A stretch of DNA of 64,000 nucleotides from Acidobacteriaceae bacterium TAA 166 (GTDB taxonomy: Bacteria; Acidobacteriota; Terriglobia; Terriglobales; Acidobacteriaceae), in assembly GCA_000421065.1 (NCBI GenBank), contig ATWD01000001.1, positions 992,001 to 1,056,000 of the forward strand, in the 5' to 3' direction. A program made the position numbers and the translations under genes. Of this stretch, positions 1 through 64,000 are shown piece after piece; position 1 is the first letter of the stretch; each line of letters opens with the position of its first letter. The notes under the pieces were generated by a model that was not told the DNA's origin, did no database searches, and was given only the letters and a program-made list of their open reading frames with translations.

Positions 1-64
1 TAGGAAAATTACGCTGGAAGATCTTTTCCATGCCGAGGAAGACGCAAAGCGCTCCCTCCCAGGG

Positions 65-463
65 TCACCAGACCTCGCAGAGGATCTCGCCGCCAACGCC
101 CTCGCGACGGGCCTGACGACCGGTCATCACACCCTTCGGGGTAGTCATGATCGAGATGCCGAGACCACCCTGAACGCGACGAATCTCATCCCGGCCGACG
201 TAGACGCGGCATCCGGGACGCGAGACGCGCTGCAGATCACGGATGGCAGCCTCATTGTTGGTGCCGTACTTCAGGTACACGCGAATCACTCGCTGCCCAT
301 TCTCCTCGGTCGCCTTGAAGTTGGCGATGTAGCCTTCATCCTTCAGGATGCGGGCGATCTCAGCCTTCAACTTCGAGGCAGGAACGTCGAGCTTCTGGTG
401 GCGGGCCCGGATGGAGTTGCGGATACGGGTCAAAAAGTCTGCTACCGGATCGGTAAGGTTCAT
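65..463 (-). CDS. rpsH: 30S ribosomal protein S8
   Basis: S8 binds the central domain of 16S rRNA and in E. coli also represses spc-operon translation. The 132-residue product has the family's usual length, an N-terminus with DPVADFLTRIRN and the C-terminal GVMTGRQAR...GGEILCEVW signature. AAGGAG lies five bases before the ATG, which fixes the start. It is the last visible gene of the minus-strand ribosomal cluster; the next spc gene (rplF in most bacteria) would lie beyond the left edge. The 190 bases separating it from rpsN are wider than other gaps in the cluster, and I see no clear promoter or terminator in them. Confidence 0.98.
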   Translation of the reverse strand: MNLTDPVADFLTRIRNSIRARHQKLDVPASKLKAEIARILKDEGYIANFKATEENGQRVIRVYLKYGTNNEAAIRDLQRVSRPGCRVYVGRDEIRRVQGGLGISIMTTPKGVMTGRQARREGVGGEILCEVW

Positions 464-654
464 TCATTCTCCTTCATCTCCCGTTCGCTCGCGCACGAAG
501 ACGGCGAGAACCTGCAGAGATGTTATGTTGCCTGACGGTTGCGTTCCAGACGTCTGCACCCTAAGCCTTGGCTTGAATGAGGTCTCTGGAGCGGGCATGC
601 GAGCGAGTTCCCCGCACACTGGTTAATGAAACCATTGTATCAGTTTCTGAATGC

Positions 655-840
655 TTACCAGCTCGACTTCACGACGCCCGGGATCTCTCCCTTGAGCGCA
701 AGCGAACGGAAGCAGAGACGGCAGACGCCGAACTTGCGAAGATAGGCGCGAGGACGACCGCAGAGCTGGCAGCGGTTGTGCTTGCGGGACTTGAACTTCG
801 GCGTACGTGCATCTTTGACGCGCTTTGCAGTAGTTGACAT
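655..840 (-). CDS. rpsN: 30S ribosomal protein S14, zinc-binding type
   Basis: S14 sits in the head of the small subunit. At 61 residues this is the short, zinc-ribbon form, not the ~100-residue zinc-free form: the four cysteines of CQLC (24, 27) and CRLC (40, 43) are all present, followed by the family ending [11 protein letters not shown]. It lies between rplE and rpsH as in the canonical spc order. A second, zinc-independent S14 elsewhere in the genome cannot be excluded from this window. Confidence 0.98.
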
Positions 841-893
841 AGCTTTTACTCTCTATCCTTACAAAAACGGTTGCGGTCGCAAAGACCGAAAGG

Positions 894-1442
894 TTACGCT
901 CCCTGCCGGAAGGGCATACCGAAAGCGCGGAGCAGAGCGCGGGCGCCGTTGTCGTCCTGGGCGGTGGTCACGATGGTGACGTTCATGCCCTTGATCTTGT
1001 CAACCTTCGCATAGTCGATCTCGGCGAAGATGAGCTGGTCGCGAAGACCCAGCGTATAGTTGCCGCGGCCGTCAAAGCTCTTGGACGAGACGCCGCGGAA
1101 GTCCCGCACACGCGGAAGCGCGATCGAGACCAGGCGGTCGAGGAACTCGTACATCGTATCGCCGCGCAGGGTCACCATTGCGCCGATGGGCATTCCCTCA
1201 CGCACCTTGAAGGCCGCGATCGATTTCTTGGCCTTGGTCGTCACCGGCTTTTGTCCGGTGATAGAGGCAAGATCAGCCACCAGGGGATCCATGATCTTGA
1301 CGTTCTGGGTCGCCTCACCGAGGCCCATGTTGACGACGATCTTCTCGAGCTTTGGGATCGCCATCACGTTCTCTATATTGAGCTCCTTGGCGAGAGCCAA
1401 CTTGATCTCTTTCTCGTACTTCTCTCTGAATCGCGATGCCAT
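894..1442 (-). CDS. rplE: 50S ribosomal protein L5
   Basis: L5 binds 5S rRNA and helps form the central protuberance and the contact with P-site tRNA. The 182 residues match the family length, with N-terminal [14 protein letters not shown] and the [21 protein letters not shown] and [19 protein letters not shown] segments typical of bacterial L5. It follows rplX and precedes rpsN in the usual order. The start is ATG with only a weak purine stretch (AAGAAG) directly upstream, so translational coupling to rplX may matter. Confidence 0.98.
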
Positions 1443-1536
1443 CTTCTTGTCTTCGCTTTCTCCACGGTTCCGGATTGGCCGTAGCCGTCTACCGTTTCGT
1501 GGGGTGAACCTGTTTTATGAATGACTCTAAAATCCC

Positions 1537-1866
1537 TTACTTCTTCTTCTCGGCGATCACGTTTCCGCTCGCCTTCGAGACGCGAACCTTCTTGTCGCCC
1601 TCAATCCGTGCTCCGATGCGGGTCTTGTTGCCTTCGCCGTCGACCAACATCACGTTCGAGAGGTGGATTGGGGCTTCCTGCTCGGCGATGCCTCCCTTGA
1701 TGTTGCGCTGGGGGTTCGGCTTCACGTGCTTCTTGACCATCATCACGTGCTCGACCAGAACACGATTCCTGTCGGCGATCACGCGCAGGACGCGGCCACG
1801 CTTGCCCTTGTCCTTGCCGGCGATGACCTCGACCGTATCGTTACGCTTAATCTTAATGCCTGCCAT
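1537..1866 (-). CDS. rplX: 50S ribosomal protein L24
   Basis: L24 is an early assembly protein that binds the 5' end of 23S rRNA. The 109-residue product opens with the KOW motif (KIKRNDTVEVIAGKDKGKRGRVLRV) and contains the NPQRNIKGGI and EAPIHLSNVMLV stretches of bacterial L24. It lies between rplN and rplE. An AGGAGAGGTAGCT tract upstream of the ATG is a good ribosome-binding site. Confidence 0.97.
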   Translation of the reverse strand: MAGIKIKRNDTVEVIAGKDKGKRGRVLRVIADRNRVLVEHVMMVKKHVKPNPQRNIKGGIAEQEAPIHLSNVMLVDGEGNKTRIGARIEGDKKVRVSKASGNVIAEKKK

Positions 1867-1943
1867 AGCTACCTCTCCTACCCTCGGCGATCTGTCGGAG
1901 CCGGAATCCGCTTGATGTCACCGCAAACCGCGCGGTGAAAAAA

Positions 1944-2315
1944 CTAGATGACCTCAGGCGCCAGCGAGGCGATCTTGAGGAACTTCTTCTCGCGCAGCTC
2001 GCGGGCCACAGGGCCGAAGACGCGGGTTCCGACCGGCTCCATCGCATCGTTGATCACGACCGCGGCGTTCTGGTCGAAGCGGATGTAGGTTCCATCCTTG
2101 CGGCGATACTCCTTGCGGGTACGCACGATCACCGCCTTGACGACCTTGCCCTTCTTGACGGTTCCGTCCGGTGAGGCCTCTTTGACCGCCGCCGTGACGA
2201 CGTCGCCCAGGCCGGCCTTCTTGCCGAGACCGCCACCAAGGGGCAGGATCACCTGCAGCTTGCGCGCACCGGAGTTATCGGCCACGTCAAGAATTGTTCT
2301 CATCTGTACTGCCAT
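1944..2315 (-). CDS. rplN: 50S ribosomal protein L14
   Basis: L14 binds 23S rRNA at the subunit interface. The frame opens further upstream, but I place the start at the ATG of [19 protein letters not shown] because it gives 123 residues, the family length, and because GAGGAG sits seven bases before it. The alternative at 2366 adds 17 residues that do not resemble L14. The [20 protein letters not shown] and [13 protein letters not shown] segments are diagnostic. It is third after rpmC and rpsQ in standard S10-spc order. Confidence 0.97.
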
Positions 2316-2428
2316 CGTTCGTCTCCTCGGTACGGCCCGGGAATCTTCATCGTCCCGTAGCGTCAAATCCAGACTTCATCGTCGCCCTCACGCCTCGCCT
2401 CACTGCATAAGGCAAGCGTGCGGCGAGC

Positions 2429-2764
2429 TTACTTGGCCTCGGCGGCCGGAGTCTTCTCGTCAGCCAGCTGTGCCAGCGAACTGCGACGGACGATCTCCTC
2501 AAGCGACCAGCGCTTCAGCTTCGACAGCGGACGAGCCTCGCGGATGCGAACCACATCGCCCACGCGGGCCGAGTTCTGCTCGTCGTGCGCGTAGAACTTC
2601 TTGTTAGACTTGATGACGCGCTTGTACTTGGGGTGCGCCTTGCGCATCTCGATCTCAACGACGATGGTCTTCTGCATCTTGGTCGAGACGACCAGGCCGA
2701 CCTTCTCGTTACGGCGAGAGGAGGCCTGCTCGGTAGCTTCGGGGTTGTTCGTGCTCTCTGCCAT
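2429..2764 (-). CDS. rpsQ: 30S ribosomal protein S17
   Basis: S17 is a primary 16S rRNA-binding protein of the OB fold. The core (GLVVSTKMQKTIVVEIE, then HPKYKRVIKSNKKFYAHDE and GDVVRIREARPLSKLKRW) is unmistakable. At 111 residues it is longer than the usual ~85 because of an acidic/polar N-terminal arm of about 20 residues and a C-terminal tail rich in Ala and Glu. The start overlaps the region directly behind rpmC, three bases separating the two genes. Confidence 0.97.
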   Translation of the reverse strand: MAESTNNPEATEQASSRRNEKVGLVVSTKMQKTIVVEIEMRKAHPKYKRVIKSNKKFYAHDEQNSARVGDVVRIREARPLSKLKRWSLEEIVRRSSLAQLADEKTPAAEAK

Positions 2765-2767
2765 GGC

Positions 2768-3028
2768 TTAGTCCTTCTTTGCTTTCTTGCGAGTGCTCTT
2801 CGCGGGTGCGACGACCTTGACGGCGTCGTTCGATCCGGCGGCAAGCTCGCGCTCGCGGGCGACGGTATTGATGCGGGCGATATCGAGCTTCAGCGTCCGC
2901 AGCTTCTTGATGCCCTCGGTATTGCCGAGGCTCTGCTGAAAGCGGATGCGGAAGATCTGCTCGGCCGCCTTGGCCTGCTCGCTCTTGAGCTCGTCGTCAC
3001 TGAGGTTACGAATCTTATTGAGTTCCAT
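2768..3028 (-). CDS. rpmC: 50S ribosomal protein L29
   Basis: L29 lies at the peptide exit tunnel, near where trigger factor docks. The helical-hairpin core begins MELNKIRNLSDDELKSEQAK and contains FRIRFQQSLGNTEGIKKLRTLKLDIARI. The product is 86 residues, about 20 more than usual, with a basic C-terminal tail ending KSTRKKAKKD. Basic or low-complexity tails recur on several ribosomal proteins of this cluster (S17, L29, L22). It lies between rplP and rpsQ. Confidence 0.97.
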   Translation of the reverse strand: MELNKIRNLSDDELKSEQAKAAEQIFRIRFQQSLGNTEGIKKLRTLKLDIARINTVARERELAAGSNDAVKVVAPAKSTRKKAKKD

Positions 3029-3054
3029 CTGTCTCTTCCTTCAAACCTAATCTG

Positions 3055-3489
3055 CTACTTGGCCGCAGCCGTGGCCACAACATCGTGGCGCTGAACAAAG
3101 CTGGTCTTGAGCGGCAGCTTGTGAGCGGCGAGGCGCATCGCCTCTTTCGCGATCTCGGGGTTCACACCCTCCATCTCAAACAGGATGCGTCCGGGACGAA
3201 CCACGCAGACCCAATGATCCGGAGCGCCCTTGCCCTTACCCATACGGGTCTCGGCCGGCTTCTTGGTGATCGGCTTGTCCGGGAAAAGACGCAGCCAAAC
3301 CTTGCCGCCGCGCTTGATAAAACGCGTCATCGCGATACGGCTGGCCTCAATCTGGCGGTCGGTGATATAACCGCACTCCATGACCTTCAAGCCGTAGTCG
3401 CCGAACGAAAGATCGGAGCCGCGCCACGCCTTGCCGGTCATACGGCCGCGCTGCTGCTTGCGATACTTTACCTTCTTAGGCATCAACAT
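3055..3489 (-). CDS. rplP: 50S ribosomal protein L16
   Basis: L16 organises the A-site region of the large subunit and helps tRNA accommodation. The product has the [22 protein letters not shown] opening, the [28 protein letters not shown] core and the conserved C-terminus. Two in-frame ATGs are six bases apart; the upstream one (144 residues) is chosen because AGGGG lies seven bases before it, although the shorter form beginning MPKK matches the family better. It sits between rpsC and rpmC. Confidence 0.98.
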
Positions 3490-3557
3490 AACGAAACCCC
3501 TAGCTTTTTAGCTTCCTGCCCCGGACTGTCGTCCGAGGCCGGATCCATCAAAATTCT

Positions 3558-4232
<675 letters not shown>

Positions 4233-4325
4233 AGCTTCCCTTTACTCTCTCGCTCCTGACCGGTTGAGCCGGCGGACGGTGATGCAAAACCTTTATTTTA
4301 CCGCAAGAAAACCGTGATCTTTCGC

Positions 4326-4835
4326 TTACTTCGCGGCTTTCTTGGCAGTCGTCTTCTTCGCCGCGGCCTTCTTGGCCGGGGCTTTCTTGGCGGCGGTCTT
4401 CTTGGCGGCCTTCTTCGCCGGAGCCGAAGCGGTCTCGGCAGCAGCTGCGTCCACACCAGGCTTGTTCTTCTCGGCCACGGTGACGACGATGTGGGCGAGA
4501 CGACGCTGGTAACGGAAGGCGCGTCCCATCGGAGCGGGCCGGATGCGCTTCATACGCGGGCCTTCGTTGGCGACGGCGGACTTCACGTAGAGGTTGTCGA
4601 CGTCGACGTCCAGCCCCTGCTCCTGCGAGAGGTAGTTGGCGTTCTGGATCGCCGAACGCAGAACCTTCTCGACCACCGGAGCGATGCGCTTGTTGTTGAA
4701 GTGGACCGTGTTGATCGCCTGCTCCACGCGGAGCCCCTTGATCAGATCCAGGACGAGCTTCGCCTTCTGCGGGCTGGTGCGCTGGAATTTCGCCTCCGCG
4801 CGGAACTCTCTCGTATTCTCTGCTGCCTTAGCCAT
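4326..4835 (-). CDS. rplV: 50S ribosomal protein L22 with Lys/Ala-rich tail
   Basis: L22 binds domain III of 23S rRNA and its beta-hairpin lines the exit tunnel near the macrolide site. Residues 1-115 are a normal L22 (FRAEAKFQRTSPQKAKLVLDLIKG at the N-terminus; the hairpin tip MKRIRPAPMGRAFRYQRR). The protein is 169 residues instead of ~115 because a C-terminal extension of about 45 residues is made almost only of K, A, T and P in KKAAKK/PAKKAAAKK repeats, much like a histone H1 or HU tail. The tail is in frame and ends just before the intergenic stretch upstream of rpsC. Confidence 0.97.
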   Translation of the reverse strand: MAKAAENTREFRAEAKFQRTSPQKAKLVLDLIKGLRVEQAINTVHFNNKRIAPVVEKVLRSAIQNANYLSQEQGLDVDVDNLYVKSAVANEGPRMKRIRPAPMGRAFRYQRRLAHIVVTVAEKNKPGVDAAAAETASAPAKKAAKKTAAKKAPAKKAAAKKTTAKKAAK

Positions 4836-4871
4836 GACTTTCAGTCCTTAGAAGATGCTTTGCCGAGGGCC

Positions 4872-5156
4872 TTACTTGGCCTTCGTCGCCGTCTCGGTCT
4901 TGGCCGAGTGGCCCTTGAAGGTACGGGTCGCTGCGAACTCTCCGAGCTTGTGGCCGACCATGTTCTCGGTCACATAGACCGGGATGAACTTGCGGCCATT
5001 GTGGACCGCGATGGTGTGGCCGACGAAGTCCGGGTGGATCGTCGAGCGGCGGGACCAGGTACGAAGGACCTTCTTGTCGTTCGTCTGGTTCATGACCGTG
5101 ATCTTGGTCATGAGGTGGTCATCAATGAATGGACCTTTTTTTGCAGAACGTGCCAT
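4872..5156 (-). CDS. rpsS: 30S ribosomal protein S19
   Basis: S19 forms a complex with S13 in the head of the small subunit and contacts tRNA. At 94 residues it is family length, beginning [19 protein letters not shown], with the [42 protein letters not shown] core. It lies between rplB and rplV in canonical S10 order with short spacers on both sides. Confidence 0.98.
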
Positions 5157-5174
5157 CTCTTAGCTCCGAATTCT

Positions 5175-5999
5175 TTACTTGGTGCGGCGATTGACGATGA
5201 ATACATCCGTCCGCTTGTTATTACGAGTCTTGTATCCGCGAGTAGGCTGGCCCCACGGCGTCACCGGGTGACGTCCGCCCGAGGTCTTACCCTCACCACC
5301 ACCGTGCGGGTGATCGACCGGGTTCATCGAGACACCGCGGTTGGCTGGGCGAATGCCCTTCCAGCGGTTGCGTCCCGCCTTGCCGATGGTCACATTCTCA
5401 TGATCGGTGTTGCCCACCTGCCCGACAGTCGCCATGCAGTCGACCAGAACCCGGCGGGTCTCGCCGGAGGGAAGCTTCAGCAGGGCATAGTCGCCTTCCT
5501 TGGCGATCAGCTGAGCCGACGAACCGGCCGAACGAGCCATCTGCGCGCCCTTGCCGGGGCGAAGCTCGATGTTGTGCACCGTCGTACCGGCGGGGATGTT
5601 CTTCAGAGGAAGAGCATTGCCGACGAGGATATCGGCCTCGGGGCCGCTCATGATCGATTGACCGACCTTGAGTCCGACCGGCTGCAGGATGTAGCGCTTC
5701 TCGCCGTCGGCGTAGCTGACCAGGGCGATGCGCGAGCTGCGGTTCGGATCGTACTCGATAGTGGTGACCGTCGCCGGGATCCCGTATTTGTCGCGCTTGA
5801 AGTCGATCAGACGCAACTTCTTCTTGTGTCCTCCGCCATGGTGACGGATGGTCAGCGCTCCGGTGGAGTTGCGACCGCCGGTGCGCTGCTTGACGGCCAG
5901 CAGCGGCTTGTACGGCTTGTCCGTCGTCAGGTCGTCATTCACCAGCTTCGTCGCGAAGCGGAGAGAGGGGGTAATGGGTCGAAATGATTTAATCGGCAT
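5175..5999 (-). CDS. rplB: 50S ribosomal protein L2
   Basis: L2 is required for subunit association and supports the peptidyl transferase centre. The 274-residue protein begins [15 protein letters not shown] and contains the C-terminal region with [22 protein letters not shown], including the conserved histidine of the HPHGGGEG loop, and a basic tail. It follows rplW after 122 bases that show no clear regulatory element and precedes rpsS. Confidence 0.98.
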
Positions 6000-6121
6000 C
6001 GTCTTCTTAGCTCCTAGCTCTAATCTCCGGATCTTCCCGGACCTCAGCTAGTTCAAATTCCAGTGACACTTTCACGCTGCTGAACTTCGTTCAAAACAGG
6101 CAGCGAACGGCCGACAGCGAG

Positions 6122-6415
6122 TTACAGGCTGTCGAGATACTCCGGCATCTTCTCGCCCTCTTTCAGGCGAACATAAGCCTTCTTCCAGTCGGGCTGATAA
6201 CCGGCGAACTTTCCGCGGCGACGCTCCTTACCCTCGACGATCGAGGTGCGAACAGCGGCGACCTTCACCTTGAAGAGGCTCTCTACGGCCTGCTTGACCT
6301 CAGTCTTGGTGGCCTTTTCGGCGACCTCGAAGACCAGGGTGTTTTGGGTCTCCTTGACGGTCATGCCCTTCTCGGTGATCAGGGGGCGGCGAATGACGGT
6401 ATACAGGGTCGGCAT
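6122..6415 (-). CDS. rplW: 50S ribosomal protein L23
   Basis: L23 is at the tunnel exit and docks trigger factor and SRP. The 97-residue product has VIRRPLITEKGMTVKE at the N-terminus and FKVKVAAVRTSIVEGKERRRGK in the centre, as in the family. Its ATG overlaps the stop of rplD in a TAATG arrangement (one shared base), so the two are probably translationally coupled. Confidence 0.98.
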   Translation of the reverse strand: MPTLYTVIRRPLITEKGMTVKETQNTLVFEVAEKATKTEVKQAVESLFKVKVAAVRTSIVEGKERRRGKFAGYQPDWKKAYVRLKEGEKMPEYLDSL

Positions 6416-7089
6416 TACGCGACCTCCTTCTCGGAAGCGGTCTTGCGCTTCGAAACATACTTCTTGAGCGTCTCCTGCAGTGCCTCGATGGCGTCCTTCG
6501 AGAAGACGGCGTGCTCGTAACGGAGCAGATCGTAGGGGTGAACCTCGGAGCTCAGGACCAGCTCAACGCCGGCCAGGTTACGCGAACCGAGATAAAGCTT
6601 CTCGTCGAGCCTCTTGCTGGTCTCGACCAGAAGAGTGGTCTTGCCCGCCTCGAGCTTATCGAGGGCCTGACGGAAGAGCTTGGTCTTGGCCTCCGGGACC
6701 TCGAATGAATCGACGACAGTGAACTTGCCCTCGGTGATCTTCGCGGTAATAGCGGAGCGCAGGGCGCCCATCAGCTTCTTCTGCGGGAAGGCATACTCGT
6801 AGCTGCGCGGCTGGGGTCCGTGGACCGTGCCGCCGCCACGCCAGAGAGGGGTGCGGATCGAGCCCACGCGAGCGCGGCCGGTTCCCTTCTGCTTCCAGAG
6901 CTTCTTACCGGCGCCCGAGACCAGCTTGCGGTTCTTGGTCGCAGCGGTTCCCTGGCGGAGAGCGGCGCGATAATGCTTTACCGCCTCCCAGAGAAGAGCG
7001 TCGTTGATCTCGCCGGCGAAGACCGAGTCAGCGAGCTCGAACTCGCCGACCTTCGCTCCCCCGAGATTGACTACATTGATGTTTGCCAT
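6415..7089 (-). CDS. rplD: 50S ribosomal protein L4
   Basis: L4 is an assembly initiator with a loop in the exit tunnel; in E. coli it also autoregulates the S10 operon. The 224-residue sequence contains the extended loop segment KLWKQKGTGRARVGSIRTPLWRGGGTVHGPQPRSY at roughly residues 65-100. The E. coli-type S10 leader attenuator is not recognisable upstream of rpsJ here, so I do not claim the same control. Stop and start overlap with rplW; the gap to rplC is about 160 bases without visible signals. Confidence 0.98.
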   Translation of the reverse strand: MANINVVNLGGAKVGEFELADSVFAGEINDALLWEAVKHYRAALRQGTAATKNRKLVSGAGKKLWKQKGTGRARVGSIRTPLWRGGGTVHGPQPRSYEYAFPQKKLMGALRSAITAKITEGKFTVVDSFEVPEAKTKLFRQALDKLEAGKTTLLVETSKRLDEKLYLGSRNLAGVELVLSSEVHPYDLLRYEHAVFSKDAIEALQETLKKYVSKRKTASEKEVA

Positions 7090-7250
7090 CGTCCTTCAGT
7101 TCTCTTTCTGTGCGGCCATCGATGCGGCGCGCCCTAACGTTGTCTCTCTGCCTTTACCGGTCAGTTCCCCGAGCAGAGCCTGCTGCTTTACTTAAGCTGC
7201 CTGCTGCGTCCAGCTTTCCGCCGAAGGCGCGATCCGCCAGATGCGCAGTC

Positions 7251-7991
7251 CTACTTCTTCTTCGGCGAAGCCTTCTTCGAGGCCTTTAGCGGATCGAGCG
7301 TGGTCGCTCCGGCGAAGCCACGGCGCTCGCGCGGAGGAGCCTTGGCCTTCGAGATCAGAACGTATCCATCACGAGGTCCCGGAACCGCCCCCTCGACCAT
7401 CAGAAGATTGTCGTCAAGGTCGATGCCGCGGATACGCAGATTGCGAACCGTCACTTGATCGTGTCCCATATGGCCGGGCATGCGCTGGCCGGGAAAGACA
7501 CGCGAGGGGAACGACGATGCTCCGATCGAGCCCTGCACCTGGAACATGTGACCGTGCGACTTGGGGCCACCGCCAAAGCCATGGCGGCGGATGACACCGG
7601 CAAAGCCACGGCCCTTCGAGGTTCCGATGATATCGACGAACTTTTCATCGGAGAAGATGTCGACCAGAATGCGGTCGCCCGCCTTCACGCCGTTCGACTC
7701 GCCGTCTTCGGAGGTTGCGGCAGAAGCCTCAATTTCGACCTCCTTCAGCATGCGGACCGGAGGAACGTTCGACTTGGCGAAGTGGCCGGTCATGGCCTTG
7801 TTTACCTTCGAAGCCTTCACGAAGTCGACGTAGCCGATCTGAGCGGCATCGTAGCCGTCCTTGGCCAGCGTCTTGAGCTGCGTGATCACGCAGGGGCCTG
7901 CCTTCAGCACGGTGACCGGGTGAACATCGCCCCTCTCATCGAACATCTGGGTCATGCCGATCTTCTTACCGAGAATTCCCTGTACAGACAT
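7251..7991 (-). CDS. rplC: 50S ribosomal protein L3
   Basis: L3 is one of the two initiators of large-subunit assembly, and its finger reaches the peptidyl transferase centre. The N-terminus MSVQGILGKKIGMTQMFDERGDVHPVTVL and the finger region KGRGFAGVIRRHGFGGGPKSHGHMFQVQGSIGASSFPSRVFPGQRMPGHMG are diagnostic. At 246 residues it is somewhat longer than the usual ~210, from a central acidic insertion (ASAATSEDGESNG) and a lysine-rich C-terminal tail ending KKASPKKK. Confidence 0.98.
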   Translation of the reverse strand: MSVQGILGKKIGMTQMFDERGDVHPVTVLKAGPCVITQLKTLAKDGYDAAQIGYVDFVKASKVNKAMTGHFAKSNVPPVRMLKEVEIEASAATSEDGESNGVKAGDRILVDIFSDEKFVDIIGTSKGRGFAGVIRRHGFGGGPKSHGHMFQVQGSIGASSFPSRVFPGQRMPGHMGHDQVTVRNLRIRGIDLDDNLLMVEGAVPGPRDGYVLISKAKAPPRERRGFAGATTLDPLKASKKASPKKK

Positions 7992-8082
7992 CTTCTTTTC
8001 CTTTCCTCATCATGCCGGCTTCTCGCTCAAGCACTGTAGGTACTGCCTAAAACCAAACGCTTTACTATTCAGCCCAAACCTG

Positions 8083-8400
8083 TTACTTCTGAACGGTCTT
8101 GATCTCGACGTCCACGCCCGCAGGAAGATCGAGCTTCATCAGAGCATCGACGGTCTGCTGGGTGGGCTCGAGGATATCGATCAGCCGCTTGTGGGTCCGG
8201 ATCTCGAAGGCCTCGCGGGACTTCTTGTCCACATGGGGCGAACGCAGAACGCAGTACTTGTTCTTCATCGTCGGCAACGGGATCGGCCCTGCAACCTGCG
8301 CGCCCGTACGCTTCGCCGTTTCAACGATCTCTCCCGTGGAGGTATCGAGCACGCGGTAGTCATACGCCTTCAAACGAATTCTGATCCTCTGTCCTGCCAT
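8083..8400 (-). CDS. rpsJ: 30S ribosomal protein S10
   Basis: S10 works in the 30S head and also, as NusE, pairs with NusB in antitermination complexes; a nusB gene lies 10 kb away in this window. The 105-residue product begins [19 protein letters not shown] and contains [39 protein letters not shown]. It directly follows tuf with an 81-base spacer, so the str and S10 operons appear joined. Confidence 0.98.
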
Positions 8401-8481
8401 CGTCTTCTCTCTTTTCTTTACGCAAAGAACTTGCTTGAGTCGCCGCCCGCAGCTGCTTCTACAGAAGCGGGCGGCGCTGAA

Positions 8482-9669
<1,188 letters not shown>

Positions 9670-9730
9670 TGCTCTCTCCGTCTCTCTTGAACTTCAAAAA
9701 TCGTTATGGACTACCGAACCCGGCTGATGA

Positions 9731-11827
<2,097 letters not shown>

Positions 11828-11907
11828 GATTGATCTCTCATCTGCGGGCTTCCCCGCGGTAAAACTGCGTTAACTCTAAAATCTTAAAGACTCGAAAATC
11901 TGGCCGC

Positions 11908-12378
11908 TTACCAGCGATAGTGCGCGAAGGCCTTGTTCGCCTCGGCCATGCGATGAACGTCTTCCTTCTTCTTCATCGCGGCGCCACGGCCATTGGCCGC
12001 ATCGAGCAGCTCGGCGGTCAACTTCTCGACCATGCCCTTCTCTCCGCGGGCGCGGCCGTAGGTCACCAGCCAGCGGATCGCCAGCGAGGTGCGGCGCTCG
12101 GGATTAACCTCGATCGGCACCTGGTAGTTCGCACCACCGACGCGGCGGCTCTTCACTTCGAGTAGGGGCTTTACATTCTCGACGGCCTTCTTGAAGAGCT
12201 TCAACGCCTCGTCTCCGCCCTTCTGTTCGAGATTTGTCATCGAGGTGTAAAAGATGCTCTGCGCGGTCGACTTCTTTCCACCCCACATCATCGAGTTGAC
12301 GAACTTCGTCACCAAGGTGGAGTTATAAACCGGGTCGGCAGCGACCTCACGTTTGGCGATGTAACCTTTTCTCGGCAT
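11908..12378 (-). CDS. rpsG: 30S ribosomal protein S7
   Basis: S7 nucleates assembly of the 30S head and contacts the E-site tRNA. The 156-residue product begins [20 protein letters not shown] and contains the conserved [25 protein letters not shown] segment and the C-terminal [15 protein letters not shown]. It is second in the str operon after rpsL; in E. coli S7 is the translational repressor of that operon, which I cannot confirm here. Confidence 0.98.
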
Positions 12379-12449
12379 TGTTTCTTTCCCCCTCTCCCCC
12401 CAGCGCGGTCAACCTCTCACGGGCTGGGCTTGATTGCTAAAACTTCGAT

Positions 12450-12833
12450 TTACTTGGCAGCAGCCTTCGGACGCTTGGCGCCGTACTTCGAGCGGCTCTG
12501 CTTACGGTTGGCGACGCCGACCGAGTCGAGCGTTCCGCGAACCACGTGGTAACGGACACCCGGCAGATCCTTCACACGGCCCCCGCGGATCAGCACAATC
12601 GAGTGCTCCTGCAGGTTGTGGCCGATACCCGGGATGTAGGTCGTCACCTCGATACCGTTGGTGAGACGAACGCGCGCGACCTTGCGGAGCGCCGAGTTCG
12701 GCTTCTTCGGCGTCTGAGTGTAGACGCGGGTGCAGACGCCACGGCGCTGGGGCGAACCCTGCAGCGCGGGGCTGGCAGTCTTATAGCGGGTGGGCGTGCG
12801 GCCCTGCTTGACGAGCTGATGGAACGTAGGCAC
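12450..12833 (-). CDS. rpsL: 30S ribosomal protein S12
   Basis: S12 controls decoding accuracy at the A site. I place the start at GTG (12831-12833) because AAGGAG lies five bases upstream and the product then begins with [11 protein letters not shown] as in the family, giving 127 residues; an upstream ATG at 12854 would add seven residues containing the Shine-Dalgarno itself. Lys43 ([10 protein letters not shown]) and Lys88 (VKDLPGVRY), the usual sites of streptomycin-resistance mutations, are wild type, and Asp89 is the usual methylthiolation site. It is the first gene of the minus-strand ribosomal cluster. Confidence 0.98.
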
Positions 12834-13373
12834 TCGGACTCCTTGGTATGACAAAACCTAAACTTGTGTCAGGCGCGCATAAGGCTTCCCTCGAATACCC
12901 CTTGCGACACGCGCAAAGATGATCGAGCGAAGTAACCCTGCTTCGCGTCTGTAAAACCCTTTACAACCAGACGAAAACAGTCGACGGTGGCCGAGTCAAC
13001 CCACCCAAGGATTCCCCTCCTCAGGTCTGCCCAACTCCGTTTCGCTGTTCCGGCCCGCATAGCCCATCCAAGGTGGAGGGTGTCGCAGGCTCGCAATCGA
13101 TGGGCCGCATGAAACTTCAGCGGTTCTCTATTTCTTTATCCAGTATAGCGCAAAAATTTATCTTCCACTCAAGAGTGAAAGCATCGCTTCTGTCCGGGCT
13201 TCCTCCGCCCGCCACATCCTCGTCTCCTCGGACGCGCTCCGGATATTTGCGGAACCTTTTGAGAATAGCAATTTCATGAAGGGAGGTCAACAAGATCACC
13301 GTAAATTCTCGTCTTTTTCAAGGGAACAGAGCGCATCCTACGCGACCAGGCCATCTTCCTCGTCTACAGCACG
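12834..13373. other. Divergent intergenic region upstream of rpsL
   Basis: About 540 bases separate rpsL (minus) from the S9 peptidase gene (plus). The stretch has no credible coding frame or tRNA. Its centre is clearly AT-richer than the flanks and holds a candidate minus-strand promoter (listed separately), which would give rpsL a leader of roughly 300 bases. I saw no recognisable riboswitch. No convincing plus-strand promoter for the peptidase stands out. Confidence 0.6.
13142..13172 (-). promoter_or_regulatory. Candidate sigma-70-type promoter for the rpsL cluster
   Basis: Read on the minus strand, TTGAGT (13167-13172) and TATACT (13142-13147) are separated by 19 bases and lie in the most AT-rich part of the leader. 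The -10 box matches five of six consensus positions; the spacer is two bases long of ideal. Predicted from sequence only. Confidence 0.35.
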
Positions 13374-13397
13374 ATGCCGGATGCTAGCCTAAAGCCC

Positions 13398-15461
13398 ATG
13401 ATGTCTGTACTAACCCCTCGCCTTTGGATCACCGCCTCATTGTTCGTTCTTCTTCCTCTCCCCTCCTTCTCCCAGATAGACAGGAAGATCTCCGACCCTC
13501 GCATCGGCAGCGTGCTCGAGACCCTGGGCGAGACCCGCACTCCCAACCAGGCCGCTATCTCCCCGGACGGCAGGACCGTCGCCTGGTCCGTCCGCTCCTC
13601 CCATGGCTATGAGCTCCACCTGAGCGACACCGCCGAGGCCTCCCCCGCGAAGGAGCTGACCCTCCGCGCCTCCGCCAGTGCCAATGACTGCGGCAGCGAC
13701 GCTCCGGCCTGGTCGCCCGACAGCCAATCCCTGGCTTACGCCTCCACCTGCACGGCGGAGCACACCGACCAGCCCCAGATCTTCCTCTGGTCGAAGAAAA
13801 CTGGCGAGTCCCGCCAGTTGACCCACGTCACCGGCTCCATGGACGACATCGCCTGGTCGCCCGACGGAAGATCGATCGGCTTTCTCTTCGTGAAAGACGC
13901 CACACGCTCGGCCGGCGCACTCGATGCCATGAAGCCCTGGAACGGCGTGTACGGAGAGGACGGGGTCGAGGTCCAGGGAGTCGCCGCAGTGGATGTCGTC
14001 AGCGGCAATCTCTCCCAGATCACACCTTCCAGCCTGCACGTCTACGAGTTCAGCTGGGCTCCGGACTCCAAACAGATCACCTACATCGCGGCGAACCCTC
14101 CCGGCGAGAACAACTGGTGGGTCGCACAGCTCTATACACAGACCGCTTTCGCCACACAGACCGCTCCCTCCGAGGAACATACCCCACACTCCATCCTCGA
14201 TCCCCAAAAGGTCTCTGGCCCCCTCCACGGCCTGCAGATCGCCCTTCCCCGCTTCTCCCCCGACGGGAAGCAGATCGCCTTCATTGGCGGCCTGATGAGC
14301 GACCAGGGCTCGACCGGAGGCGACGTTTATCTTGTCCCAGCGACCGGCGGCGAGCCAAAGAACATTACCCCCAACCGCACTGCCTCGGTCGCCTTCCTCC
14401 AGTGGCTTACCCCGGCGATCCTCGACCTCAGCGAGCATGTCGGCGGCTCCAGCCACATCGGAGCGATCGATGTAAACTCCGGCGCTGACGTCTCCAGGGT
14501 GAACCTCACCCTGCCGGAATCCATCTCCTCAGGCACCTCGGTGATGAGTGTCTCGATCTCCCAGAACCAGAAGATCGCCCTTATCCGCAGCTCCTACGAG
14601 CACGCGCCCGAGGTCTGGGCCGGATCGCTCAACAATCTCAAGCAGGTCTCTCACCTCAACGACTCCATCAAGCCGCTCTGGGGCAGGACTGAGAACATCG
14701 AATGGACCAACGAGGGCTTCCACGTCCAGGGCTGGCTGCTCTACCCGGCCAACTACGATCCCACAAAGAAGTACCCTCTCCTCGTCACCGTCCACGGGGG
14801 TCCCTCCGCAGCCGTCACCCCGCGCTGGCCAGGTCTCGGTTACGGTGGAGTTCCCTTCTCCGCCCTCGGCTACTTCGTCTTCATGCCCAATCCAAGGGGA
14901 AGCTACGGTCAGGGAGAGAAGTTCACTCAGGCCAACATCAAGGACTTCGGTTACGGTGATCTGCGCGACATCCTTACGGGCATGGACACCCTAGAATCCC
15001 GCCTCCCCATCGACAAGAGCCGCGAGGGACTGACCGGCTGGAGCTACGGCGGCTTCATGACCATGTTCGCCGTCACCCAGACCACGCGCTTCCACGCTGC
15101 GGTCGCCGGAGCCGGTATCTCGGACTGGAAGAGCTACTACGGCGAGAACTCCATCGACCAGTGGATGACGCCCTTCTTTGGAGCCAGCGTCTATGACGAC
15201 CCGGCCGTCTACGCCAGGAGCTCGGCCATCGAGTCCATCAAGAAGGTGAAGACCCCGACCCTGGTCGTCGTCGGAGACCGCGACGGCGAGTGTCCCGCTC
15301 CGCAGAGCTTCGAGTTCTGGCACGCTCTCCGCGCCCAGGGAGTCAAGACGCAGCTGGTGATCTATCCCAACGAAGGCCATGCCTTTCGTGCCCCGGAGCA
15401 TCGCCGCGACGTGCTCGAAAGGGCTCTTAACTGGTTCGAAACCCAGATGCCCGCCAACTAG
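13398..15461 (+). CDS. S9 family prolyl oligopeptidase (exported)
   Basis: A serine peptidase of the prolyl oligopeptidase/dipeptidyl aminopeptidase class, probably cleaving short peptides outside the cytoplasm. A signal peptide (LWITASLFVLLPLPSFSQ) opens it. The N-terminal half is a PD40/WD40-like propeller (repeated SPDGRTVAWS, SPDSQSLAYA, SPDGRSIGFL, SPDGKQIAFI), and the C-terminal alpha/beta-hydrolase has GWSYGGF with the nucleophile serine, GDRDGEC with the aspartate and NEGHAF with the histidine, encoded at 15042, 15276 and 15378. Three in-frame ATGs (13374, 13398, 13401) compete; none has a clear Shine-Dalgarno, and I chose the second because it leaves a normal signal-peptide n-region. 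Confidence 0.9.
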   Translation: MMSVLTPRLWITASLFVLLPLPSFSQIDRKISDPRIGSVLETLGETRTPNQAAISPDGRTVAWSVRSSHGYELHLSDTAEASPAKELTLRASASANDCGSDAPAWSPDSQSLAYASTCTAEHTDQPQIFLWSKKTGESRQLTHVTGSMDDIAWSPDGRSIGFLFVKDATRSAGALDAMKPWNGVYGEDGVEVQGVAAVDVVSGNLSQITPSSLHVYEFSWAPDSKQITYIAANPPGENNWWVAQLYTQTAFATQTAPSEEHTPHSILDPQKVSGPLHGLQIALPRFSPDGKQIAFIGGLMSDQGSTGGDVYLVPATGGEPKNITPNRTASVAFLQWLTPAILDLSEHVGGSSHIGAIDVNSGADVSRVNLTLPESISSGTSVMSVSISQNQKIALIRSSYEHAPEVWAGSLNNLKQVSHLNDSIKPLWGRTENIEWTNEGFHVQGWLLYPANYDPTKKYPLLVTVHGGPSAAVTPRWPGLGYGGVPFSALGYFVFMPNPRGSYGQGEKFTQANIKDFGYGDLRDILTGMDTLESRLPIDKSREGLTGWSYGGFMTMFAVTQTTRFHAAVAGAGISDWKSYYGENSIDQWMTPFFGASVYDDPAVYARSSAIESIKKVKTPTLVVVGDRDGECPAPQSFEFWHALRAQGVKTQLVIYPNEGHAFRAPEHRRDVLERALNWFETQMPAN

Positions 15462-15477
15462 CGGCAACAACCTGCCC

Positions 15478-15505
15478 GGCGGCCGCAACAAAGCCGCGGC
15501 CGCCG
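15478..15505. terminator. GC-rich hairpin after the S9 peptidase
   Basis: A nine-base perfect inverted repeat, CGGCGGCCG (15478-15486) and CGGCCGCCG (15497-15505), lies 17 bases after the peptidase stop. No T-run follows, so it is at best a weak or factor-assisted terminator. Confidence 0.35.
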
Positions 15506-15530
15506 AGTCCAAAAAGATAGCTCTACTTAT

Positions 15531-15628
15531 TTGCCTATAGGACTTCGGCTTTATACACTGAAGCCTCGGGAATTCCAGCATATGCGGTGAAACCGTTCAG
15601 CTGTTTCCGGTTGAACGGGGAGGTTCAA
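15531..15628 (+). promoter_or_regulatory. Possible promoter and Shine-Dalgarno hairpin of the propeller lipoprotein
   Basis: TTGCCT (15531-15536) and TACACT (15554-15559), spaced by 17 bases, form a weak promoter candidate. Immediately before the gene, TTGAAC (15611-15616) and GTTCAA (15623-15628) form an inverted repeat whose six-base loop is the Shine-Dalgarno GGGGAG and whose right arm includes the A of the ATG. Confidence 0.3.
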
Positions 15629-18177
15629 TGCGTCGGTTCGTCACTTTAGCAGTTCTGTTGTTCTTTACGATTCCATTCGGTATCTCGATCTCAGGTTGCG
15701 GCAAGGGCGGGACCAAGCAGGTCTTCTGCAACTCGAGCGATACCGGCCCGGTCGTCGGGCAGGTCGATACCATTACCCTGACGCCCAGAATCTATGGAAT
15801 CTCCCTGAATCAGGGACAAATCGGACAGGTGGCCACGCCCACCGCCGCCGATTGCAACGGCACCCCTGTTACGGTCTCGGCCTACACCTATGGCATCTTC
15901 GATGCCAACGGGCATCAATCCAACGATCTTCTGCAGATCGCCGATGTCGTTCCCTCGGGGACGAACGCCGGTAAGCTCTGCGCCGGAAACTGGAATCGCA
16001 ACACCGGCGGCGGAATCCCCGACTACACGACCTGCAATGTGACCGGCAAGACCGGCACCGTCTATGTGGTGGCTTCGGCGGGAGCGACCAGCAATCCTCT
16101 CCCGATCTTTGTTCACCCCAAGGTCGCCAGCGTGACGCTGGGCAATCCAACGCCATCCAACGCCTGCGCCGCCACCGATGACGCGGTCGACGCCGCCGGC
16201 CAGTCCTCCAACTGCTGCCAGCTCTCGAAGCAGGCTACCGTCACCGCACCGCCTTACGATGGCGTCTCCTGCGTATCCCAAGGACAGAGCCAGCAGATCG
16301 TCGGGCGCGCCTTCGATACGAACGGCAACAACATCACCTGCCAGGTCGGTCACCTCTCCTTTGCGGCTCAGACCACCACCATCGCCTCGGTCGACGAGAA
16401 CGGCGTCGCCACAGCGCAGCAGCCAGGCTCCACCATCGTGAGCGCCGACCTGACCCAGGCCGGATCGAGCGCCGGATTTTTCTCCACCTGCCCGCCGGTC
16501 TCGATCAGCCTCACCGTTCCCGGAACCCAGCCCGGGATCACCAGCGCGGTCGTAAACCAGAACAATCCCCAGCCGCTGACCGCGGTCGCCATCGACAAAA
16601 ACGGCACCACGCTGACCGGCCTCAGCCTGAACTTCGTCTCCACCACTCCGATCACCGTTCCGGTGGCCTCGACCGGCATCGTTACGCCGGTCTTTCCTGG
16701 AGCGGCGGCCATCACTGCCATCTGCCAGCCTCCCACCTGCAACCAATCTCCGAATAATCAGATCGGTCTGCTCGCCAACGGCAAGCCCGTCGCCTCGAAC
16801 CCGGTGAACATCACGACGCCGGGCAGCAACAGCTCCCAGATTTGGGTGGGAAGCACGCAGTCCCGCTACATCCTCCCGGTCGACTTCACCAATCCGACCT
16901 TCGGAACTCCCGTGCGGCTTCCCTTCGCCCCCAACTCCATGGTCATGTCCAACGATGGGGCCTCGATCTACATGGGAACCGAGACCGAGCTGATGGTCTT
17001 CACGGCCACGACCAACAGCCTCTCGCGCGAGGACGCCTCTGTAGCCGGCCAGGTTCTGGCGGTATCGCCTGATGGCGGAACCCTGGTTATCTCCGATCCG
17101 CGCAAGCAGCTCGTCTATCTCTATTCCACGGCCACCAGCTCTGGCACCGGCACAAGCTCGAGCACCGGGACTGGAACAGGAACAACCGGTACAGGCACCA
17201 CCACGACGGCGAGCGGCGGCGTCACCACGACCTTCGGCGGGGTCGCCACCCACGCCGAATTCACGCAGGACAACCAGACCGTCTACATCACCCTGGGAAC
17301 GCCCGACCCGAACGATCCGACCAATCCGCAGAAGATCGCCCCCACCAACCAGATGTTGGTCCATTCCACCTTCAATGGCTGGTCGCAGGTCGCCCTGCCC
17401 AACCCCGCCTCCGATGTCGCCATCACCGTACCGGCCATCGGCGCCTATCTTGCAGGGTCCAAGACAACCGGACGCAGCTACTGCGCCAGCACGACGGTGA
17501 ATCCAGACCAGAGCGTCACCAACAACTTCTACCCGCTGGCCGATACGCAAAATGCCGTGACCGACCGGATCGTCGCGACCGACGATGGGCTCCATGTCAT
17601 CGGAGCCACCGCTTCGAGCGGCGGATCCATCACGGACATAACCTTCAATAAGGCTCTTCCGCCTTCTCCCCCTTCAAACGATCCCTACTATCCCCAGCCA
17701 CAGAATCCTCCGGCGGGACTGCAGTGGCCGCCCCAGGGAGGCTGCCCCACCATCGTGGCTTCGGACTACTTCAGCCCCTTTGTGTCGGCGCTGAATTCAC
17801 ATCCACTGGGCGTGACGGCTGACACCATCACAGGCGTCCTCCCCACCACGAACTCGAGCCTGGCTTTCATCACCTACACCGGCAGCTCGGGCGTTCTTCC
17901 CGCCTATGCCCCAGCGACCGGTACCGTGACCCCAGTCCAGCTGACCGGTGCGACTGCTCCCGTGGCCGCCGCCATCAGCTCGGACGACCTCACGGTCTTC
18001 GTCGGGACCTCCGGCGACAACAAGGTGCACCTCGTCAATACGAAGACCCTTACCGATACGCCATCCCAGTCCATTACCCCAAACCTGCCGCAGTACATCG
18101 ACGTCAACACCGACAATCCATCCACGGTGGTCCCTCCCAACCTGATCGTCCAGCATCCTCGCAAGGCGACCTCGTAG
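15628..18177 (+). CDS. Beta-propeller/Ig-like lipoprotein
   Basis: A large envelope lipoprotein of unknown specific role. The signal peptide ends in SISGC, making Cys24 the lipidation site. The first half has Cys-containing, Ig/BIG-like segments (e.g. SVDENGVATAQQPGSTIVSADLT); the second half shows repeated propeller-type blades (NSMVMSNDGASIYMGTET, GQVLAVSPDGGTLVISD, AAISSDDLTVFVGTSGDNKVHLVNTKT), resembling YVTN/quinoprotein-type propellers. A Thr/Ser/Gly/Ala spacer (TGTGTGTTGTGTTTT type) near residues 505-535 separates blades. 849 residues; GGGGAGG lies just before the ATG. Proteins of this layout are common in Acidobacteria genomes; no enzymatic motif was seen. Confidence 0.8.
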   Translation: MRRFVTLAVLLFFTIPFGISISGCGKGGTKQVFCNSSDTGPVVGQVDTITLTPRIYGISLNQGQIGQVATPTAADCNGTPVTVSAYTYGIFDANGHQSNDLLQIADVVPSGTNAGKLCAGNWNRNTGGGIPDYTTCNVTGKTGTVYVVASAGATSNPLPIFVHPKVASVTLGNPTPSNACAATDDAVDAAGQSSNCCQLSKQATVTAPPYDGVSCVSQGQSQQIVGRAFDTNGNNITCQVGHLSFAAQTTTIASVDENGVATAQQPGSTIVSADLTQAGSSAGFFSTCPPVSISLTVPGTQPGITSAVVNQNNPQPLTAVAIDKNGTTLTGLSLNFVSTTPITVPVASTGIVTPVFPGAAAITAICQPPTCNQSPNNQIGLLANGKPVASNPVNITTPGSNSSQIWVGSTQSRYILPVDFTNPTFGTPVRLPFAPNSMVMSNDGASIYMGTETELMVFTATTNSLSREDASVAGQVLAVSPDGGTLVISDPRKQLVYLYSTATSSGTGTSSSTGTGTGTTGTGTTTTASGGVTTTFGGVATHAEFTQDNQTVYITLGTPDPNDPTNPQKIAPTNQMLVHSTFNGWSQVALPNPASDVAITVPAIGAYLAGSKTTGRSYCASTTVNPDQSVTNNFYPLADTQNAVTDRIVATDDGLHVIGATASSGGSITDITFNKALPPSPPSNDPYYPQPQNPPAGLQWPPQGGCPTIVASDYFSPFVSALNSHPLGVTADTITGVLPTTNSSLAFITYTGSSGVLPAYAPATGTVTPVQLTGATAPVAAAISSDDLTVFVGTSGDNKVHLVNTKTLTDTPSQSITPNLPQYIDVNTDNPSTVVPPNLIVQHPRKATS

Positions 18178-18193
18178 GAGCCTCATTCCCAGC

Positions 18194-18240
18194 CTGCAAG
18201 TAAAAAGCCCTCTCGAACCGAGAGGGCTTTTTACTTGCAG
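18194..18240. terminator. Strong bidirectional rho-independent terminator
   Basis: A perfect 22-base inverted repeat (18194-18215 and 18219-18240) with a three-base AAC loop. The GC-rich core CCCTCTCG/CGAGAGGG is flanked by AAAAAG on the left and CTTTTT on the right, so a T-run follows the stem on either strand. It lies 16 bases after the propeller lipoprotein stop and faces the convergent nusB. Confidence 0.92.
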
Positions 18241-18272
18241 GATATACGGTGCGGGATTTTCAGGAAAAAAGA

Positions 18273-18450
18273 ATGGCCTGCCGGCCGAACCCACTACGCG
18301 GTCACTTCGTGACGCATAATCCCTTTGGGGTGGGGCTCCCGTTGGTCGCTGGAAGAATCTTAGCGCCGACCAATGGGAGGCCCATGGCGAAGTCGGCATA
18401 CATCCCACGAAGTGGGCGCCGTCCGTGTAGGACGCCCGCGCGGCAGCGCC
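18273..18450. repeat. Dispersed palindromic repeat, copy A (~180 bp)
   Basis: One of three full copies of a MITE-like repeat (others at 23541 and 50557). It begins ATGGCCTGCCGGCC and ends CCCGCGCGGCAGCGCC, the two ends being imperfect inverted copies of each other. Inside, GGTCACTTCGTGACGC and CATCCCACGAAGTGGGC are opposed. Compared with copy B it lacks the segment with the CCACAAAC/GTTTG hairpin. It fills the space between the terminator and the 3' end of nusB. No open frame in it looks like a gene. Confidence 0.8.
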
Positions 18451-18454
18451 TGTT

Positions 18455-18877
18455 TCAGCCTAAACGCTGCTTCAGAAGATCGCGGGCAATCGCATCCAGA
18501 ACGCCGTTGAGGAACTGCACCGACTCCGGCGCCGCATACCGCCGCGCCACCTCCAGCGACTCGTTGATGATGATCGCCGCCGGGGTACTCGGACTTCCTA
18601 GCATCTCGGCCACGGCCGCGCGGATCAGGTTGCGATCGACCACAGCCATCCGCTCCAGCCGCCAGTTCTGCGCATGCGCCTCGATCATCTTGTCGATCTC
18701 CGGCTGCCGGTTGGTGGCGACGCGATAGATATCCTCGGCGAAGGCGCGCGTGTCGTCATCGACATCGTCGCGGGAGTCCCAGAAGAGCTTCGCGACCTGT
18801 TCGGGAGTCTGCTTGCCCAGGTCGCCTTGAAAGAGCATCTGCATGGCCAGCTCGCGGGATTTGCGTCTCGTCCCCAT
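18455..18877 (-). CDS. nusB: Transcription antitermination protein NusB
   Basis: NusB binds boxA RNA with S10 (NusE) and supports antitermination of rRNA operons. The 140-residue all-helical protein begins GTRRKSRELAMQMLFQGDLG and has the conserved ending MLGSPSTPAAIIINESLEVARRYAAPESVQFLNGVLDAIARD. Its ATG shares one base with the stop of the upstream ribH fusion gene (TAATG), and the ribH-nusB pairing is common across bacteria, so the two form an operon. It converges on repeat copy A. Confidence 0.97.
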   Translation of the reverse strand: MGTRRKSRELAMQMLFQGDLGKQTPEQVAKLFWDSRDDVDDDTRAFAEDIYRVATNRQPEIDKMIEAHAQNWRLERMAVVDRNLIRAAVAEMLGSPSTPAAIIINESLEVARRYAAPESVQFLNGVLDAIARDLLKQRLG

Positions 18878-19776
18878 TACCGCCCACCCTCTTCCGCCCG
18901 GATCTTGCGTTGGATCGAAACCATCTCGATCGCCGCAATCGCCGCCTCGAAGCCCTTGTTCCCGGCCTTGATGCCGGCGCGGTCCAGCGCCTGCTCCAAC
19001 GTCTCGCAGGTCAGCACGCCAAAGGCGTGGGGAATGCCGGTGTCCTGCTGCGACTGTCCGATGCCGCGAGCAACTTCGTTATAGATCGCCTCGTAGTGCG
19101 CGGTCTCCCCTCGAATGAGACAGCCGAGCGTGATGATGCCGTCGAATCGCTTCGTCTCCGCCAACGTACGGGCCGCAGAAGGCACCTCCCATGCTCCCGG
19201 CACGCGAACGATCTCGATGTCGCCCCGGGCCGCTCCGCTGCGATGCAGAGCGTCGAGCGAGCCTTGCAGAAGGCGGTCGGTAATCACCGCGTTCCAGCGC
19301 GCCGTCACGATCGCAAACTTCATCCCCGCCGCCGAGAGATCGCCCTCGATCGCCACAGGCTTATTGTGCAGAGGGTTCTCCGACTGCCAGAATCCCAGCT
19401 CCAGTCCATCCCCGCTCCCGACGACAGCCCCGTCCCGCAGCTTCACCCGAAACAGGCGGCTGTTCCAGCTCGTCGGCTCGGGCCTGGTCAGCAGAAGAGC
19501 CACCTCTTCGCTGCGATAGTTCGCCTGCATCCACTGCTCCACTGCGGAGTGAACCGCGTCGAGTCCGAAGACCTCGATCAAAATCGTTGGAGCGTCATGT
19601 ATCGTTCCCGCGACCAGCTCCAGATTTCCCAGGGGAGCCAGCATCGCCGCCCCGCGGCTGCTCTCCTGCTTCCAGCCCTTCCCTTCCTCGAATCCCAGCG
19701 AGAGCAGAAGGCGGCTCAACCGGTCGAGCGCCTCGTCCGAGGCCACCTCGCGTATCAGCGTCATTCCCTTGATCAT
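18877..19776 (-). CDS. ribH: VOC-like domain fused to 6,7-dimethyl-8-ribityllumazine synthase
   Basis: The C-terminal ~160 residues are lumazine synthase, condensing ribityl-aminouracil with dihydroxybutanone phosphate in riboflavin synthesis: IEGDLSAAGMKFAIVTARWN, VPGAWEVPSAARTL, GCLIRGETAHYEAI with the catalytic histidine, and GFEAAIAAIEM are all present. Ordinary RibH is ~155 residues; here 299, with an N-terminal domain of about 135 residues (IREVASDEALDRLSRLLLSLGFE ... SRLFRVKLRDG...LELGFW) that looks like one glyoxalase/VOC module. The frame is continuous. A GTG codon at 19354-19356 could start a RibH-only protein but has no Shine-Dalgarno. The VOC call is by pattern only. Confidence 0.88.
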   Translation of the reverse strand: MIKGMTLIREVASDEALDRLSRLLLSLGFEEGKGWKQESSRGAAMLAPLGNLELVAGTIHDAPTILIEVFGLDAVHSAVEQWMQANYRSEEVALLLTRPEPTSWNSRLFRVKLRDGAVVGSGDGLELGFWQSENPLHNKPVAIEGDLSAAGMKFAIVTARWNAVITDRLLQGSLDALHRSGAARGDIEIVRVPGAWEVPSAARTLAETKRFDGIITLGCLIRGETAHYEAIYNEVARGIGQSQQDTGIPHAFGVLTCETLEQALDRAGIKAGNKGFEAAIAAIEMVSIQRKIRAEEGGR

Positions 19777-19865
19777 AGGTTCGATTGTATCGTTATCCCT
19801 TCAAAGCCCTTACACCAGGCGCAGATCTGCAACAGAAGGTGACGAAAGATTTACAAAGGAGATCT

Positions 19866-20675
19866 ATGCCAGACGCAGCCGCCTCCGAAGCCATCCTCTC
19901 CGATACCCTGCTCTGCGAGATCGAGGGCCGAATCGCGACCGTCACCCTCAAACGCCCGCAGGTTCTCAACGCCCTCAACGCGCAGGTCTTCGACGATCTG
20001 GAATACGTCTTCACCTACCTGGCCAAAGACGCCTCCGTGCGGGTCATCCTGCTCACCGGCTCCGGCGAAAAGGCCTTTGCTGCGGGCGCCGATATCAAGG
20101 AGCTCGCCGAGATCGGCCGGTTTCAAGCACAGGCACTCTCCCGCCGCGGCCAGCGCATCTTTCGCCTCATCGAGACCTGCGACACGCCGGTCATCGCGCT
20201 GATCAACGGCTTCGCCCTCGGTGGCGGCTGCGAGCTAGCCCTCGCCTGCACCCTTCGCATCGCCGCCGATACCGCAAAACTCGGCCTGCCCGAAGCAAGG
20301 CTCGGCCTGATCCCCGGCTATGGCGGAACTCAGCGCCTGCCGCGGCTGATCGGTCCATCGGCTGCATTGAAGATGATGCTGACCGGCGAGCGCATCAGCG
20401 CCGCCGAGGCCCTGCGGCTGGGGCTGGTCGACGAGGTCGTTCCTGCGGCCGATTTGCTTGCCCACGGCCGTGAACTTGCCGCCGCCATCCTCTCCATGGC
20501 CCCGCTCGCCGTCACGGCCTGCCTTGAAGCCGTCTCCAAAGGAGTCGATCGCGACCTCGAGGACGCCCTGCGGCTCGAGAGCAGGATCTTTGGACGCCTC
20601 GCGGCGACCGAGGACAAATCGGAGGGTGTGCAGGCCTTCCTCGAGAAACGCGTTCCAACATGGGCAGGCCGCTAG
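19866..20675 (+). CDS. Enoyl-CoA hydratase/isomerase (crotonase) family protein
   Basis: Crotonase-fold enzyme, most likely a short-chain enoyl-CoA hydratase of fatty-acid or butyrate metabolism. The start at 19866 is fixed by AAAGGAG six bases upstream, giving 269 residues, standard for the family. GSGEKAFAAGADIKEL forms the oxyanion loop; both catalytic glutamates are present, in GGGCELALAC and in GLPEARLGLIPGYGGTQRLPR. It is transcribed away from ribH-nusB. The exact substrate cannot be read from sequence. Confidence 0.92.
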   Translation: MPDAAASEAILSDTLLCEIEGRIATVTLKRPQVLNALNAQVFDDLEYVFTYLAKDASVRVILLTGSGEKAFAAGADIKELAEIGRFQAQALSRRGQRIFRLIETCDTPVIALINGFALGGGCELALACTLRIAADTAKLGLPEARLGLIPGYGGTQRLPRLIGPSAALKMMLTGERISAAEALRLGLVDEVVPAADLLAHGRELAAAILSMAPLAVTACLEAVSKGVDRDLEDALRLESRIFGRLAATEDKSEGVQAFLEKRVPTWAGR

Positions 20676-20683
20676 CCTGGGGA

Positions 20684-20732
20684 GGAGAACTGCACTGCCG
20701 CGCGGGCCCACTGCGCGGCAGCGCAGTTCTCC
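20684..20732. repeat. Long hairpin made of two fused repeat ends
   Basis: A 20-base inverted repeat with one mismatch (20684-20703 and 20713-20732) around a nine-base loop GGGCCCACT, nine bases after the crotonase stop. The sequence CTGCCGCGCGGGCCCACTGCGC is the outer end of the dispersed repeat family (copies A-C), here with left and right ends directly joined and the middle missing. It could act as a processing or termination hairpin. Confidence 0.75.
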
Positions 20733-20767
20733 CCATTCCACCCGGCCTTGGTATCCTGATAATCGAT

Positions 20768-21328
20768 ATGCGAACCTCCATCGGCCGATTCTCCCTCGGG
20801 GTCGCCCTCGCCAGCCTGCCCCTTCTCCCCCTCACGCTCACCGGATGCACCGGAAGCTCCGCTGCGAACGTCCCCTCCGCATCCCTCGCCGAGCAGCGAC
20901 AGGCCGCTATCAACGACATGCGCCAGCAGCTGGAGCAGATCCCTCCTCCCTCGAAGACCCGTTACATGGCGGTCCATAATCTCACCACATGGGAGAATCC
21001 CTACCTCACCGTGCAGGGCGGCATGGTCACGCTGCATGTTCTAATCGCCGACGCCAACACCAGCCCCCTGGGGCAGGGCGGCATGCTGCGCCCAGTCGGC
21101 GCCCGCCGCCGCAATCTCGACGTCCGCGTCAACGACCTTCCGGCGGCCCTCAACGCCATTCCCGCGTCCGCCTGGCCCTACGGCCGTGTCGTGGCGGTCG
21201 AAGAAGCGCACGAGATTCCGGTCAGCGCAAGACCCGAGGTGCGGCGCAACCTCGAATCCGTCCTCAAAACCCTCGGCGACCTCGGCGTCGTCACCTACGA
21301 ATGGAACGACGCCGGTCGCGGGCTGTAG
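20768..21328 (+). CDS. Small exported lipoprotein, unknown function
   Basis: A 186-residue lipoprotein: MRTSIGRFSLGVALASL is followed by the lipobox LTGC with Cys27. The mature part has a helical AEQRQAAINDMRQQLEQIPPP segment, then a beta-rich region (NPYLTVQGGMVTLHVLIAD ... RRRNLDVRVNDLPAALNAIPASAWPYGRVVAVEEA). I do not recognise the family. The frame is open further upstream through the hairpin repeat, but the ATG at 20768 gives a proper signal peptide and is preferred. It lies between the crotonase and the symporter on the same strand. Confidence 0.8.
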   Translation: MRTSIGRFSLGVALASLPLLPLTLTGCTGSSAANVPSASLAEQRQAAINDMRQQLEQIPPPSKTRYMAVHNLTTWENPYLTVQGGMVTLHVLIADANTSPLGQGGMLRPVGARRRNLDVRVNDLPAALNAIPASAWPYGRVVAVEEAHEIPVSARPEVRRNLESVLKTLGDLGVVTYEWNDAGRGL

Positions 21329-21386
21329 CCTCTTTCCATCCTGATTCCTTCCGAGAGGGCGGGAACAAACAAGCACATGCAGTAAC

Positions 21387-22937
21387 ATGGCTCCTATCCG
21401 AAATTCAGGGGAGTCCCTTCGATTGCACGCAACCGCGCTCGCTGTCTTCTGCGTCTTCTTTCTTTTGGTCACGCTGGCAGGCTTCTGGGCGGCGAGGTGG
21501 AGAAGACCCGCTGCCGGCATTGCCTCGCTTGAAGAGTGGGGTCTGGCCGGCCGCAGCTTCGGAACCTGGATCACCTGGTTTCTGATCGGCGGCGACCTCT
21601 ACACCGCCTACACCGTCATCGCCGTTCCCGCCGCGCTCTATGGCGCCGGAGCGATGGGGTTCTTCGCCGTCCCCTACGCCGTCATCGCCTACCCCTACAT
21701 GATGGTCGTGCTTCCCCAACTCTGGCGCGTCTGCCATCGCCACGGCTACATCACCTTCGCCGACTTCGTCGAAGGCCGCTACGGCAACCGCTGGCTCACC
21801 GTCGCCATCGCCCTCACGGGAGTCCTGGCGCTGATGCCCTACATCGCCCTGCAGCTGGTCGGCATGAAGGTGGTACTGGCGGCGATGGGACTCCATGGCG
21901 AGTGGCCCCTGGCCGCCGCCTTCATCATCTTGGCCGCCTACACCTACTCGAGCGGTCTGCGCGCCCCTGCCGTAATCGCCATCGTCAAGGACGTCATGCT
22001 CTACGTCATGGTCCTGTCCGCCCTGATCTTTATCCCCATCAAGCTCGGCGGCTACAGGCATGTCTTCGCGATGGCCAATCACATCCTCGCAGGTCACACA
22101 CCGCCTGCGACCATCTTCCTCAAACCGACACAATTCCTCGGCTACTCCACGCTCGCGATCGGATCGGCGCTGGCCCTGATGCTCTACCCGCACACCGCGA
22201 CGGCCGTCCTCTCGGCCTCGAGCGCCAACGTCGTCCGGCGCAACGCGGCCATGCTCCCGGCCTACAGCTTTCTGCTCGGCCTGATCGCTTTGCTGGGTTA
22301 TCTCGCGCTTGCCGCGGGAATTCACACCAAGGACACCAGCGCCGCCGTTCCCCTCCTCTTCCTCAACTCTTTTCCAGAATGGTACGCCGGCTTCTGCCTC
22401 GCCGCCGTCGCCATCGGCGCCCTGGTTCCCGCCGCGATCATGTCCATCGCCGCATCCAACCTCTTCACCCGCAACCTCTACGGTGCCTTCGCGGGGCGCA
22501 AGATGCTGCCCAGCGAAGAGTCCGGAATGGCCAAGGTGGTCTCGCTCGTCGTCAAGTTCGGAGCCCTCATCTTCGTGCTCTACCTTCCCGCGCCCTACGC
22601 CATCGAGATGCAGTTGCTGGGGGGCATCTGGATCTGCCAGCTTGTGCCTTCGGTCGTCATCGGCGTCTTTTCGCGCTGGCTTCATCCCTGGGCTCTGATT
22701 GCAGGATGGGCGGCCGGAATGGCCACGGGAACCGCTATGGCAGCCTCGCTGCAGCTGAAGAGTTCGGTCTACCCTCTGCATCTTCCGGCGTGGCTCGGGG
22801 GAACGTATGCGATGTACGCGGCGGTTCCGGCGCTGCTGATCAACCTCGCAGTCTCGGCGCTGCTGACCCTCTTCTTCCGAAGTATGGGCGTCGGCGCAGG
22901 CCACGATTCGACCGACGCCGCGGCCTACGTCGGCTAG
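21387..22937 (+). CDS. Sodium:solute symporter, MctP-like monocarboxylate permease
   Basis: A 516-residue inner-membrane transporter of the SSS family with about 13 hydrophobic segments. The SSS core is visible: EEWGLAGRSFGTWITWFLIGGDLYTAYT in the first helices, YITFADFVEGRYGNRW, and ALMLYPHTATAVLSASSANVVRRNAA. The closest pattern known to me is the monocarboxylate/MctP subgroup (lactate, pyruvate, propionate), but the substrate is inference. The start ATG is 58 bases after the lipoprotein, so co-transcription is possible. Confidence 0.85.
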   Translation: MAPIRNSGESLRLHATALAVFCVFFLLVTLAGFWAARWRRPAAGIASLEEWGLAGRSFGTWITWFLIGGDLYTAYTVIAVPAALYGAGAMGFFAVPYAVIAYPYMMVVLPQLWRVCHRHGYITFADFVEGRYGNRWLTVAIALTGVLALMPYIALQLVGMKVVLAAMGLHGEWPLAAAFIILAAYTYSSGLRAPAVIAIVKDVMLYVMVLSALIFIPIKLGGYRHVFAMANHILAGHTPPATIFLKPTQFLGYSTLAIGSALALMLYPHTATAVLSASSANVVRRNAAMLPAYSFLLGLIALLGYLALAAGIHTKDTSAAVPLLFLNSFPEWYAGFCLAAVAIGALVPAAIMSIAASNLFTRNLYGAFAGRKMLPSEESGMAKVVSLVVKFGALIFVLYLPAPYAIEMQLLGGIWICQLVPSVVIGVFSRWLHPWALIAGWAAGMATGTAMAASLQLKSSVYPLHLPAWLGGTYAMYAAVPALLINLAVSALLTLFFRSMGVGAGHDSTDAAAYVG

Positions 22938-23049
22938 CGTCAAACAATTTCAGCTTCCAGGCGCAGCCAGAACCTTTCGGCAGTGCATCCTACGTGCAAA
23001 GGGCTAATCCATTCGGGCTCTCCAAGAGGAGCCGCATCGAGGTGAACGA

Positions 23050-23517
23050 GTGAGCACACGGTCGAGATCCATCGTGAAGGGAGCGCTCGCGGGACTCGTT
23101 GGCGGACTTCTCGCCACCGCCGTCAAATCTTCCATCGAGAAGGTGCATTCCCAGCTCCCCGGCGTCGAGTCGGAGTCCTCCGCGCCGCTCGAGAGTCTCC
23201 AGGGGCGCGAGCGGAGCGAACGTCAGAGTGGGACTCACTGGGGCTTCGGAGCCGCCGTAGGAGCAGCCTATGGCGCCTTCGCCGAGCTTTACCCTCCCGT
23301 GACCTCCAAACTCGGCGCAAGCTTCGGCATGGCCATGGTGCCGCTCGCTCATGACACAACCATCCCCCTGCTTGGAGCAGCGCTCGCCGCCGCGGGAATC
23401 TCAGCCCGACCCGAACCCCAGACCACGCGCGAGCACTTCGGCGAGATGGCCTCGAACATCGCCTTCGGGGTCGTCACCGAGACGACACGCCGGATCGTCC
23501 GCCGCGCCATCGACTAA
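23050..23517 (+). CDS. DUF1440-like small membrane protein
   Basis: A 155-residue protein starting at GTG with GAGGTGAAC just upstream. It has the glycine-rich, membrane-embedded pattern KGALAGLVGGLLATAVKSSIEK near the N-terminus, then HWGFGAAVGAAYGAFAELYPPV and GMAMVPLAHDTTIPLLGAAL, typical of the DUF1440 (YagU-like) family. YagU has been linked to acid tolerance in E. coli; no function is proven here. Convergent with the purine-permease-family gene, with repeat copy B between them. Confidence 0.7.
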   Translation: MSTRSRSIVKGALAGLVGGLLATAVKSSIEKVHSQLPGVESESSAPLESLQGRERSERQSGTHWGFGAAVGAAYGAFAELYPPVTSKLGASFGMAMVPLAHDTTIPLLGAALAAAGISARPEPQTTREHFGEMASNIAFGVVTETTRRIVRRAID

Positions 23518-23540
23518 GACTGTATCGACTTATTCAAGAC

Positions 23541-23780
23541 AATGGCCTGCCGGCCGGGCCCACTGCGCATGGGGCGGTCACTTCGTGACGCGTAGTTGCC
23601 CTTTGGGGTGGGGCTCCCGTTGGTCGCTTGCATAAATCTTCGCGCCGAACCGAAGGGAGGCCCACAGCGAAGCCGACATACGCGTCACGAAGTGACCGAC
23701 CGCCCGTAACGGGGTCTCCACAAACAGGTCTTCGTTTGCGGGGCGGCCGAGCGTAGTGGCCCGCGCGGCAGCGCCTGGCC
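23541..23780. repeat. Dispersed palindromic repeat, copy B (~240 bp, most complete)
   Basis: The fullest copy of the family. Ends are imperfect inverted repeats (GGCCTGCCGGCCGGGCCCAC on the left; GTGGCCCGCGCGGCAGCGCC on the right). CGGTCACTTCGTGACGCGTA near 23575 has an exact 20-base inverted partner near 23685, so the centre can fold into a long cruciform; a further inner pair, GGGCTCCCGTTGG and CGAAGGGAGGCCC, nests inside. It sits exactly between two convergent genes. No transposase or credible coding frame is present. Confidence 0.85.
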
Positions 23781-23792
23781 TTTATCCTTCGC

Positions 23793-24851
23793 TCACTTCC
23801 CCGCTGCTGGAAGATGCTCCCGCGTCTCGCTCCAGTCCGCGACCAGCCGGTCCACCACGACATGACCCACGCGATAGGCCGAATCCAGCGAGGGCATGTA
23901 TGCGCTGTACTGCCGGATCTTCGTCTCAGCCAGGCTCTGGGCCGCCGTCGCTCCCTCACGCTGCTGATCGTAGTTCGACGCCGTCCGCAGCACCAGCACG
24001 CGGTCGATGTCGATCTTTCCCGCGCGCGCCAGCCAGGTCAGCGACTGCAGGGTTCCCGTATCCTCCATGCCGCAGACCGCATACGTGCTCTTGCCGTCGG
24101 TCTGGTAGCTCACCCAGTCGTGCGCCCACTGACTCAACAGCTTTCCATGCCAGAAGGTCGAGCCCGACATCTCGCCGCCGCGCAGCACAAACGGCGGACG
24201 CTTGGCGGCCTCGGGCGAGAACTGCTGCCGGCGCTCGCGGATCCCCGGTGTGTCCTCAAGGTGAATCTCGCGCGTCAGGCTGAACGCCCAGTCCACCAGC
24301 GCCGGATTGAGCCGATAGACATTGCCGTCGTCGCCAAAGCGCGCCTGCCGCGGCTGCTCGTATGGGGTGGACCTGCCCAGCGGTACATAGCCCGTCTTCC
24401 AGTCCGGCGGAATCTCCCGGGCATCGATCTCGTGGGCCAGATCGGCATCGACCACATAGTCGGCCCAGACCGCCGAGCCCAGCGAGCCCATATGCGGGTC
24501 AATGCCCGCGATCCCCGCAACCACGAAGTAAGCATGCGTCAGGTCGAAACGAGGATCGCGGCCCAGGGCCATCATCGTCGCCGCCGCTCGAGCCGTACCC
24601 ACGCCCGTCACAACGCCAAGCACCCCATCCTTGTTCATGCGCAGATCGTGGTAACCCTCGGGAAAGGGCAGGACCGTATCCAGATGCTCGCGCTCGACCC
24701 AGTACTGATGCTCGCCCGGCGCATCCCCGGTATCGGCGCCGACCTCGAACATATTCACGACCACGACCTTGACCTCGATGGGCTTTGGCGCAGCCTGTCC
24801 CAGGGCGCACGAAGCTGCGGCGGCCAGCAGAAAAACGGAGAAAAGACGCAT
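23793..24851 (-). CDS. Purine nucleoside permease (NUP) family protein
   Basis: A 352-residue exported protein (signal peptide MRLFSVFLLAAAASCALG) of the NUP family, named after fungal purine nucleoside permeases and related in fold to nucleoside phosphorylases. Supporting segments: VVVVNMFEVGADTGDAPGEHQYW, GVVTGVGTARAAATMMALGRD, YFVVAGIAGIDPHMGSLGSAVWADYVVD, and GMEDTGTLQSLTWLARAGKID. In bacteria its role is unclear; periplasmic nucleoside binding or cleavage is inference. Divergent from the 326-residue unknown gene, with 118 bases between. Confidence 0.82.
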   Translation of the reverse strand: MRLFSVFLLAAAASCALGQAAPKPIEVKVVVVNMFEVGADTGDAPGEHQYWVEREHLDTVLPFPEGYHDLRMNKDGVLGVVTGVGTARAAATMMALGRDPRFDLTHAYFVVAGIAGIDPHMGSLGSAVWADYVVDADLAHEIDAREIPPDWKTGYVPLGRSTPYEQPRQARFGDDGNVYRLNPALVDWAFSLTREIHLEDTPGIRERRQQFSPEAAKRPPFVLRGGEMSGSTFWHGKLLSQWAHDWVSYQTDGKSTYAVCGMEDTGTLQSLTWLARAGKIDIDRVLVLRTASNYDQQREGATAAQSLAETKIRQYSAYMPSLDSAYRVGHVVVDRLVADWSETREHLPAAGK

Positions 24852-24969
24852 GAAAAGAATGCTAGCGCATCGGAACAGCTCTCGAATGCCGTAAAGCTGC
24901 AGAAGATCGTTCCGCGAAAATAACAGAAAACAAATCTCCGCGTGACTCCACGCATCCTAGACTGTCGCC

Positions 24970-25950
24970 ATGCTCGCCAGCCTGCGCCGCCGGGCGCTCA
25001 CATTGTTGGCAATCCTCTGCCTCTGCGCGACCGTCTTTGCGCAGAGCCGTCCCCGTGCGGCCGCCGACATGGAGCTTCCCCTTTCGGCCGAACAGACCGC
25101 CGCAGCCATCGGTGTAAAACCTGTCTACGACCGGCTGCGCGATCTGGCCGCTCATCCCGACACCTCCGACCGTTTCGAGCTCCTTTACCTGCAGCAACAG
25201 GCGCTCCTCCAGGTCACCTCGGCCTCACTCCAGGTCGATGCCTCCGCCGAGGCCGTCGACGCCGAGATCGGCGAGATTCGCGAGCTCCAGAACTATCTCA
25301 CCTCGCGCCGCGACACCCGCGTCGACCACCTCAACCTGATGGCGCTGGTGCTGGGAGGCGTCGCCGGCACCGCAAGCTCGGCGCTCGGCTTCACCTCGCA
25401 CGACAACGCCGCCTCCGTGCTCGGCGTCCTCGGCGGCGCGGCCGCCACCTCTCTCTCCTTCGCTGGGCTCCGCGTCAGCAAAGGGGAATCTCACGAGCTC
25501 ATGGTCCAGAGCAACATGCTCAGCGAGGTCTTCGAACACCCCTCGGACGTCAACAACGTCTACCCGCAGGTCGTCGTCTCCTTCATGGACGCCATCGCTC
25601 CTAATGACGAGGACGGCCTCTCACGCCAGGACCGGCTGATCAAAAACTGGGTCGATATCGGCCGCATTCCCGATCCCAAGACCGACCAGGGTCAGCAGAA
25701 GGTTGACCGCCTCGTCAGTCTGCCCGGCCAGAAGGTGCGACAATCCATCGCCGACCTCGACGACCGCCAGGCCATGCTCTACGACCTTCGCGTCCGGATG
25801 AACTACATGAAGCTCGATCTCGCTATTCTCATGGGCAGCCTCTCGAAGATCGCCGTTCCCCTGAGCGCACTGAATCGGAGCTCGCCCGACGACCAGATCA
25901 CCGCGTCGCACGCATCCGATGCCGCGACCCAGCCGCCAGCGCCTCGCTAG
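24970..25950 (+). CDS. Exported protein of unknown function
   Basis: A 326-residue protein with a clear signal peptide (LLAILCLCATVFA). The mature part begins with a helical heptad-rich stretch (LYLQQQALLQVTSASLQVDASAEAVDAEIGEIRELQNYL), then two small-residue hydrophobic segments (LMALVLGGVAGTASSALGF and AASVLGVLGGAAATSLSFAGL) that could form a membrane hairpin, and a charged C-terminal half. I do not recognise a family. Its 3' end overlaps the convergent queE gene by four bases. Confidence 0.7.
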   Translation: MLASLRRRALTLLAILCLCATVFAQSRPRAAADMELPLSAEQTAAAIGVKPVYDRLRDLAAHPDTSDRFELLYLQQQALLQVTSASLQVDASAEAVDAEIGEIRELQNYLTSRRDTRVDHLNLMALVLGGVAGTASSALGFTSHDNAASVLGVLGGAAATSLSFAGLRVSKGESHELMVQSNMLSEVFEHPSDVNNVYPQVVVSFMDAIAPNDEDGLSRQDRLIKNWVDIGRIPDPKTDQGQQKVDRLVSLPGQKVRQSIADLDDRQAMLYDLRVRMNYMKLDLAILMGSLSKIAVPLSALNRSSPDDQITASHASDAATQPPAPR

Positions 25951-26630
25951 ACACCCTTCTTCTGCGGCTCCCAGACGAACTTGTGGATCTGCAGCGAGAG
26001 CCGCGCCGGAAGCCCATCTTCAAGCATCCATTCGACCAGCTTGCGCGGATCGAGCGCCATGTTGTCGGCCGTCCGCAGCGGGCTCGGAGCCTTCTGAAAC
26101 GCCGGCGACAGCAGGATCTGCCCTGCCCTCGTCTCCAGCGCATGCTCGCGAATAAAGTCCCGTGCAAACTCGTAATCCACGCGATCCGAGATCACGAACT
26201 TCACCTCGTCGTTCTTCGTCAGAGCCTCGAGGTTTTCCATGCGAAAGCTGTTCGCCGCCGCACCCGCGCCCGGACACTTCACATCCACGATCTTGTGCAC
26301 GGCCTTTGGAACCTCCGCCAGCGGACGCTCGCCCGAGGTCTCGATCATCAGCGTGTACCCGGCGGCCAGCAGACGACTCATCAGCGGGAGCAGCTCCCGC
26401 GCCTGCAGCATCGGCTCACCGCCGGTGAACTCGATCAACGTGCAAGGAGCCAGCGCCTCGATCTGCGCGACGACCTCATCTTCCGTAAAGGGCTTGCCCC
26501 CGGTAAACGTGTACTCCGAATCGCACCACGCGCAGCGCAGATTGCAGCCTGCCAGTCGCACGAAGATGCACGGCAGCCCGGCGAACGAGCTCTCGCCCTG
26601 GACCGATTTATAAAGCTCAATCAGATGCAT
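25947..26630 (-). CDS. queE: 7-carboxy-7-deazaguanine synthase
   Basis: QueE is a radical-SAM enzyme that converts carboxytetrahydropterin to carboxydeazaguanine on the way to queuosine. The 227-residue protein has YKSVQGESSFAGLPCIFVRLAGCNLRCAWCD with the cluster cysteines at 29, 33 and 36, the EFTGGEPMLQ SAM-binding motif and the C-terminal LQIHKFVW. It is followed upstream on the same strand by queD with only a six-base spacer, so the two form an operon; queC is 18 kb away in the window. Confidence 0.95.
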   Translation of the reverse strand: MHLIELYKSVQGESSFAGLPCIFVRLAGCNLRCAWCDSEYTFTGGKPFTEDEVVAQIEALAPCTLIEFTGGEPMLQARELLPLMSRLLAAGYTLMIETSGERPLAEVPKAVHKIVDVKCPGAGAAANSFRMENLEALTKNDEVKFVISDRVDYEFARDFIREHALETRAGQILLSPAFQKAPSPLRTADNMALDPRKLVEWMLEDGLPARLSLQIHKFVWEPQKKGV

Positions 26631-26636
26631 AACAGG

Positions 26637-27014
26637 CTACTCGTAGTAGCGCGCAAAGCTCGTGTCGGTCTCATACAGCGTGCAGTCCTTCACGCGCACG
26701 CGGCCCGAGGTCATCTCGCGCAGCTGCTTTGCGGTCTCTTCATAGAAGTAGCGCGCCAGGTTCTCCGCCGAAGGATTCAACGTGACGAACGGCTCCAGGT
26801 CATTGATCATCTGGTGATCCAGATACTCCACCACCGGCCGCATCACCTGCTTCAGCAGCTTGAAGTCCAGCAGAAGGCCGGCCTCGTCCAGCTCCTCGCC
26901 GATCAGCGTAACGAAGACCTTGTAGTTGTGGCCATGCGGATTCTCGCACTTGCCGCGATAGTTGCGCAGGTAGTGACCGGAGGAGAATCCCGCTTCGACA
27001 GTAACCTCAAACAT
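26637..27014 (-). CDS. queD: 6-carboxy-5,6,7,8-tetrahydropterin synthase
   Basis: QueD makes carboxytetrahydropterin from dihydroneopterin triphosphate, the step before QueE. I start it at the ATG at 27014, giving 125 residues, the family length; the open frame further upstream overlaps another gene and is not homologous. Zinc ligands His14 (FSSGHYL), His27 and His29 (NPHGHNY), and the catalytic Cys23 (GKCENP), are all present, as are the C-terminal NPSAENLARY and ETDTSFARYYE. Confidence 0.95.
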   Translation of the reverse strand: MFEVTVEAGFSSGHYLRNYRGKCENPHGHNYKVFVTLIGEELDEAGLLLDFKLLKQVMRPVVEYLDHQMINDLEPFVTLNPSAENLARYFYEETAKQLREMTSGRVRVKDCTLYETDTSFARYYE

Positions 27015-27105
27015 GCTTTCCCAATACCTTTCAAGGATCCGCGCGAGATAAGGAGAAGAGTGGCGCGGTCTGCCCTTCTTCTCATTGTAACGTTTCGGCC
27101 ACCTT

Positions 27106-27354
27106 CTAAGGCTTAGAACGACGCCGGAGGCGATCCTCTTCGGCCCTCCGCTCGGCCTGTTCGAACAGCGACGAGAGAATTCCGCCCAGGGCAACCACCA
27201 GAGCCAGCACCAGCAACGCCAGCCCCGTCGTCCTCCACAACGACACGTCGCCGGGCGACCCCGGCTGCTGCGCGATGTTGGTGTAGGCCACCCCGCAGGA
27301 GATCGCTGCGAGCACGCCAAGCGTTGCAGCCAGAATGAAGAGATTCCGTCCCAT
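27106..27354 (-). CDS. Small two-helix membrane protein
   Basis: An 82-residue protein with two hydrophobic segments (FILAATLGVLAAISCGVAYT and TTGLALLVLALVVALGGILSSLF) and a highly charged C-terminus (EQAERRAEEDRLRRRSKP). It starts ten bases after the helicase stop on the same strand and is followed by queD 92 bases later. I do not recognise a family; a role cannot be assigned. Codon-based coding signal and its tight placement support it being real. Confidence 0.65.
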   Translation of the reverse strand: MGRNLFILAATLGVLAAISCGVAYTNIAQQPGSPGDVSLWRTTGLALLVLALVVALGGILSSLFEQAERRAEEDRLRRRSKP

Positions 27355-27363
27355 GGATAGCTT

Positions 27364-29445
27364 CTATTCTACGGCCCGCTGGCTCTCTTCGGCTTCCGCC
27401 TGCGGCACAGTCTTCTCGGCAAAGAACTCCTCCACATCGGAGATCTCGGTCGTTCGCCGATACGGCGGAAGGCTGTCGAGAAAGATGCGGCCATAGCGCT
27501 GACGCTGAATGCGAGGATCGAGCAGCATCAGAACGCCGCGATCTTCAAGCGAACGAATGAGCCGCCCAAATCCCTGCTTCAGCGTGATGACGGCATTTGG
27601 TATCTGATAGTCGAAGAACGGCTTGCCGCCTGAGGCTTCGATGGCACGCATCCGCGCCTCGACCACCGGATCGGTCGGGACCGCGAACGGAAGCCGGTCG
27701 ATAATTACGCAGCTCAGCTGCTCGCCCTGCACATCGACGCCCTGCCAGAAGCTCGAGGTTCCGAACAGCACGGCATTCGGCCGCTCGCGAAACTGCTCGA
27801 TCAGCACATGACGCGGCGCGGTCCCGTGCAACAGCAGAGGATAAGGAAGCTCTGCCAGCATGAGCTCGTAAATGATGCGCATCTGGCTGTAGCTGGTAAA
27901 CAAGCAGAAGGCGCGTCCCTTCGTGATCTCGAGCACGCGCCGGATACGCTCGGCGGCGCGGTCGGTGAACTCCGGCTCGCGGGGATCGGGCATCGTCGGG
28001 GGCAGATACAGCAATGCCTGCCGCTCGTATTTGAAGTGCGATGGAACGATCAGCTCTCGCGCCGTAATCAGGCCCAGCCGCTTGCGGAGATGCTCGAAGC
28101 CTCCCGAGACCGTCAGCGTCGCCGAGGTCAGCACCACGCTCGAGTAGTTGTCGAACAGCGCCGTCGACAGCAGCTCCGAGACATCGATGGGCGTCGCCTG
28201 CAGATGCGTGTTGTATGCCGTGTGGCCGCGCGTCGAGGCACGAACTCCACCCACGGCGCGGCGCTCGATCCAGAAGACGGTATTGTCGTCGTTCGCCTCG
28301 AGCAGAAAGTTCAGATGCGCTCGAATGTCCGAAGTTCTCTTGCGCAGGCCGGCGGCCTCGTCCACATTCCTCACCCGCTCCAGCTCGCCCTCGAGCTTCG
28401 TCAGCGCATTCAACGTCGCTGTGTAATAGTCTCCGCTCTCTTCGAGAAACTCGGCGCGGTGCAGGAAGGGCATGCGTCCCGCGCCGTTCGCATCTTCAGG
28501 AAGCGCGGAGAAGAACATGCGCGAACGGTTCTGCAGGGTTCCGCACGCGCTCTCGATCGCGGAGGTCGAGGCCTGCTTGGAGCGCAGCATAATCTCCACA
28601 TCGCGCACCAGCTCGTCCACACGCTGCGTGCTCAGGCCGATGCCGAAGTAGTTCGAAGCAATCTCTTCGAGCTCGTGCGCCTCGTCGAAGACCACCGCCG
28701 CGGCCTCCGGCAGGATGCCCGCGTCGGGAGCGTTCGCGGCCTGCTGCTTGATGCTGAGATCAGCGAAGAAGAGATGGTGGTTGACGATGACGATGTCGCT
28801 CTCGAGCGCCTTGCGCCGCATCGCGGTCACGAAGCATCGCTCCCAGTCCGGGCAGCTCTGGCCCAGGCAGGCCTCGGTGCGCGCATCGATCTTGTGCCAC
28901 AGCGCGGAGGCCTCGGGCAGAGCGTCGATCTCGGCGCGGTCGCCGGTCTCGGTCGTCTTCTCCCACGCGGCGATGGCGTGAAACTGCTCGATCTCTTCCA
29001 GGCCGTTGAGCAGAGGGTTGTCGCGCAGGGCGTAGAGCTTGTGCCGGCACAGATAGTTGCCGCGGCCCTTCATGTAGCAGACCTTCAAGGGTCCCAGCAG
29101 AGACTCGAGGAAGGGAATGTCCTTGAAGTAGAGCTGCTCCTGCAGGTTCTTGGTCCCGGTCGAGACGATCACCCGCTGCTGCTCGGCCCGCGCCTTGCGC
29201 AGCGCGGGCAGCAGGTAGGCCAGCGTCTTGCCGGTTCCAGTCCCGGCCTCGACGATCAGGTGGCGCTTGTCTTCAAATGCCTTCTCGACCGCGCGCGCCA
29301 TCTCGTATTGTCCAGGCCTATGCTCGAAGGCGAGCGACGAGCGCGACAGAATACCGCCCGGCGCAAAGAACTCACGCAGCGAGGGCAGGTGCTCGCCCGG
29401 CTCAAGAGCCCGGGGCAGGATCGTGATGGGGGAAGACGTGGACAT
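27364..29445 (-). CDS. ATP-dependent DNA helicase, DinG/YoaA (XPD-like) family
   Basis: Superfamily 2 iron-sulfur helicase, likely acting on R-loops, forked DNA or repair intermediates. The ATG at 29445 gives 693 residues. Visible: Q-like motif RPGQYEMA, Walker A AGTGTGKT (67-74), four cysteines of the Fe-S domain (NYLC, ACLG, QSC, ERC), DEAH in VVFDEAHELEE, the motif near FGTSSFWQGVDVQGEQL and motif VI QGFGRLIRS. An in-frame upstream extension to 29580 is possible but unlike the family. It is divergent from der. Confidence 0.92.
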   Translation of the reverse strand: MSTSSPITILPRALEPGEHLPSLREFFAPGGILSRSSLAFEHRPGQYEMARAVEKAFEDKRHLIVEAGTGTGKTLAYLLPALRKARAEQQRVIVSTGTKNLQEQLYFKDIPFLESLLGPLKVCYMKGRGNYLCRHKLYALRDNPLLNGLEEIEQFHAIAAWEKTTETGDRAEIDALPEASALWHKIDARTEACLGQSCPDWERCFVTAMRRKALESDIVIVNHHLFFADLSIKQQAANAPDAGILPEAAAVVFDEAHELEEIASNYFGIGLSTQRVDELVRDVEIMLRSKQASTSAIESACGTLQNRSRMFFSALPEDANGAGRMPFLHRAEFLEESGDYYTATLNALTKLEGELERVRNVDEAAGLRKRTSDIRAHLNFLLEANDDNTVFWIERRAVGGVRASTRGHTAYNTHLQATPIDVSELLSTALFDNYSSVVLTSATLTVSGGFEHLRKRLGLITARELIVPSHFKYERQALLYLPPTMPDPREPEFTDRAAERIRRVLEITKGRAFCLFTSYSQMRIIYELMLAELPYPLLLHGTAPRHVLIEQFRERPNAVLFGTSSFWQGVDVQGEQLSCVIIDRLPFAVPTDPVVEARMRAIEASGGKPFFDYQIPNAVITLKQGFGRLIRSLEDRGVLMLLDPRIQRQRYGRIFLDSLPPYRRTTEISDVEEFFAEKTVPQAEAEESQRAVE

Positions 29446-29697
29446 GGACGACAGAAACAGGGGCGAAGAAGCGGCAAAACCCTCGCTCGTTTCTATAATA
29501 GACAGGTTGCGGCGAACGCCCGCATAACAGTTCTCCTGAAATATGGGGCGAATCGAGATGTTTGCGCCGCTTCCTTTCAAAGAAAACGGCTTTCGGCGAT
29601 CTCATCGCGGATCACAGCATCAGGAGAACTGCTCGCAATAACGACTTTGGAATAACCTCGCCGCGGAAGTGCCGCGAGGAGAAAGCTGGAATCTCCT

Positions 29698-31563
29698 GTG
29701 GCAAAAAGCGATCAGAAGCGGCTGGGAAAGAAACACCGTCAGGCCAGCACCCGGCCCAAGAAGGGCCGCGCACCGAAGGTCACGCCGACCACCGGCGCCG
29801 TCGACCCGCGCAAACGCAAGGAGCTCGCGGCCAGGAAGGCGGCGGCGGAGAAGTTGAAGCGCACGCCGAAGAAGTCGCCGGAGCGTGAGGCGCGCATTAC
29901 GCTGCGTTCTGAGGCTGCGGGCTCAACCAGGCGCTCGGCGCAACCGCCAGCTCCACGCGCGGCTGTTCGTCCGGCGCGAGCTGGAGCGAAGTCTCTCGCT
30001 TCGCGCGGCGCGGGCGTGGAAGACGTCGACGAGGTGCAGGAGCAGCGCGACTGGCGCAGGGCCGAGGTCGAGGCTACGCGCTACGACACGGAGAAAGAAG
30101 CGGTCGACACGCAGTCGCCACTCATCGCCATCTGCGGACGGCCGAACGTCGGCAAATCGACGCTCTTCAACCGTCTCACCGGATCGCGCCGCTCCATCGT
30201 CGGCGACGAGCCCGGCATCACGCGCGACCGTATCTACGGCGAGATTGACTGGGCCGGACGCATTGTCCGCGTGGTCGACACCGGCGGCGTCGTCCCGGAC
30301 GACGAGGCCCTGATTCCGGGCGAGATCTTTCGGCAGGCGCAGATCGCGCTCGAGGAGGCCGACACGGTCATGATGGTCGTCGACGGCCGAACCGAGCTTG
30401 CCTCGCCCGACCTGGAGCTGGCGCGGCTGCTTCTACGCGGAAGCAAGCCGGTCTTCCTGGCGGTCAACAAGATGGATACGGCCGAGCTGCTGGCCGGGGC
30501 GGAGAACTTCCGCTCTCTGGGCTTTCGCAACGTGCTTCCGGTCTCCGCCGAGCACGGCACCGGCGTCGGCGACCTGCTGGACGAGGTCTTCGCCTCGCTG
30601 CCGACGGAGACAGTCGCCGAGGAGCCGACCGAGGTCATGCTCACGGCGGGCGATGAGATGGAGGAGGACGAGGACGGTGCCGCCGGGGACCAAAACACGG
30701 CGCGGCCTCGCAAGCTGCGCACGCACGGCGAGTACGAGCAGCTGGAGACCAAGATCGCGATCATCGGCCGGCCGAACGTCGGCAAGTCGACCCTGCTGAA
30801 CGCTCTCACCGGCACGACGCGCGCCATCGTGTCACCGATCGCGGGAACCACGCGCGACGCCGTCGACGAGGTGGTCGAGCGCGACGGACACCTGTTCCGC
30901 TTCGTCGATACGGCGGGCATCCGTCGCAAGGGGAAGACCACGCTGATGGCGGAGAAGCTTTCGGTCATCATGGCTCGGAAGCATCTGGAGGCGGCCGACG
31001 TCTCGCTGCTGCTGATCGATGCTGTGGAGGGGGTCACGGCTCTGGACGCGAACATCGGCGGCTACGCTCATGAGAGCGGACGGAGTGTGATCATCGTGGT
31101 GAACAAGTGGGACGCGGTCACGACCAACCGCACGGATGGGAAGGCTCCGGCGGACAAGAAGGTCTACGAGCAGCAGGTGCGGGACGCTTTGAAGTATCTG
31201 GACTATGCTCCTCTGCTGTTCATCTCGGCGGCGGAGGGCAAGGGCGTCGATCAGGTCTTCAAGAAGGTCGAGCTGGTGGCGCGGGAGCGGCGCAAGCGCG
31301 TCACGACGGGGAACATGAACCGCTTCCTCGAGCGGGTGGACTTTCAGAAGGCTTCGGTGCCGATGTCGAAGCGGATCAGGATCTACTACATGACGCAGGC
31401 TGCGGTCGCGCCTCCGACCTTCGTGCTGTTCACGGACAAGGATGTGAAGCTGCACTTCAGCTACGAACGGTTCCTGGCGAATCAGATTCGCGAGCACTTC
31501 AGCTTCATCGGGACGCCGATCTGGTTCAAGGTGCGCGCACGAAACAAGAAGAAGGAAGAGTAG
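29698..31563 (+). CDS. der: Ribosome-assembly GTPase Der (EngA), long N-terminal extension
   Basis: Der has two GTPase domains and matures the 50S subunit. Both G1 loops GRPNVGKST are present (residues 147 and 357), with DTGG and DTAG switch motifs, NKMD and NKWD, then the C-terminal KH-like domain (KRIRIYYMTQAAVAPPTFVLF). Usual length is ~440-490; here 621, because about 140 residues rich in Lys, Arg, Ala and Pro precede the first GTPase domain. Start is GTG; the GAGGAGA upstream is a long 15 bases away, so a downstream start inside the extension is possible. Confidence 0.93.
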   Translation: MAKSDQKRLGKKHRQASTRPKKGRAPKVTPTTGAVDPRKRKELAARKAAAEKLKRTPKKSPEREARITLRSEAAGSTRRSAQPPAPRAAVRPARAGAKSLASRGAGVEDVDEVQEQRDWRRAEVEATRYDTEKEAVDTQSPLIAICGRPNVGKSTLFNRLTGSRRSIVGDEPGITRDRIYGEIDWAGRIVRVVDTGGVVPDDEALIPGEIFRQAQIALEEADTVMMVVDGRTELASPDLELARLLLRGSKPVFLAVNKMDTAELLAGAENFRSLGFRNVLPVSAEHGTGVGDLLDEVFASLPTETVAEEPTEVMLTAGDEMEEDEDGAAGDQNTARPRKLRTHGEYEQLETKIAIIGRPNVGKSTLLNALTGTTRAIVSPIAGTTRDAVDEVVERDGHLFRFVDTAGIRRKGKTTLMAEKLSVIMARKHLEAADVSLLLIDAVEGVTALDANIGGYAHESGRSVIIVVNKWDAVTTNRTDGKAPADKKVYEQQVRDALKYLDYAPLLFISAAEGKGVDQVFKKVELVARERRKRVTTGNMNRFLERVDFQKASVPMSKRIRIYYMTQAAVAPPTFVLFTDKDVKLHFSYERFLANQIREHFSFIGTPIWFKVRARNKKKEE

Positions 31564-31954
31564 GCCCCTCCGTCGATATTGCGCAAAGTATTCATTTAAA
31601 ATACTTTATCTTCGGACTACATCTTCAAAGTATTGACATATAAGGGGTTATACCCAAAGTCTTGACAGGGAATGACTTATTGTCAAAAAAGTATGAATGA
31701 AAAAGGTTCAATGGGTTTTGAACGGAAATTCTTTCCGGATCTGCCGGAAGGCTTCTGTTTCCGGGAGTACTTCTATTTTAGCGAAGCCGGAGGGGTAAAT
31801 CGGCACCCCGAAGTTGCTCATAAAAAATAGTTATTCCGATGCGGTCTTGACAACCTTATGCCGGGCGGAGTCGAGAAGGGGTTGCAATGCGATGGGTTCG
31901 TGGGTAAATGGTTCATCTTTTCGGTCTTAGGCTCCCCACCTTCCGAATGCCTCG
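31564..31954. other. AT-rich non-coding stretch with short repeats
   Basis: This is the least GC-rich DNA of the window. CAAAGTATTGACA (31626-31638) recurs 29 bases later as CAAAGTCTTGACA (31655-31667), and a third CAAAGTATT starts at 31584. AAAGTATT/AATACTTT (31585-31592, 31600-31607) and TTGACA/TGTCAA (31662-31667, 31681-31686) are inverted repeats. No gene is credible. Together with 32195-32359 this is about 800 bases lacking an intact gene; it marks the left side of the foreign-looking segment. Confidence 0.6.
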
Positions 31955-32215
31955 ATGGACCTGAAGGATGCACATCGACAGGCTCGGATTCCATTCCGAA
32001 TCTCTCCTTCGAGGAAGATTAATGTAGCGGGAGTTGTGACTGAGCTGGTTGCAGGGGGTGTCGGCGGAAATATCGCCAGCGCGGTGCTGAAGAAATTCAA
32101 CCTGGGACCGATCGGAAATCTCGTCGCCGGGCTGGTTGGTGGCGGACTGGGCGGCCAGCTGCTGAACATGGTGCTGGCCGGGCGGGGGTGTTGATGGTGA
32201 TGGCGATCGCTTAGG
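31955..32215 (+). pseudogene. Remnant of a Gly-rich small hydrophobic protein
   Basis: The readable part (79 residues) has the pattern VVTELVAGGVGGNIASAVLKKFNLGPIGNLVAGLVGGGLGGQLLNMV, like a family of small Gly/Ala-rich proteins with repeated GG-NI-A and GPIGN-I-G units in Proteobacteria. The first ~26 residues do not fit that pattern. After the apparent stop, a different frame gives AGVLMVMAIA and a stop, resembling the family's C-terminus, which suggests an internal deletion and frameshift. Family memory is by pattern only; it might instead be an intact lineage-specific gene. Confidence 0.4.
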
Positions 32216-32271
32216 CACGCCTTCGTAACCGGGGTCGGCAGCACCCTCTGGATCTAAGAGCCGCCGGCCAG

Positions 32272-32305
32272 CCGCTTTACGGCCATCACCGCTTTACGGC
32301 CATCA
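32272..32305. repeat. Perfect 17-bp tandem duplication
   Basis: CCGCTTTACGGCCATCA occurs twice without a spacer (32272-32288 and 32289-32305), downstream of the AraC-type gene. Possibly a recent slippage event; no function is suggested. Confidence 0.85.
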
Positions 32306-32359
32306 CAATGCTGAGCTGCTGGTGCCATCGGCCGAAGCACATACCGGAACAGCGTCGAC

Positions 32360-33367
32360 TCAAGCGGGAAGCAACACCGCTTGTCGACTGGCGCCAGGCG
32401 GACGACCGGTGATGCGCTTGAACGCGCGGCTGAACGCGGCTTGAGAGGCGTAGCCCAAGCGTTGCGCTACGGCGTCGATCGGCAGCCTATCCTGGATGAG
32501 CCATTGGCTGGCGAGGCGCATTCGCAGTTCAATGGCATAGCGTAACGGCGGCATGCCGATCGTGGCCTGAAAGCGTTCCGCGAAAACAGAGCGGGATATA
32601 TGACACTCCGCTGCTAACTTTGCCACGGTCCAGTCGCGCCCAGGCTGTCGGTGGAGAGCCAAAATAGCCCGGGCCAGCCGGGGGTCGCGCAATGCTGCTA
32701 CGAGTCCAGATGCGTTGTCGCAGCCGCATTCGATCCAGCCGCGCACGATCATGGCCGCAACCACATCGGCGAGGCGAGCAAGGATACCGGCGAAACCAAC
32801 GCGCCCCGAGCAAATTTCGCGTTTCATCGAAGCGAGGATCGGCATGAGTCCGGGGTAGCGCTGCCCTGTGGCATCGACCACCATGAGGCTGGGCATCAGT
32901 GGGCCGAGCCCCTGCATACCGCCAAGATCAAACTCCATACACCCGTAAAAGAGGATAGCGCTGGGGGTAATGTCAGTGCTGGGGCAGGTATCCACACCGC
33001 TTACCGTGTCACCGAGAGGTGCCACGTCGAAGCTGTCTATGTGTCGGGCCGAAATCTCCGGGCCGGACAAAAGCTGATGGCTCTCTCCCTGGGGCATGAA
33101 CACGGCGTTGCCGGCCGACAACTCATGCAAGACGCCGTCCCTGGTTCGCAGAACGGCGGAGCCGACGGCGAGATAGTGGAAGTAGGCGTGTCCACGCTTG
33201 GCATCAAAGTTCAGACCGAAAGCCGGCCCGGTCTGGATGCGGCGGTACTGGACACCGCGCAGCCGCATGCCGGTCAGCAGCTCGCTGATGAGGTCAGAGG
33301 ACAGTGCAAACTGATCTGGCGAGTTCATTTCAGGGGTTTCAGTCAAAAATACCAGACTATTCATCAT
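32360..33367 (-). CDS. AraC-family transcriptional regulator
   Basis: A 335-residue regulator: residues ~30-200 form a cupin-like effector domain (HYLAVGSAVLRTRDGVLHELSAGNAVFMPQGESHQL), and the C-terminal ~100 residues hold the two helix-turn-helices of AraC (WTVAKLAAECHISRSVFAERFQ and PIDAVAQRLGYASQAAFSRAFKR). It is divergent from the MFS gene with only 35 bases between, the classic layout of a regulator controlling an adjacent transporter. AGGA lies seven bases before the chosen ATG; a second start at 33328 is possible. Codon choice looks less like its neighbours, fitting transfer with the adjacent genes. Confidence 0.88.
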   Translation of the reverse strand: MMNSLVFLTETPEMNSPDQFALSSDLISELLTGMRLRGVQYRRIQTGPAFGLNFDAKRGHAYFHYLAVGSAVLRTRDGVLHELSAGNAVFMPQGESHQLLSGPEISARHIDSFDVAPLGDTVSGVDTCPSTDITPSAILFYGCMEFDLGGMQGLGPLMPSLMVVDATGQRYPGLMPILASMKREICSGRVGFAGILARLADVVAAMIVRGWIECGCDNASGLVAALRDPRLARAILALHRQPGRDWTVAKLAAECHISRSVFAERFQATIGMPPLRYAIELRMRLASQWLIQDRLPIDAVAQRLGYASQAAFSRAFKRITGRPPGASRQAVLLPA

Positions 33368-33387
33368 AGACCATCCTGATTATCGCT

Positions 33388-33398
33388 CCTAGACTAGG
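33388..33398. promoter_or_regulatory. Candidate operator between AraC regulator and MFS gene
   Basis: CCTAGACTAGG is an odd-length perfect palindrome in the 35-base divergent gap, placed where a regulator would cover both start regions. AraC proteins usually bind direct repeats, so this may belong to another regulator or be chance. Confidence 0.3.
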
Positions 33399-33405
33399 TT
33401 TTGTG

Positions 33406-34656
33406 ATGAGCAATCGAGTTTACGAAACTGAATCGGACGCCAATCCGGAGTTAGCGGTTGGCATGGAGTCTTCGCCGCCAGCCTGGATGGCGGTGTTTTC
33501 GCTGACGATGGGGGTCTTTGGGTTGTTGACGGCGGAATACCTTCCGGCCAGCCTGCTGACGCCGATGGCCGCCGGCCTCGGGGTGTCGGAAGCATTGGCG
33601 GGGCAAGCGGTTACTGTAACGGCCATGGTGGCGCTTTTTTCAGGCTTGCTGGTGCCGAGCGTCACGCGCAGGCTCGACCGCCGTGTGGTCCTGTTGAGTT
33701 TTACCACGTTGATGATCGCGTCCAATCTGCTGGTTGCCCTATCGTCCAGCTTGGCGGTGCTGTTAGCGATGCGGGTTCTGCTGGGCATCGCCTTGGGCGG
33801 GTTCTGGAGTATGGCGGCAGCCGTGGCGATGCGCCTTGTACCCGAAAAATTGGTGCCTCGCGCCCTCTCGATCATTTTCAGTGGTATTGCGGTGGGGGTC
33901 GTCGTGGCGGTGCCACTCGGGAGCTATCTGGGGGGACTGTACGGCTGGCATAGCGCCTTCGTCGCCGCTGCCGCAGTCGGCTTGGTAACGTTTGCCTTCC
34001 AATGGTTCACGCTACCGCGAATGGCGCCGCGCAAAACGGCACGAACGGCGTCGGTACTGGAGTTACTGCGCCGACCCGGAATCGGGATTGGGATGATAGG
34101 TTGCGTGCTCGCACATACCGGCCAATACGCTCTGTTCACTTACATCCGGCCTGCTCTGGAAAGTGTGGTGCATGTTGATGTCGATGGACTGGCCCTGATG
34201 CTGCTGGGTTTTGGCATAGCCAACTTCGTAGGCACGCTGCTGGTCGGTTGGCTGATGGAGCGTAGCCTGCATATGACCTTGGTCGTGATGCCTGCGTTGG
34301 TCGGCTTGGCAGCACTGGGCATGGTGGCGCTGCCCATTCAAATGACAGGGCTAACGCTGCTGGTGGTGCTTTGGGGTATGGCATTCGGTGGCGTGCCGGT
34401 GGCGTGGTCGAACTGGGTGGCCCGCGCGGTGCCTGATCAAGCTGAAAGCGCAGGCGGGATGGTAGTGGCGTCGGTGCAATCTTCCATTGCCGCCGGCGCC
34501 GCTTTGGGTGGCATGGTTTTCGGCTTTGGAGGTGTCACGGGGGTGTTCGTTACCGCAGGCATCGTGATGCTGCTTGCGGCACTGGTGATTGCCCTGCGTG
34601 TCAAGGTTGAGGCACCTCGACACGGCGTACAAGCTGGTTCGAGCCTACATTTTTGA
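33406..34656 (+). CDS. MFS transporter, DHA1 family (drug/nucleoside efflux type)
   Basis: A 416-residue, twelve-helix permease. Characteristic DHA1 segments: FGLLTAEYLPASLLTPMAAGLGVSEALAGQAVTVTAM in helices 1-2, the loop 2-3 region VTRRLDRRVVLL, and ALSIIFSGIAVGVVVAVPLGSYLGGLYGWHSAF (motif C-like) in helix 5. It resembles YdhP/NepI/AraJ-type exporters; the substrate is unknown. GTG at 33403 precedes the ATG and could be the start instead. Divergent from the AraC regulator that probably controls it, and followed 31 bases later by the truncated LysR gene. Confidence 0.88.
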   Translation: MSNRVYETESDANPELAVGMESSPPAWMAVFSLTMGVFGLLTAEYLPASLLTPMAAGLGVSEALAGQAVTVTAMVALFSGLLVPSVTRRLDRRVVLLSFTTLMIASNLLVALSSSLAVLLAMRVLLGIALGGFWSMAAAVAMRLVPEKLVPRALSIIFSGIAVGVVVAVPLGSYLGGLYGWHSAFVAAAAVGLVTFAFQWFTLPRMAPRKTARTASVLELLRRPGIGIGMIGCVLAHTGQYALFTYIRPALESVVHVDVDGLALMLLGFGIANFVGTLLVGWLMERSLHMTLVVMPALVGLAALGMVALPIQMTGLTLLVVLWGMAFGGVPVAWSNWVARAVPDQAESAGGMVVASVQSSIAAGAALGGMVFGFGGVTGVFVTAGIVMLLAALVIALRVKVEAPRHGVQAGSSLHF

Positions 34657-34687
34657 TGGTACCGTCCGCTCTTGTCGGGTTAACGGT

Positions 34688-35005
34688 GTGGAATTACGAC
34701 ATCATCTTCGTTGTTTCCTAGCCGTTGCCGAAGAACTCCATTTCGCCCGTGCGGCAGAACGGCTGCACGTTGAGCAGTCCCCTCTGTCGCGGGCGATCAA
34801 GGAACTCGAAGAAGACTTGGGCGCACAGCTTTTCGCGCGTACCTCGCGCAGTACCCGTTTGACCCGCGCGGGCAAGTTGTTTCTGGAGCATGTGCCGCGC
34901 ATCTTCACGGCTTTACAGCAGGCCCGCGACGGCGTAAAAGCCGCTGCCAACGGTTTCACGACCAGTTATCAGCCGCTCTTTGTCCAGCGAGGAAGGACGC
35001 CATGA
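34688..35005 (+). pseudogene. Truncated LysR regulator joined to a TrbI C-terminal fragment
   Basis: Residues 1-90 are a LysR winged-HTH and linker helix (FLAVAEELHFARAAERLHVEQSPLSRAIKELEEDLGAQLFARTSRSTRLTRAGKLF ... QQARDGVKAAANGF), but the ~200-residue effector domain is missing. The frame then continues into YQPLFVQRGRTP and stop, which matches the typical end of the conjugation protein TrbI (..RPYQPLFFQRG..). The TGA overlaps an ATG (ATGA) preceded by AGGAAGGA, as expected for a trbI-to-next-gene junction. The start GTG lacks a strong Shine-Dalgarno. I read the gene as a deletion fusion. Confidence 0.8.
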
Positions 35006-35135
35006 GTAACGTCCACAAAGAAGCTACGGCTGGGGCCGCTACCGAAGACCGATAGCATTAAGGTGACCCTTCTCGTGTCCGGCCACGCTTAAGGCTGACC
35101 TTGACCGCTACGCCATGCTGCACGCGCAAACGCTC
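35002..35135 (+). pseudogene. Frameshifted DUF2274 (conjugation-module) remnant
   Basis: Starting at ATG 35002, pieces in three frames read MSNVH, then KKLRLGPLPKTDSIKVTLLV, then ADLDRYAMLHAQT. These resemble the DUF2274 family, small proteins usually encoded right after trbI in proteobacterial integrative conjugative elements. At least two frameshifts and a lost C-terminus make it non-functional. Recognition is from family memory of short segments, so moderate confidence. The remnant ends ~35 bases before the trmFO 3' end. Confidence 0.6.
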
Positions 35136-35168
35136 AGGATGGATGACACTTTGCGGGGTGGGCGTGGC

Positions 35169-36698
35169 TCATTCGGTGGAACGAGAGAGCCACTGGTCCC
35201 AGGCCTCGAGAGCTCGTTCGCACTGAATGCGGTGGCGCTCTTTTTTGTCGCGGATCTTCTTGCGCAGCTCCTCTTCGAGGGGCAGCAACAGGTCGAAGGT
35301 GACGTTGGCGGGCTGGAAGTTTTTGGCCTCGCTATGGGTGATGTAGTGAATGAGCGAGCCGTGCGCGCTCTCGCGTGGCGGAGGCTCGGGGATGCGGCCG
35401 TGGGCGAGGGCGGCGGCGAAGCGTCCGGCGAGCAGGCCTCCCGCGATGGATTCGGTATAACCCTCGACTCCGCTGAGCTGGCCGGCGATGAGGATGCGGG
35501 GGTGGTCCTTGAGCTGCAGCGTGGGGGTGAGGACGGCGGGCGAGTTGAGGTAGGTATTGCGGTGGATCTGGCCGTAGCGGAGGAACTTCGCGTTCTCGAG
35601 GCCGGGGATGAGGCGGAGGACGCGGGCCTGTTCGGAGTACTTCATGTGATTCTGGAAGCCGACGATGTTCCAAGAGTCGGCGCGGAGATTCTCCTGCCGG
35701 AGCTGGACGGCGGCATAGGGCCAGCGGCCGGTGCGCGGGTTGGTGAGCCCGGCGGGCTTCATGGGGCCAAAGCGGAGAGTGTCGTGGCCTCGGCGGGCGA
35801 TCTCCTCGATGGGGAGACAGCCTTCGAAGTACTTGGGGGCGGGGGGTGGGGTGGTTTTGGGTGCGTTCTGGACATCCTGAGCGTTCTGCGAAACCCAGGT
35901 CTCAGAAGCGAGACCTGGGGCCCCCGGTCTTGTGGCGGTGAGAGAAGGATTCTCTGCTCCGCTTCCTGAATGATGGGCCTCTTCCCCGCTTCGTTGAAGA
36001 CGGTCTTCGAGGAGCTGGCCGGCGGTGGGGAGGTGCTCCCACTCCTTGGCGGGGACGGTCTCGGCGGCGGAGAGGGCGTCGATGAAGCGGTCGTACTCCT
36101 CCTTGGTGAAGGGGCAGTTGATGTAGTCGGCGGTGCCCTTGTCCCAGCGGGCGGCGAGATAAACCTTGTCCATGTCGATGGATCCGGCGTCGACGATGGG
36201 GGAGATGGAGTCGTAGAAGGCGAGGTGCCGGGAGCCGGTGAGGCGCTGGAGCTCGGCGGTGAGAGCCGGCGACGTCAGGGGTCCGGTGGCGAGGATGGTG
36301 ATCTCGTCGGAGCCGGGGTCGAGGCGGGTGACCTCTTCGCGAACGACGGTGATGTCGGGGTTGCTGTCGATGAGGGTGGTGACCCAGGCGGAGAACTTCT
36401 GGCGGTCGACGGCGAGGGCATGGCCGGCGGGGACCTGGGAGGCGTGGGCGGCGGCGAGCAGGAAGGAGTCGGCGCGGCGCATCTCCTGCTTGAGGAGCCA
36501 GGGGGCGGAGTTTTCGCTCTCGCTTTTGAGGGAGTTGGAGCAGACGAGCTCGGCGAAGTCGGGGGTGAGGTGGGCCTCGGTGGAGCGGTGGGGTCGCATC
36601 TCGTAGAGGGTGACTTCGCAGCCGAGGGAGGCGGCCTGGAGGGCAGCCTCGGGGCCGGCGAGACCTCCTCCGATGATTCTTACTTTGGGTTTGGGCAT
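35169..36698 (-). CDS. trmFO: Methylenetetrahydrofolate-tRNA (uracil-54-C5)-methyltransferase
   Basis: TrmFO makes ribothymidine at tRNA position 54 using methylene-THF and FAD. From the ATG at 36698 the product is 509 residues. FAD motif IIGGGLAGPEAALQAASLG, Cys53 (LVCSNSLKSE), and the nucleophile cysteine of FEGCLPIEE (Cys294) are present, with RFGPMKPAGL and the C-terminal GVEGYTESIAGGLLAG. Usual length is ~440-470: an in-frame insertion of roughly 50-60 low-complexity residues lies just before Cys294 and contains a DNA palindrome (35894-35919). Since it falls between conserved blocks, the enzyme may still be active. Confidence 0.94.
   Translation of the reverse strand: MPKPKVRIIGGGLAGPEAALQAASLGCEVTLYEMRPHRSTEAHLTPDFAELVCSNSLKSESENSAPWLLKQEMRRADSFLLAAAHASQVPAGHALAVDRQKFSAWVTTLIDSNPDITVVREEVTRLDPGSDEITILATGPLTSPALTAELQRLTGSRHLAFYDSISPIVDAGSIDMDKVYLAARWDKGTADYINCPFTKEEYDRFIDALSAAETVPAKEWEHLPTAGQLLEDRLQRSGEEAHHSGSGAENPSLTATRPGAPGLASETWVSQNAQDVQNAPKTTPPPAPKYFEGCLPIEEIARRGHDTLRFGPMKPAGLTNPRTGRWPYAAVQLRQENLRADSWNIVGFQNHMKYSEQARVLRLIPGLENAKFLRYGQIHRNTYLNSPAVLTPTLQLKDHPRILIAGQLSGVEGYTESIAGGLLAGRFAAALAHGRIPEPPPRESAHGSLIHYITHSEAKNFQPANVTFDLLLPLEEELRKKIRDKKERHRIQCERALEAWDQWLSRSTE
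35894..35919. repeat. REP-like palindrome inside trmFO
   Basis: CCCAGGTCTC (35894-35903) and GAGACCTGGG (35910-35919) form a perfect 10-base stem with loop AGAAGC, inside the in-frame insertion of trmFO. The same architecture recurs at 49927-49952 with a compensatory T-to-C/A-to-G change. Confidence 0.75.
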
Positions 36699-37032
36699 CT
36701 TTTTGTATTGTCTCGCAGATGGGATGAGATCTGGTCCTGAACGAAGTGCCGAGAGGTTCTGCGCCTTCTCAGAGAACTGGGACCTGCTTTGGCTCGGGTA
36801 GGAGAGAGCCATACCCCAGGGGCTAAAAGCCCCATTCTTCTGATGGCCGGGAGAGGGCCAAGCCTGAAGGCTTGGCGTACCTCGAGGCGGTTCGAGCTTC
36901 GCTCGAATGTCTCACCTTAGCCGCTGCCCGGCGAAGATGATGAGGCTGACGCAATTTAGGGAACCGGCGTAAGATGGCTACCGTATTTTCTCTGTCTGGC
37001 GCTGCTGATGATGCGCCGATCACGAGGTCGTC
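36699..37032. repeat. Intergenic region with three consecutive hairpins
   Basis: The 334-base gap between trmFO and a small plus-strand gene contains GGGGCT/AGCCCC (36819-36833, loop AAA), GCCAAGCCT/AGGCTTGGC (36857-36876, loop GA) and TTCGAGC/GCTCGAA (36891-36907, loop TTC). Evenly spaced GC-rich hairpins of this kind look like REP/BIME clusters. Nothing in the gap appears to be coding. Confidence 0.6.
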
Positions 37033-37215
37033 ATGCTTTGCCTGATTCTGCTGATCCTCCTGCTAACCCGCCGCAGCTGGTGCGGCTACTCCCCCTACTC
37101 CTACGGATATTACGGACCTTACCCTTATCCGTATGGAGCTTACACTCCCTATGATCCCTACTGGCGGATGCGGTACTACGACTATCGCTACGGATACCGC
37201 AGGGGCTATTGGTAG
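37033..37215 (+). CDS. Tyr-rich 60-residue membrane-anchored peptide
   Basis: The product starts with a short hydrophobic segment (LCLILLILLLT) followed by a tail with 19 tyrosines among ~45 residues, in YSPYSYGYYGPYPYPYG and YRYGYRRGY runs. GAGG lies five to six bases before the ATG. I know no named family; small Tyr/Pro/Gly-rich envelope peptides exist in soil bacteria. It may be structural or a low-complexity orphan, and could be spurious. Confidence 0.5.
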   Translation: MLCLILLILLLTRRSWCGYSPYSYGYYGPYPYPYGAYTPYDPYWRMRYYDYRYGYRRGYW

Positions 37216-37229
37216 GCGACTCTCCCCGC

Positions 37230-37724
37230 TTATTTGCCTGACCGGGCTAGTGTCTTTAGGGTTTCGCCTTCGAGGCGCATGATGCGCCATTCGGAGAGCA
37301 TTTGGGCTCCCATCTGTTGGTAGAAGTCGAGGGCGGGCTGGTTCCAGTCGAGGACGTGCCACTGGAAGCGGTCGCCGCGCTCGAGCGCGAGAGCGGCGAG
37401 GCGGGCGAAGAGGGCTCGGGCGATGCCGCGGCGGCGAAAGTGCGGGCGGACGAAGAGGTCTTCGAGGTGGAGCCCGGCGTTGCCGCGCCAAGTGGAGTAG
37501 AAGGGAAAGTAAAGCGCCATGGCGGCGACTTCGGGGGCGTCGTTCTCCTGCCACTCGGCGATGAGGCAGTGGAAGACAGGACGCGGCCCGAAGCCGTCGC
37601 GGAGGAGGTCTTCGGCGGTGGCGATGGCGGAGTCGGGGGAGCGCTCGTAGGCGGCGAGCTCGCGGATCATGGCCAGCATCTCGGGGACATCGGCGGGGGT
37701 GGCGGGGCGGAGGAGCAGGGACAT
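37230..37724 (-). CDS. GNAT-family N-acetyltransferase
   Basis: A 164-residue acetyltransferase. Start at ATG 37724 gives LLLRPATPADVPEMLAMIRELAAYE at the N-terminus; motif A is LEDLFVRPHFRRRGIARALFARLAALA with the acetyl-CoA pyrophosphate loop RRRGIA, and the C-terminal WNQPALDFYQQMGAQ is typical. The AYERSPD and LEDLFV pattern resembles the spermidine/thialysine acetyltransferase (SSAT-like) subgroup, so a polyamine or similar amine substrate is possible but unproven. It is converged on by the Tyr-rich peptide gene. Confidence 0.85.
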   Translation of the reverse strand: MSLLLRPATPADVPEMLAMIRELAAYERSPDSAIATAEDLLRDGFGPRPVFHCLIAEWQENDAPEVAAMALYFPFYSTWRGNAGLHLEDLFVRPHFRRRGIARALFARLAALALERGDRFQWHVLDWNQPALDFYQQMGAQMLSEWRIMRLEGETLKTLARSGK

Positions 37725-37734
37725 GGGATCAGGT

Positions 37735-38481
37735 TCAGGGTAACGGTTTTCGGGGCCGATCCGCCGTCTTTCGGAAAGAAGCTGCAAGCAGGTCTTCCCT
37801 GACCGCAGGCTCCCTGATCTCTCTCTGAATCTCGGCAAAGGGAATGGATATCAGAACGGCACAGGCCTGGACGGCGTGCGGGAGAACGGGTTGAGCCATC
37901 AATCCGTCTTGGCTGTCGAGCCATACAGTGAACGCGCCGCCGGAGTTCTTCATCACGCCGAGACATTCGCCGTCCAAATGAGCATGGCGAAGGTAGATGG
38001 CCCACAGGCTTGCGGGCGATTCACTTTGAGGTCTTAGAAAACCATCCGTGAAGAAGAGCGACCAGTCCTTAAGAGCTTTGCCCTGGACGAGATCGATGGT
38101 GACTGGCGTTGGGACGTCGCGGTTGGGGTAGGCAGAACAGCCGTCCCAGGAGGATCGAACGTCGATGCTGAGAAGGCGGGGGGAGAGATAGGCCGTGCGG
38201 ATCTCCTCGTGCCAGCTTGCATGCGGGCGGGGGGATGAGTTGGCGAGAAGGCATTCTTTGCGAGCGTTGCGATCCTGAAGCTCTCTTGACGCCAGAATCG
38301 CGTTGGCTCGATCCATCTGCTTTTGCGGCAGTCCCGAGACTCTGGGAAACGTGGGTTGGGCCGAAAGAGATGGCGTGGGGCGGGCTTCAAACTGCGAGTG
38401 GGCGCTCGCGGGAGAACAGAGGGCCGCCGCGAGGATCAGGAGCATCGAAGAGTGGCGCAGGGGAGGGGCCCACTCTCTCAT
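37735..38481 (-). CDS. Secreted protein, unknown, DUF3298-like end
   Basis: From the ATG at 38481 the protein is 248 residues with a signal peptide (SSMLLILAAALCSPASAHS). The C-terminal half, LSPRLLSIDVRSSWDGCSAYPNRDVPTPVTIDLVQGKALKDWSLFF, looks like DUF3298 (the domain of anti-sigma factor RsiV). Its ATG overlaps the TGA of the upstream gene (ATGA), so translation is probably coupled. No enzymatic motif is evident. Confidence 0.7.
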   Translation of the reverse strand: MREWAPPLRHSSMLLILAAALCSPASAHSQFEARPTPSLSAQPTFPRVSGLPQKQMDRANAILASRELQDRNARKECLLANSSPRPHASWHEEIRTAYLSPRLLSIDVRSSWDGCSAYPNRDVPTPVTIDLVQGKALKDWSLFFTDGFLRPQSESPASLWAIYLRHAHLDGECLGVMKNSGGAFTVWLDSQDGLMAQPVLPHAVQACAVLISIPFAEIQREIREPAVREDLLAASFRKTADRPRKPLP

Positions 38482-39176
38482 TGGCTTTTGGAGCGATCGC
38501 CGGCGGAAGATTTCCGGGTGGCAAGCCACTTGTTGAACGGCAGGGTGAAGGCGAAGAGCTCCTTGCCGTTGGCGGTGCGGATGGTCTTGACGTAGATCTC
38601 GGCGTCTTTGAGGGGAGCGTTGTCGAGATCCTTGACGTCGTAGAAGAGGTAGCCGGCCAGCGTCGAGTGCGGAGCGACGGTGGTCGAGGAGAAGCCGAAG
38701 TCCTGGTCGTCCTGGGTGATCTTTTTGTCGATGGGGGCGTGGTGAAGAGGGATGGAGGTGAGGGGGATCTTGGTGCCCTTGGCGCGCTGGAGGGAGAAGA
38801 GGCGGCGGTTGAGGTCATCGAGGTTGGCGGCGGGGAGCTTGTCGCCGTTGGCGGTGAGGAACTGCATGCGCGCCTCGTCGAGGTTGAGGGCGGCGTCGGA
38901 GTCGTTGGTGAGGATGAGGCGGACGGGAATTAGGGAGTGGCGGAGGTAGGGCAGGCGGAAGAAGTCACAGTCTTTGGGGTCGGTGCAGGGGTCGATGGCG
39001 AGGGTGACGTGTTCGGCGGGGTGGGTGTCGAAGACGGTGTAGCTGGCGGCGGGCCGCGCGGGAGGAGCTTTTTTCCCGCCGGCAAGAGCGGGCAAGCTGT
39101 TGAATGCGCAGAGCAACGCGCAGAGCTGCAAGGTTCTCAGTGACGCTCGTAATCTCAAGGCGCTATGGGACTTCAT
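38478..39176 (-). CDS. Secreted protein of unknown function
   Basis: About 232 residues from the ATG at 39176, or 238 from 39194; neither has a strong Shine-Dalgarno. A signal peptide (RTLQLCALLCAFNSLPALAGG) precedes a beta-rich domain (HVTLAIDPCTDPKDCDFFRLPYLRHSLIPVRLILTNDSDAALNLDEARMQFLTANGDKLPAA) that resembles an Ig-like envelope domain. The two cysteines of PCTDPKDC could form a disulfide. It is coupled to the next secreted protein by an ATGA overlap and is divergent from waaA. Confidence 0.7.
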   Translation of the reverse strand: MKSHSALRLRASLRTLQLCALLCAFNSLPALAGGKKAPPARPAASYTVFDTHPAEHVTLAIDPCTDPKDCDFFRLPYLRHSLIPVRLILTNDSDAALNLDEARMQFLTANGDKLPAANLDDLNRRLFSLQRAKGTKIPLTSIPLHHAPIDKKITQDDQDFGFSSTTVAPHSTLAGYLFYDVKDLDNAPLKDAEIYVKTIRTANGKELFAFTLPFNKWLATRKSSAGDRSKSQ

Positions 39177-39227
39177 CGATAAGTTGATTATCATCTTCGC
39201 TGGGACGACTGGTAAAGCAAGGGGACC

Positions 39228-40565
39228 GTGGGCTTGATTCTGCTGGGTTATAGCGCGCTGCTGGCGGGAGTGCTGGTGGTTGGCGCTCCCTGGTGGCTGT
39301 TTCGCATGGCGACCAGCGGGCGGTATCGCGCAGGATTGACGGGCCGAATGGGGGTGATTCCGACCGGGCTGGCGAGGTCGGCCGAGGGTCGGAGGGTGGT
39401 GTGGCTGCATGCGGTGTCGGTGGGCGAGGTGATGGCGGCGACGGAGCTGATGCGGGAGCTGCGGGGGTCGCTGCCGGGATGGACGATTGCCGTCTCCACT
39501 ACGACTGAGACGGGCCAGCGGCTGGCGCGTGAGCGGTTTGGGGAGGAGTCGCCGGTGTTCTATCTCCCGCTGGACTTCGGGTGGGTGGTCGGACGCTATA
39601 TGAGAGCGCTGAAGCCGGAGCTTCTGGTGCTGATGGAGAGCGAGCTGTGGCCGAACCTGATGGACGTCTGCGGGCGCGAGGGCGTGCGGGTAGCGGTGGT
39701 GAATGCGAGGGTCTCGGACCGGTCGCTGCCGCGGTATCTGTGGCTGAGGAGGTTGTGGAGACCGCTGCTGGGGAGGGTCTCGCTGTTTCTGGCACAGAGC
39801 GAAGAGAATGCGCGGAGGCTGGTCAGGATTGGGGCTCAAGAGGATCGCGTGCGGGTGAGCGGCAACCTGAAGTACGACGTGAAGGCGGCCGAGGAGAGCG
39901 ACCTGACCCGGCTGCTTCGGGAGAGGATTCCGGCGGGGGCGAAGGTGGTGGTGGCGGGGAGCGTACTCGAGGGCGAGGAGAAGCTGCTGCTGAAGGCGTG
40001 GCGCGGGGTACGGCGCGAGGTGCCGGGGGCGTGGCTGATCGTTGCTCCACGGAGGCCGGAGAGGTTTGAGGCCGTGGCTTCGTTGATGGAGCAGGAGGCG
40101 CTTGCTCCTTTGCGGGCGAGCCGGATGCGGGAGGAGATGGTGCCGCCGACAAGGGCGGCGTTGCCGGGTACGGCGGTTGTGTTGCCGGGTTCCGTCCTGC
40201 TGGATACGATTGGGGACCTAGCCTCGGTGTACTCACTGGGGACCGTGGCCTTCGTGGGCGGAAGCCTGGTGGCGGCAGGAGGACATAATCCTCTGGAACC
40301 GGCCCGGTTTGGGGTGCCGGTGGTGATGGGAAGGTCGAGCGAGAACTTCCGCGAGATTGTGGATGCGATGCGGGAGGCCGGGGGGATCCGGATCGTCGGA
40401 GAAGGAGAAGAGGAGCTGGCGGGGGCGCTGGTGGCTTTGCTGAACGATGAGGACGAGGCGCGCAGGATGGGGGATCTTGGGCGAGAGGTCTTCGCGGCCC
40501 AGGCCGGGGCGACGAGGCGTACGGTCAAGGCTTTGCTTGGACTTGTGAGTGGGGTGCAGCCGTGA
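39228..40565 (+). CDS. waaA: 3-deoxy-D-manno-octulosonic acid (Kdo) transferase
   Basis: WaaA attaches Kdo to lipid A precursor at the inner membrane. The 445-residue product starts at GTG, has an N-terminal membrane anchor (LLGYSALLAGVLVVGAPWWLF), the acceptor-side HAVSVGEVMAA loop with its catalytic-region glutamate, the ESELWPNL motif, and the donor-site GGSLVAAGGHNPLEPA. It leads an LPS operon: its stop overlaps the GTG of lpxK. Whether it adds one, two or more Kdo residues cannot be told. Confidence 0.96.
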   Translation: MGLILLGYSALLAGVLVVGAPWWLFRMATSGRYRAGLTGRMGVIPTGLARSAEGRRVVWLHAVSVGEVMAATELMRELRGSLPGWTIAVSTTTETGQRLARERFGEESPVFYLPLDFGWVVGRYMRALKPELLVLMESELWPNLMDVCGREGVRVAVVNARVSDRSLPRYLWLRRLWRPLLGRVSLFLAQSEENARRLVRIGAQEDRVRVSGNLKYDVKAAEESDLTRLLRERIPAGAKVVVAGSVLEGEEKLLLKAWRGVRREVPGAWLIVAPRRPERFEAVASLMEQEALAPLRASRMREEMVPPTRAALPGTAVVLPGSVLLDTIGDLASVYSLGTVAFVGGSLVAAGGHNPLEPARFGVPVVMGRSSENFREIVDAMREAGGIRIVGEGEEELAGALVALLNDEDEARRMGDLGREVFAAQAGATRRTVKALLGLVSGVQP

Positions 40566-41608
40566 ATGCACAGAGGAGGTGGCTGGCTCCGTTGTCGCCG
40601 GTCTACGGGTCGGTGGTGTGGGCGAAGCGGGAGATGTACCGGATGGGCTGGCTGAAGAGCAAGAGGCTGGGAGCTCCGGTGATCAGCGTGGGCAGCGTCT
40701 CCGCCGGGGGAGCGGGCAAGACGCCGGTGGTGGCGATGCTGGCGGGGATTCTGCGCCGGCGCGGATATGCGGTGGATATCCTTACGCGAGGGTACGGCCG
40801 GACCTCGCGCGCGGTGGAGAGGGTGGAGCCATACCACGATCCGGAGCAGCACGGCGATGAGGCGGTGCTGCTGGCGCAGAGGACCGGGATCCCGGTCTTC
40901 GCGGCGGCGGAGCGCTATCTCGCCGGGGAGATGGCGGAACGGGAGCAGCGCGGCGAGCGGCTGCGGGTGCATCTGCTGGATGACGGATATCAGCACATGC
41001 GGCTGGAGCGAAACGTAGATATCGTTTTGCTGACGCTCGAGGATCTTCGCGACCGGCTGCTTCCGGCGGGGAACCTGCGCGAGCCGATTGCGGCGGCGGG
41101 ACAGGCCGATGTGGTGGTAGTGCGGGAGGAAGAAGCGGAGGAGCTGAAGCCGGCGCTCGACAGGCTTCTGAAGACCGGCTATCGATTTGTCGTGTGGGTG
41201 ATCCGTCGTGGGCTGAGCCTGGGTGAAGAGGGGAACAGCCTGCCGACGCTGCCACTGGCCTTCTGCGGGATTGCCCGGCCGGGGAGTTTCAGCCGCATGC
41301 TGAAGGGAGGGCGCTATGAGCCGCTGGAGACGGTCGCATTTCCCGATCATCATCTTTACCGGGCGGGGGATATCGATCGTTTGCTGCAGAGGGCACGGGA
41401 GAGGGGGGCGAACGGCTTCGTGACGACCGAAAAGGACGCGGTGAAGCTGACGCCGAAGCTGCGAGCGAGGCTGGAGAGCATCGGTCCGTTGATTGTGGCT
41501 CGGTTGACGGTCGATCTGCTGGACGAGCAGAAGGCCATGACGCAGCTGGTGGAGCTGGTGGGAGAGCTTGACCGGAGGAAGGCTCAGGATAGGCGCGGGC
41601 GAACGTGA
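40562..41608 (+). CDS. lpxK: Tetraacyldisaccharide 4'-kinase
   Basis: LpxK phosphorylates the 4' position of the lipid A disaccharide. The 348-residue protein has the family's N-terminal LAPLSPVYGSVVWAKR, the P-loop SAGGAGKTPVV, LTRGYGR, GDEAVLLA, and the DDGYQHMRLERN catalytic block. GTG start overlaps waaA's stop by four bases (GTGA), indicating translational coupling. Presence of lpxK with waaA shows that this organism makes a Kdo-lipid A type outer membrane. Confidence 0.96.
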   Translation: MNAQRRWLAPLSPVYGSVVWAKREMYRMGWLKSKRLGAPVISVGSVSAGGAGKTPVVAMLAGILRRRGYAVDILTRGYGRTSRAVERVEPYHDPEQHGDEAVLLAQRTGIPVFAAAERYLAGEMAEREQRGERLRVHLLDDGYQHMRLERNVDIVLLTLEDLRDRLLPAGNLREPIAAAGQADVVVVREEEAEELKPALDRLLKTGYRFVVWVIRRGLSLGEEGNSLPTLPLAFCGIARPGSFSRMLKGGRYEPLETVAFPDHHLYRAGDIDRLLQRARERGANGFVTTEKDAVKLTPKLRARLESIGPLIVARLTVDLLDEQKAMTQLVELVGELDRRKAQDRRGRT

Positions 41609-41637
41609 TAAATTTGCCCTTTTGGGGAAGAGAGGCG

Positions 41638-41669
41638 ATGGCCTGCCGGCCGGGCCCACTGCGCTCTTC
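41638..41669. repeat. Solo left end of the dispersed repeat
   Basis: ATGGCCTGCCGGCCGGGCCC and the adjoining ACTGCGCTCTTC match the left end of repeat copies A and B. It sits 30 bases after lpxK and nine bases before the heptosyltransferase start, where a Shine-Dalgarno would normally be; no right end is present. Confidence 0.75.
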
Positions 41670-41678
41670 TACCAAAAT

Positions 41679-42827
41679 ATGTCGATACAACCTGGACCGT
41701 CAGAGGGCGGAGTTCAAAACGTTTTGAGCGGATCGCAGAGGATTTTGATTGTGCGGATCGGCGCGATGGGCGATGTCCTGCACGCGATGCCGGCGGTGGC
41801 GGCGCTGCGACGGAGCCGTCCGGAGTGGAGCGTGGGCTGGGTGATCGAGCCGCGCTGGGCTCCCCTGGTCGAGGCCGCCGAGGTGGACGACGGACACACT
41901 GTCCGGCCGCTGATCGACCGGGTCTTCCCTGCCGCGACGAAGAGCTGGAAGACTCGACCGGTCTCGGCGAAGACGCTGGGGGAGATCGCAGGACTGCGCC
42001 GCGAGCTGAGGGAGCAGCGATTCGACCTGTGCGTGGATATGCAGGGGTCGATCCGGTCGGCGGTGATCGGAAAGATGTCGAAAGCGAAGATGATTGCAGG
42101 GCCGGACCATCCTCGCGAAGCTCCGGCGCGCTGGCTTTATGGCAGGCGGGTGGCGCTGCGTGCGGAGCATGTGATCGAGCAGGGCTGCGAGCTGCTGGGC
42201 CACGCCGCGGGAGTCTCGCTTGCGCCGTGCCCGCTGAACTTCGCCACCGATCCGGCCATGGAGCAGTGGTGCGATGAGGTGCTGACGAGGATCTTTCCCG
42301 AAGGAGGGCCGTTTGTTCTGCTGGCCCCGACGGCCGGGTGGGGAGCGAAGCAGTGGCCGGCGGAGCGGTTCGCGGAGCTGGCGGTGGAGCTGGGCCGGAG
42401 AGGATTTCGATCCGCCGTCAATGCGAGCGGCCCGGGGGATGAGGTGGCGACGAGGGTCGTGACCGCGAGCGCGGGTTATGCGGTGGGAGTCGCCGGAGAT
42501 CTTACTCAGCTGATGGCGCTGACGCGACGGGCGAGCGTGGCGATCGCGGGCGATACCGGGCCGCTGCACCTGGCAGCGGCGATGCGGAGGCCGGTGGTGG
42601 CGCTGTTCGGACCGACGGATCCGGCGCGCAATGGGCCCTATGGGACGCGTGCCGTGACGATCCGGCATGGAGCTCCCCGGCGGGACCATCGCAGGCGCGA
42701 GGAGCCGGAGGAGGGGATGCTGGCAATTACAGTAGAGGAGGTGCTTGCGGCCGCGATGGAGCTGCTGCGGGAAGAGTACGAGAACGGGACGAAGGATCGG
42801 ACGGGGTCGGGTAGAACGAGTGAGTGA
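41679..42827 (+). CDS. Heptosyltransferase (glycosyltransferase family 9)
   Basis: A GT9 enzyme that adds L-glycero-D-manno-heptose to the inner core, WaaC/WaaF-like. From the ATG at 41679 it is 382 residues. ILIVRIGAMGDVLHAMPAVAALRR is the family's N-terminal acceptor region; APTAGWGAKQWPAERFAEL and AGDTGPLHLAAAMRRPVVALFGPTDPARNGPYG are donor-site motifs. It follows lpxK after a short repeat end; no strong Shine-Dalgarno is visible because the repeat occupies that position. WaaC versus WaaF cannot be decided here. Confidence 0.9.
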   Translation: MSIQPGPSEGGVQNVLSGSQRILIVRIGAMGDVLHAMPAVAALRRSRPEWSVGWVIEPRWAPLVEAAEVDDGHTVRPLIDRVFPAATKSWKTRPVSAKTLGEIAGLRRELREQRFDLCVDMQGSIRSAVIGKMSKAKMIAGPDHPREAPARWLYGRRVALRAEHVIEQGCELLGHAAGVSLAPCPLNFATDPAMEQWCDEVLTRIFPEGGPFVLLAPTAGWGAKQWPAERFAELAVELGRRGFRSAVNASGPGDEVATRVVTASAGYAVGVAGDLTQLMALTRRASVAIAGDTGPLHLAAAMRRPVVALFGPTDPARNGPYGTRAVTIRHGAPRRDHRRREEPEEGMLAITVEEVLAAAMELLREEYENGTKDRTGSGRTSE

Positions 42828-43377
42828 GAGAAGCAGCTGGCAGAGGATCGCGCGGAGGATCCGCGTCCCGCTGGGATTTTTATTTGCGGCCGGGTTTCTG
42901 TGGCTGGCGCGGCCTACGGGCAGGCTAATGCTGCTGAGCCTTCTGCTGGTGGTTCCGGGCTTGTGGCTGCGCGGCTATGCGGCCGGCTATGTGAAGAAGA
43001 ACGCCGAGCTGACGCGGACCGGGCCTTACGCGTACACGCGCAATCCACTGTACCTGGGCTCGATGATGATCGCGTTCGGGTTTGCGTGGGCGTCGGGGAG
43101 CTGGGTGATCTTTGTGGCGCTGGCGGTGGGGTTCCTGGCGATCTATCTTCCGACGATCCGGTCGGAGGAGGAGTTTCTGCGGTCGCACTTCGCGGACTTT
43201 GACGATTACGCACGGAGGGTACCGCGGCTGCTGCCGCGGCTGAGGGCGGCGAAGAACGATCTGCCTACGGGAAGATTCTCGCGCGAGAGATATCTGCACC
43301 ATCGCGAGTACAATGCCCTTATGGGCGCTGCCGCCCTCTATGCGGCGCTCGCGGCACGGCTTCTGTTGAAACGCTAG
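42820..43377 (+). CDS. Isoprenylcysteine carboxyl methyltransferase-like membrane protein
   Basis: A 185-residue membrane methyltransferase of the ICMT/phospholipid methyltransferase family, with about four hydrophobic segments and the C-terminal signature LTRTGPYAYTRNPLYLGSMMIAFG plus RSEEEFLRSHFADFDDYARRVPRLLP. The GTG start overlaps the heptosyltransferase stop by eight bases. In bacteria the acceptor is mostly unknown; an LPS- or lipid-related substrate is suggested only by location. A short GATCAC/GTGATC inverted repeat follows its stop. Confidence 0.83.
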   Translation: MSERSSWQRIARRIRVPLGFLFAAGFLWLARPTGRLMLLSLLLVVPGLWLRGYAAGYVKKNAELTRTGPYAYTRNPLYLGSMMIAFGFAWASGSWVIFVALAVGFLAIYLPTIRSEEEFLRSHFADFDDYARRVPRLLPRLRAAKNDLPTGRFSRERYLHHREYNALMGAAALYAALAARLLLKR

Positions 43378-43493
43378 CAGGAGATGAGTGAGATCACCGG
43401 CAGAGTGATCCTTGATCGAGCAAAGGGGTTTCTGTAGTTTTCTTGTGATGCCGGTGGACGTTTATTTGTTAATCCCAACTCTGTGAGCTAGCC

Positions 43494-44330
43494 CTGTCGA
43501 AACATTTCACGGTCTTTCTGCTTCCGATCCTTGTGTGGCTCTCGTGCGCCTGTGTGCCGGCGCAGACTCCGGCGCGCTCACCGGCGCAGACGTTGACACA
43601 GCACCTCTTCCCTCCCGCGCCTCCGGTGACGATTCCTACGCTGGTGCCTCCTCCGGCGGGATACACCTTTCCGACGAAGCAGACGCTGACCTATACGGTC
43701 GACTGGCGCGTGTTTACCGCAGCGGTCGCCACCTTTCAGGTGGAGCAGCAGGGGACGACCCAAAAGGTCACGGCTACGGCCGATACGGTGGGCGCGGTAA
43801 CGATGCTGTTCCCGGTGGTGGACCGGTTTCAATCGTCGTTCGATAACAAGACGGGGTGCTCGGCGGGATTTTCGAAGCAGACGCTGGAGGGCCGGAGGAA
43901 GATCTCGAGCGACCTGAGCTTCAACTACGGCCAGGGCAAGCAGACGCTGGTGGAGCGGAACCTGGTGAAGGGGACGTCGAAGACGTTGACGGCGTCGATT
44001 CCGGCCTGCGTCACGGACTCCATGTCGGCGATCTTTTACGTGGGATCGCAGCCGATGGTGGTGGGGCAGAGCTTCCGCCTGCCTCTAGCGGATTCGATGC
44101 GGACGGTGACGGTGACGATGAAGGTGGAGGCCAAGGAGGAGATCAAGACCCCGGCCGGGACCTTCCAGACGGTGCGGGTGCAGCCGACCGCCGATGAGGG
44201 CGTGGTGAAGAATCGCGGCAAAATCTGGATCTGGTATACCGATGACGCGCGCCACATTCCGGTGCAGGTGCGGGCGAGCCTGTTCTGGGGAACGATTACG
44301 GCGAAGCTCGAGAGCTATGAGACGAGGTGA
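43494..44330 (+). CDS. DUF3108 exported protein
   Basis: The mature part (YTFPTKQTLTYTVDWRVFTAAVATFQVEQQG ... DSMSAIFYVGSQPMVVGQSFRLPLADSMRTVTVTMKVEAKEEIKTPAGTF ... IWYTDDARHIPVQVRASLFWGTITAKL) is a DUF3108 domain, a periplasmic beta-rich family of unknown role. The first ATG/GTG-type start (GTG 43533) cuts a signal peptide in half; extending in frame to CTG 43494 gives SKHFTVFLLPILVWLSCACVPA, a complete signal peptide. I report the longer form with a presumed CTG start, lacking a strong Shine-Dalgarno. Confidence 0.8.
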   Translation: MSKHFTVFLLPILVWLSCACVPAQTPARSPAQTLTQHLFPPAPPVTIPTLVPPPAGYTFPTKQTLTYTVDWRVFTAAVATFQVEQQGTTQKVTATADTVGAVTMLFPVVDRFQSSFDNKTGCSAGFSKQTLEGRRKISSDLSFNYGQGKQTLVERNLVKGTSKTLTASIPACVTDSMSAIFYVGSQPMVVGQSFRLPLADSMRTVTVTMKVEAKEEIKTPAGTFQTVRVQPTADEGVVKNRGKIWIWYTDDARHIPVQVRASLFWGTITAKLESYETR

Positions 44331-44342
44331 GGGAGGTTGGAG

Positions 44343-44600
44343 ATGAACGGTCTGGCCCACACAATCCGCGATCCTGAACAGATGGTGACGGTGGCCCGGT
44401 ATGCAGACCCGGTGGAGGCCCAGATGGCCAAGGGTCTGCTGGAGACGGCCGGGATCGATTATTTTCTGCAGGGCGAGAATGCGAACAGCTTGCTGGGCGT
44501 AGCGTTTCGGGCGCGGCTGCTGGTACATCGCAAGGACGAGGCCTTGGCGCATGAGATTCTGCCCGCGCCGGAGGACGAGATCCCCGAGGAGGACGCATGA
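44343..44600 (+). CDS. DUF2007 putative signal-transducing protein
   Basis: A small soluble protein of 85 residues with the DUF2007 pattern: VARYADPVEAQMAKGLLETAGIDYFLQGENANSLLGVAFRARLLVHRKDEALAHEIL. GGAGG lies six bases before the ATG; a TTG at 44337 is less likely. Its TGA overlaps the ATG of queC (ATGA), suggesting coupling. DUF2007 proteins have no firm function. Confidence 0.85.
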   Translation: MNGLAHTIRDPEQMVTVARYADPVEAQMAKGLLETAGIDYFLQGENANSLLGVAFRARLLVHRKDEALAHEILPAPEDEIPEEDA

Positions 44601-45349
44601 CGGCTGCAACGAACGATCTTCGCGGCCTGCCCCATGCACGAGCTCGGGAACGGGCGGTGCTGTGCCTTTCGGGAGGGATGGACTCGACGGTGTGCGCTTC
44701 GCTGGTGGGGCGCGACTACGACGTCTATGCCCTGCACTTCAGCTATGGGCAGCGCACAGAGGCTAAAGAGCTGGCCTCGGCTACGGAGATCGCGCAGCTG
44801 ACAGGAGCGAAGGAGTTCCTGCCACTGAAGATGGATCTTTTCCGCAGGATCGGTGGCTCGGCGCTGACGGACGCCTCGATCGCGGTTCCGGATGCTCCTG
44901 AGGAAGAGGCGATCGGGGCGGAGGTTCCGGTGACGTATGTTCCGTTCCGGAATGCGCATTTTCTTGCGGCTGCGGTGAGCTGGGCGGAGGTGGTGAGCGC
45001 GAAGAGGGTTTTTATCGGGGCGGTGGAACAGGATAGCTCGGGGTATCCGGACTGCCGTCCGGCATACTACGACGCCTTCAACCGGCTGATTCAGCAGGGG
45101 ACAAAGGAGGGCGATATTCGGATCGAGACGCCGCTTATCCACTTGCGCAAGAGCGAGATCGTGCGATTGGGAGTTGAACTGGGCGCTCCGTTCCATGTAA
45201 GTTGGTCATGCTATTCCGGGGAGCGGGAGGCGTGCGGCGTCTGTGAGAGCTGCGTTCTGCGTCTACGGGCGTTTCGTGAGGCGGGAGCCCGGGATCCCAT
45301 ACCCTATGCCGGCGCAAAGGCGGCATCTAACCCTCAGCAGGCTTCGTGA
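44597..45349 (+). CDS. queC: 7-cyano-7-deazaguanine (preQ0) synthase
   Basis: QueC turns carboxydeazaguanine into preQ0 with ATP and ammonia, the step after QueE. The 250-residue protein has the ATP-pyrophosphatase loop SGGMDST at 25-31, FSYGQRTEAKEL, VTYVPFRNAHFL, and four zinc cysteines near the C-terminus (SWSCYSGEREACGVCESCVLR). It is translationally coupled to the DUF2007 gene, apart from queD/queE at 26-27 kb. Confidence 0.96.
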   Translation: MTAATNDLRGLPHARARERAVLCLSGGMDSTVCASLVGRDYDVYALHFSYGQRTEAKELASATEIAQLTGAKEFLPLKMDLFRRIGGSALTDASIAVPDAPEEEAIGAEVPVTYVPFRNAHFLAAAVSWAEVVSAKRVFIGAVEQDSSGYPDCRPAYYDAFNRLIQQGTKEGDIRIETPLIHLRKSEIVRLGVELGAPFHVSWSCYSGEREACGVCESCVLRLRAFREAGARDPIPYAGAKAASNPQQAS

Positions 45350-45449
45350 AGTTTATTGGTCAGGCTGTTTCGCGAATCCCAAGAATTTGGCATGTTGCTG
45401 CAGATTTTCTTTAGAACCCAGCCTGGCCGCCCCCCTTGGGACGGCAGGG

Positions 45450-45475
45450 CGAGAACTGAAAACGAGAACTGAAAA
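45450..45475. repeat. Perfect 13-bp tandem repeat before the TPR gene
   Basis: CGAGAACTGAAAA is present twice in direct succession (45450-45462, 45463-45475), 17 bases upstream of the start codon at 45492 and partly adjoining its Shine-Dalgarno region. Confidence 0.8.
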
Positions 45476-45491
45476 CCAGGAGAACGAAGAG

Positions 45492-46667
45492 ATGACTATG
45501 GGAAGAAAGATTAGCGTGAGGCTCGGAGCCTGCCTGGCGCTTGTGCTTGCGCTCACGGCGCAGAAGGGCTGGTCCCAGCCGGCTCCAGCGAGCGTTCATG
45601 GGCATGTGAACAACGCCATTGGATCCCCCTTGACGAAGGGACAGGTAAAGCTGACCCAGGACAAGTCTTCGGATGCGGCGGCCCGGAAGTATACGAACAC
45701 CTTCGAGATCGATGCGAATGGCGACTTCAAGGGAACCGGGATCGCTCCCGGCAACTACCTGGCGATCGTCTTCGTGGACGACAAGAGCGTGGATTTTCAG
45801 GACAACGTGGCCTTCGCGGCAGGCGAGGACCATGCGCTGAACTTCGATATGACCCGTAAGGAGTACATCGACAAGATGACTCCCGAGGAGAAGAAGCAGC
45901 TGGAGGAGTTCAAGAAGAAGAACGGCGAGGCTGCGCAGGCCAACGCGAAGATCGCCAACCTGAATGCCCTGTTGACGCAGGCGCGCGCGGATACGAAGGC
46001 GGGCAACTACGACTCCGCCATCACCGCGATGCAGCAGGCGACCACGCAGAAGCCGGACGAGGGCATTCTGTGGGTGGCGCTGGGCGATGCGCAGCTGGGC
46101 TCGGCGGACGCTGCCGCCAAGACGGCTAAGGCCGCGGGCAAGCCGATCGACCAGACGGTCCAGGCGAAGTATGCCGAGGCCGCGGCTTCGTACAAGAAGG
46201 GCGTCGATGCCAATGCCGCCTCGAAGAAGCCGAACGTCGAGACGACGGCGGCGGCCTACAACCAGATGGGCCAGGCACTGGCGAAGAGCGGCGACGGCAA
46301 GGGAGCCTCGGATGCCTACGAGCAGGCGGCCAAGGCCCTGCCTGCGAACGCCGGCATGTATTACTACAACGAGGCCGCCACGCTGTACAACGCGGGCAAG
46401 CTGGATGACGCCGCCGTGGCCGCAGACAAGGCCATTACCGCCGATCCGAAGCGCGCCGATGCGTACTACATCAAGGGCCAGTCGCTGATCCCGAAGGCCA
46501 CCGTCGATCCGAAGACGCAGAAGATCACTGCGCCCCCAGGATGCGTCGAGGCTTATCAGCAGTACCTGGAACTGGTTCCGGAGGGTCCGCGCTCGGAGGA
46601 GGTCAAGGGCATCCTCCAGGGCATCGGAGCCCAGGTCAAGTCCAGCTACAAGGCAGGCAAGAAGTAG
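45492..46667 (+). CDS. Exported TPR protein with carboxypeptidase-regulatory-like domain
   Basis: A 391-residue protein with a signal peptide (RLGACLALVLALTAQKGWSQ), an N-terminal beta-sandwich like the carboxypeptidase regulatory domain (VHGHVNNAIGSPLTKGQVKLTQD ... FKGTGIAPGNYLAIVFVDD), a charged helical linker (KEYIDKMTPEEKKQLEEFKKKNGEAAQ), and 4-5 tetratricopeptide repeats (NYDSAITAMQQATTQKPDEGILWVALGDAQLG etc.). Likely a periplasmic scaffold. GGAGAAC is upstream of ATG 45492. A terminator follows. Confidence 0.85.
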   Translation: MTMGRKISVRLGACLALVLALTAQKGWSQPAPASVHGHVNNAIGSPLTKGQVKLTQDKSSDAAARKYTNTFEIDANGDFKGTGIAPGNYLAIVFVDDKSVDFQDNVAFAAGEDHALNFDMTRKEYIDKMTPEEKKQLEEFKKKNGEAAQANAKIANLNALLTQARADTKAGNYDSAITAMQQATTQKPDEGILWVALGDAQLGSADAAAKTAKAAGKPIDQTVQAKYAEAAASYKKGVDANAASKKPNVETTAAAYNQMGQALAKSGDGKGASDAYEQAAKALPANAGMYYYNEAATLYNAGKLDDAAVAADKAITADPKRADAYYIKGQSLIPKATVDPKTQKITAPPGCVEAYQQYLELVPEGPRSEEVKGILQGIGAQVKSSYKAGKK

Positions 46668-46690
46668 GGCTCTAAAATCTTCGACGGGAG

Positions 46691-46720
46691 AGGCCTCGGC
46701 GATATGCCGAGGCCTTTTTC
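46691..46720 (+). terminator. Rho-independent terminator after the TPR gene
   Basis: AGGCCTCGGC (46691-46700) and GCCGAGGCCT (46706-46715) form a perfect 10-base stem with loop GATAT, followed by TTTTC. It ends 26 bases before moeA, so moeA likely has its own promoter or receives read-through. Confidence 0.92.
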
Positions 46721-46745
46721 TTGGAGAGCATCGGGGGAATGAAGG

Positions 46746-48011
46746 ATGAGATCGAGCAGTATCGACGGCGGCAAAGAGGACGGCCGGGTGGTGAGCTTCG
46801 ACGAGGCGCTTGGGATTGTTCTGGAGCAGGCTTCGAATCTGCAAAGGCCAGCGCGGGAGCGGGTCTCGCTGACGGGCTCGCTGGGGCGCGTGCTGGCATC
46901 GGCGGTCATGGCGGATCGGGATCATCCAGCCTTCAACCGTTCGACGCGGGATGGCTTCGCGGTGCGAGCCGGGGATGCGATGTCGGGAGGCTGGATCGAG
47001 GTGGTGGGGCAAGTTGCGGCGGGGGGAGCCTGGAGAGAGGGCCTGAGAGAGGACGCGACGGTCGAGATCATGACCGGGGCACCCGTGCCCGACGATGCGG
47101 ATGCCGTGGTGATGCTGGAGCATGTGGAGCGTGACGGCGAGGGCGGGATCCGGCTGGCGGAAGGACGGGCGATCAGGAAGGGAGAGAACATCGTGGCGCG
47201 GGGCAGCGAGGCACGGGCCGGCGATGAGGTGTTGCCCGAAGGAACGGAGATGGATGCGGCTGCGATTGCCCTGGCGGCGGGATGCGGCGCGGCAGAGGTT
47301 GAGGTCTTTCGCCGGCCCAGGGTCTCGATTCTGGCTACGGGCGATGAGCTGGTGGATCTAGGGGAGACTCCGGGGCCGGAGCAGATTCGCAACTCGAACA
47401 GCTATGGCCTAGAGGCCCTGGTAAGCCGTGCGGGAGCAGAGCCCTTGCGATTACCCGTGGCTCGCGACCGCCGCGACGATCTGAGGAGGTCGATTCTTCG
47501 GGCACGCGAGGCGGACCTGCTGCTGCTGACCGGAGGGGTCTCGATGGGGGAGTACGACCTGGTGGAGGAGGTCCTGCTGGAGTTGGGCGCGGAGTTCTTC
47601 TTCACCGGGGTGAGGATGCAACCGGGCAAGCCGCTGGTCTTCGGAAGGCTTCCGGAGGGGAAGGACAGGCGGGCGATGTACTTTTTCGGTCATCCGGGGA
47701 ACCCGGTTTCGACGCAAGCGACCTTCGCATGTTTTGCGGAGCCGATGGTGAGGGCGATGCGCGGGGCGGCGGTGGAAGAGCCGCGCTTCGCGCAGGCGAC
47801 GCTGGCCGAGGAGGTTGCGGGCCGTCCGGCGCTGACGAGGGTTCTGCCCGCGCGATTGACGGCGAAGCGCGACCGGCCTGAGGTGCGGCTGGTGCCGTGG
47901 CAGGGCTCGGGCGATATGGCGGCAAACGCCAGGTCCAACTGCTATGCCGTTCTGCCGGAGGGGATCGAGGGCTTTCAAGCGGGCGAGGTGATTACGGTGC
48001 TTCTGCGCTGA
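46746..48011 (+). CDS. moeA: Molybdopterin molybdenumtransferase
   Basis: MoeA inserts molybdate into adenylated molybdopterin. The 421-residue sequence has the domain III/IV signatures: RPRVSILATGDELVDLGETPGPEQIRNSNSY, LLLLTGGVSMGEYDLV, and the FGHPGNPVSTQATF motif, with the N-terminal DRDHPAFNRSTRDGFAV block. The ATG start is the first in a compatible place after the terminator. moaC follows 47 bases after its stop. Confidence 0.95.
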   Translation: MRSSSIDGGKEDGRVVSFDEALGIVLEQASNLQRPARERVSLTGSLGRVLASAVMADRDHPAFNRSTRDGFAVRAGDAMSGGWIEVVGQVAAGGAWREGLREDATVEIMTGAPVPDDADAVVMLEHVERDGEGGIRLAEGRAIRKGENIVARGSEARAGDEVLPEGTEMDAAAIALAAGCGAAEVEVFRRPRVSILATGDELVDLGETPGPEQIRNSNSYGLEALVSRAGAEPLRLPVARDRRDDLRRSILRAREADLLLLTGGVSMGEYDLVEEVLLELGAEFFFTGVRMQPGKPLVFGRLPEGKDRRAMYFFGHPGNPVSTQATFACFAEPMVRAMRGAAVEEPRFAQATLAEEVAGRPALTRVLPARLTAKRDRPEVRLVPWQGSGDMAANARSNCYAVLPEGIEGFQAGEVITVLLR

Positions 48012-48058
48012 GCCGCGCCTGCGTATGGTTAGTAGAAACAGAGAAGAGGGAGGCGGGA

Positions 48059-48523
48059 TTGACGAAGTTATCGCACTATGACGAAGAGGGGCACGCCCAC
48101 ATGGTGGATGTGAGCGCGAAGCCGAACAGCAGGCGCGAGGCGAGGGCGAGGGCGTTTGTCGAGCTCTCGGCCGAGGCTCTGGCCGCGCTGCCTCGGAATC
48201 CCAAGGGCAATCCTTTGGAGGTGGCTCGTTTTGCGGGGATTCAGGCGGCCAAGCAGACCTCTTCGCTGATTCCGATGTGTCATCCGCTGGCGTTGAGTTT
48301 TGTGGAGGTGGAGGCGCGTGTGACGGAGGGCGGAGTTGCGATTGAGTCGACGGCGGCGACGGTCGCCGGGACGGGCGTCGAGATGGAGGCGATGGTGGCG
48401 GCTTCGGTTGCGGCACTCACGGTCTATGACATGACCAAGGCTCTCGATAAGGGCATCCGCATCCGTGAGGTGGAGCTGGTGAGCAAGAGCGGCGGCAAGA
48501 GCGGAGAGTGGAGGCGGGAATAA
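48059..48523 (+). CDS. moaC: Cyclic pyranopterin monophosphate synthase
   Basis: MoaC converts the MoaA product to cyclic pyranopterin monophosphate in molybdenum-cofactor synthesis. I set the start at TTG 48059 because GGGAGG lies five bases before it and the product then begins TKLSHYDEEGHAHMVDVSAK, as in the family; total 154 residues. Catalytic-region motifs LIPMCHPLALSFVEVE and VYDMTKALDKGI are present. It follows moeA and converges on egtD, separated by a repeat end. Confidence 0.95.
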   Translation: MTKLSHYDEEGHAHMVDVSAKPNSRREARARAFVELSAEALAALPRNPKGNPLEVARFAGIQAAKQTSSLIPMCHPLALSFVEVEARVTEGGVAIESTAATVAGTGVEMEAMVAASVAALTVYDMTKALDKGIRIREVELVSKSGGKSGEWRRE

Positions 48524-48551
48524 GGATCCGCGTTTTTGGGGAGCAAAGACG

Positions 48552-48582
48552 ATGGCCTGCCGGCCGGGTCCACTGCGCTCGG
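48552..48582. repeat. Solo left end of the dispersed repeat
   Basis: ATGGCCTGCCGGCCGGGTCC followed by ACTGCGCTCGG, almost identical to the left end of copies A and B, between convergent moaC and egtD. A short GGCAGC follows, perhaps a trace of the right end. Confidence 0.75.
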
Positions 48583-48611
48583 CAGCACTAGTTTTTATCC
48601 CAAACCATGCC

Positions 48612-49676
48612 CTAGACCGCGGTGGCAAGATTGACGGCGAAGCGGTGTTGCGGGTCCTGCCAGCTGTGCGCGAGGGTGAAGCCGGAGGATTCGAGCAGCT
48701 CACGAATGCGCGCTTCCGTGAATTTGTAACTGTTTTCGGTATGAATCGATTCGTTCGGCGCAAATCGCAGATGGAGCGCGGTTCCGGCAGAGTTCGCGGG
48801 GAGGTGAACCTGCTGTGCGGCTTCTGAGACGAGGTGCATCTCCATGCGCGACTCGGAGGGGTTCCAGCGAGCTTCGTGGCGGAAGGCTCCGGGGATGAAG
48901 TCGGCGTCGAGATCGCGGTTGATGCGGGTGAGAACGTTGCGATTAAAGGCGGCGGTGACTCCACGAGCATCGTCGTAAGCCGCGATGAGCTCTTCGACGG
49001 TCTTTGCCGGGCCGGGGGCGAGATCGGTGCCGAGAAGGAGCCGGTCGCCGGGAAGCAGCTGGGCGCGCAGGTTGCGCAGGACGCCGCGGGCGTCTTCGGG
49101 AGCGAAGTTTCCGATGCTGGATCCGATGTAGAGCGCGAGGGTGCGGGTGTTGGGAAGGCGGTTGAGCGGGAGGGCCTGGGTGGTGTAGTCGGCGACCTGG
49201 CTGCGGACGGTGACGCCGGGGATGTGGTCGCGGATGTTGGCGGAGGCCTCGGCGAGCGCGGTCTCGGAGACGTCGACGGGCTGGTAGACGACGGTGCGTT
49301 GGCGGCGAACGGTGGCGGCGAGGAGGATGCCGGTCTTAGTGGCGGTCCCGGCGCCGAGCTCGATGAGGGTGAGCATGGGCGAGGAATCGTCGCCGGTGGG
49401 CTGGGAGGCGCGCTGGATGATCTCGTCGGCGTGGGCGGTGAAGAGACTGCGCTCGGTGCGGGTGAGGTAGTACTCCTCGAGATCGGTGATCTGCTCGAAG
49501 AGGCGCGATCCGGCCTCGTCGTAGAAGAGCCAGGGGGAGAGGGTTTTGGGGGTGCTGGTGAGGCCGGCGCGGACCTCGGCGGCAACAGCATCGGTGGAGG
49601 AGGTCAACGGGGACTCTTCGAACTGGGAGAGCGAATCCGAGGAGAGCGAATCGACGGCCGCGGGGGTGATGGACAC
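48612..49676 (-). CDS. egtD: L-histidine N-alpha-methyltransferase (ergothioneine synthesis)
   Basis: EgtD makes hercynine (trimethylhistidine) from histidine and three SAM. Segments supporting this are SPWLFYDEAGSRLFEQITDLEEYYLTRTE, LIELGAGTATKTG for SAM binding, VDVSETAL, LYIGSSIGNFAPEDA and the C-terminal RMEMHLVSEA. The GTG at 49676 gives 354 residues with AAAGGA ten bases upstream; a longer frame from GTG 49778 has no Shine-Dalgarno. Usual length is ~320; an N-terminal Ser/Asp-rich stretch accounts for the excess. egtB is 1.1 kb further upstream on the same strand. Confidence 0.92.
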   Translation of the reverse strand: MSITPAAVDSLSSDSLSQFEESPLTSSTDAVAAEVRAGLTSTPKTLSPWLFYDEAGSRLFEQITDLEEYYLTRTERSLFTAHADEIIQRASQPTGDDSSPMLTLIELGAGTATKTGILLAATVRRQRTVVYQPVDVSETALAEASANIRDHIPGVTVRSQVADYTTQALPLNRLPNTRTLALYIGSSIGNFAPEDARGVLRNLRAQLLPGDRLLLGTDLAPGPAKTVEELIAAYDDARGVTAAFNRNVLTRINRDLDADFIPGAFRHEARWNPSESRMEMHLVSEAAQQVHLPANSAGTALHLRFAPNESIHTENSYKFTEARIRELLESSGFTLAHSWQDPQHRFAVNLATAV

Positions 49677-49926
49677 TTGGAATAGGTCCTTTCCTGGGAT
49701 ACGCGGCACAGACCGCTCGATGTTGGATGCAGATAAAAGGCCGGGGAAGGCAGATGGATGCTTCTTTACTGACGCCACGTTGTCAGCAGAGGAGGTAGGG
49801 GAAGATTAATTTTGTAAAAGGAGCGCTCCGGCCGGGTTAACGGAGCAGGGGTATGGGCCGTAGGCAGGACCGATCGATCAGGGATACTCTGCCAGGGGGA
49901 TGGGAGGAGGGAGGTAGCCTGCGAGT

Positions 49927-49952
49927 CCCAGGCCTCGATGTGGAGGCCTGGG
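49927..49952. repeat. REP-like palindrome downstream of the RcnB-like gene
   Basis: CCCAGGCCTC (49927-49936) and GAGGCCTGGG (49943-49952) pair perfectly around GATGTG. It differs from the trmFO copy by one changed base in each arm that keeps pairing. It lies ten bases beyond the RcnB-like stop and may serve as its 3' hairpin. Confidence 0.7.
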
Positions 49953-49961
49953 CTGAGGGAG

Positions 49962-50378
49962 CTAACGCGTGGCGGCCGCGGCCAGGTCGAGCACGTCGGC
50001 GATGATGCGCGAGGTGGGGTTATAGGCGACGACATAGCCGTCATAGTAGCCGTATTGATAACCGGGGGGCGGGGGGGGAACCTGAGAGTAGTAGGAACGG
50101 GGAACGGGCTGGAAGCGATAGTTTGGAGGGATGCGCTGTCCGCGCTCGAAGTGCGGGCGACGCGGATTGTTCCGCCAGCGGCTGATGTCCTTCTGGTAGT
50201 GCGGGGCGAAGTGGCCGCGGTCTTCGTCGCGGAAGTGGAAGTCTTGGCCGCGACCGTTGTCGCGCCGGTCGTCACGATGCTGAGGAACGGCCTGGGCTAC
50301 ACCCGTTAAAAGAGCAAATGCCAAAGCCGGAGCGATGGCGTTTTGAAGGGCCCTGTGCGCGATGGAACGGACTGTCAT
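49962..50378 (-). CDS. RcnB-like exported small protein
   Basis: A 138-residue exported protein: a signal peptide-like N-terminus (NAIAPALAFALLTGVAQA), a His/Asp/Arg-rich middle (PQHRDDRRDNGRGQDFHFRDEDRGHFAPHYQ), and a C-terminal domain FERGQRIPPNYRFQPVPRSYYSQVPPPPPGYQYGYYDGYVVAYNPTSRIIADVL that follows the RcnB pattern (periplasmic protein tied to Ni/Co efflux in E. coli). GAGGG lies eight bases before ATG 50378. Metal binding is inference. It sits between egtD and egtB. Confidence 0.72.
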   Translation of the reverse strand: MTVRSIAHRALQNAIAPALAFALLTGVAQAVPQHRDDRRDNGRGQDFHFRDEDRGHFAPHYQKDISRWRNNPRRPHFERGQRIPPNYRFQPVPRSYYSQVPPPPPGYQYGYYDGYVVAYNPTSRIIADVLDLAAAATR

Positions 50379-50556
50379 TTTTTTATTCCCTCGTCGACAT
50401 AGATATGTCATGTATTGAGATGCAAGAGGTTATGGGAGGTCGCCTGCGGATCCCAGTAGAAGATGCACAGATTTCAGGGTAACGAGGCTGGAGAGAATCT
50501 CCGGCCATGAAGAGAAGGTTCAACCGAATTTTAATGCGGATGCGGACCTGGGTAAA

Positions 50557-50793
50557 GAGCTGCGCTGCCGCGCGGGCCCACTGCGCGTGGGGCGGTCACT
50601 TCGTGACGCGTAATTGCCCTCCGGGTCGAGGCTCCAGTTGGTCGCTTGCAAAATTCTCGAGCCGACCAGAAGGAGGCCCACGGGCGTTGCCGATACGCGC
50701 GTCGGGAAGTGACCGCCCGTACTGCGGGGTCCCCACAAACAGATCTTCGTTTGTGGGGCGGCCGAGTGCGATGGACCCGGTCGGCAGACCATA
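50557..50793. repeat. Dispersed palindromic repeat, copy C (~237 bp)
   Basis: Third full copy, in the 425 bases between the RcnB-like gene and egtB, with no gene in the remainder. It carries GCGGTCACTTCGTGACGCG and an opposing, slightly diverged GCGTCGGGAAGTGACCGC, plus a perfect hairpin CCCCACAAAC/GTTTGTGGGG (near 50728-50757). Its left end begins GCTGCGCTGCCGCGCGGGCC and its right end GGACCCGGTCGGCAG, so left and right end types are swapped relative to copy B, as if inverted. Confidence 0.8.
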
Positions 50794-50803
50794 GGTCTGT
50801 GCT

Positions 50804-52096
50804 CTAACGGGCCAGGCGTAGGCCGGAGAACTGCCAGCGTGTGGCAGGCGAAAAGAAGTTGCGATACGTGGCGCGAATGTGACTTGCCGGCGTGACGCAG
50901 GAGCCTCCCCGCAGCACCATCTGCGAGCTCATGAACTTGCCGTTGTACTCCCCGAGGGCGCCGGGCAGCGGAGCATAGCCGGGATAGCCGGTGTATGGGC
51001 TGGCGGTCCACTCCCACACGTCGCCGAAGATCTGCTGCAGGCCAGAGAGATGGCCGGCGGGGGTGGGATGGAGGCTGCCGGTGTCGAGCAGGTTGGAGCG
51101 GGCTCCGGGCGCGGCCTCGCGGGCGGCGTACTCCCACTCGAACTCCGTGGGGAGACGGTAGCCGGTCCAGCGGGCGTAGGCGTCGGCCTCGAAGAAGCTG
51201 AGGTGGCAGACGGGCGTCTCGGAGAGGTCTTCGAGCGGGATGAGCCCGTGGAGCGTGTAGATGGACCATCCGGATTTGGTCTCGGAGTCGCGCTGCCAGT
51301 AGAGAGGGGCCTGCCAGCCCTCGGAGCGAATGGCGGTCCAGCCCTCGGAGAGCCAGAGCTCGGGACGGTTGTAGCCGTTCTGGTCGAGGAAGGCGAGGTA
51401 TTCGGCACAAGTGACGAGGCGGCTGGCGAGACGGTAGGGCGCGATGTAGACGGGATGGCGCGGGGTCTCGTTGTCGAAGGCGAAGCAGTCGATGGCGTTG
51501 GGGTCGGGGGTGAGTCCGATCTCGGTGAGGCCGGGGGAGAAGTCGATCCACTCGAGCGGAGGCGCGATGGTGGTTCCCTGCGCGGGGGAGGCATCTTCGA
51601 TGTAGGGCGGATGCAGGGGGTTGGTGAAGAGGGCGTGCTTAACGTCGGTGGCGATCAGCTCCTGATGCTGCTGCTCGTGTTCGATGCCGAGGGCGATGCG
51701 GCGGGCGGCCTCGTCTTCGACGGTGTGCTGCAGCAGACGCTCGATGCCGGCATCGACGCTGGCGCGATAGGAGAGGATGAGGTCGAGCGGGGGACGGGAG
51801 AAGGAGGAGCGGAGCTTCTTTTCGGGCATCTCGCCGAGGGAGTTGTAGTAGCTGTTGAAGAGCCAGCGGAAGTCGGGATGGAAGGGGGTGTAACCGGCGA
51901 GGAATTCGGAGAGGACGAAGGTTTCGAAGAACCAGCTGGTATGGGCCAGGTGCCATTTGACTGGGCTGGCCTCGGGACAGGACTGCACCATCATGTCCTC
52001 GGGCGAGAGAGGTCGACAGAGCGTTGCCGTGGCGTTGCGGACGGCCTTGTAACGGGCAAGGAGAGAGGCGGCTGCATTATCGAGGGAGGCTGGCAT
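50804..52096 (-). CDS. egtB: Ergothioneine synthase EgtB-type iron enzyme
   Basis: EgtB is a non-heme iron sulfoxide synthase joining hercynine to a thiol (gamma-glutamylcysteine or cysteine) with O2. From ATG 52096 it has 430 residues: an N-terminal DinB-like domain with iron ligand His52 (KWHLAHTSWFFE) and the HEQQHQE motif near residue 145, and a C-terminal formylglycine-generating-type domain (PVCHLSFFEADAYARWTGYRLPTEFEWEYAAR, DVWEWTASPY, RGGSCVTP). egtD is nearby on the same strand; egtA, egtC and egtE are not in the window. Confidence 0.93.
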   Translation of the reverse strand: MPASLDNAAASLLARYKAVRNATATLCRPLSPEDMMVQSCPEASPVKWHLAHTSWFFETFVLSEFLAGYTPFHPDFRWLFNSYYNSLGEMPEKKLRSSFSRPPLDLILSYRASVDAGIERLLQHTVEDEAARRIALGIEHEQQHQELIATDVKHALFTNPLHPPYIEDASPAQGTTIAPPLEWIDFSPGLTEIGLTPDPNAIDCFAFDNETPRHPVYIAPYRLASRLVTCAEYLAFLDQNGYNRPELWLSEGWTAIRSEGWQAPLYWQRDSETKSGWSIYTLHGLIPLEDLSETPVCHLSFFEADAYARWTGYRLPTEFEWEYAAREAAPGARSNLLDTGSLHPTPAGHLSGLQQIFGDVWEWTASPYTGYPGYAPLPGALGEYNGKFMSSQMVLRGGSCVTPASHIRATYRNFFSPATRWQFSGLRLAR

Positions 52097-52176
52097 GTTT
52101 GTTTTTACCCCGTTTTCATGGGATGGGCGGCGCGGAGGTTTTGTTGCTTTTTCTATCCTGCGTAAAAACCGTTCGT

Positions 52177-52929
52177 TCAGGTAGGGCGGTTGAGCAGGCC
52201 GGCAAGCAGGTAGGCGACCGCGGCGGCGGCACCCCCGATGAGCACGGTCTGGGTGGCGCTGCGCAGCCATCCGGTGCCGACGATTTTACCCTTCAAGGCT
52301 CCGAAGACGCCAAGCGCGGCCAGCGTGACGACGACCGAGAGCTCGAGGGCGGTGCGGTTACGTGAGACCAGCATATAAGGCACGAGCGGTACCAGGCCGC
52401 CGGCGATGTAGGAGATGGCGATGGTCAGGGCGGAGCGGTGGGCGCGGCCCGGGAGGGGCGCTTCAAGGCCGAGCTCGAAGCGCATCATGAAGTCGACCCA
52501 TGCGGCGGGGTTCTGCTTGAGAGCCTCGAGCACGGGAGCGGCGCTGGCTCGCGGTACGGTGTACTGCTCGAAGATCTCGTAGATCTCCTCCTCTTCATCG
52601 CGGGTGCGCTCGACGACCTCGCGCTGTTCGCGGAGTTTTTCGGAGGCGTAGTGCTCGGCGTCGCCGCGCGCGGCGAGATATCCTCCGAGGCCCATGGCGA
52701 TGGATCCGGCGGCGATCTCGGCCAGGCCGGCGAGCACGACGATGCGCGAGGAGGCGACGGCTCCGGAGAGCCCCGCGGCGAGCGCGAAGGGGACGGTGAG
52801 GCCGTCGGAGAGGCCGATGACGATATCGCGGAGGGTGGCGCTGGATTCGAAGTGTCCCTCGACGTGGGTCGGATTCGTAAGATTCGCCGCGGAGCGGGCC
52901 CTAACGGAGGAGGGCGAGGATTCGGTCAT
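52177..52929 (-). CDS. VIT1/CCC1-family metal transporter
   Basis: A 250-residue membrane protein of the vacuolar iron transporter family. It has the first-helix signature RDIVIGLSDGLTVPFALAAGLSGAV, the helix-2 block AGLAEIAAGSIAMGLGGYLAARGDAEHY with metal-binding glutamates, a charged cytoplasmic helix (REVVERTRDEEEEIYEIFEQY) and three C-terminal helices. Bacterial members probably move Fe(II) or Mn(II); direction and metal are unproven. It lies upstream of egtB on the same strand with 80 bases between. Confidence 0.9.
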   Translation of the reverse strand: MTESSPSSVRARSAANLTNPTHVEGHFESSATLRDIVIGLSDGLTVPFALAAGLSGAVASSRIVVLAGLAEIAAGSIAMGLGGYLAARGDAEHYASEKLREQREVVERTRDEEEEIYEIFEQYTVPRASAAPVLEALKQNPAAWVDFMMRFELGLEAPLPGRAHRSALTIAISYIAGGLVPLVPYMLVSRNRTALELSVVVTLAALGVFGALKGKIVGTGWLRSATQTVLIGGAAAAVAYLLAGLLNRPT

Positions 52930-53041
52930 GGCGGTAGTTTAGACGCTTTGCGGGAGAGGATTTTTCTTGGTCTGGATCGCGTCTTTCCTCCCAAAAACAC
53001 GTCTCTATGGACACAGGTTCGAAAGATAAGGACGGCACGGA

Positions 53042-53770
53042 ATGGGAGCGAGATGGGCGGGGTATCTTCTGGCCTGCGGGATGGCCGTGGCAGGCGCGAT
53101 GGCCACGCAGGCGCAGGATGCTTCCGAGGGAGCGGCCCTTGCCCGGGGACCGATGGTCCGGGGCACGGTGACGGCCACGGCGGCCGATCACCTGACCATC
53201 AAGACCGAGACGGGCGAGGTGTACGAGATCGCAGTGACGCCGAATACGCGCATGACCAAGGACCGCCAGCCGGTGAAGGCCGCCGACGTGAAGGTGGGCG
53301 ACGGCGTGGGCGCGATGGGCGAGCTCGACGAACCGAAGAAGACGCTGCACGCGCTGTTTGTGGGAGTGATGGACGCGGAACAGGTGAAGAAGATGCGCGA
53401 GGGCCTGGGCAAGGTCTACATCACCGGCAAGGTGACCGCGATCGACGAGGTGAAGATTACCGTGATGCGGCCGGACCGCGTGAGCCAGGTGATCGAGGTG
53501 GACGAGACGACGTCGTTCCGCAAGGGGAGGCGGCGGGGACAGACGGACGATGCTTCCGCGACGGCGAATGGCGGCGGCGAAATGGTGACGCTGGCCGATG
53601 TCAAGGTCGGCGACATGATCGCGGGACAGGGCGGGTTGAAGCATGGCACGTTCGTTCCGACGACGCTTTCGATTCTGCCTCCCGGTGCGGAGGGAGTGAT
53701 GGGAATGCGTGCGCGGCGTGGAGAGAACGGCGCGACGAACGATACTGCTGCTCCCGCTGCGAAGCAGTGA
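53042..53770 (+). CDS. Exported protein with two DUF5666-like domains
   Basis: A 242-residue protein with a signal peptide (LLACGMAVAGAMATQAQ). Two beta-barrel-like units, residues ~38-105 (MVRGTVTATAADHLTIKTETGEVYEIAVTPNTRMTKD ... VKVGDGVGAMGE) and ~122-210 (YITGKVTAIDEVKITVMRPDRVSQVIEVDETTSFRKG ... VKVGDMIAGQGG), fit the DUF5666 pattern. The tail is Ala-rich. It is ten bases ahead of the TonB receptor gene and probably first in the operon. Confidence 0.8.
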   Translation: MGARWAGYLLACGMAVAGAMATQAQDASEGAALARGPMVRGTVTATAADHLTIKTETGEVYEIAVTPNTRMTKDRQPVKAADVKVGDGVGAMGELDEPKKTLHALFVGVMDAEQVKKMREGLGKVYITGKVTAIDEVKITVMRPDRVSQVIEVDETTSFRKGRRRGQTDDASATANGGGEMVTLADVKVGDMIAGQGGLKHGTFVPTTLSILPPGAEGVMGMRARRGENGATNDTAAPAAKQ

Positions 53771-53780
53771 TGCTGATGGG

Positions 53781-56700
53781 ATGACGGAACTGGGCGGGAG
53801 GTTGAAAGACTTTTTGAACGAGGTCTCTGTGGAAAGAGCGTTGCGAGCGATGGTGTTGTGCGGGCTTCTGCTGGGGGAGATTGCGCCGGGTGCGTCTCAA
53901 GGCTGGGCCCAGGGCACAGCCCAGAGTGCGGTCCCGAGCGCGGCCCAAACCGCGTCCCAGACTGTCTCTCAACCACCTTCTGCACCGGAGGCTGCAGCCG
54001 TATCTCAATCGCAACCTGCGGCACCGGCAGTGGGGACGATCAAGGGATCGGTGAAGGCGGGCGCGGCTCCTCTGCCGGGGGTCTCGATCACCGCGACCAA
54101 CACGCTTACCGGAAAGAAGTACGCCACCACTACGGATGTGACGGGAGCCTTCGCGATGGCGATCCCGCGCAATGGACGATACGTGGTCAAGGCGGAGCTT
54201 GCGGCCTTCGCGGCGGTGACGAAAGAGGTTTTGATCAACGCGACGGGAGAGAACGGAGGGCAGCCGAACCAGGCTGCCGACTTCACATTGCAGCTGGCCT
54301 CGCGCGTGGAACAACAGGAGCAACGACAGGAACAGCAGCAGCAACGGGCGCAGTCGGCGACGAGCAGTGCGCTGGCGGGCGCGATCGGGCGCGGGATGCA
54401 GTCGTTGAGCGTGACGGGAGGAGGCGCGGACCTGGCCGATGCGAGCGCGGGAGCGGGCAACGCCGGAGCGCAGATGCCGTCGATGGCCGGACTGGGCGGG
54501 GAGACGGCATCCTCGGATTCGGTCGCGGTCTCCGGACAGATGGGACAGACCAACGGGCTGGCCAACATGAGCGAGGACGAGGTTCGGCAGCGCGTCGAGG
54601 ATGCGATGTCGCGGGCGCGGCAGCAGGGCGGAGCAAACGCCGATGTGGCGAATGCGGTCGCGGGAATGCTCGGCGGCATCATGGGAGGCGGCGGCCCTGG
54701 CGGCGGGCGAGGAGCGTTCGGTGGAGGGCCGGGGGGTGGCGGCGGCTTCGGGGGGCGAGGAGGAGGAGGGCGCGGGCGCGGCGGCTTCAATCCCACGCAG
54801 CCGCATGGAGCGATCTTCTACCAGGGCGGCAACAGCGCGCTCAACGCGACGAACTTCTCACTCACCGGGGCGCCGGTCTTCAAGCCCGCGGCCAGCACAA
54901 ATCAGTTCGGTGTTACCTTCGCCGGGTCACCATTTATCCCGGGGCTGATCAAGCCCAGCAGCAAGCAGTTCGTCTTCTTCAACCTGACGGGCCGGCGCAA
55001 TGTTACTCCGCAGAATTATTACGCCACGGTTCCCACAGCGGAGGAGCGCGGCGGCGACTTCTCGCAGCTCAATACGCCGATCTACGATCCCGCCTCGGGA
55101 GGACAGTTCGCGTGCAACGGCGTGTTGAACGTGATCTGCGGCAATCGCATCTCCCCGCAGGCGAATGCCCTGTTGAAGTACTACCCGGCGCCGAATATTC
55201 CGGTGACGGGGAGCCAGGGGTACAACTACCAGACCATCACGACCGCGGGGCTGAACTCCCTCAGTCTCTCGAGCCGGTATGTCCGGAACTTCGGCCAGAA
55301 CGCGGGCATGGGCATGGGAGGATTCGGCGGACGCAGACAGCAGGCCAACGCTCCGAAGACGCTGCGTCAGAACATCAACTTCGGATTCAGCTACAGTCAC
55401 TCTGCGAGCGACCTGCCTAATGTTTTTCTTCCGCTGGGAGGATCTCGCTCGTCTGACGGCTACAACGTCTCTGCCGGATACACCATCGGCTATGGCCGGC
55501 TGACGAACAACGCGACCGTCACCTGGAATCGGTCGCACGCCAGCCAGGTGAACTTCTTCACCAATGGGACCGACGACCCCGCCGCCGACGCGGGTGTTCA
55601 GATCGGCAATGCGGCGATCGCGTCGAACCGCTTCTATTTCGGCGTGCCCTCGCTGAGCTTCACCGGCCTGACTGGGCTGAATGGGACCACCCCCAGCGAT
55701 GCGATCAACCAGACGATCTCGTTCAGCGACTTTGTGAGCTGGATTCATAAGAAACATAACTTCCGCTTCGGCGGGGATATTCGCCGTGTCCATGCCGACA
55801 GCATCACGGCCCCAAGCAACCTGCAGACGCAGGCCGGTCCTCTGGGCTCCTTCACTTTTAGCGGCATCTCCACGGCGCAGCCAGATTCCAATGGCAACAA
55901 ACCATCGGCCGGCGGATTCGGCTTCGCCGATTTTCTGCTGGGGCTGCCTCAGCAGGCAGCGATCCAGGCTGGCCTGTCGAAGGCTTACCTGCGAGCGAAC
56001 GTGATGGATCTCTATGCGACCGACGACTGGAGGCTGCTGCCGAACCTGACCCTGAACTACGGTCTGCGCTATGAATACTTCGCGCCCTATACCGAAAAAT
56101 ATGGGCATCTGGCGAATCTCGATCACAGCTCTGACTTTCAGACCGTAGCGCCGGTCCAGGCTGGCCAGAGCGGACCCTTCAGCGGTGCGTTTCCCTCCTC
56201 GCTGGTAAATCCGGACCGCACCATGTTCGCTCCGCGCCTGGGTGCGGCCTATCGTCCGAAGGGGAGCTGGTTCAAGGAGACGGTGATTCGCGCAGGGTAC
56301 GGCATCAACTACAACACGTCGCAGCCGGCGACCTTTGCGCAGAGGCTCGCCTTCCAGCCGCCCTTTGCCCTTACGCAGACCAACGTCGCCAATCAGTCAG
56401 GGTGCGGCGATCTTCAGCTGGCCAATGCCTTCAACTGCTCGACGGCCGCGGTGCAGAACAATTACAGCGTAAATTTGAACTACCGGCTGGGCCGTGTGCA
56501 GATCTGGAACATCGATATTCAACGTACGCTCCCGATGGATATCGTCCTCAATGTCGGCTATAACGGCGCCGCGGGCGGCAATCTCGATCTGACCCAGACT
56601 CCGATTCTGGCGGCGAGCTCTAAGACTCAACCCTTCAATTACGAGACGTCCGCTGGCACCTCGCGTTTCAATGCTCTTGCGATCAACGCGCGCAAGCGGA

Positions 56701-57380
56701 TGCAGAAGGGCGTCTCGCTGCAGGCGACCTATCAGTATGGCCACTCCATCGACAACGCGTCTTCGATCGGCGGGTCGACGCCGGTGCCGGTGCAGAACTT
56801 TCAGAACATCAATGCCGAGTATGGCAACAGCTCCTTCGACATTCGCCACAAGGTGACGGGCAACTGGGTCTTCGAGCTTCCCTTCGGACCGAACCGGACC
56901 TTCTTCACCAAGGGCGACGCGTGGTCGAAGGTGATGGATGGATTCTCCCTGTCGGGCGATTTCACCTTCGCCACCGGCAACTACTACACGCCGCATTATG
57001 AGGGAACGGCGGCGCAGGTGGCGACGGGAACCAATCTCTCGCTTCGCCCGGACCGCATCTTCACCGCGCCGATTCATGGGGCAGGGACGAGCCTCGACTG
57101 GTTCAACAAGGCCGCCTTCACCGCACCCGCAAATGGCTTCGGCACGGCCTCGCGCGGATCAATTGAGGGCCCGGGCACGGTGGGGGTCGACGGCTCGCTC
57201 TCGCGCACGATCGGGCTCGGCGATACGCGGTCGTTCGAGATGCGCGTGACCGCGAGCAATGTCTTCAACACAGTGCAGTACTCGACGATCGATACGAGTC
57301 TCACCTCACGCACCTTTGGACAGGTCACCCAGGCGGCGCCGATGCGGCAACTGGCGTTCTATGCTCGGTACAGGTTTTAG
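53781..57380 (+). CDS. TonB-dependent receptor, Oar-like, with carboxypeptidase-regulatory domain
   Basis: A 1199-residue outer-membrane protein. After the signal region (LRAMVLCGLLLGEIAPGASQGWA) comes a regulatory-type beta-sandwich (IKGSVKAGAAPLPGVSITATNTLTGKKYATTTDVTGAFAMAIPRNGRYVVKAE), then a Gln-rich segment (176-192), a glycine/arginine-rich segment (about 294-337), and the long C-terminal part with NPTQPHGAIFYQGGNSALNATNF, DDWRLLPNLTLNYGLRYEYFAPY, NPDRTMFAPRLGAAYRP, RAGYGINYNTS and a terminal FYARYRF, as in Oar/CirA-like barrels of Acidobacteria. Ligand unknown. The start at ATG 53781 has a poor Shine-Dalgarno and may rely on coupling. Confidence 0.9.
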   Translation: MTELGGRLKDFLNEVSVERALRAMVLCGLLLGEIAPGASQGWAQGTAQSAVPSAAQTASQTVSQPPSAPEAAAVSQSQPAAPAVGTIKGSVKAGAAPLPGVSITATNTLTGKKYATTTDVTGAFAMAIPRNGRYVVKAELAAFAAVTKEVLINATGENGGQPNQAADFTLQLASRVEQQEQRQEQQQQRAQSATSSALAGAIGRGMQSLSVTGGGADLADASAGAGNAGAQMPSMAGLGGETASSDSVAVSGQMGQTNGLANMSEDEVRQRVEDAMSRARQQGGANADVANAVAGMLGGIMGGGGPGGGRGAFGGGPGGGGGFGGRGGGGRGRGGFNPTQPHGAIFYQGGNSALNATNFSLTGAPVFKPAASTNQFGVTFAGSPFIPGLIKPSSKQFVFFNLTGRRNVTPQNYYATVPTAEERGGDFSQLNTPIYDPASGGQFACNGVLNVICGNRISPQANALLKYYPAPNIPVTGSQGYNYQTITTAGLNSLSLSSRYVRNFGQNAGMGMGGFGGRRQQANAPKTLRQNINFGFSYSHSASDLPNVFLPLGGSRSSDGYNVSAGYTIGYGRLTNNATVTWNRSHASQVNFFTNGTDDPAADAGVQIGNAAIASNRFYFGVPSLSFTGLTGLNGTTPSDAINQTISFSDFVSWIHKKHNFRFGGDIRRVHADSITAPSNLQTQAGPLGSFTFSGISTAQPDSNGNKPSAGGFGFADFLLGLPQQAAIQAGLSKAYLRANVMDLYATDDWRLLPNLTLNYGLRYEYFAPYTEKYGHLANLDHSSDFQTVAPVQAGQSGPFSGAFPSSLVNPDRTMFAPRLGAAYRPKGSWFKETVIRAGYGINYNTSQPATFAQRLAFQPPFALTQTNVANQSGCGDLQLANAFNCSTAAVQNNYSVNLNYRLGRVQIWNIDIQRTLPMDIVLNVGYNGAAGGNLDLTQTPILAASSKTQPFNYETSAGTSRFNALAINARKRMQKGVSLQATYQYGHSIDNASSIGGSTPVPVQNFQNINAEYGNSSFDIRHKVTGNWVFELPFGPNRTFFTKGDAWSKVMDGFSLSGDFTFATGNYYTPHYEGTAAQVATGTNLSLRPDRIFTAPIHGAGTSLDWFNKAAFTAPANGFGTASRGSIEGPGTVGVDGSLSRTIGLGDTRSFEMRVTASNVFNTVQYSTIDTSLTSRTFGQVTQAAPMRQLAFYARYRF

Positions 57381-57392
57381 GAGAGGCTGGAT

Positions 57393-59537
57393 ATGCGTCG
57401 AATTATCGCAGCGGTACTGGCCCTTTTCATCGCTCCCCTGCCGGGATACTGCCAGCAGGCCGCCTCCGACGGCACCTTTACGTTGAGGGTGCAGAGCGAC
57501 ATCGTGCTGACCAATGTGGTCGTTCGCGATAAGAAGACGGGCGCTGTCGTTAAGGGCCTGAAGGCGAGTGACTTCACGGTGTTCGAGAACGGCAAGCCGC
57601 AGAAGATCGCTAGCTTCGACTATCAGAGTGTGGATGAAGCCGTGGCTCTCAACGAGAAGTCGACCGTCAGCGGCAAGGCCTCGATTGCCGACATGGTCAA
57701 TCGCAACTTCGCCACCGACCCTGCTCAGCTCAAGGATCATCGTCTGATCGTAATGTTCTTCGACCTGAGCAGCATGCAGCCGGAGGACGTCGATCGCGCG
57801 GTCGAATCCGCGCAGGATTATCTCAACAAAAAGATGGAGCCTGCCGACCTGGTCTCGGTGGTCAGCATGGATACGGGGCTGAGCCTCGATCAGGACTTTA
57901 CCGCGGACAAGGCTGCCCTGCTGAAGGCCGTGGGCAAGTACAACGGCACGGAGGGAACAGGCTTCGGCAACGGCAATGAGGGCGGCAACTCCGCGGGCAC
58001 GGCGGATGACACTTCAAGCTTCGTCGCCGATGACTCCGAGTACAACGCCCTCAACACCGACCGCGAGCTGTATGCGATCCAGACGATTGCGAAGACGCTG
58101 GAGCGCGTGGACCAGCGCAAGAGCCTGCTCTATTTTTCAGGCGGCCTTACTCGTCAGGGTATCGAGAACCAAGCCAGCATGCGCGCCGCGACCAACGCCG
58201 CCGTGCGGGCCAACATGGCCATCTACAGCGTCGATTCGCGCGGTCTCGAAGCTCTACCTCCGGTGGGCGACGCCTCCAAGGGGAGCCTGCGCGGCACCTC
58301 GGCCTATAGCGGAGGCGCGATGCAGAGCCAGCTTGATGCAAACTTCGGATCGCAGGAGGTGCTGGCCACGCTCTCGAAGGATACCGGCGGCAAGGCCTTC
58401 TTCGACTCCAACGACTTTGGCCCGGTCTTCCAGCAGATCCAGCACGACACCGAGGCGTACTACATCGTCGGCTTCCGCTCCACCAATACGAACCGCGATG
58501 GGGGCTATCGCCGGCTGAGCATCAAGGTAAATCGCGACGATGTGAAGATCGACTATCGTCCGGGTTATTACGCTCCGGCAGACTTCCAGCACCAGAAGAC
58601 AGAGGACCGCGAGGTGGCGCTGACCGAACAGATGCGGAGCGATCTTCCTGCGACCGATGTTGCGGTCTACCTGCAGGCGCTCTACTTCCGTATGGACGAG
58701 AGCCGGTTCTTCGTTCCGGTCTCTTTGATCGTTCCGGGGTCGCAGGTCCCGTTTCTCAAGAACGGCGATCGCGACAAGGCAAGCATCGATGTTCTTGGGC
58801 AGGTGAAGAACGCGCAGGGCATCATCGTCGGCGATGTTCGCGACACGGTGAAGCTGGCGCTCGACTCCTCGCAGCAGGTAACGCGCAAGAACATTCAGTA
58901 CTCGACGGGATTTACACTTGCGCCGGGGCGCTATCACGTCAAGTTTGTGGTTCGTGAGAATCAGACTGGCCGCATGGGAAGCTTTGAGACCGATCTGCAG
59001 GTTCCCGACCTCAAGAAACTTCCACTTAAGCTCAGCTCTGTAGTGCTTGCCAGTCAGCAGAGTCCAAACGCCAACAAGAAGAGCAACAATCCTCTGGTGC
59101 GCGACGGGGTGGAGTGGATCCCCAACGTGGCGCATGTCTTTCGCCAGAACCAGCACCTCTACTTTCTCTACGAGGTCTACGATCCCACACGGCAGAAGGG
59201 AGACAGCGCTCCCAAGGCTTCGCCGGGATTGAGCCGACGGCCTTCGGGCGCGGTCAAGGTGCTTACCAGCATCGAGTTCCTGAATGGAGGCGTAAAGGTC
59301 TATGAGACTCCGCTGATCTCCGCCGATGCTGTCAACGTTCCTGATCGCGATGCGGTGGCGTTTCAGTTCGATGTTCCGCTCACGCAATTGAAGCCGGGAA
59401 CGTACGTCTGTCAAATCAACGTGATCGACGACGCGGGTGGCACCTTCAGCTTTCCGAGGCTTGCTCTCCGTATCGAGCCGGGCGGCGACGGTGCTCCCGC
59501 CCCTGCCGCCAGCGCGGAGCTCGCAGCGCCGCGATAG
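57393..59537 (+). CDS. VWFA-related acidobacterial-type domain protein
   Basis: A 714-residue exported protein (signal peptide IIAAVLALFIAPLPGYCQ) beginning TFTLRVQSDIVLTNVVVRDKKTGAVVKGLKASDFTVFENGKPQKIASFDYQ, the hallmark of the acidobacterial VWFA-related family, then a von Willebrand A fold (LIVMFFDLSSMQPEDVDRAVESAQDYL as the MIDAS-like strand, KSLLYFSGGLTRQGIENQASMRAATNAAVRANMAIYSVD). The C-terminal third is beta-rich and unfamiliar. AGGAG precedes the ATG, 12 bases after the receptor stop, so it belongs to the same operon. Adhesion or complex scaffolding is a guess. Confidence 0.88.
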   Translation: MRRIIAAVLALFIAPLPGYCQQAASDGTFTLRVQSDIVLTNVVVRDKKTGAVVKGLKASDFTVFENGKPQKIASFDYQSVDEAVALNEKSTVSGKASIADMVNRNFATDPAQLKDHRLIVMFFDLSSMQPEDVDRAVESAQDYLNKKMEPADLVSVVSMDTGLSLDQDFTADKAALLKAVGKYNGTEGTGFGNGNEGGNSAGTADDTSSFVADDSEYNALNTDRELYAIQTIAKTLERVDQRKSLLYFSGGLTRQGIENQASMRAATNAAVRANMAIYSVDSRGLEALPPVGDASKGSLRGTSAYSGGAMQSQLDANFGSQEVLATLSKDTGGKAFFDSNDFGPVFQQIQHDTEAYYIVGFRSTNTNRDGGYRRLSIKVNRDDVKIDYRPGYYAPADFQHQKTEDREVALTEQMRSDLPATDVAVYLQALYFRMDESRFFVPVSLIVPGSQVPFLKNGDRDKASIDVLGQVKNAQGIIVGDVRDTVKLALDSSQQVTRKNIQYSTGFTLAPGRYHVKFVVRENQTGRMGSFETDLQVPDLKKLPLKLSSVVLASQQSPNANKKSNNPLVRDGVEWIPNVAHVFRQNQHLYFLYEVYDPTRQKGDSAPKASPGLSRRPSGAVKVLTSIEFLNGGVKVYETPLISADAVNVPDRDAVAFQFDVPLTQLKPGTYVCQINVIDDAGGTFSFPRLALRIEPGGDGAPAPAASAELAAPR

Positions 59538-59562
59538 CCGTGCTCTCTGTGACGAATCGTTG

Positions 59563-59591
59563 TTGACAGTCGTTGCGATGAGGGGGATGAT
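59563..59591 (+). promoter_or_regulatory. Candidate promoter of the TPR gene
   Basis: TTGACA (59563-59568), a perfect -35 box, then 17 bases and GATGAT (59586-59591), four of six matches to TATAAT. Transcription from it would start just ahead of the hairpin at 59599. Confidence 0.42.
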
Positions 59592-59598
59592 TTGGGCG

Positions 59599-59613
59599 TA
59601 CCTCGTGGAGGTA
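59599..59613 (+). promoter_or_regulatory. Hairpin enclosing the Shine-Dalgarno of the TPR gene
   Basis: TACCTC and GAGGTA pair around a three-base GTG loop; the right arm (59608-59613) is the GGAGG ribosome-binding site of the gene starting at 59618, four bases later. Folding would hide the site. Confidence 0.45.
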
Positions 59614-59617
59614 TGCC

Positions 59618-60517
59618 ATGAACCGGCTGGAACGGTCTCTCCTTCCCTCGCTTCTCTTCCCTATTTTGCTGCTTGCCGCGACAACTGGGTTCACGCAGAA
59701 TGCGTTGAGCCATGAGGAGGCGCGCGCACTCGATCATCAGAACCCTGTGTGGGAATCGGTGCGGTCCCACCTGCCCGATCCGGCTGCCGCCGCCTCGGCG
59801 GAGAAGCTGGAGGAGGCTGCCGATCTTCTGCGAGCGCGACGGTTTATGGAAGATGCGATCGATTACTACAGCTTCGCCCTGGCGCGCGGCGGAGATCAGG
59901 TGCATCTGCTGAACAAGCTCGGCATCACCGAGCTCGAGCTGCGCAGGCTGCCTGTGGCGCGAGCCTACTTTCAGCGTGCGGTGAAGATCGAGAAGAAGTC
60001 GCCCGAGGGATGGAACAATCTGGGCGTCATCGACTACATCACCGGCCGCTACGACGAGGCCGTCGGCAGCTACAAGCACGCGATCAAGCTGGATAAGAAG
60101 TCCGCGACGTATCACTCGAACATGGCGACGGTCTTCTTCGACAAGAAGGACTTCGGCCGGGCTCGCAAGGAGTACGACATCGCGCTCAGGCTCGATCCCG
60201 ACATGATGCATCATCACAGCGCGATGGGCATCGCTACGCGCATGCTCTCCCCGGAAGACCATGCCCGGTTCTGTTTCGAGCTGGCGCGGCTGTATGCGCA
60301 GCACGGCGACGAGGCGGCGATGTTGAGCTATCTGACGAAGGCGAGCGAGTGGGGCTTCGACATTCTGGCCGCCATGGGCAGCGACCCGGTGTTCACACAA
60401 TATCGCAAAGACCCGCGCATTCTGGTGATCGTGAAGAACGGACGTGATCTACGGAGCAACGAGAACATTACCCAGGCCTCGGCTGCACCGCCTCCGCTGC
60501 CTGCAGAGAAGCACTGA
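59618..60517 (+). CDS. Exported TPR protein
   Basis: A 299-residue protein with a signal peptide (LLPSLLFPILLLAATTGFTQN) and about five tetratricopeptide repeats (e.g. RFMEDAIDYYSFALARGGDQVHLLNKLGITELELRRLPVARAYFQRAVKIEKKSPEGWNNLGVIDYITGRYDEAVGSYKHAIKLDKK). The last third is helical with no catalytic motif. It follows the VWFA gene on the same strand but has its own promoter candidate and a Shine-Dalgarno hairpin; it likely works as an interaction scaffold in the periplasm. Confidence 0.85.
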   Translation: MNRLERSLLPSLLFPILLLAATTGFTQNALSHEEARALDHQNPVWESVRSHLPDPAAAASAEKLEEAADLLRARRFMEDAIDYYSFALARGGDQVHLLNKLGITELELRRLPVARAYFQRAVKIEKKSPEGWNNLGVIDYITGRYDEAVGSYKHAIKLDKKSATYHSNMATVFFDKKDFGRARKEYDIALRLDPDMMHHHSAMGIATRMLSPEDHARFCFELARLYAQHGDEAAMLSYLTKASEWGFDILAAMGSDPVFTQYRKDPRILVIVKNGRDLRSNENITQASAAPPPLPAEKH

Positions 60518-60518
60518 A

Positions 60519-60697
60519 TCATGGCTCGCGATATGGACAATGACGGCAGCCGGAGTTACAGCAATAGCCTCGTTTGAGGTGATAGGCCGAAGTGAAGACG
60601 AGGTATGGACCTTCGTAGTAGAAGTCCTCGGGGGCGAGCTCGCGTGAGGCTTCGGTCTCCCCGGACTTGCCGTCGTCTTTGAGGTCGTGATTCGGCA

Positions 60698-60701
<4 letters not shown>
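60519..60701 (-). CDS. DUF5522-like small Cys-rich protein
   Basis: A 60-residue protein ending DFYYEGPYLVFTSAYHLKRGYCCNSGCRHCPYREP, the conserved block of DUF5522, with four cysteines (CC-x3-C-x2-C) suited to bind zinc or a cluster. The ATG overlaps the TGA of the Lhr-type helicase (ATGA), so it is probably translated from the helicase mRNA. Function unknown. Confidence 0.8.

Positions 60702-64000
<3,299 letters not shown>

Follow-up and report, generated by a model that had tools for sequence, protein, structure and literature searches.

In the current view, RAYT transposases read REP hairpins. According to the available sections of one study, the REP palindrome has at its foot a tag, GTAG or CGTC; the study also reports Y1 genes flanked by TIRs in Acidobacteria and, in Koribacter, a TIR family that is repeated, and these can be set beside the hairpin family reported here by description only (PMC3733652). 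According to the available part of a review, ERIC insertions occur at the 3' ends of genes and reach 711 copies in one genome (PMC10969869). The open-access literature, covered by titles and abstract openings (with subscription papers and supplements outside this scope), yielded no description of the hairpin family that we report here, from a stretch of 64,000 nucleotides (the window, C1:992001-1056000 of the 6.14-Mb genome G000, which has 3 contigs) and from related genomes.

Copies of the repeat in the window

An earlier note on this DNA had proposed three full copies of a palindromic repeat, A, B and C, and all three were located where it had placed them (Table 1). The exact 20-base inverted pair that it described in copy B is present (CGGTCACTTCGTGACGCGTA / TACGCGTCACGAAGTGACCG), the open frames confirm the convergent setting of copies A and B, and copy C adjoins the end of a frame, in agreement with the proposed position at the 3' end of a gene. 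The repeat also has no transposase gene inside it, as had been stated. Copy B has a side-hairpin module, CCACAAAC...GTTTGCGG, and the right end of copy C, read on the minus strand, is GGTC-TGCC-GACC, which adds one more paired stem.

Three other sites had been called end-only traces; the sites stand, but the description does not, since they look like deletion forms. In the minimal element at 20692 the hairpins are GCAC-TGCC-GCGC (one mismatch) and, inverted, GCGC-GGCA-GCGC, and the copy at 48554 may have a second, degenerate end. The frames starting MACRPGP were thought to be often mis-annotated as genes, a concern that found no support here, as these frames are short (17 aa in copy B, 29 aa at 41638). 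The possible arm remnant to the left of copy B was compared with the insertion sequence L124, described below. Its CTAA holds the stop codon TAA of the frame that ends there, and CTAAGAC is found also at the empty site of G032 (L331), so that only GTATCGAC..ATTC speaks for an arm at this position.

Table 1. Features of the hairpin repeat and its surroundings, in window positions
Feature	Position	Strand	Remarks
Frames around copy A	15628-18177 / 18455-18877	+ / -	convergent
Copy A	18267..18450	.	TGCC-to-TGCC ~167 bp; between convergent frames; end hairpins GGCC-TGCC-GGCC and GCGC-GGCA-GCGC
Minimal element	20692..20724	.	both end hairpins and 9-base spacer GGGCCCACT
Frames around copy B	23050-23517 / 23793-24851	+ / -	convergent
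Possible IS5-type outer-arm remnant left of copy B	23514..23535	+	CTAA, then GACTGTATCGACTTATTC
Copy B	23536..23782	.	~240 bp; full-length core
Minimal/truncated copy	41640..41695	.	one end hairpin, then IS5-type inverted repeat
IS5-type inverted repeat	41677-41695	-	CCAGGTTGTATCGACATAT, 3 mismatches
Minimal/degenerate copy	48554..48600	.	one clear end hairpin
Copy C	50557..50793	.	~237 bp
Frame adjoining copy C	50804-52270	-	

Abundance and anatomy of the element

The 21-base end motif TGCCGSSCGGGCCCACTRCGC was found at 590 sites in G000 (306 forward and 284 reverse, with up to 2 mismatches) as against 1 + 0 sites for the reversed control pattern, and this is a repeat family far beyond chance. 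Compared with the whole of G000, copy B gave at least 89 matches (the best 40 of 602 first-look candidates being scored). Further copies, on which the earlier note's idea of a family depended, are many in G000 as well as in related genomes.

The element is a nested palindrome of small hairpins, in which loops and linkers are constant and the stems change on both sides. Inward from each end come H1 (N4-TGCC-N4', a 4-base stem with the loop TGCC), the linker GGGC, H2 (CCCAC-TRCGC-GTGGG, with the loop TRCGC), often H3 (GTCAC-TTC-GTGAC), a small GGC-TTC-GCC hairpin and the centre. The central hairpin is CTCCCGTTGGTCG...CGACCAACGGGAG, and the second half of the element mirrors the first. The H1 stem is mostly GGCC/GGCC or GCGC/GCGC in G000, and GTCC/GGAC in the relatives. 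Copy B folds to one hairpin, as far as this is telling for a palindrome, any of which scores well on folding energy. Ungapped conservation outside the core dwindles at about -12.

The overall size is ~40-320 bp. Loop-to-loop spans in the 39 two-ended elements of the sample from G000 were 175-179 bp in 17 and 200-225 bp in 15, and the others measured 159-166 bp (n=4), 147 bp (n=1) and 31-38 bp (n=2); in minimal forms hardly more than the two ends is left. The two ends were unlike (one GGCC and one GCGC) in 28 of these elements and alike in 7, with an unclear end in 4 (p = 2.9e-4). An earlier test of unlike ends and of GC content, made with loose patterns, was swamped by chance hits (1678 ends; 24/30 poorer stretches matched, Fisher 0.024; 72 unlike versus 44 like ends, p = 0.005) and is superseded by the stricter motif.

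For the analysis of the stems, ends were gathered by loops and linker only, avoiding circular selection, and this gave a set of 83 distinct 30-mers, 59 from G000 and 24 from relatives. In H1, 293/332 cells were paired and 72 had changed on both sides (shuffle mean 26), and in H2 the values were 262/332 and 43 (shuffle mean 12); none of 1000 shuffles reached either count of changes, a significance that is overstated because the copies are related. A stronger point than the shuffles is the presence of several distinct H2 stems, CCCAC, CCTCC, CCCGC, CGCCC and CGTCC, with their partners. The number of extra pair types in the 83 30-mers was not above that of the shuffles, and H1 was invariant within the relatives' ends taken alone.

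Position in the genome

We sampled 60 stretches of 20 kb from C1 (1.2 Mb). With a GC cut of 0.58, which was picked after looking at the data, ends were present in 30/32 stretches at or above the cut (141 ends) versus 0/28 below it (p = 8e-15). Free movement does not explain the lack of ends in the GC-poor stretches, which counts against a mobile reading.

Genes were called with a purpose-written script in the 30 end-bearing stretches, and an element was counted only if it had a called gene on each side. All but one of the 93 sampled elements were intergenic, 54 of them in codirectional, 27 in convergent and 11 in divergent gaps, the corresponding numbers for all gaps of at least 20 nt being 253, 77 and 73. 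The motif lay within 30 nt of 60 of the 108 stop codons facing it. These results support the dispersed, MITE-like palindrome with an intergenic and 3'-end bias that had been claimed for the window.

Two side observations belong here. The chromosome, as sampled (L062-L121), alternates between GC 0.58-0.64 (32/60) and 0.51-0.57 (28/60), with no ends in the poorer stretches; these give the impression that a large share of the genome came from elsewhere or was recently turned over. At the gatB site (L187, L181, L193, L195) the element is directly upstream of a conserved TAGAAT box before the gene read as gatB, where it may supply or displace part of the promoter.

Spread among related genomes and orthologous sites

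With up to 2 mismatches, the end motif matched in 26/61 genomes, many of them with single chance-level hits. At least 3 matches were found in 12/36 congeners, and the number of ends per genome varied from 0 to 590 within one genus, with 95, 90 and 64 ends in G025, G014 and G005. A stricter pattern matched in 23/397 genomes of the order and in 19/57 of the genus (own included). Genus g22 contributed 3 single hits, and G347, an incomplete genome of genus g24, had 164, all other rows of g24 having 0. The 18 G347 elements examined have the ends and the plan seen in G000, most of them with another module replacing H3 and some with extra hairpins in the centre. Some G347 elements host other repeats: hairpin repeats of the GCGGCTTTAGCCGC type lie inside the central loop in L311 (G347:C90:4600-6000) at 535-850 and in L303 at 595-873. 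The family is abundant in G000, G014, G025, G031, G070, G074, G089 and G347. One copy is held by the MAG contig JAMFSC010000014.1. Plasmids and phages gave no match to the family, and two pattern hits in viral contigs look like chance.

The gene to the right of copy B was found in 44/60 genomes of the genus (own included), and 15 loci of other genomes were examined. Among the 10 closest (L323-L332), 9 keep the end of the neighbouring gene, and the gap contains no element in any of them; a lone end-like hit, in L332 with 3 mismatches, falls inside the neighbouring gene. The other five loci, from element-bearing congeners, do not keep the neighbour and are uninformative. In G012 (L323, left of position 1500, reverse strand) the copy-B orthologous site has different inverted repeats, of the AAAGGGTGGG type.

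Filled and empty sites were compared in 200-kb syntenic regions of G025, G031, G014 and G002, using 23 site queries; some of these represent the same site approached from another genome, and for several at least one genome lacked a collinear flank. Three sites that are filled in G025, G031 and G014 are without the element in G002, namely the gatB site, one that follows a TGA stop, and G025 100329. G014 is the sole holder of another site, a further two-ended site is filled in just G025 and G031, and a one-ended copy (G025 55867) is present in G025 and absent from G031 and G014. A one-ended site common to all four species (G025 73645) has H2 as CCCAC/GTGGG in G014 and G002 and as CCTCC/GGAGG in G025 and G031. 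The coexistence of occupied and empty orthologous sites favours a non-autonomous element, which the earlier note had considered possible, with the proviso that the difference between filled and empty sites extends beyond the element into the flanks beside it, so that some 'empty' sites could be losses and precise junctions and duplications are not fixable.

Eleven orthologous two-ended pairs, which come from 6 sites and are not independent, have flanks that are 87-96% identical. Their interiors are 62-85% identical in 9/11 pairs and 91-94% identical in 2/11, and the ends stay. In each of the 9 divergent pairs at least one partner is closer to another copy of its own genome, and in 5 both partners are, in a comparison where paralogs came from the 200-kb region only and where several paralogs offer more opportunities for a close match than a single ortholog. 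This pattern suggests an exchange of interiors between copies. The interior kept in 2/11 pairs is a point against exchange, and repeated insertion at the same base is a possible alternative.

IS5-type outer arms and the search for a mover

A minority of G000 copies run on into CTAG-G(T/G)CGTATCGACAAATTC..., which is the terminal repeat of L124. This element of 829 bp bears the repeat at both ends, with CTAG outside on both sides, and the domains in its two frames, DUF4096 (PF13340, E 1.4e-20) and DDE_Tnp_1 (PF01609, E 7.6e-19), assign it to the IS4/5 type; a truncated second copy is also present in G000. The terminal repeat has 47 sites in G000 with up to 3 mismatches (control 1), and arm-like sequence was found at 15/140 core ends versus 20/2040 control pieces. 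In one copy, L122, the core has an arm at each end and is bordered by CTAG left and right. The target-site duplications that the earlier note had suggested looking for were not seen for the core, and this IS5-armed copy is the one with CTAG on both sides; around the two-ended copies of the sample and the filled sites of the relatives, CTAG or YTAR on both sides was not seen by eye. The cores examined in G025, G031, G014 and G347 have no arms. The L124-type IS was matched in at least 9/61 genomes, and not in G025, G014 or G005, at most 8 first-look candidates being scored in each. Arms and core would be a later union in this lineage, and this union might have raised the copy number.

Two other loci with the IS5-type repeat were observed. 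In L146, from position 1501 (G000:C1:1248355-1248373), two terminal repeats are fused with nothing between (CTAGGTCGATACGACCTAG), like an excision remnant. In L151, from position 1501 (G000:C1:1857306), a ~120-bp IS5-like miniature element seems to hold the start of a transposase frame between two terminal repeats.

Y1_Tnp (PF01797) had 0 matches in G000 and also 0 in G002, G014 and G028, though all carry the family. In 40 Y1 loci of other genomes with their flanks, we found 5 end-like hits with 1-3 mismatches and no clear element; with a 13-base pattern and 2 mismatches, 4/30 Y1 loci matched, all from genomes outside the genus. A Y1/RAYT mover was rejected on these grounds, with no gene in G000 and no clear neighbourhood link elsewhere. 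In the 12 nt outside H1 the GTAG tag was present at 3/141 ends of G000 (2.9 expected) and CGTC at 0/141 (7.8 expected); the counts in four relatives were 5/50 (1.2 expected) and 0/50. None of the stretches examined held a gene-bearing copy. A gene-bearing parent between two ends was considered in G347 (L300-L302) and rejected, as the frames between look by eye like ordinary host genes; only in L302 do two lone ends face each other, 1.7 kb apart. In L060, a Y1 locus of G040 (another family of the order), the flank contains an end-like sequence that matches the loop-and-linker pattern with 1 mismatch.

Interpretation

Non-autonomous spread is the best-supported mechanism. We think it probable that the family is a non-coding, non-autonomous, mobile-like hairpin element (REPIN/MITE-like) that has spread to many copies between the genes of some members of one genus, and of a single genome in a second genus, and has been reworked by recombination. 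A different origin, as a MITE of the IS5-family IS of G000, would have its transposase act on the CTAG-flanked ends GTCGTATCGACAAAT, the hairpin core being cargo. L124 with its repeats, CTAG flanks and PF13340/PF01609 pieces fits this origin, as do the many cores flanked by the terminal repeat, L122 for example, and the 3'-end position would follow if stop codons provided CTAG/YTAR targets. However, arms are found at so few core ends, and are so consistently lacking on the relatives' cores examined, that we consider this origin unlikely; even genomes with 95, 90 and 64 ends gave no match to the IS among the few candidates scored in each. We also regard as improbable that the elements are true members of the REP/RAYT system, REPINs that have lost their RAYT gene or have one that has diverged beyond recognition. 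Two inverted palindromes that form one hairpin, extragenic and in high copy, are what a REPIN would have, and they are found here in the 39 two-ended elements, the 92/93 intergenic positions and the fold of copy B; no target duplication was seen, and the unlike ends (28 C/G pairs versus 7 like) recall distinct left and right ends. Yet no Y1 gene was found in four family-bearing genomes, none of the 40 Y1 loci elsewhere lies beside a clear end of the element, and neither tag is enriched in G000.

The hairpins could alternatively be kept by selection in 3' untranslated regions, as a structured RNA or a transcript-end signal, as the earlier note had also proposed. The paired stem changes agree with this, and so do the position behind stop codons, the share of elements in convergent gaps (27/92, against 77/403 gaps) and the paired H2 change in the one-ended copy common to four species. 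Mismatches on the sense strand are, however, 12 G-U versus 15 A-C (344 pairs at 43 codirectional ends, a small sample), with no strand bias. The presence of the element differs between related species, and some copies are in divergent gaps (11/92, and the gatB site). The window had 0 Rfam matches at the gathering score. Terminator-like sites in 18000-24200 are as frequent as chance would give (4 found versus 3.8 expected), and one of them, on both strands, is a hairpin of its own (18208-18226) immediately to the left of copy A. The RNA proposal received no positive support from these data; a transcript-end role is possible, and as the explanation of the family we hold selection on RNA to be rather unlikely.

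If the family spreads as a non-autonomous element, the end hairpin, with its loop TGCC and linker GGGC, would be read as a single-stranded fold by a trans-acting enzyme, in the way proposed for REP hairpins and RAYT. Interiors would be swapped between copies by recombination or gene conversion through the common hairpins, and internal deletions would lead to the short forms. Some G000 copies also carry the ends of the IS5-family IS lying between CTAG, and such a target would fit the stop codons. Perhaps the family even represents a class of mobile DNA recognised by the shape of its end hairpin (fixed TGCC loop and GGGC linker, co-varying stems) and moved by an enzyme other than RAYT, the ends staying while the interior cassette swaps between copies; this we suggest only tentatively. 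If it is true, every site would retain its element from species to species while the content of that element changed.

The family would be a REPIN-like population of hundreds of copies in a lineage that did not yield the usual transposase. It offers a natural set of paired stem changes for asking what enzyme or process reads them, and the orthologous sites allow the exchange of interiors to be traced from one species to another. Should the copies located behind stop codons affect transcripts, the family would also matter for gene expression throughout the chromosome's GC-rich part.

Comparison with known systems

With the Correia and ERIC MITEs, compared by description only and as far as the available part of the review describes them (PMC10969869), the family has in common short intergenic elements of variable copy number; it differs in that no flanking duplication was seen, there is no parent IS for the core and the ends are small hairpins. 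L124 and its MITEs have the terminal repeat and the CTAG flank in common with the outer arms of a minority of copies, whereas most G000 cores and the examined cores of relatives are without arms. The double-hairpin elements of fungal mitochondrial DNA (Paquin et al. 2000, as cited in the available part of PMC5910586) were likewise compared by description only, and belong to organelle DNA. The REPINs of the REP-RAYT system, in the available sections of the two sources (PMC3116915, PMC3733652), resemble the family in their inverted hairpin ends with a spacer, extragenic position, hundreds of copies, non-autonomous nature and a predicted fold as single-stranded DNA or mRNA. In contrast to them, no RAYT was found for the family in G000 or beside a clear end, its end stem changes in a paired manner while the TGCC loop stays fixed, and its interior is a chain of hairpins, differing between copies and species, in elements of up to ~320 bp.
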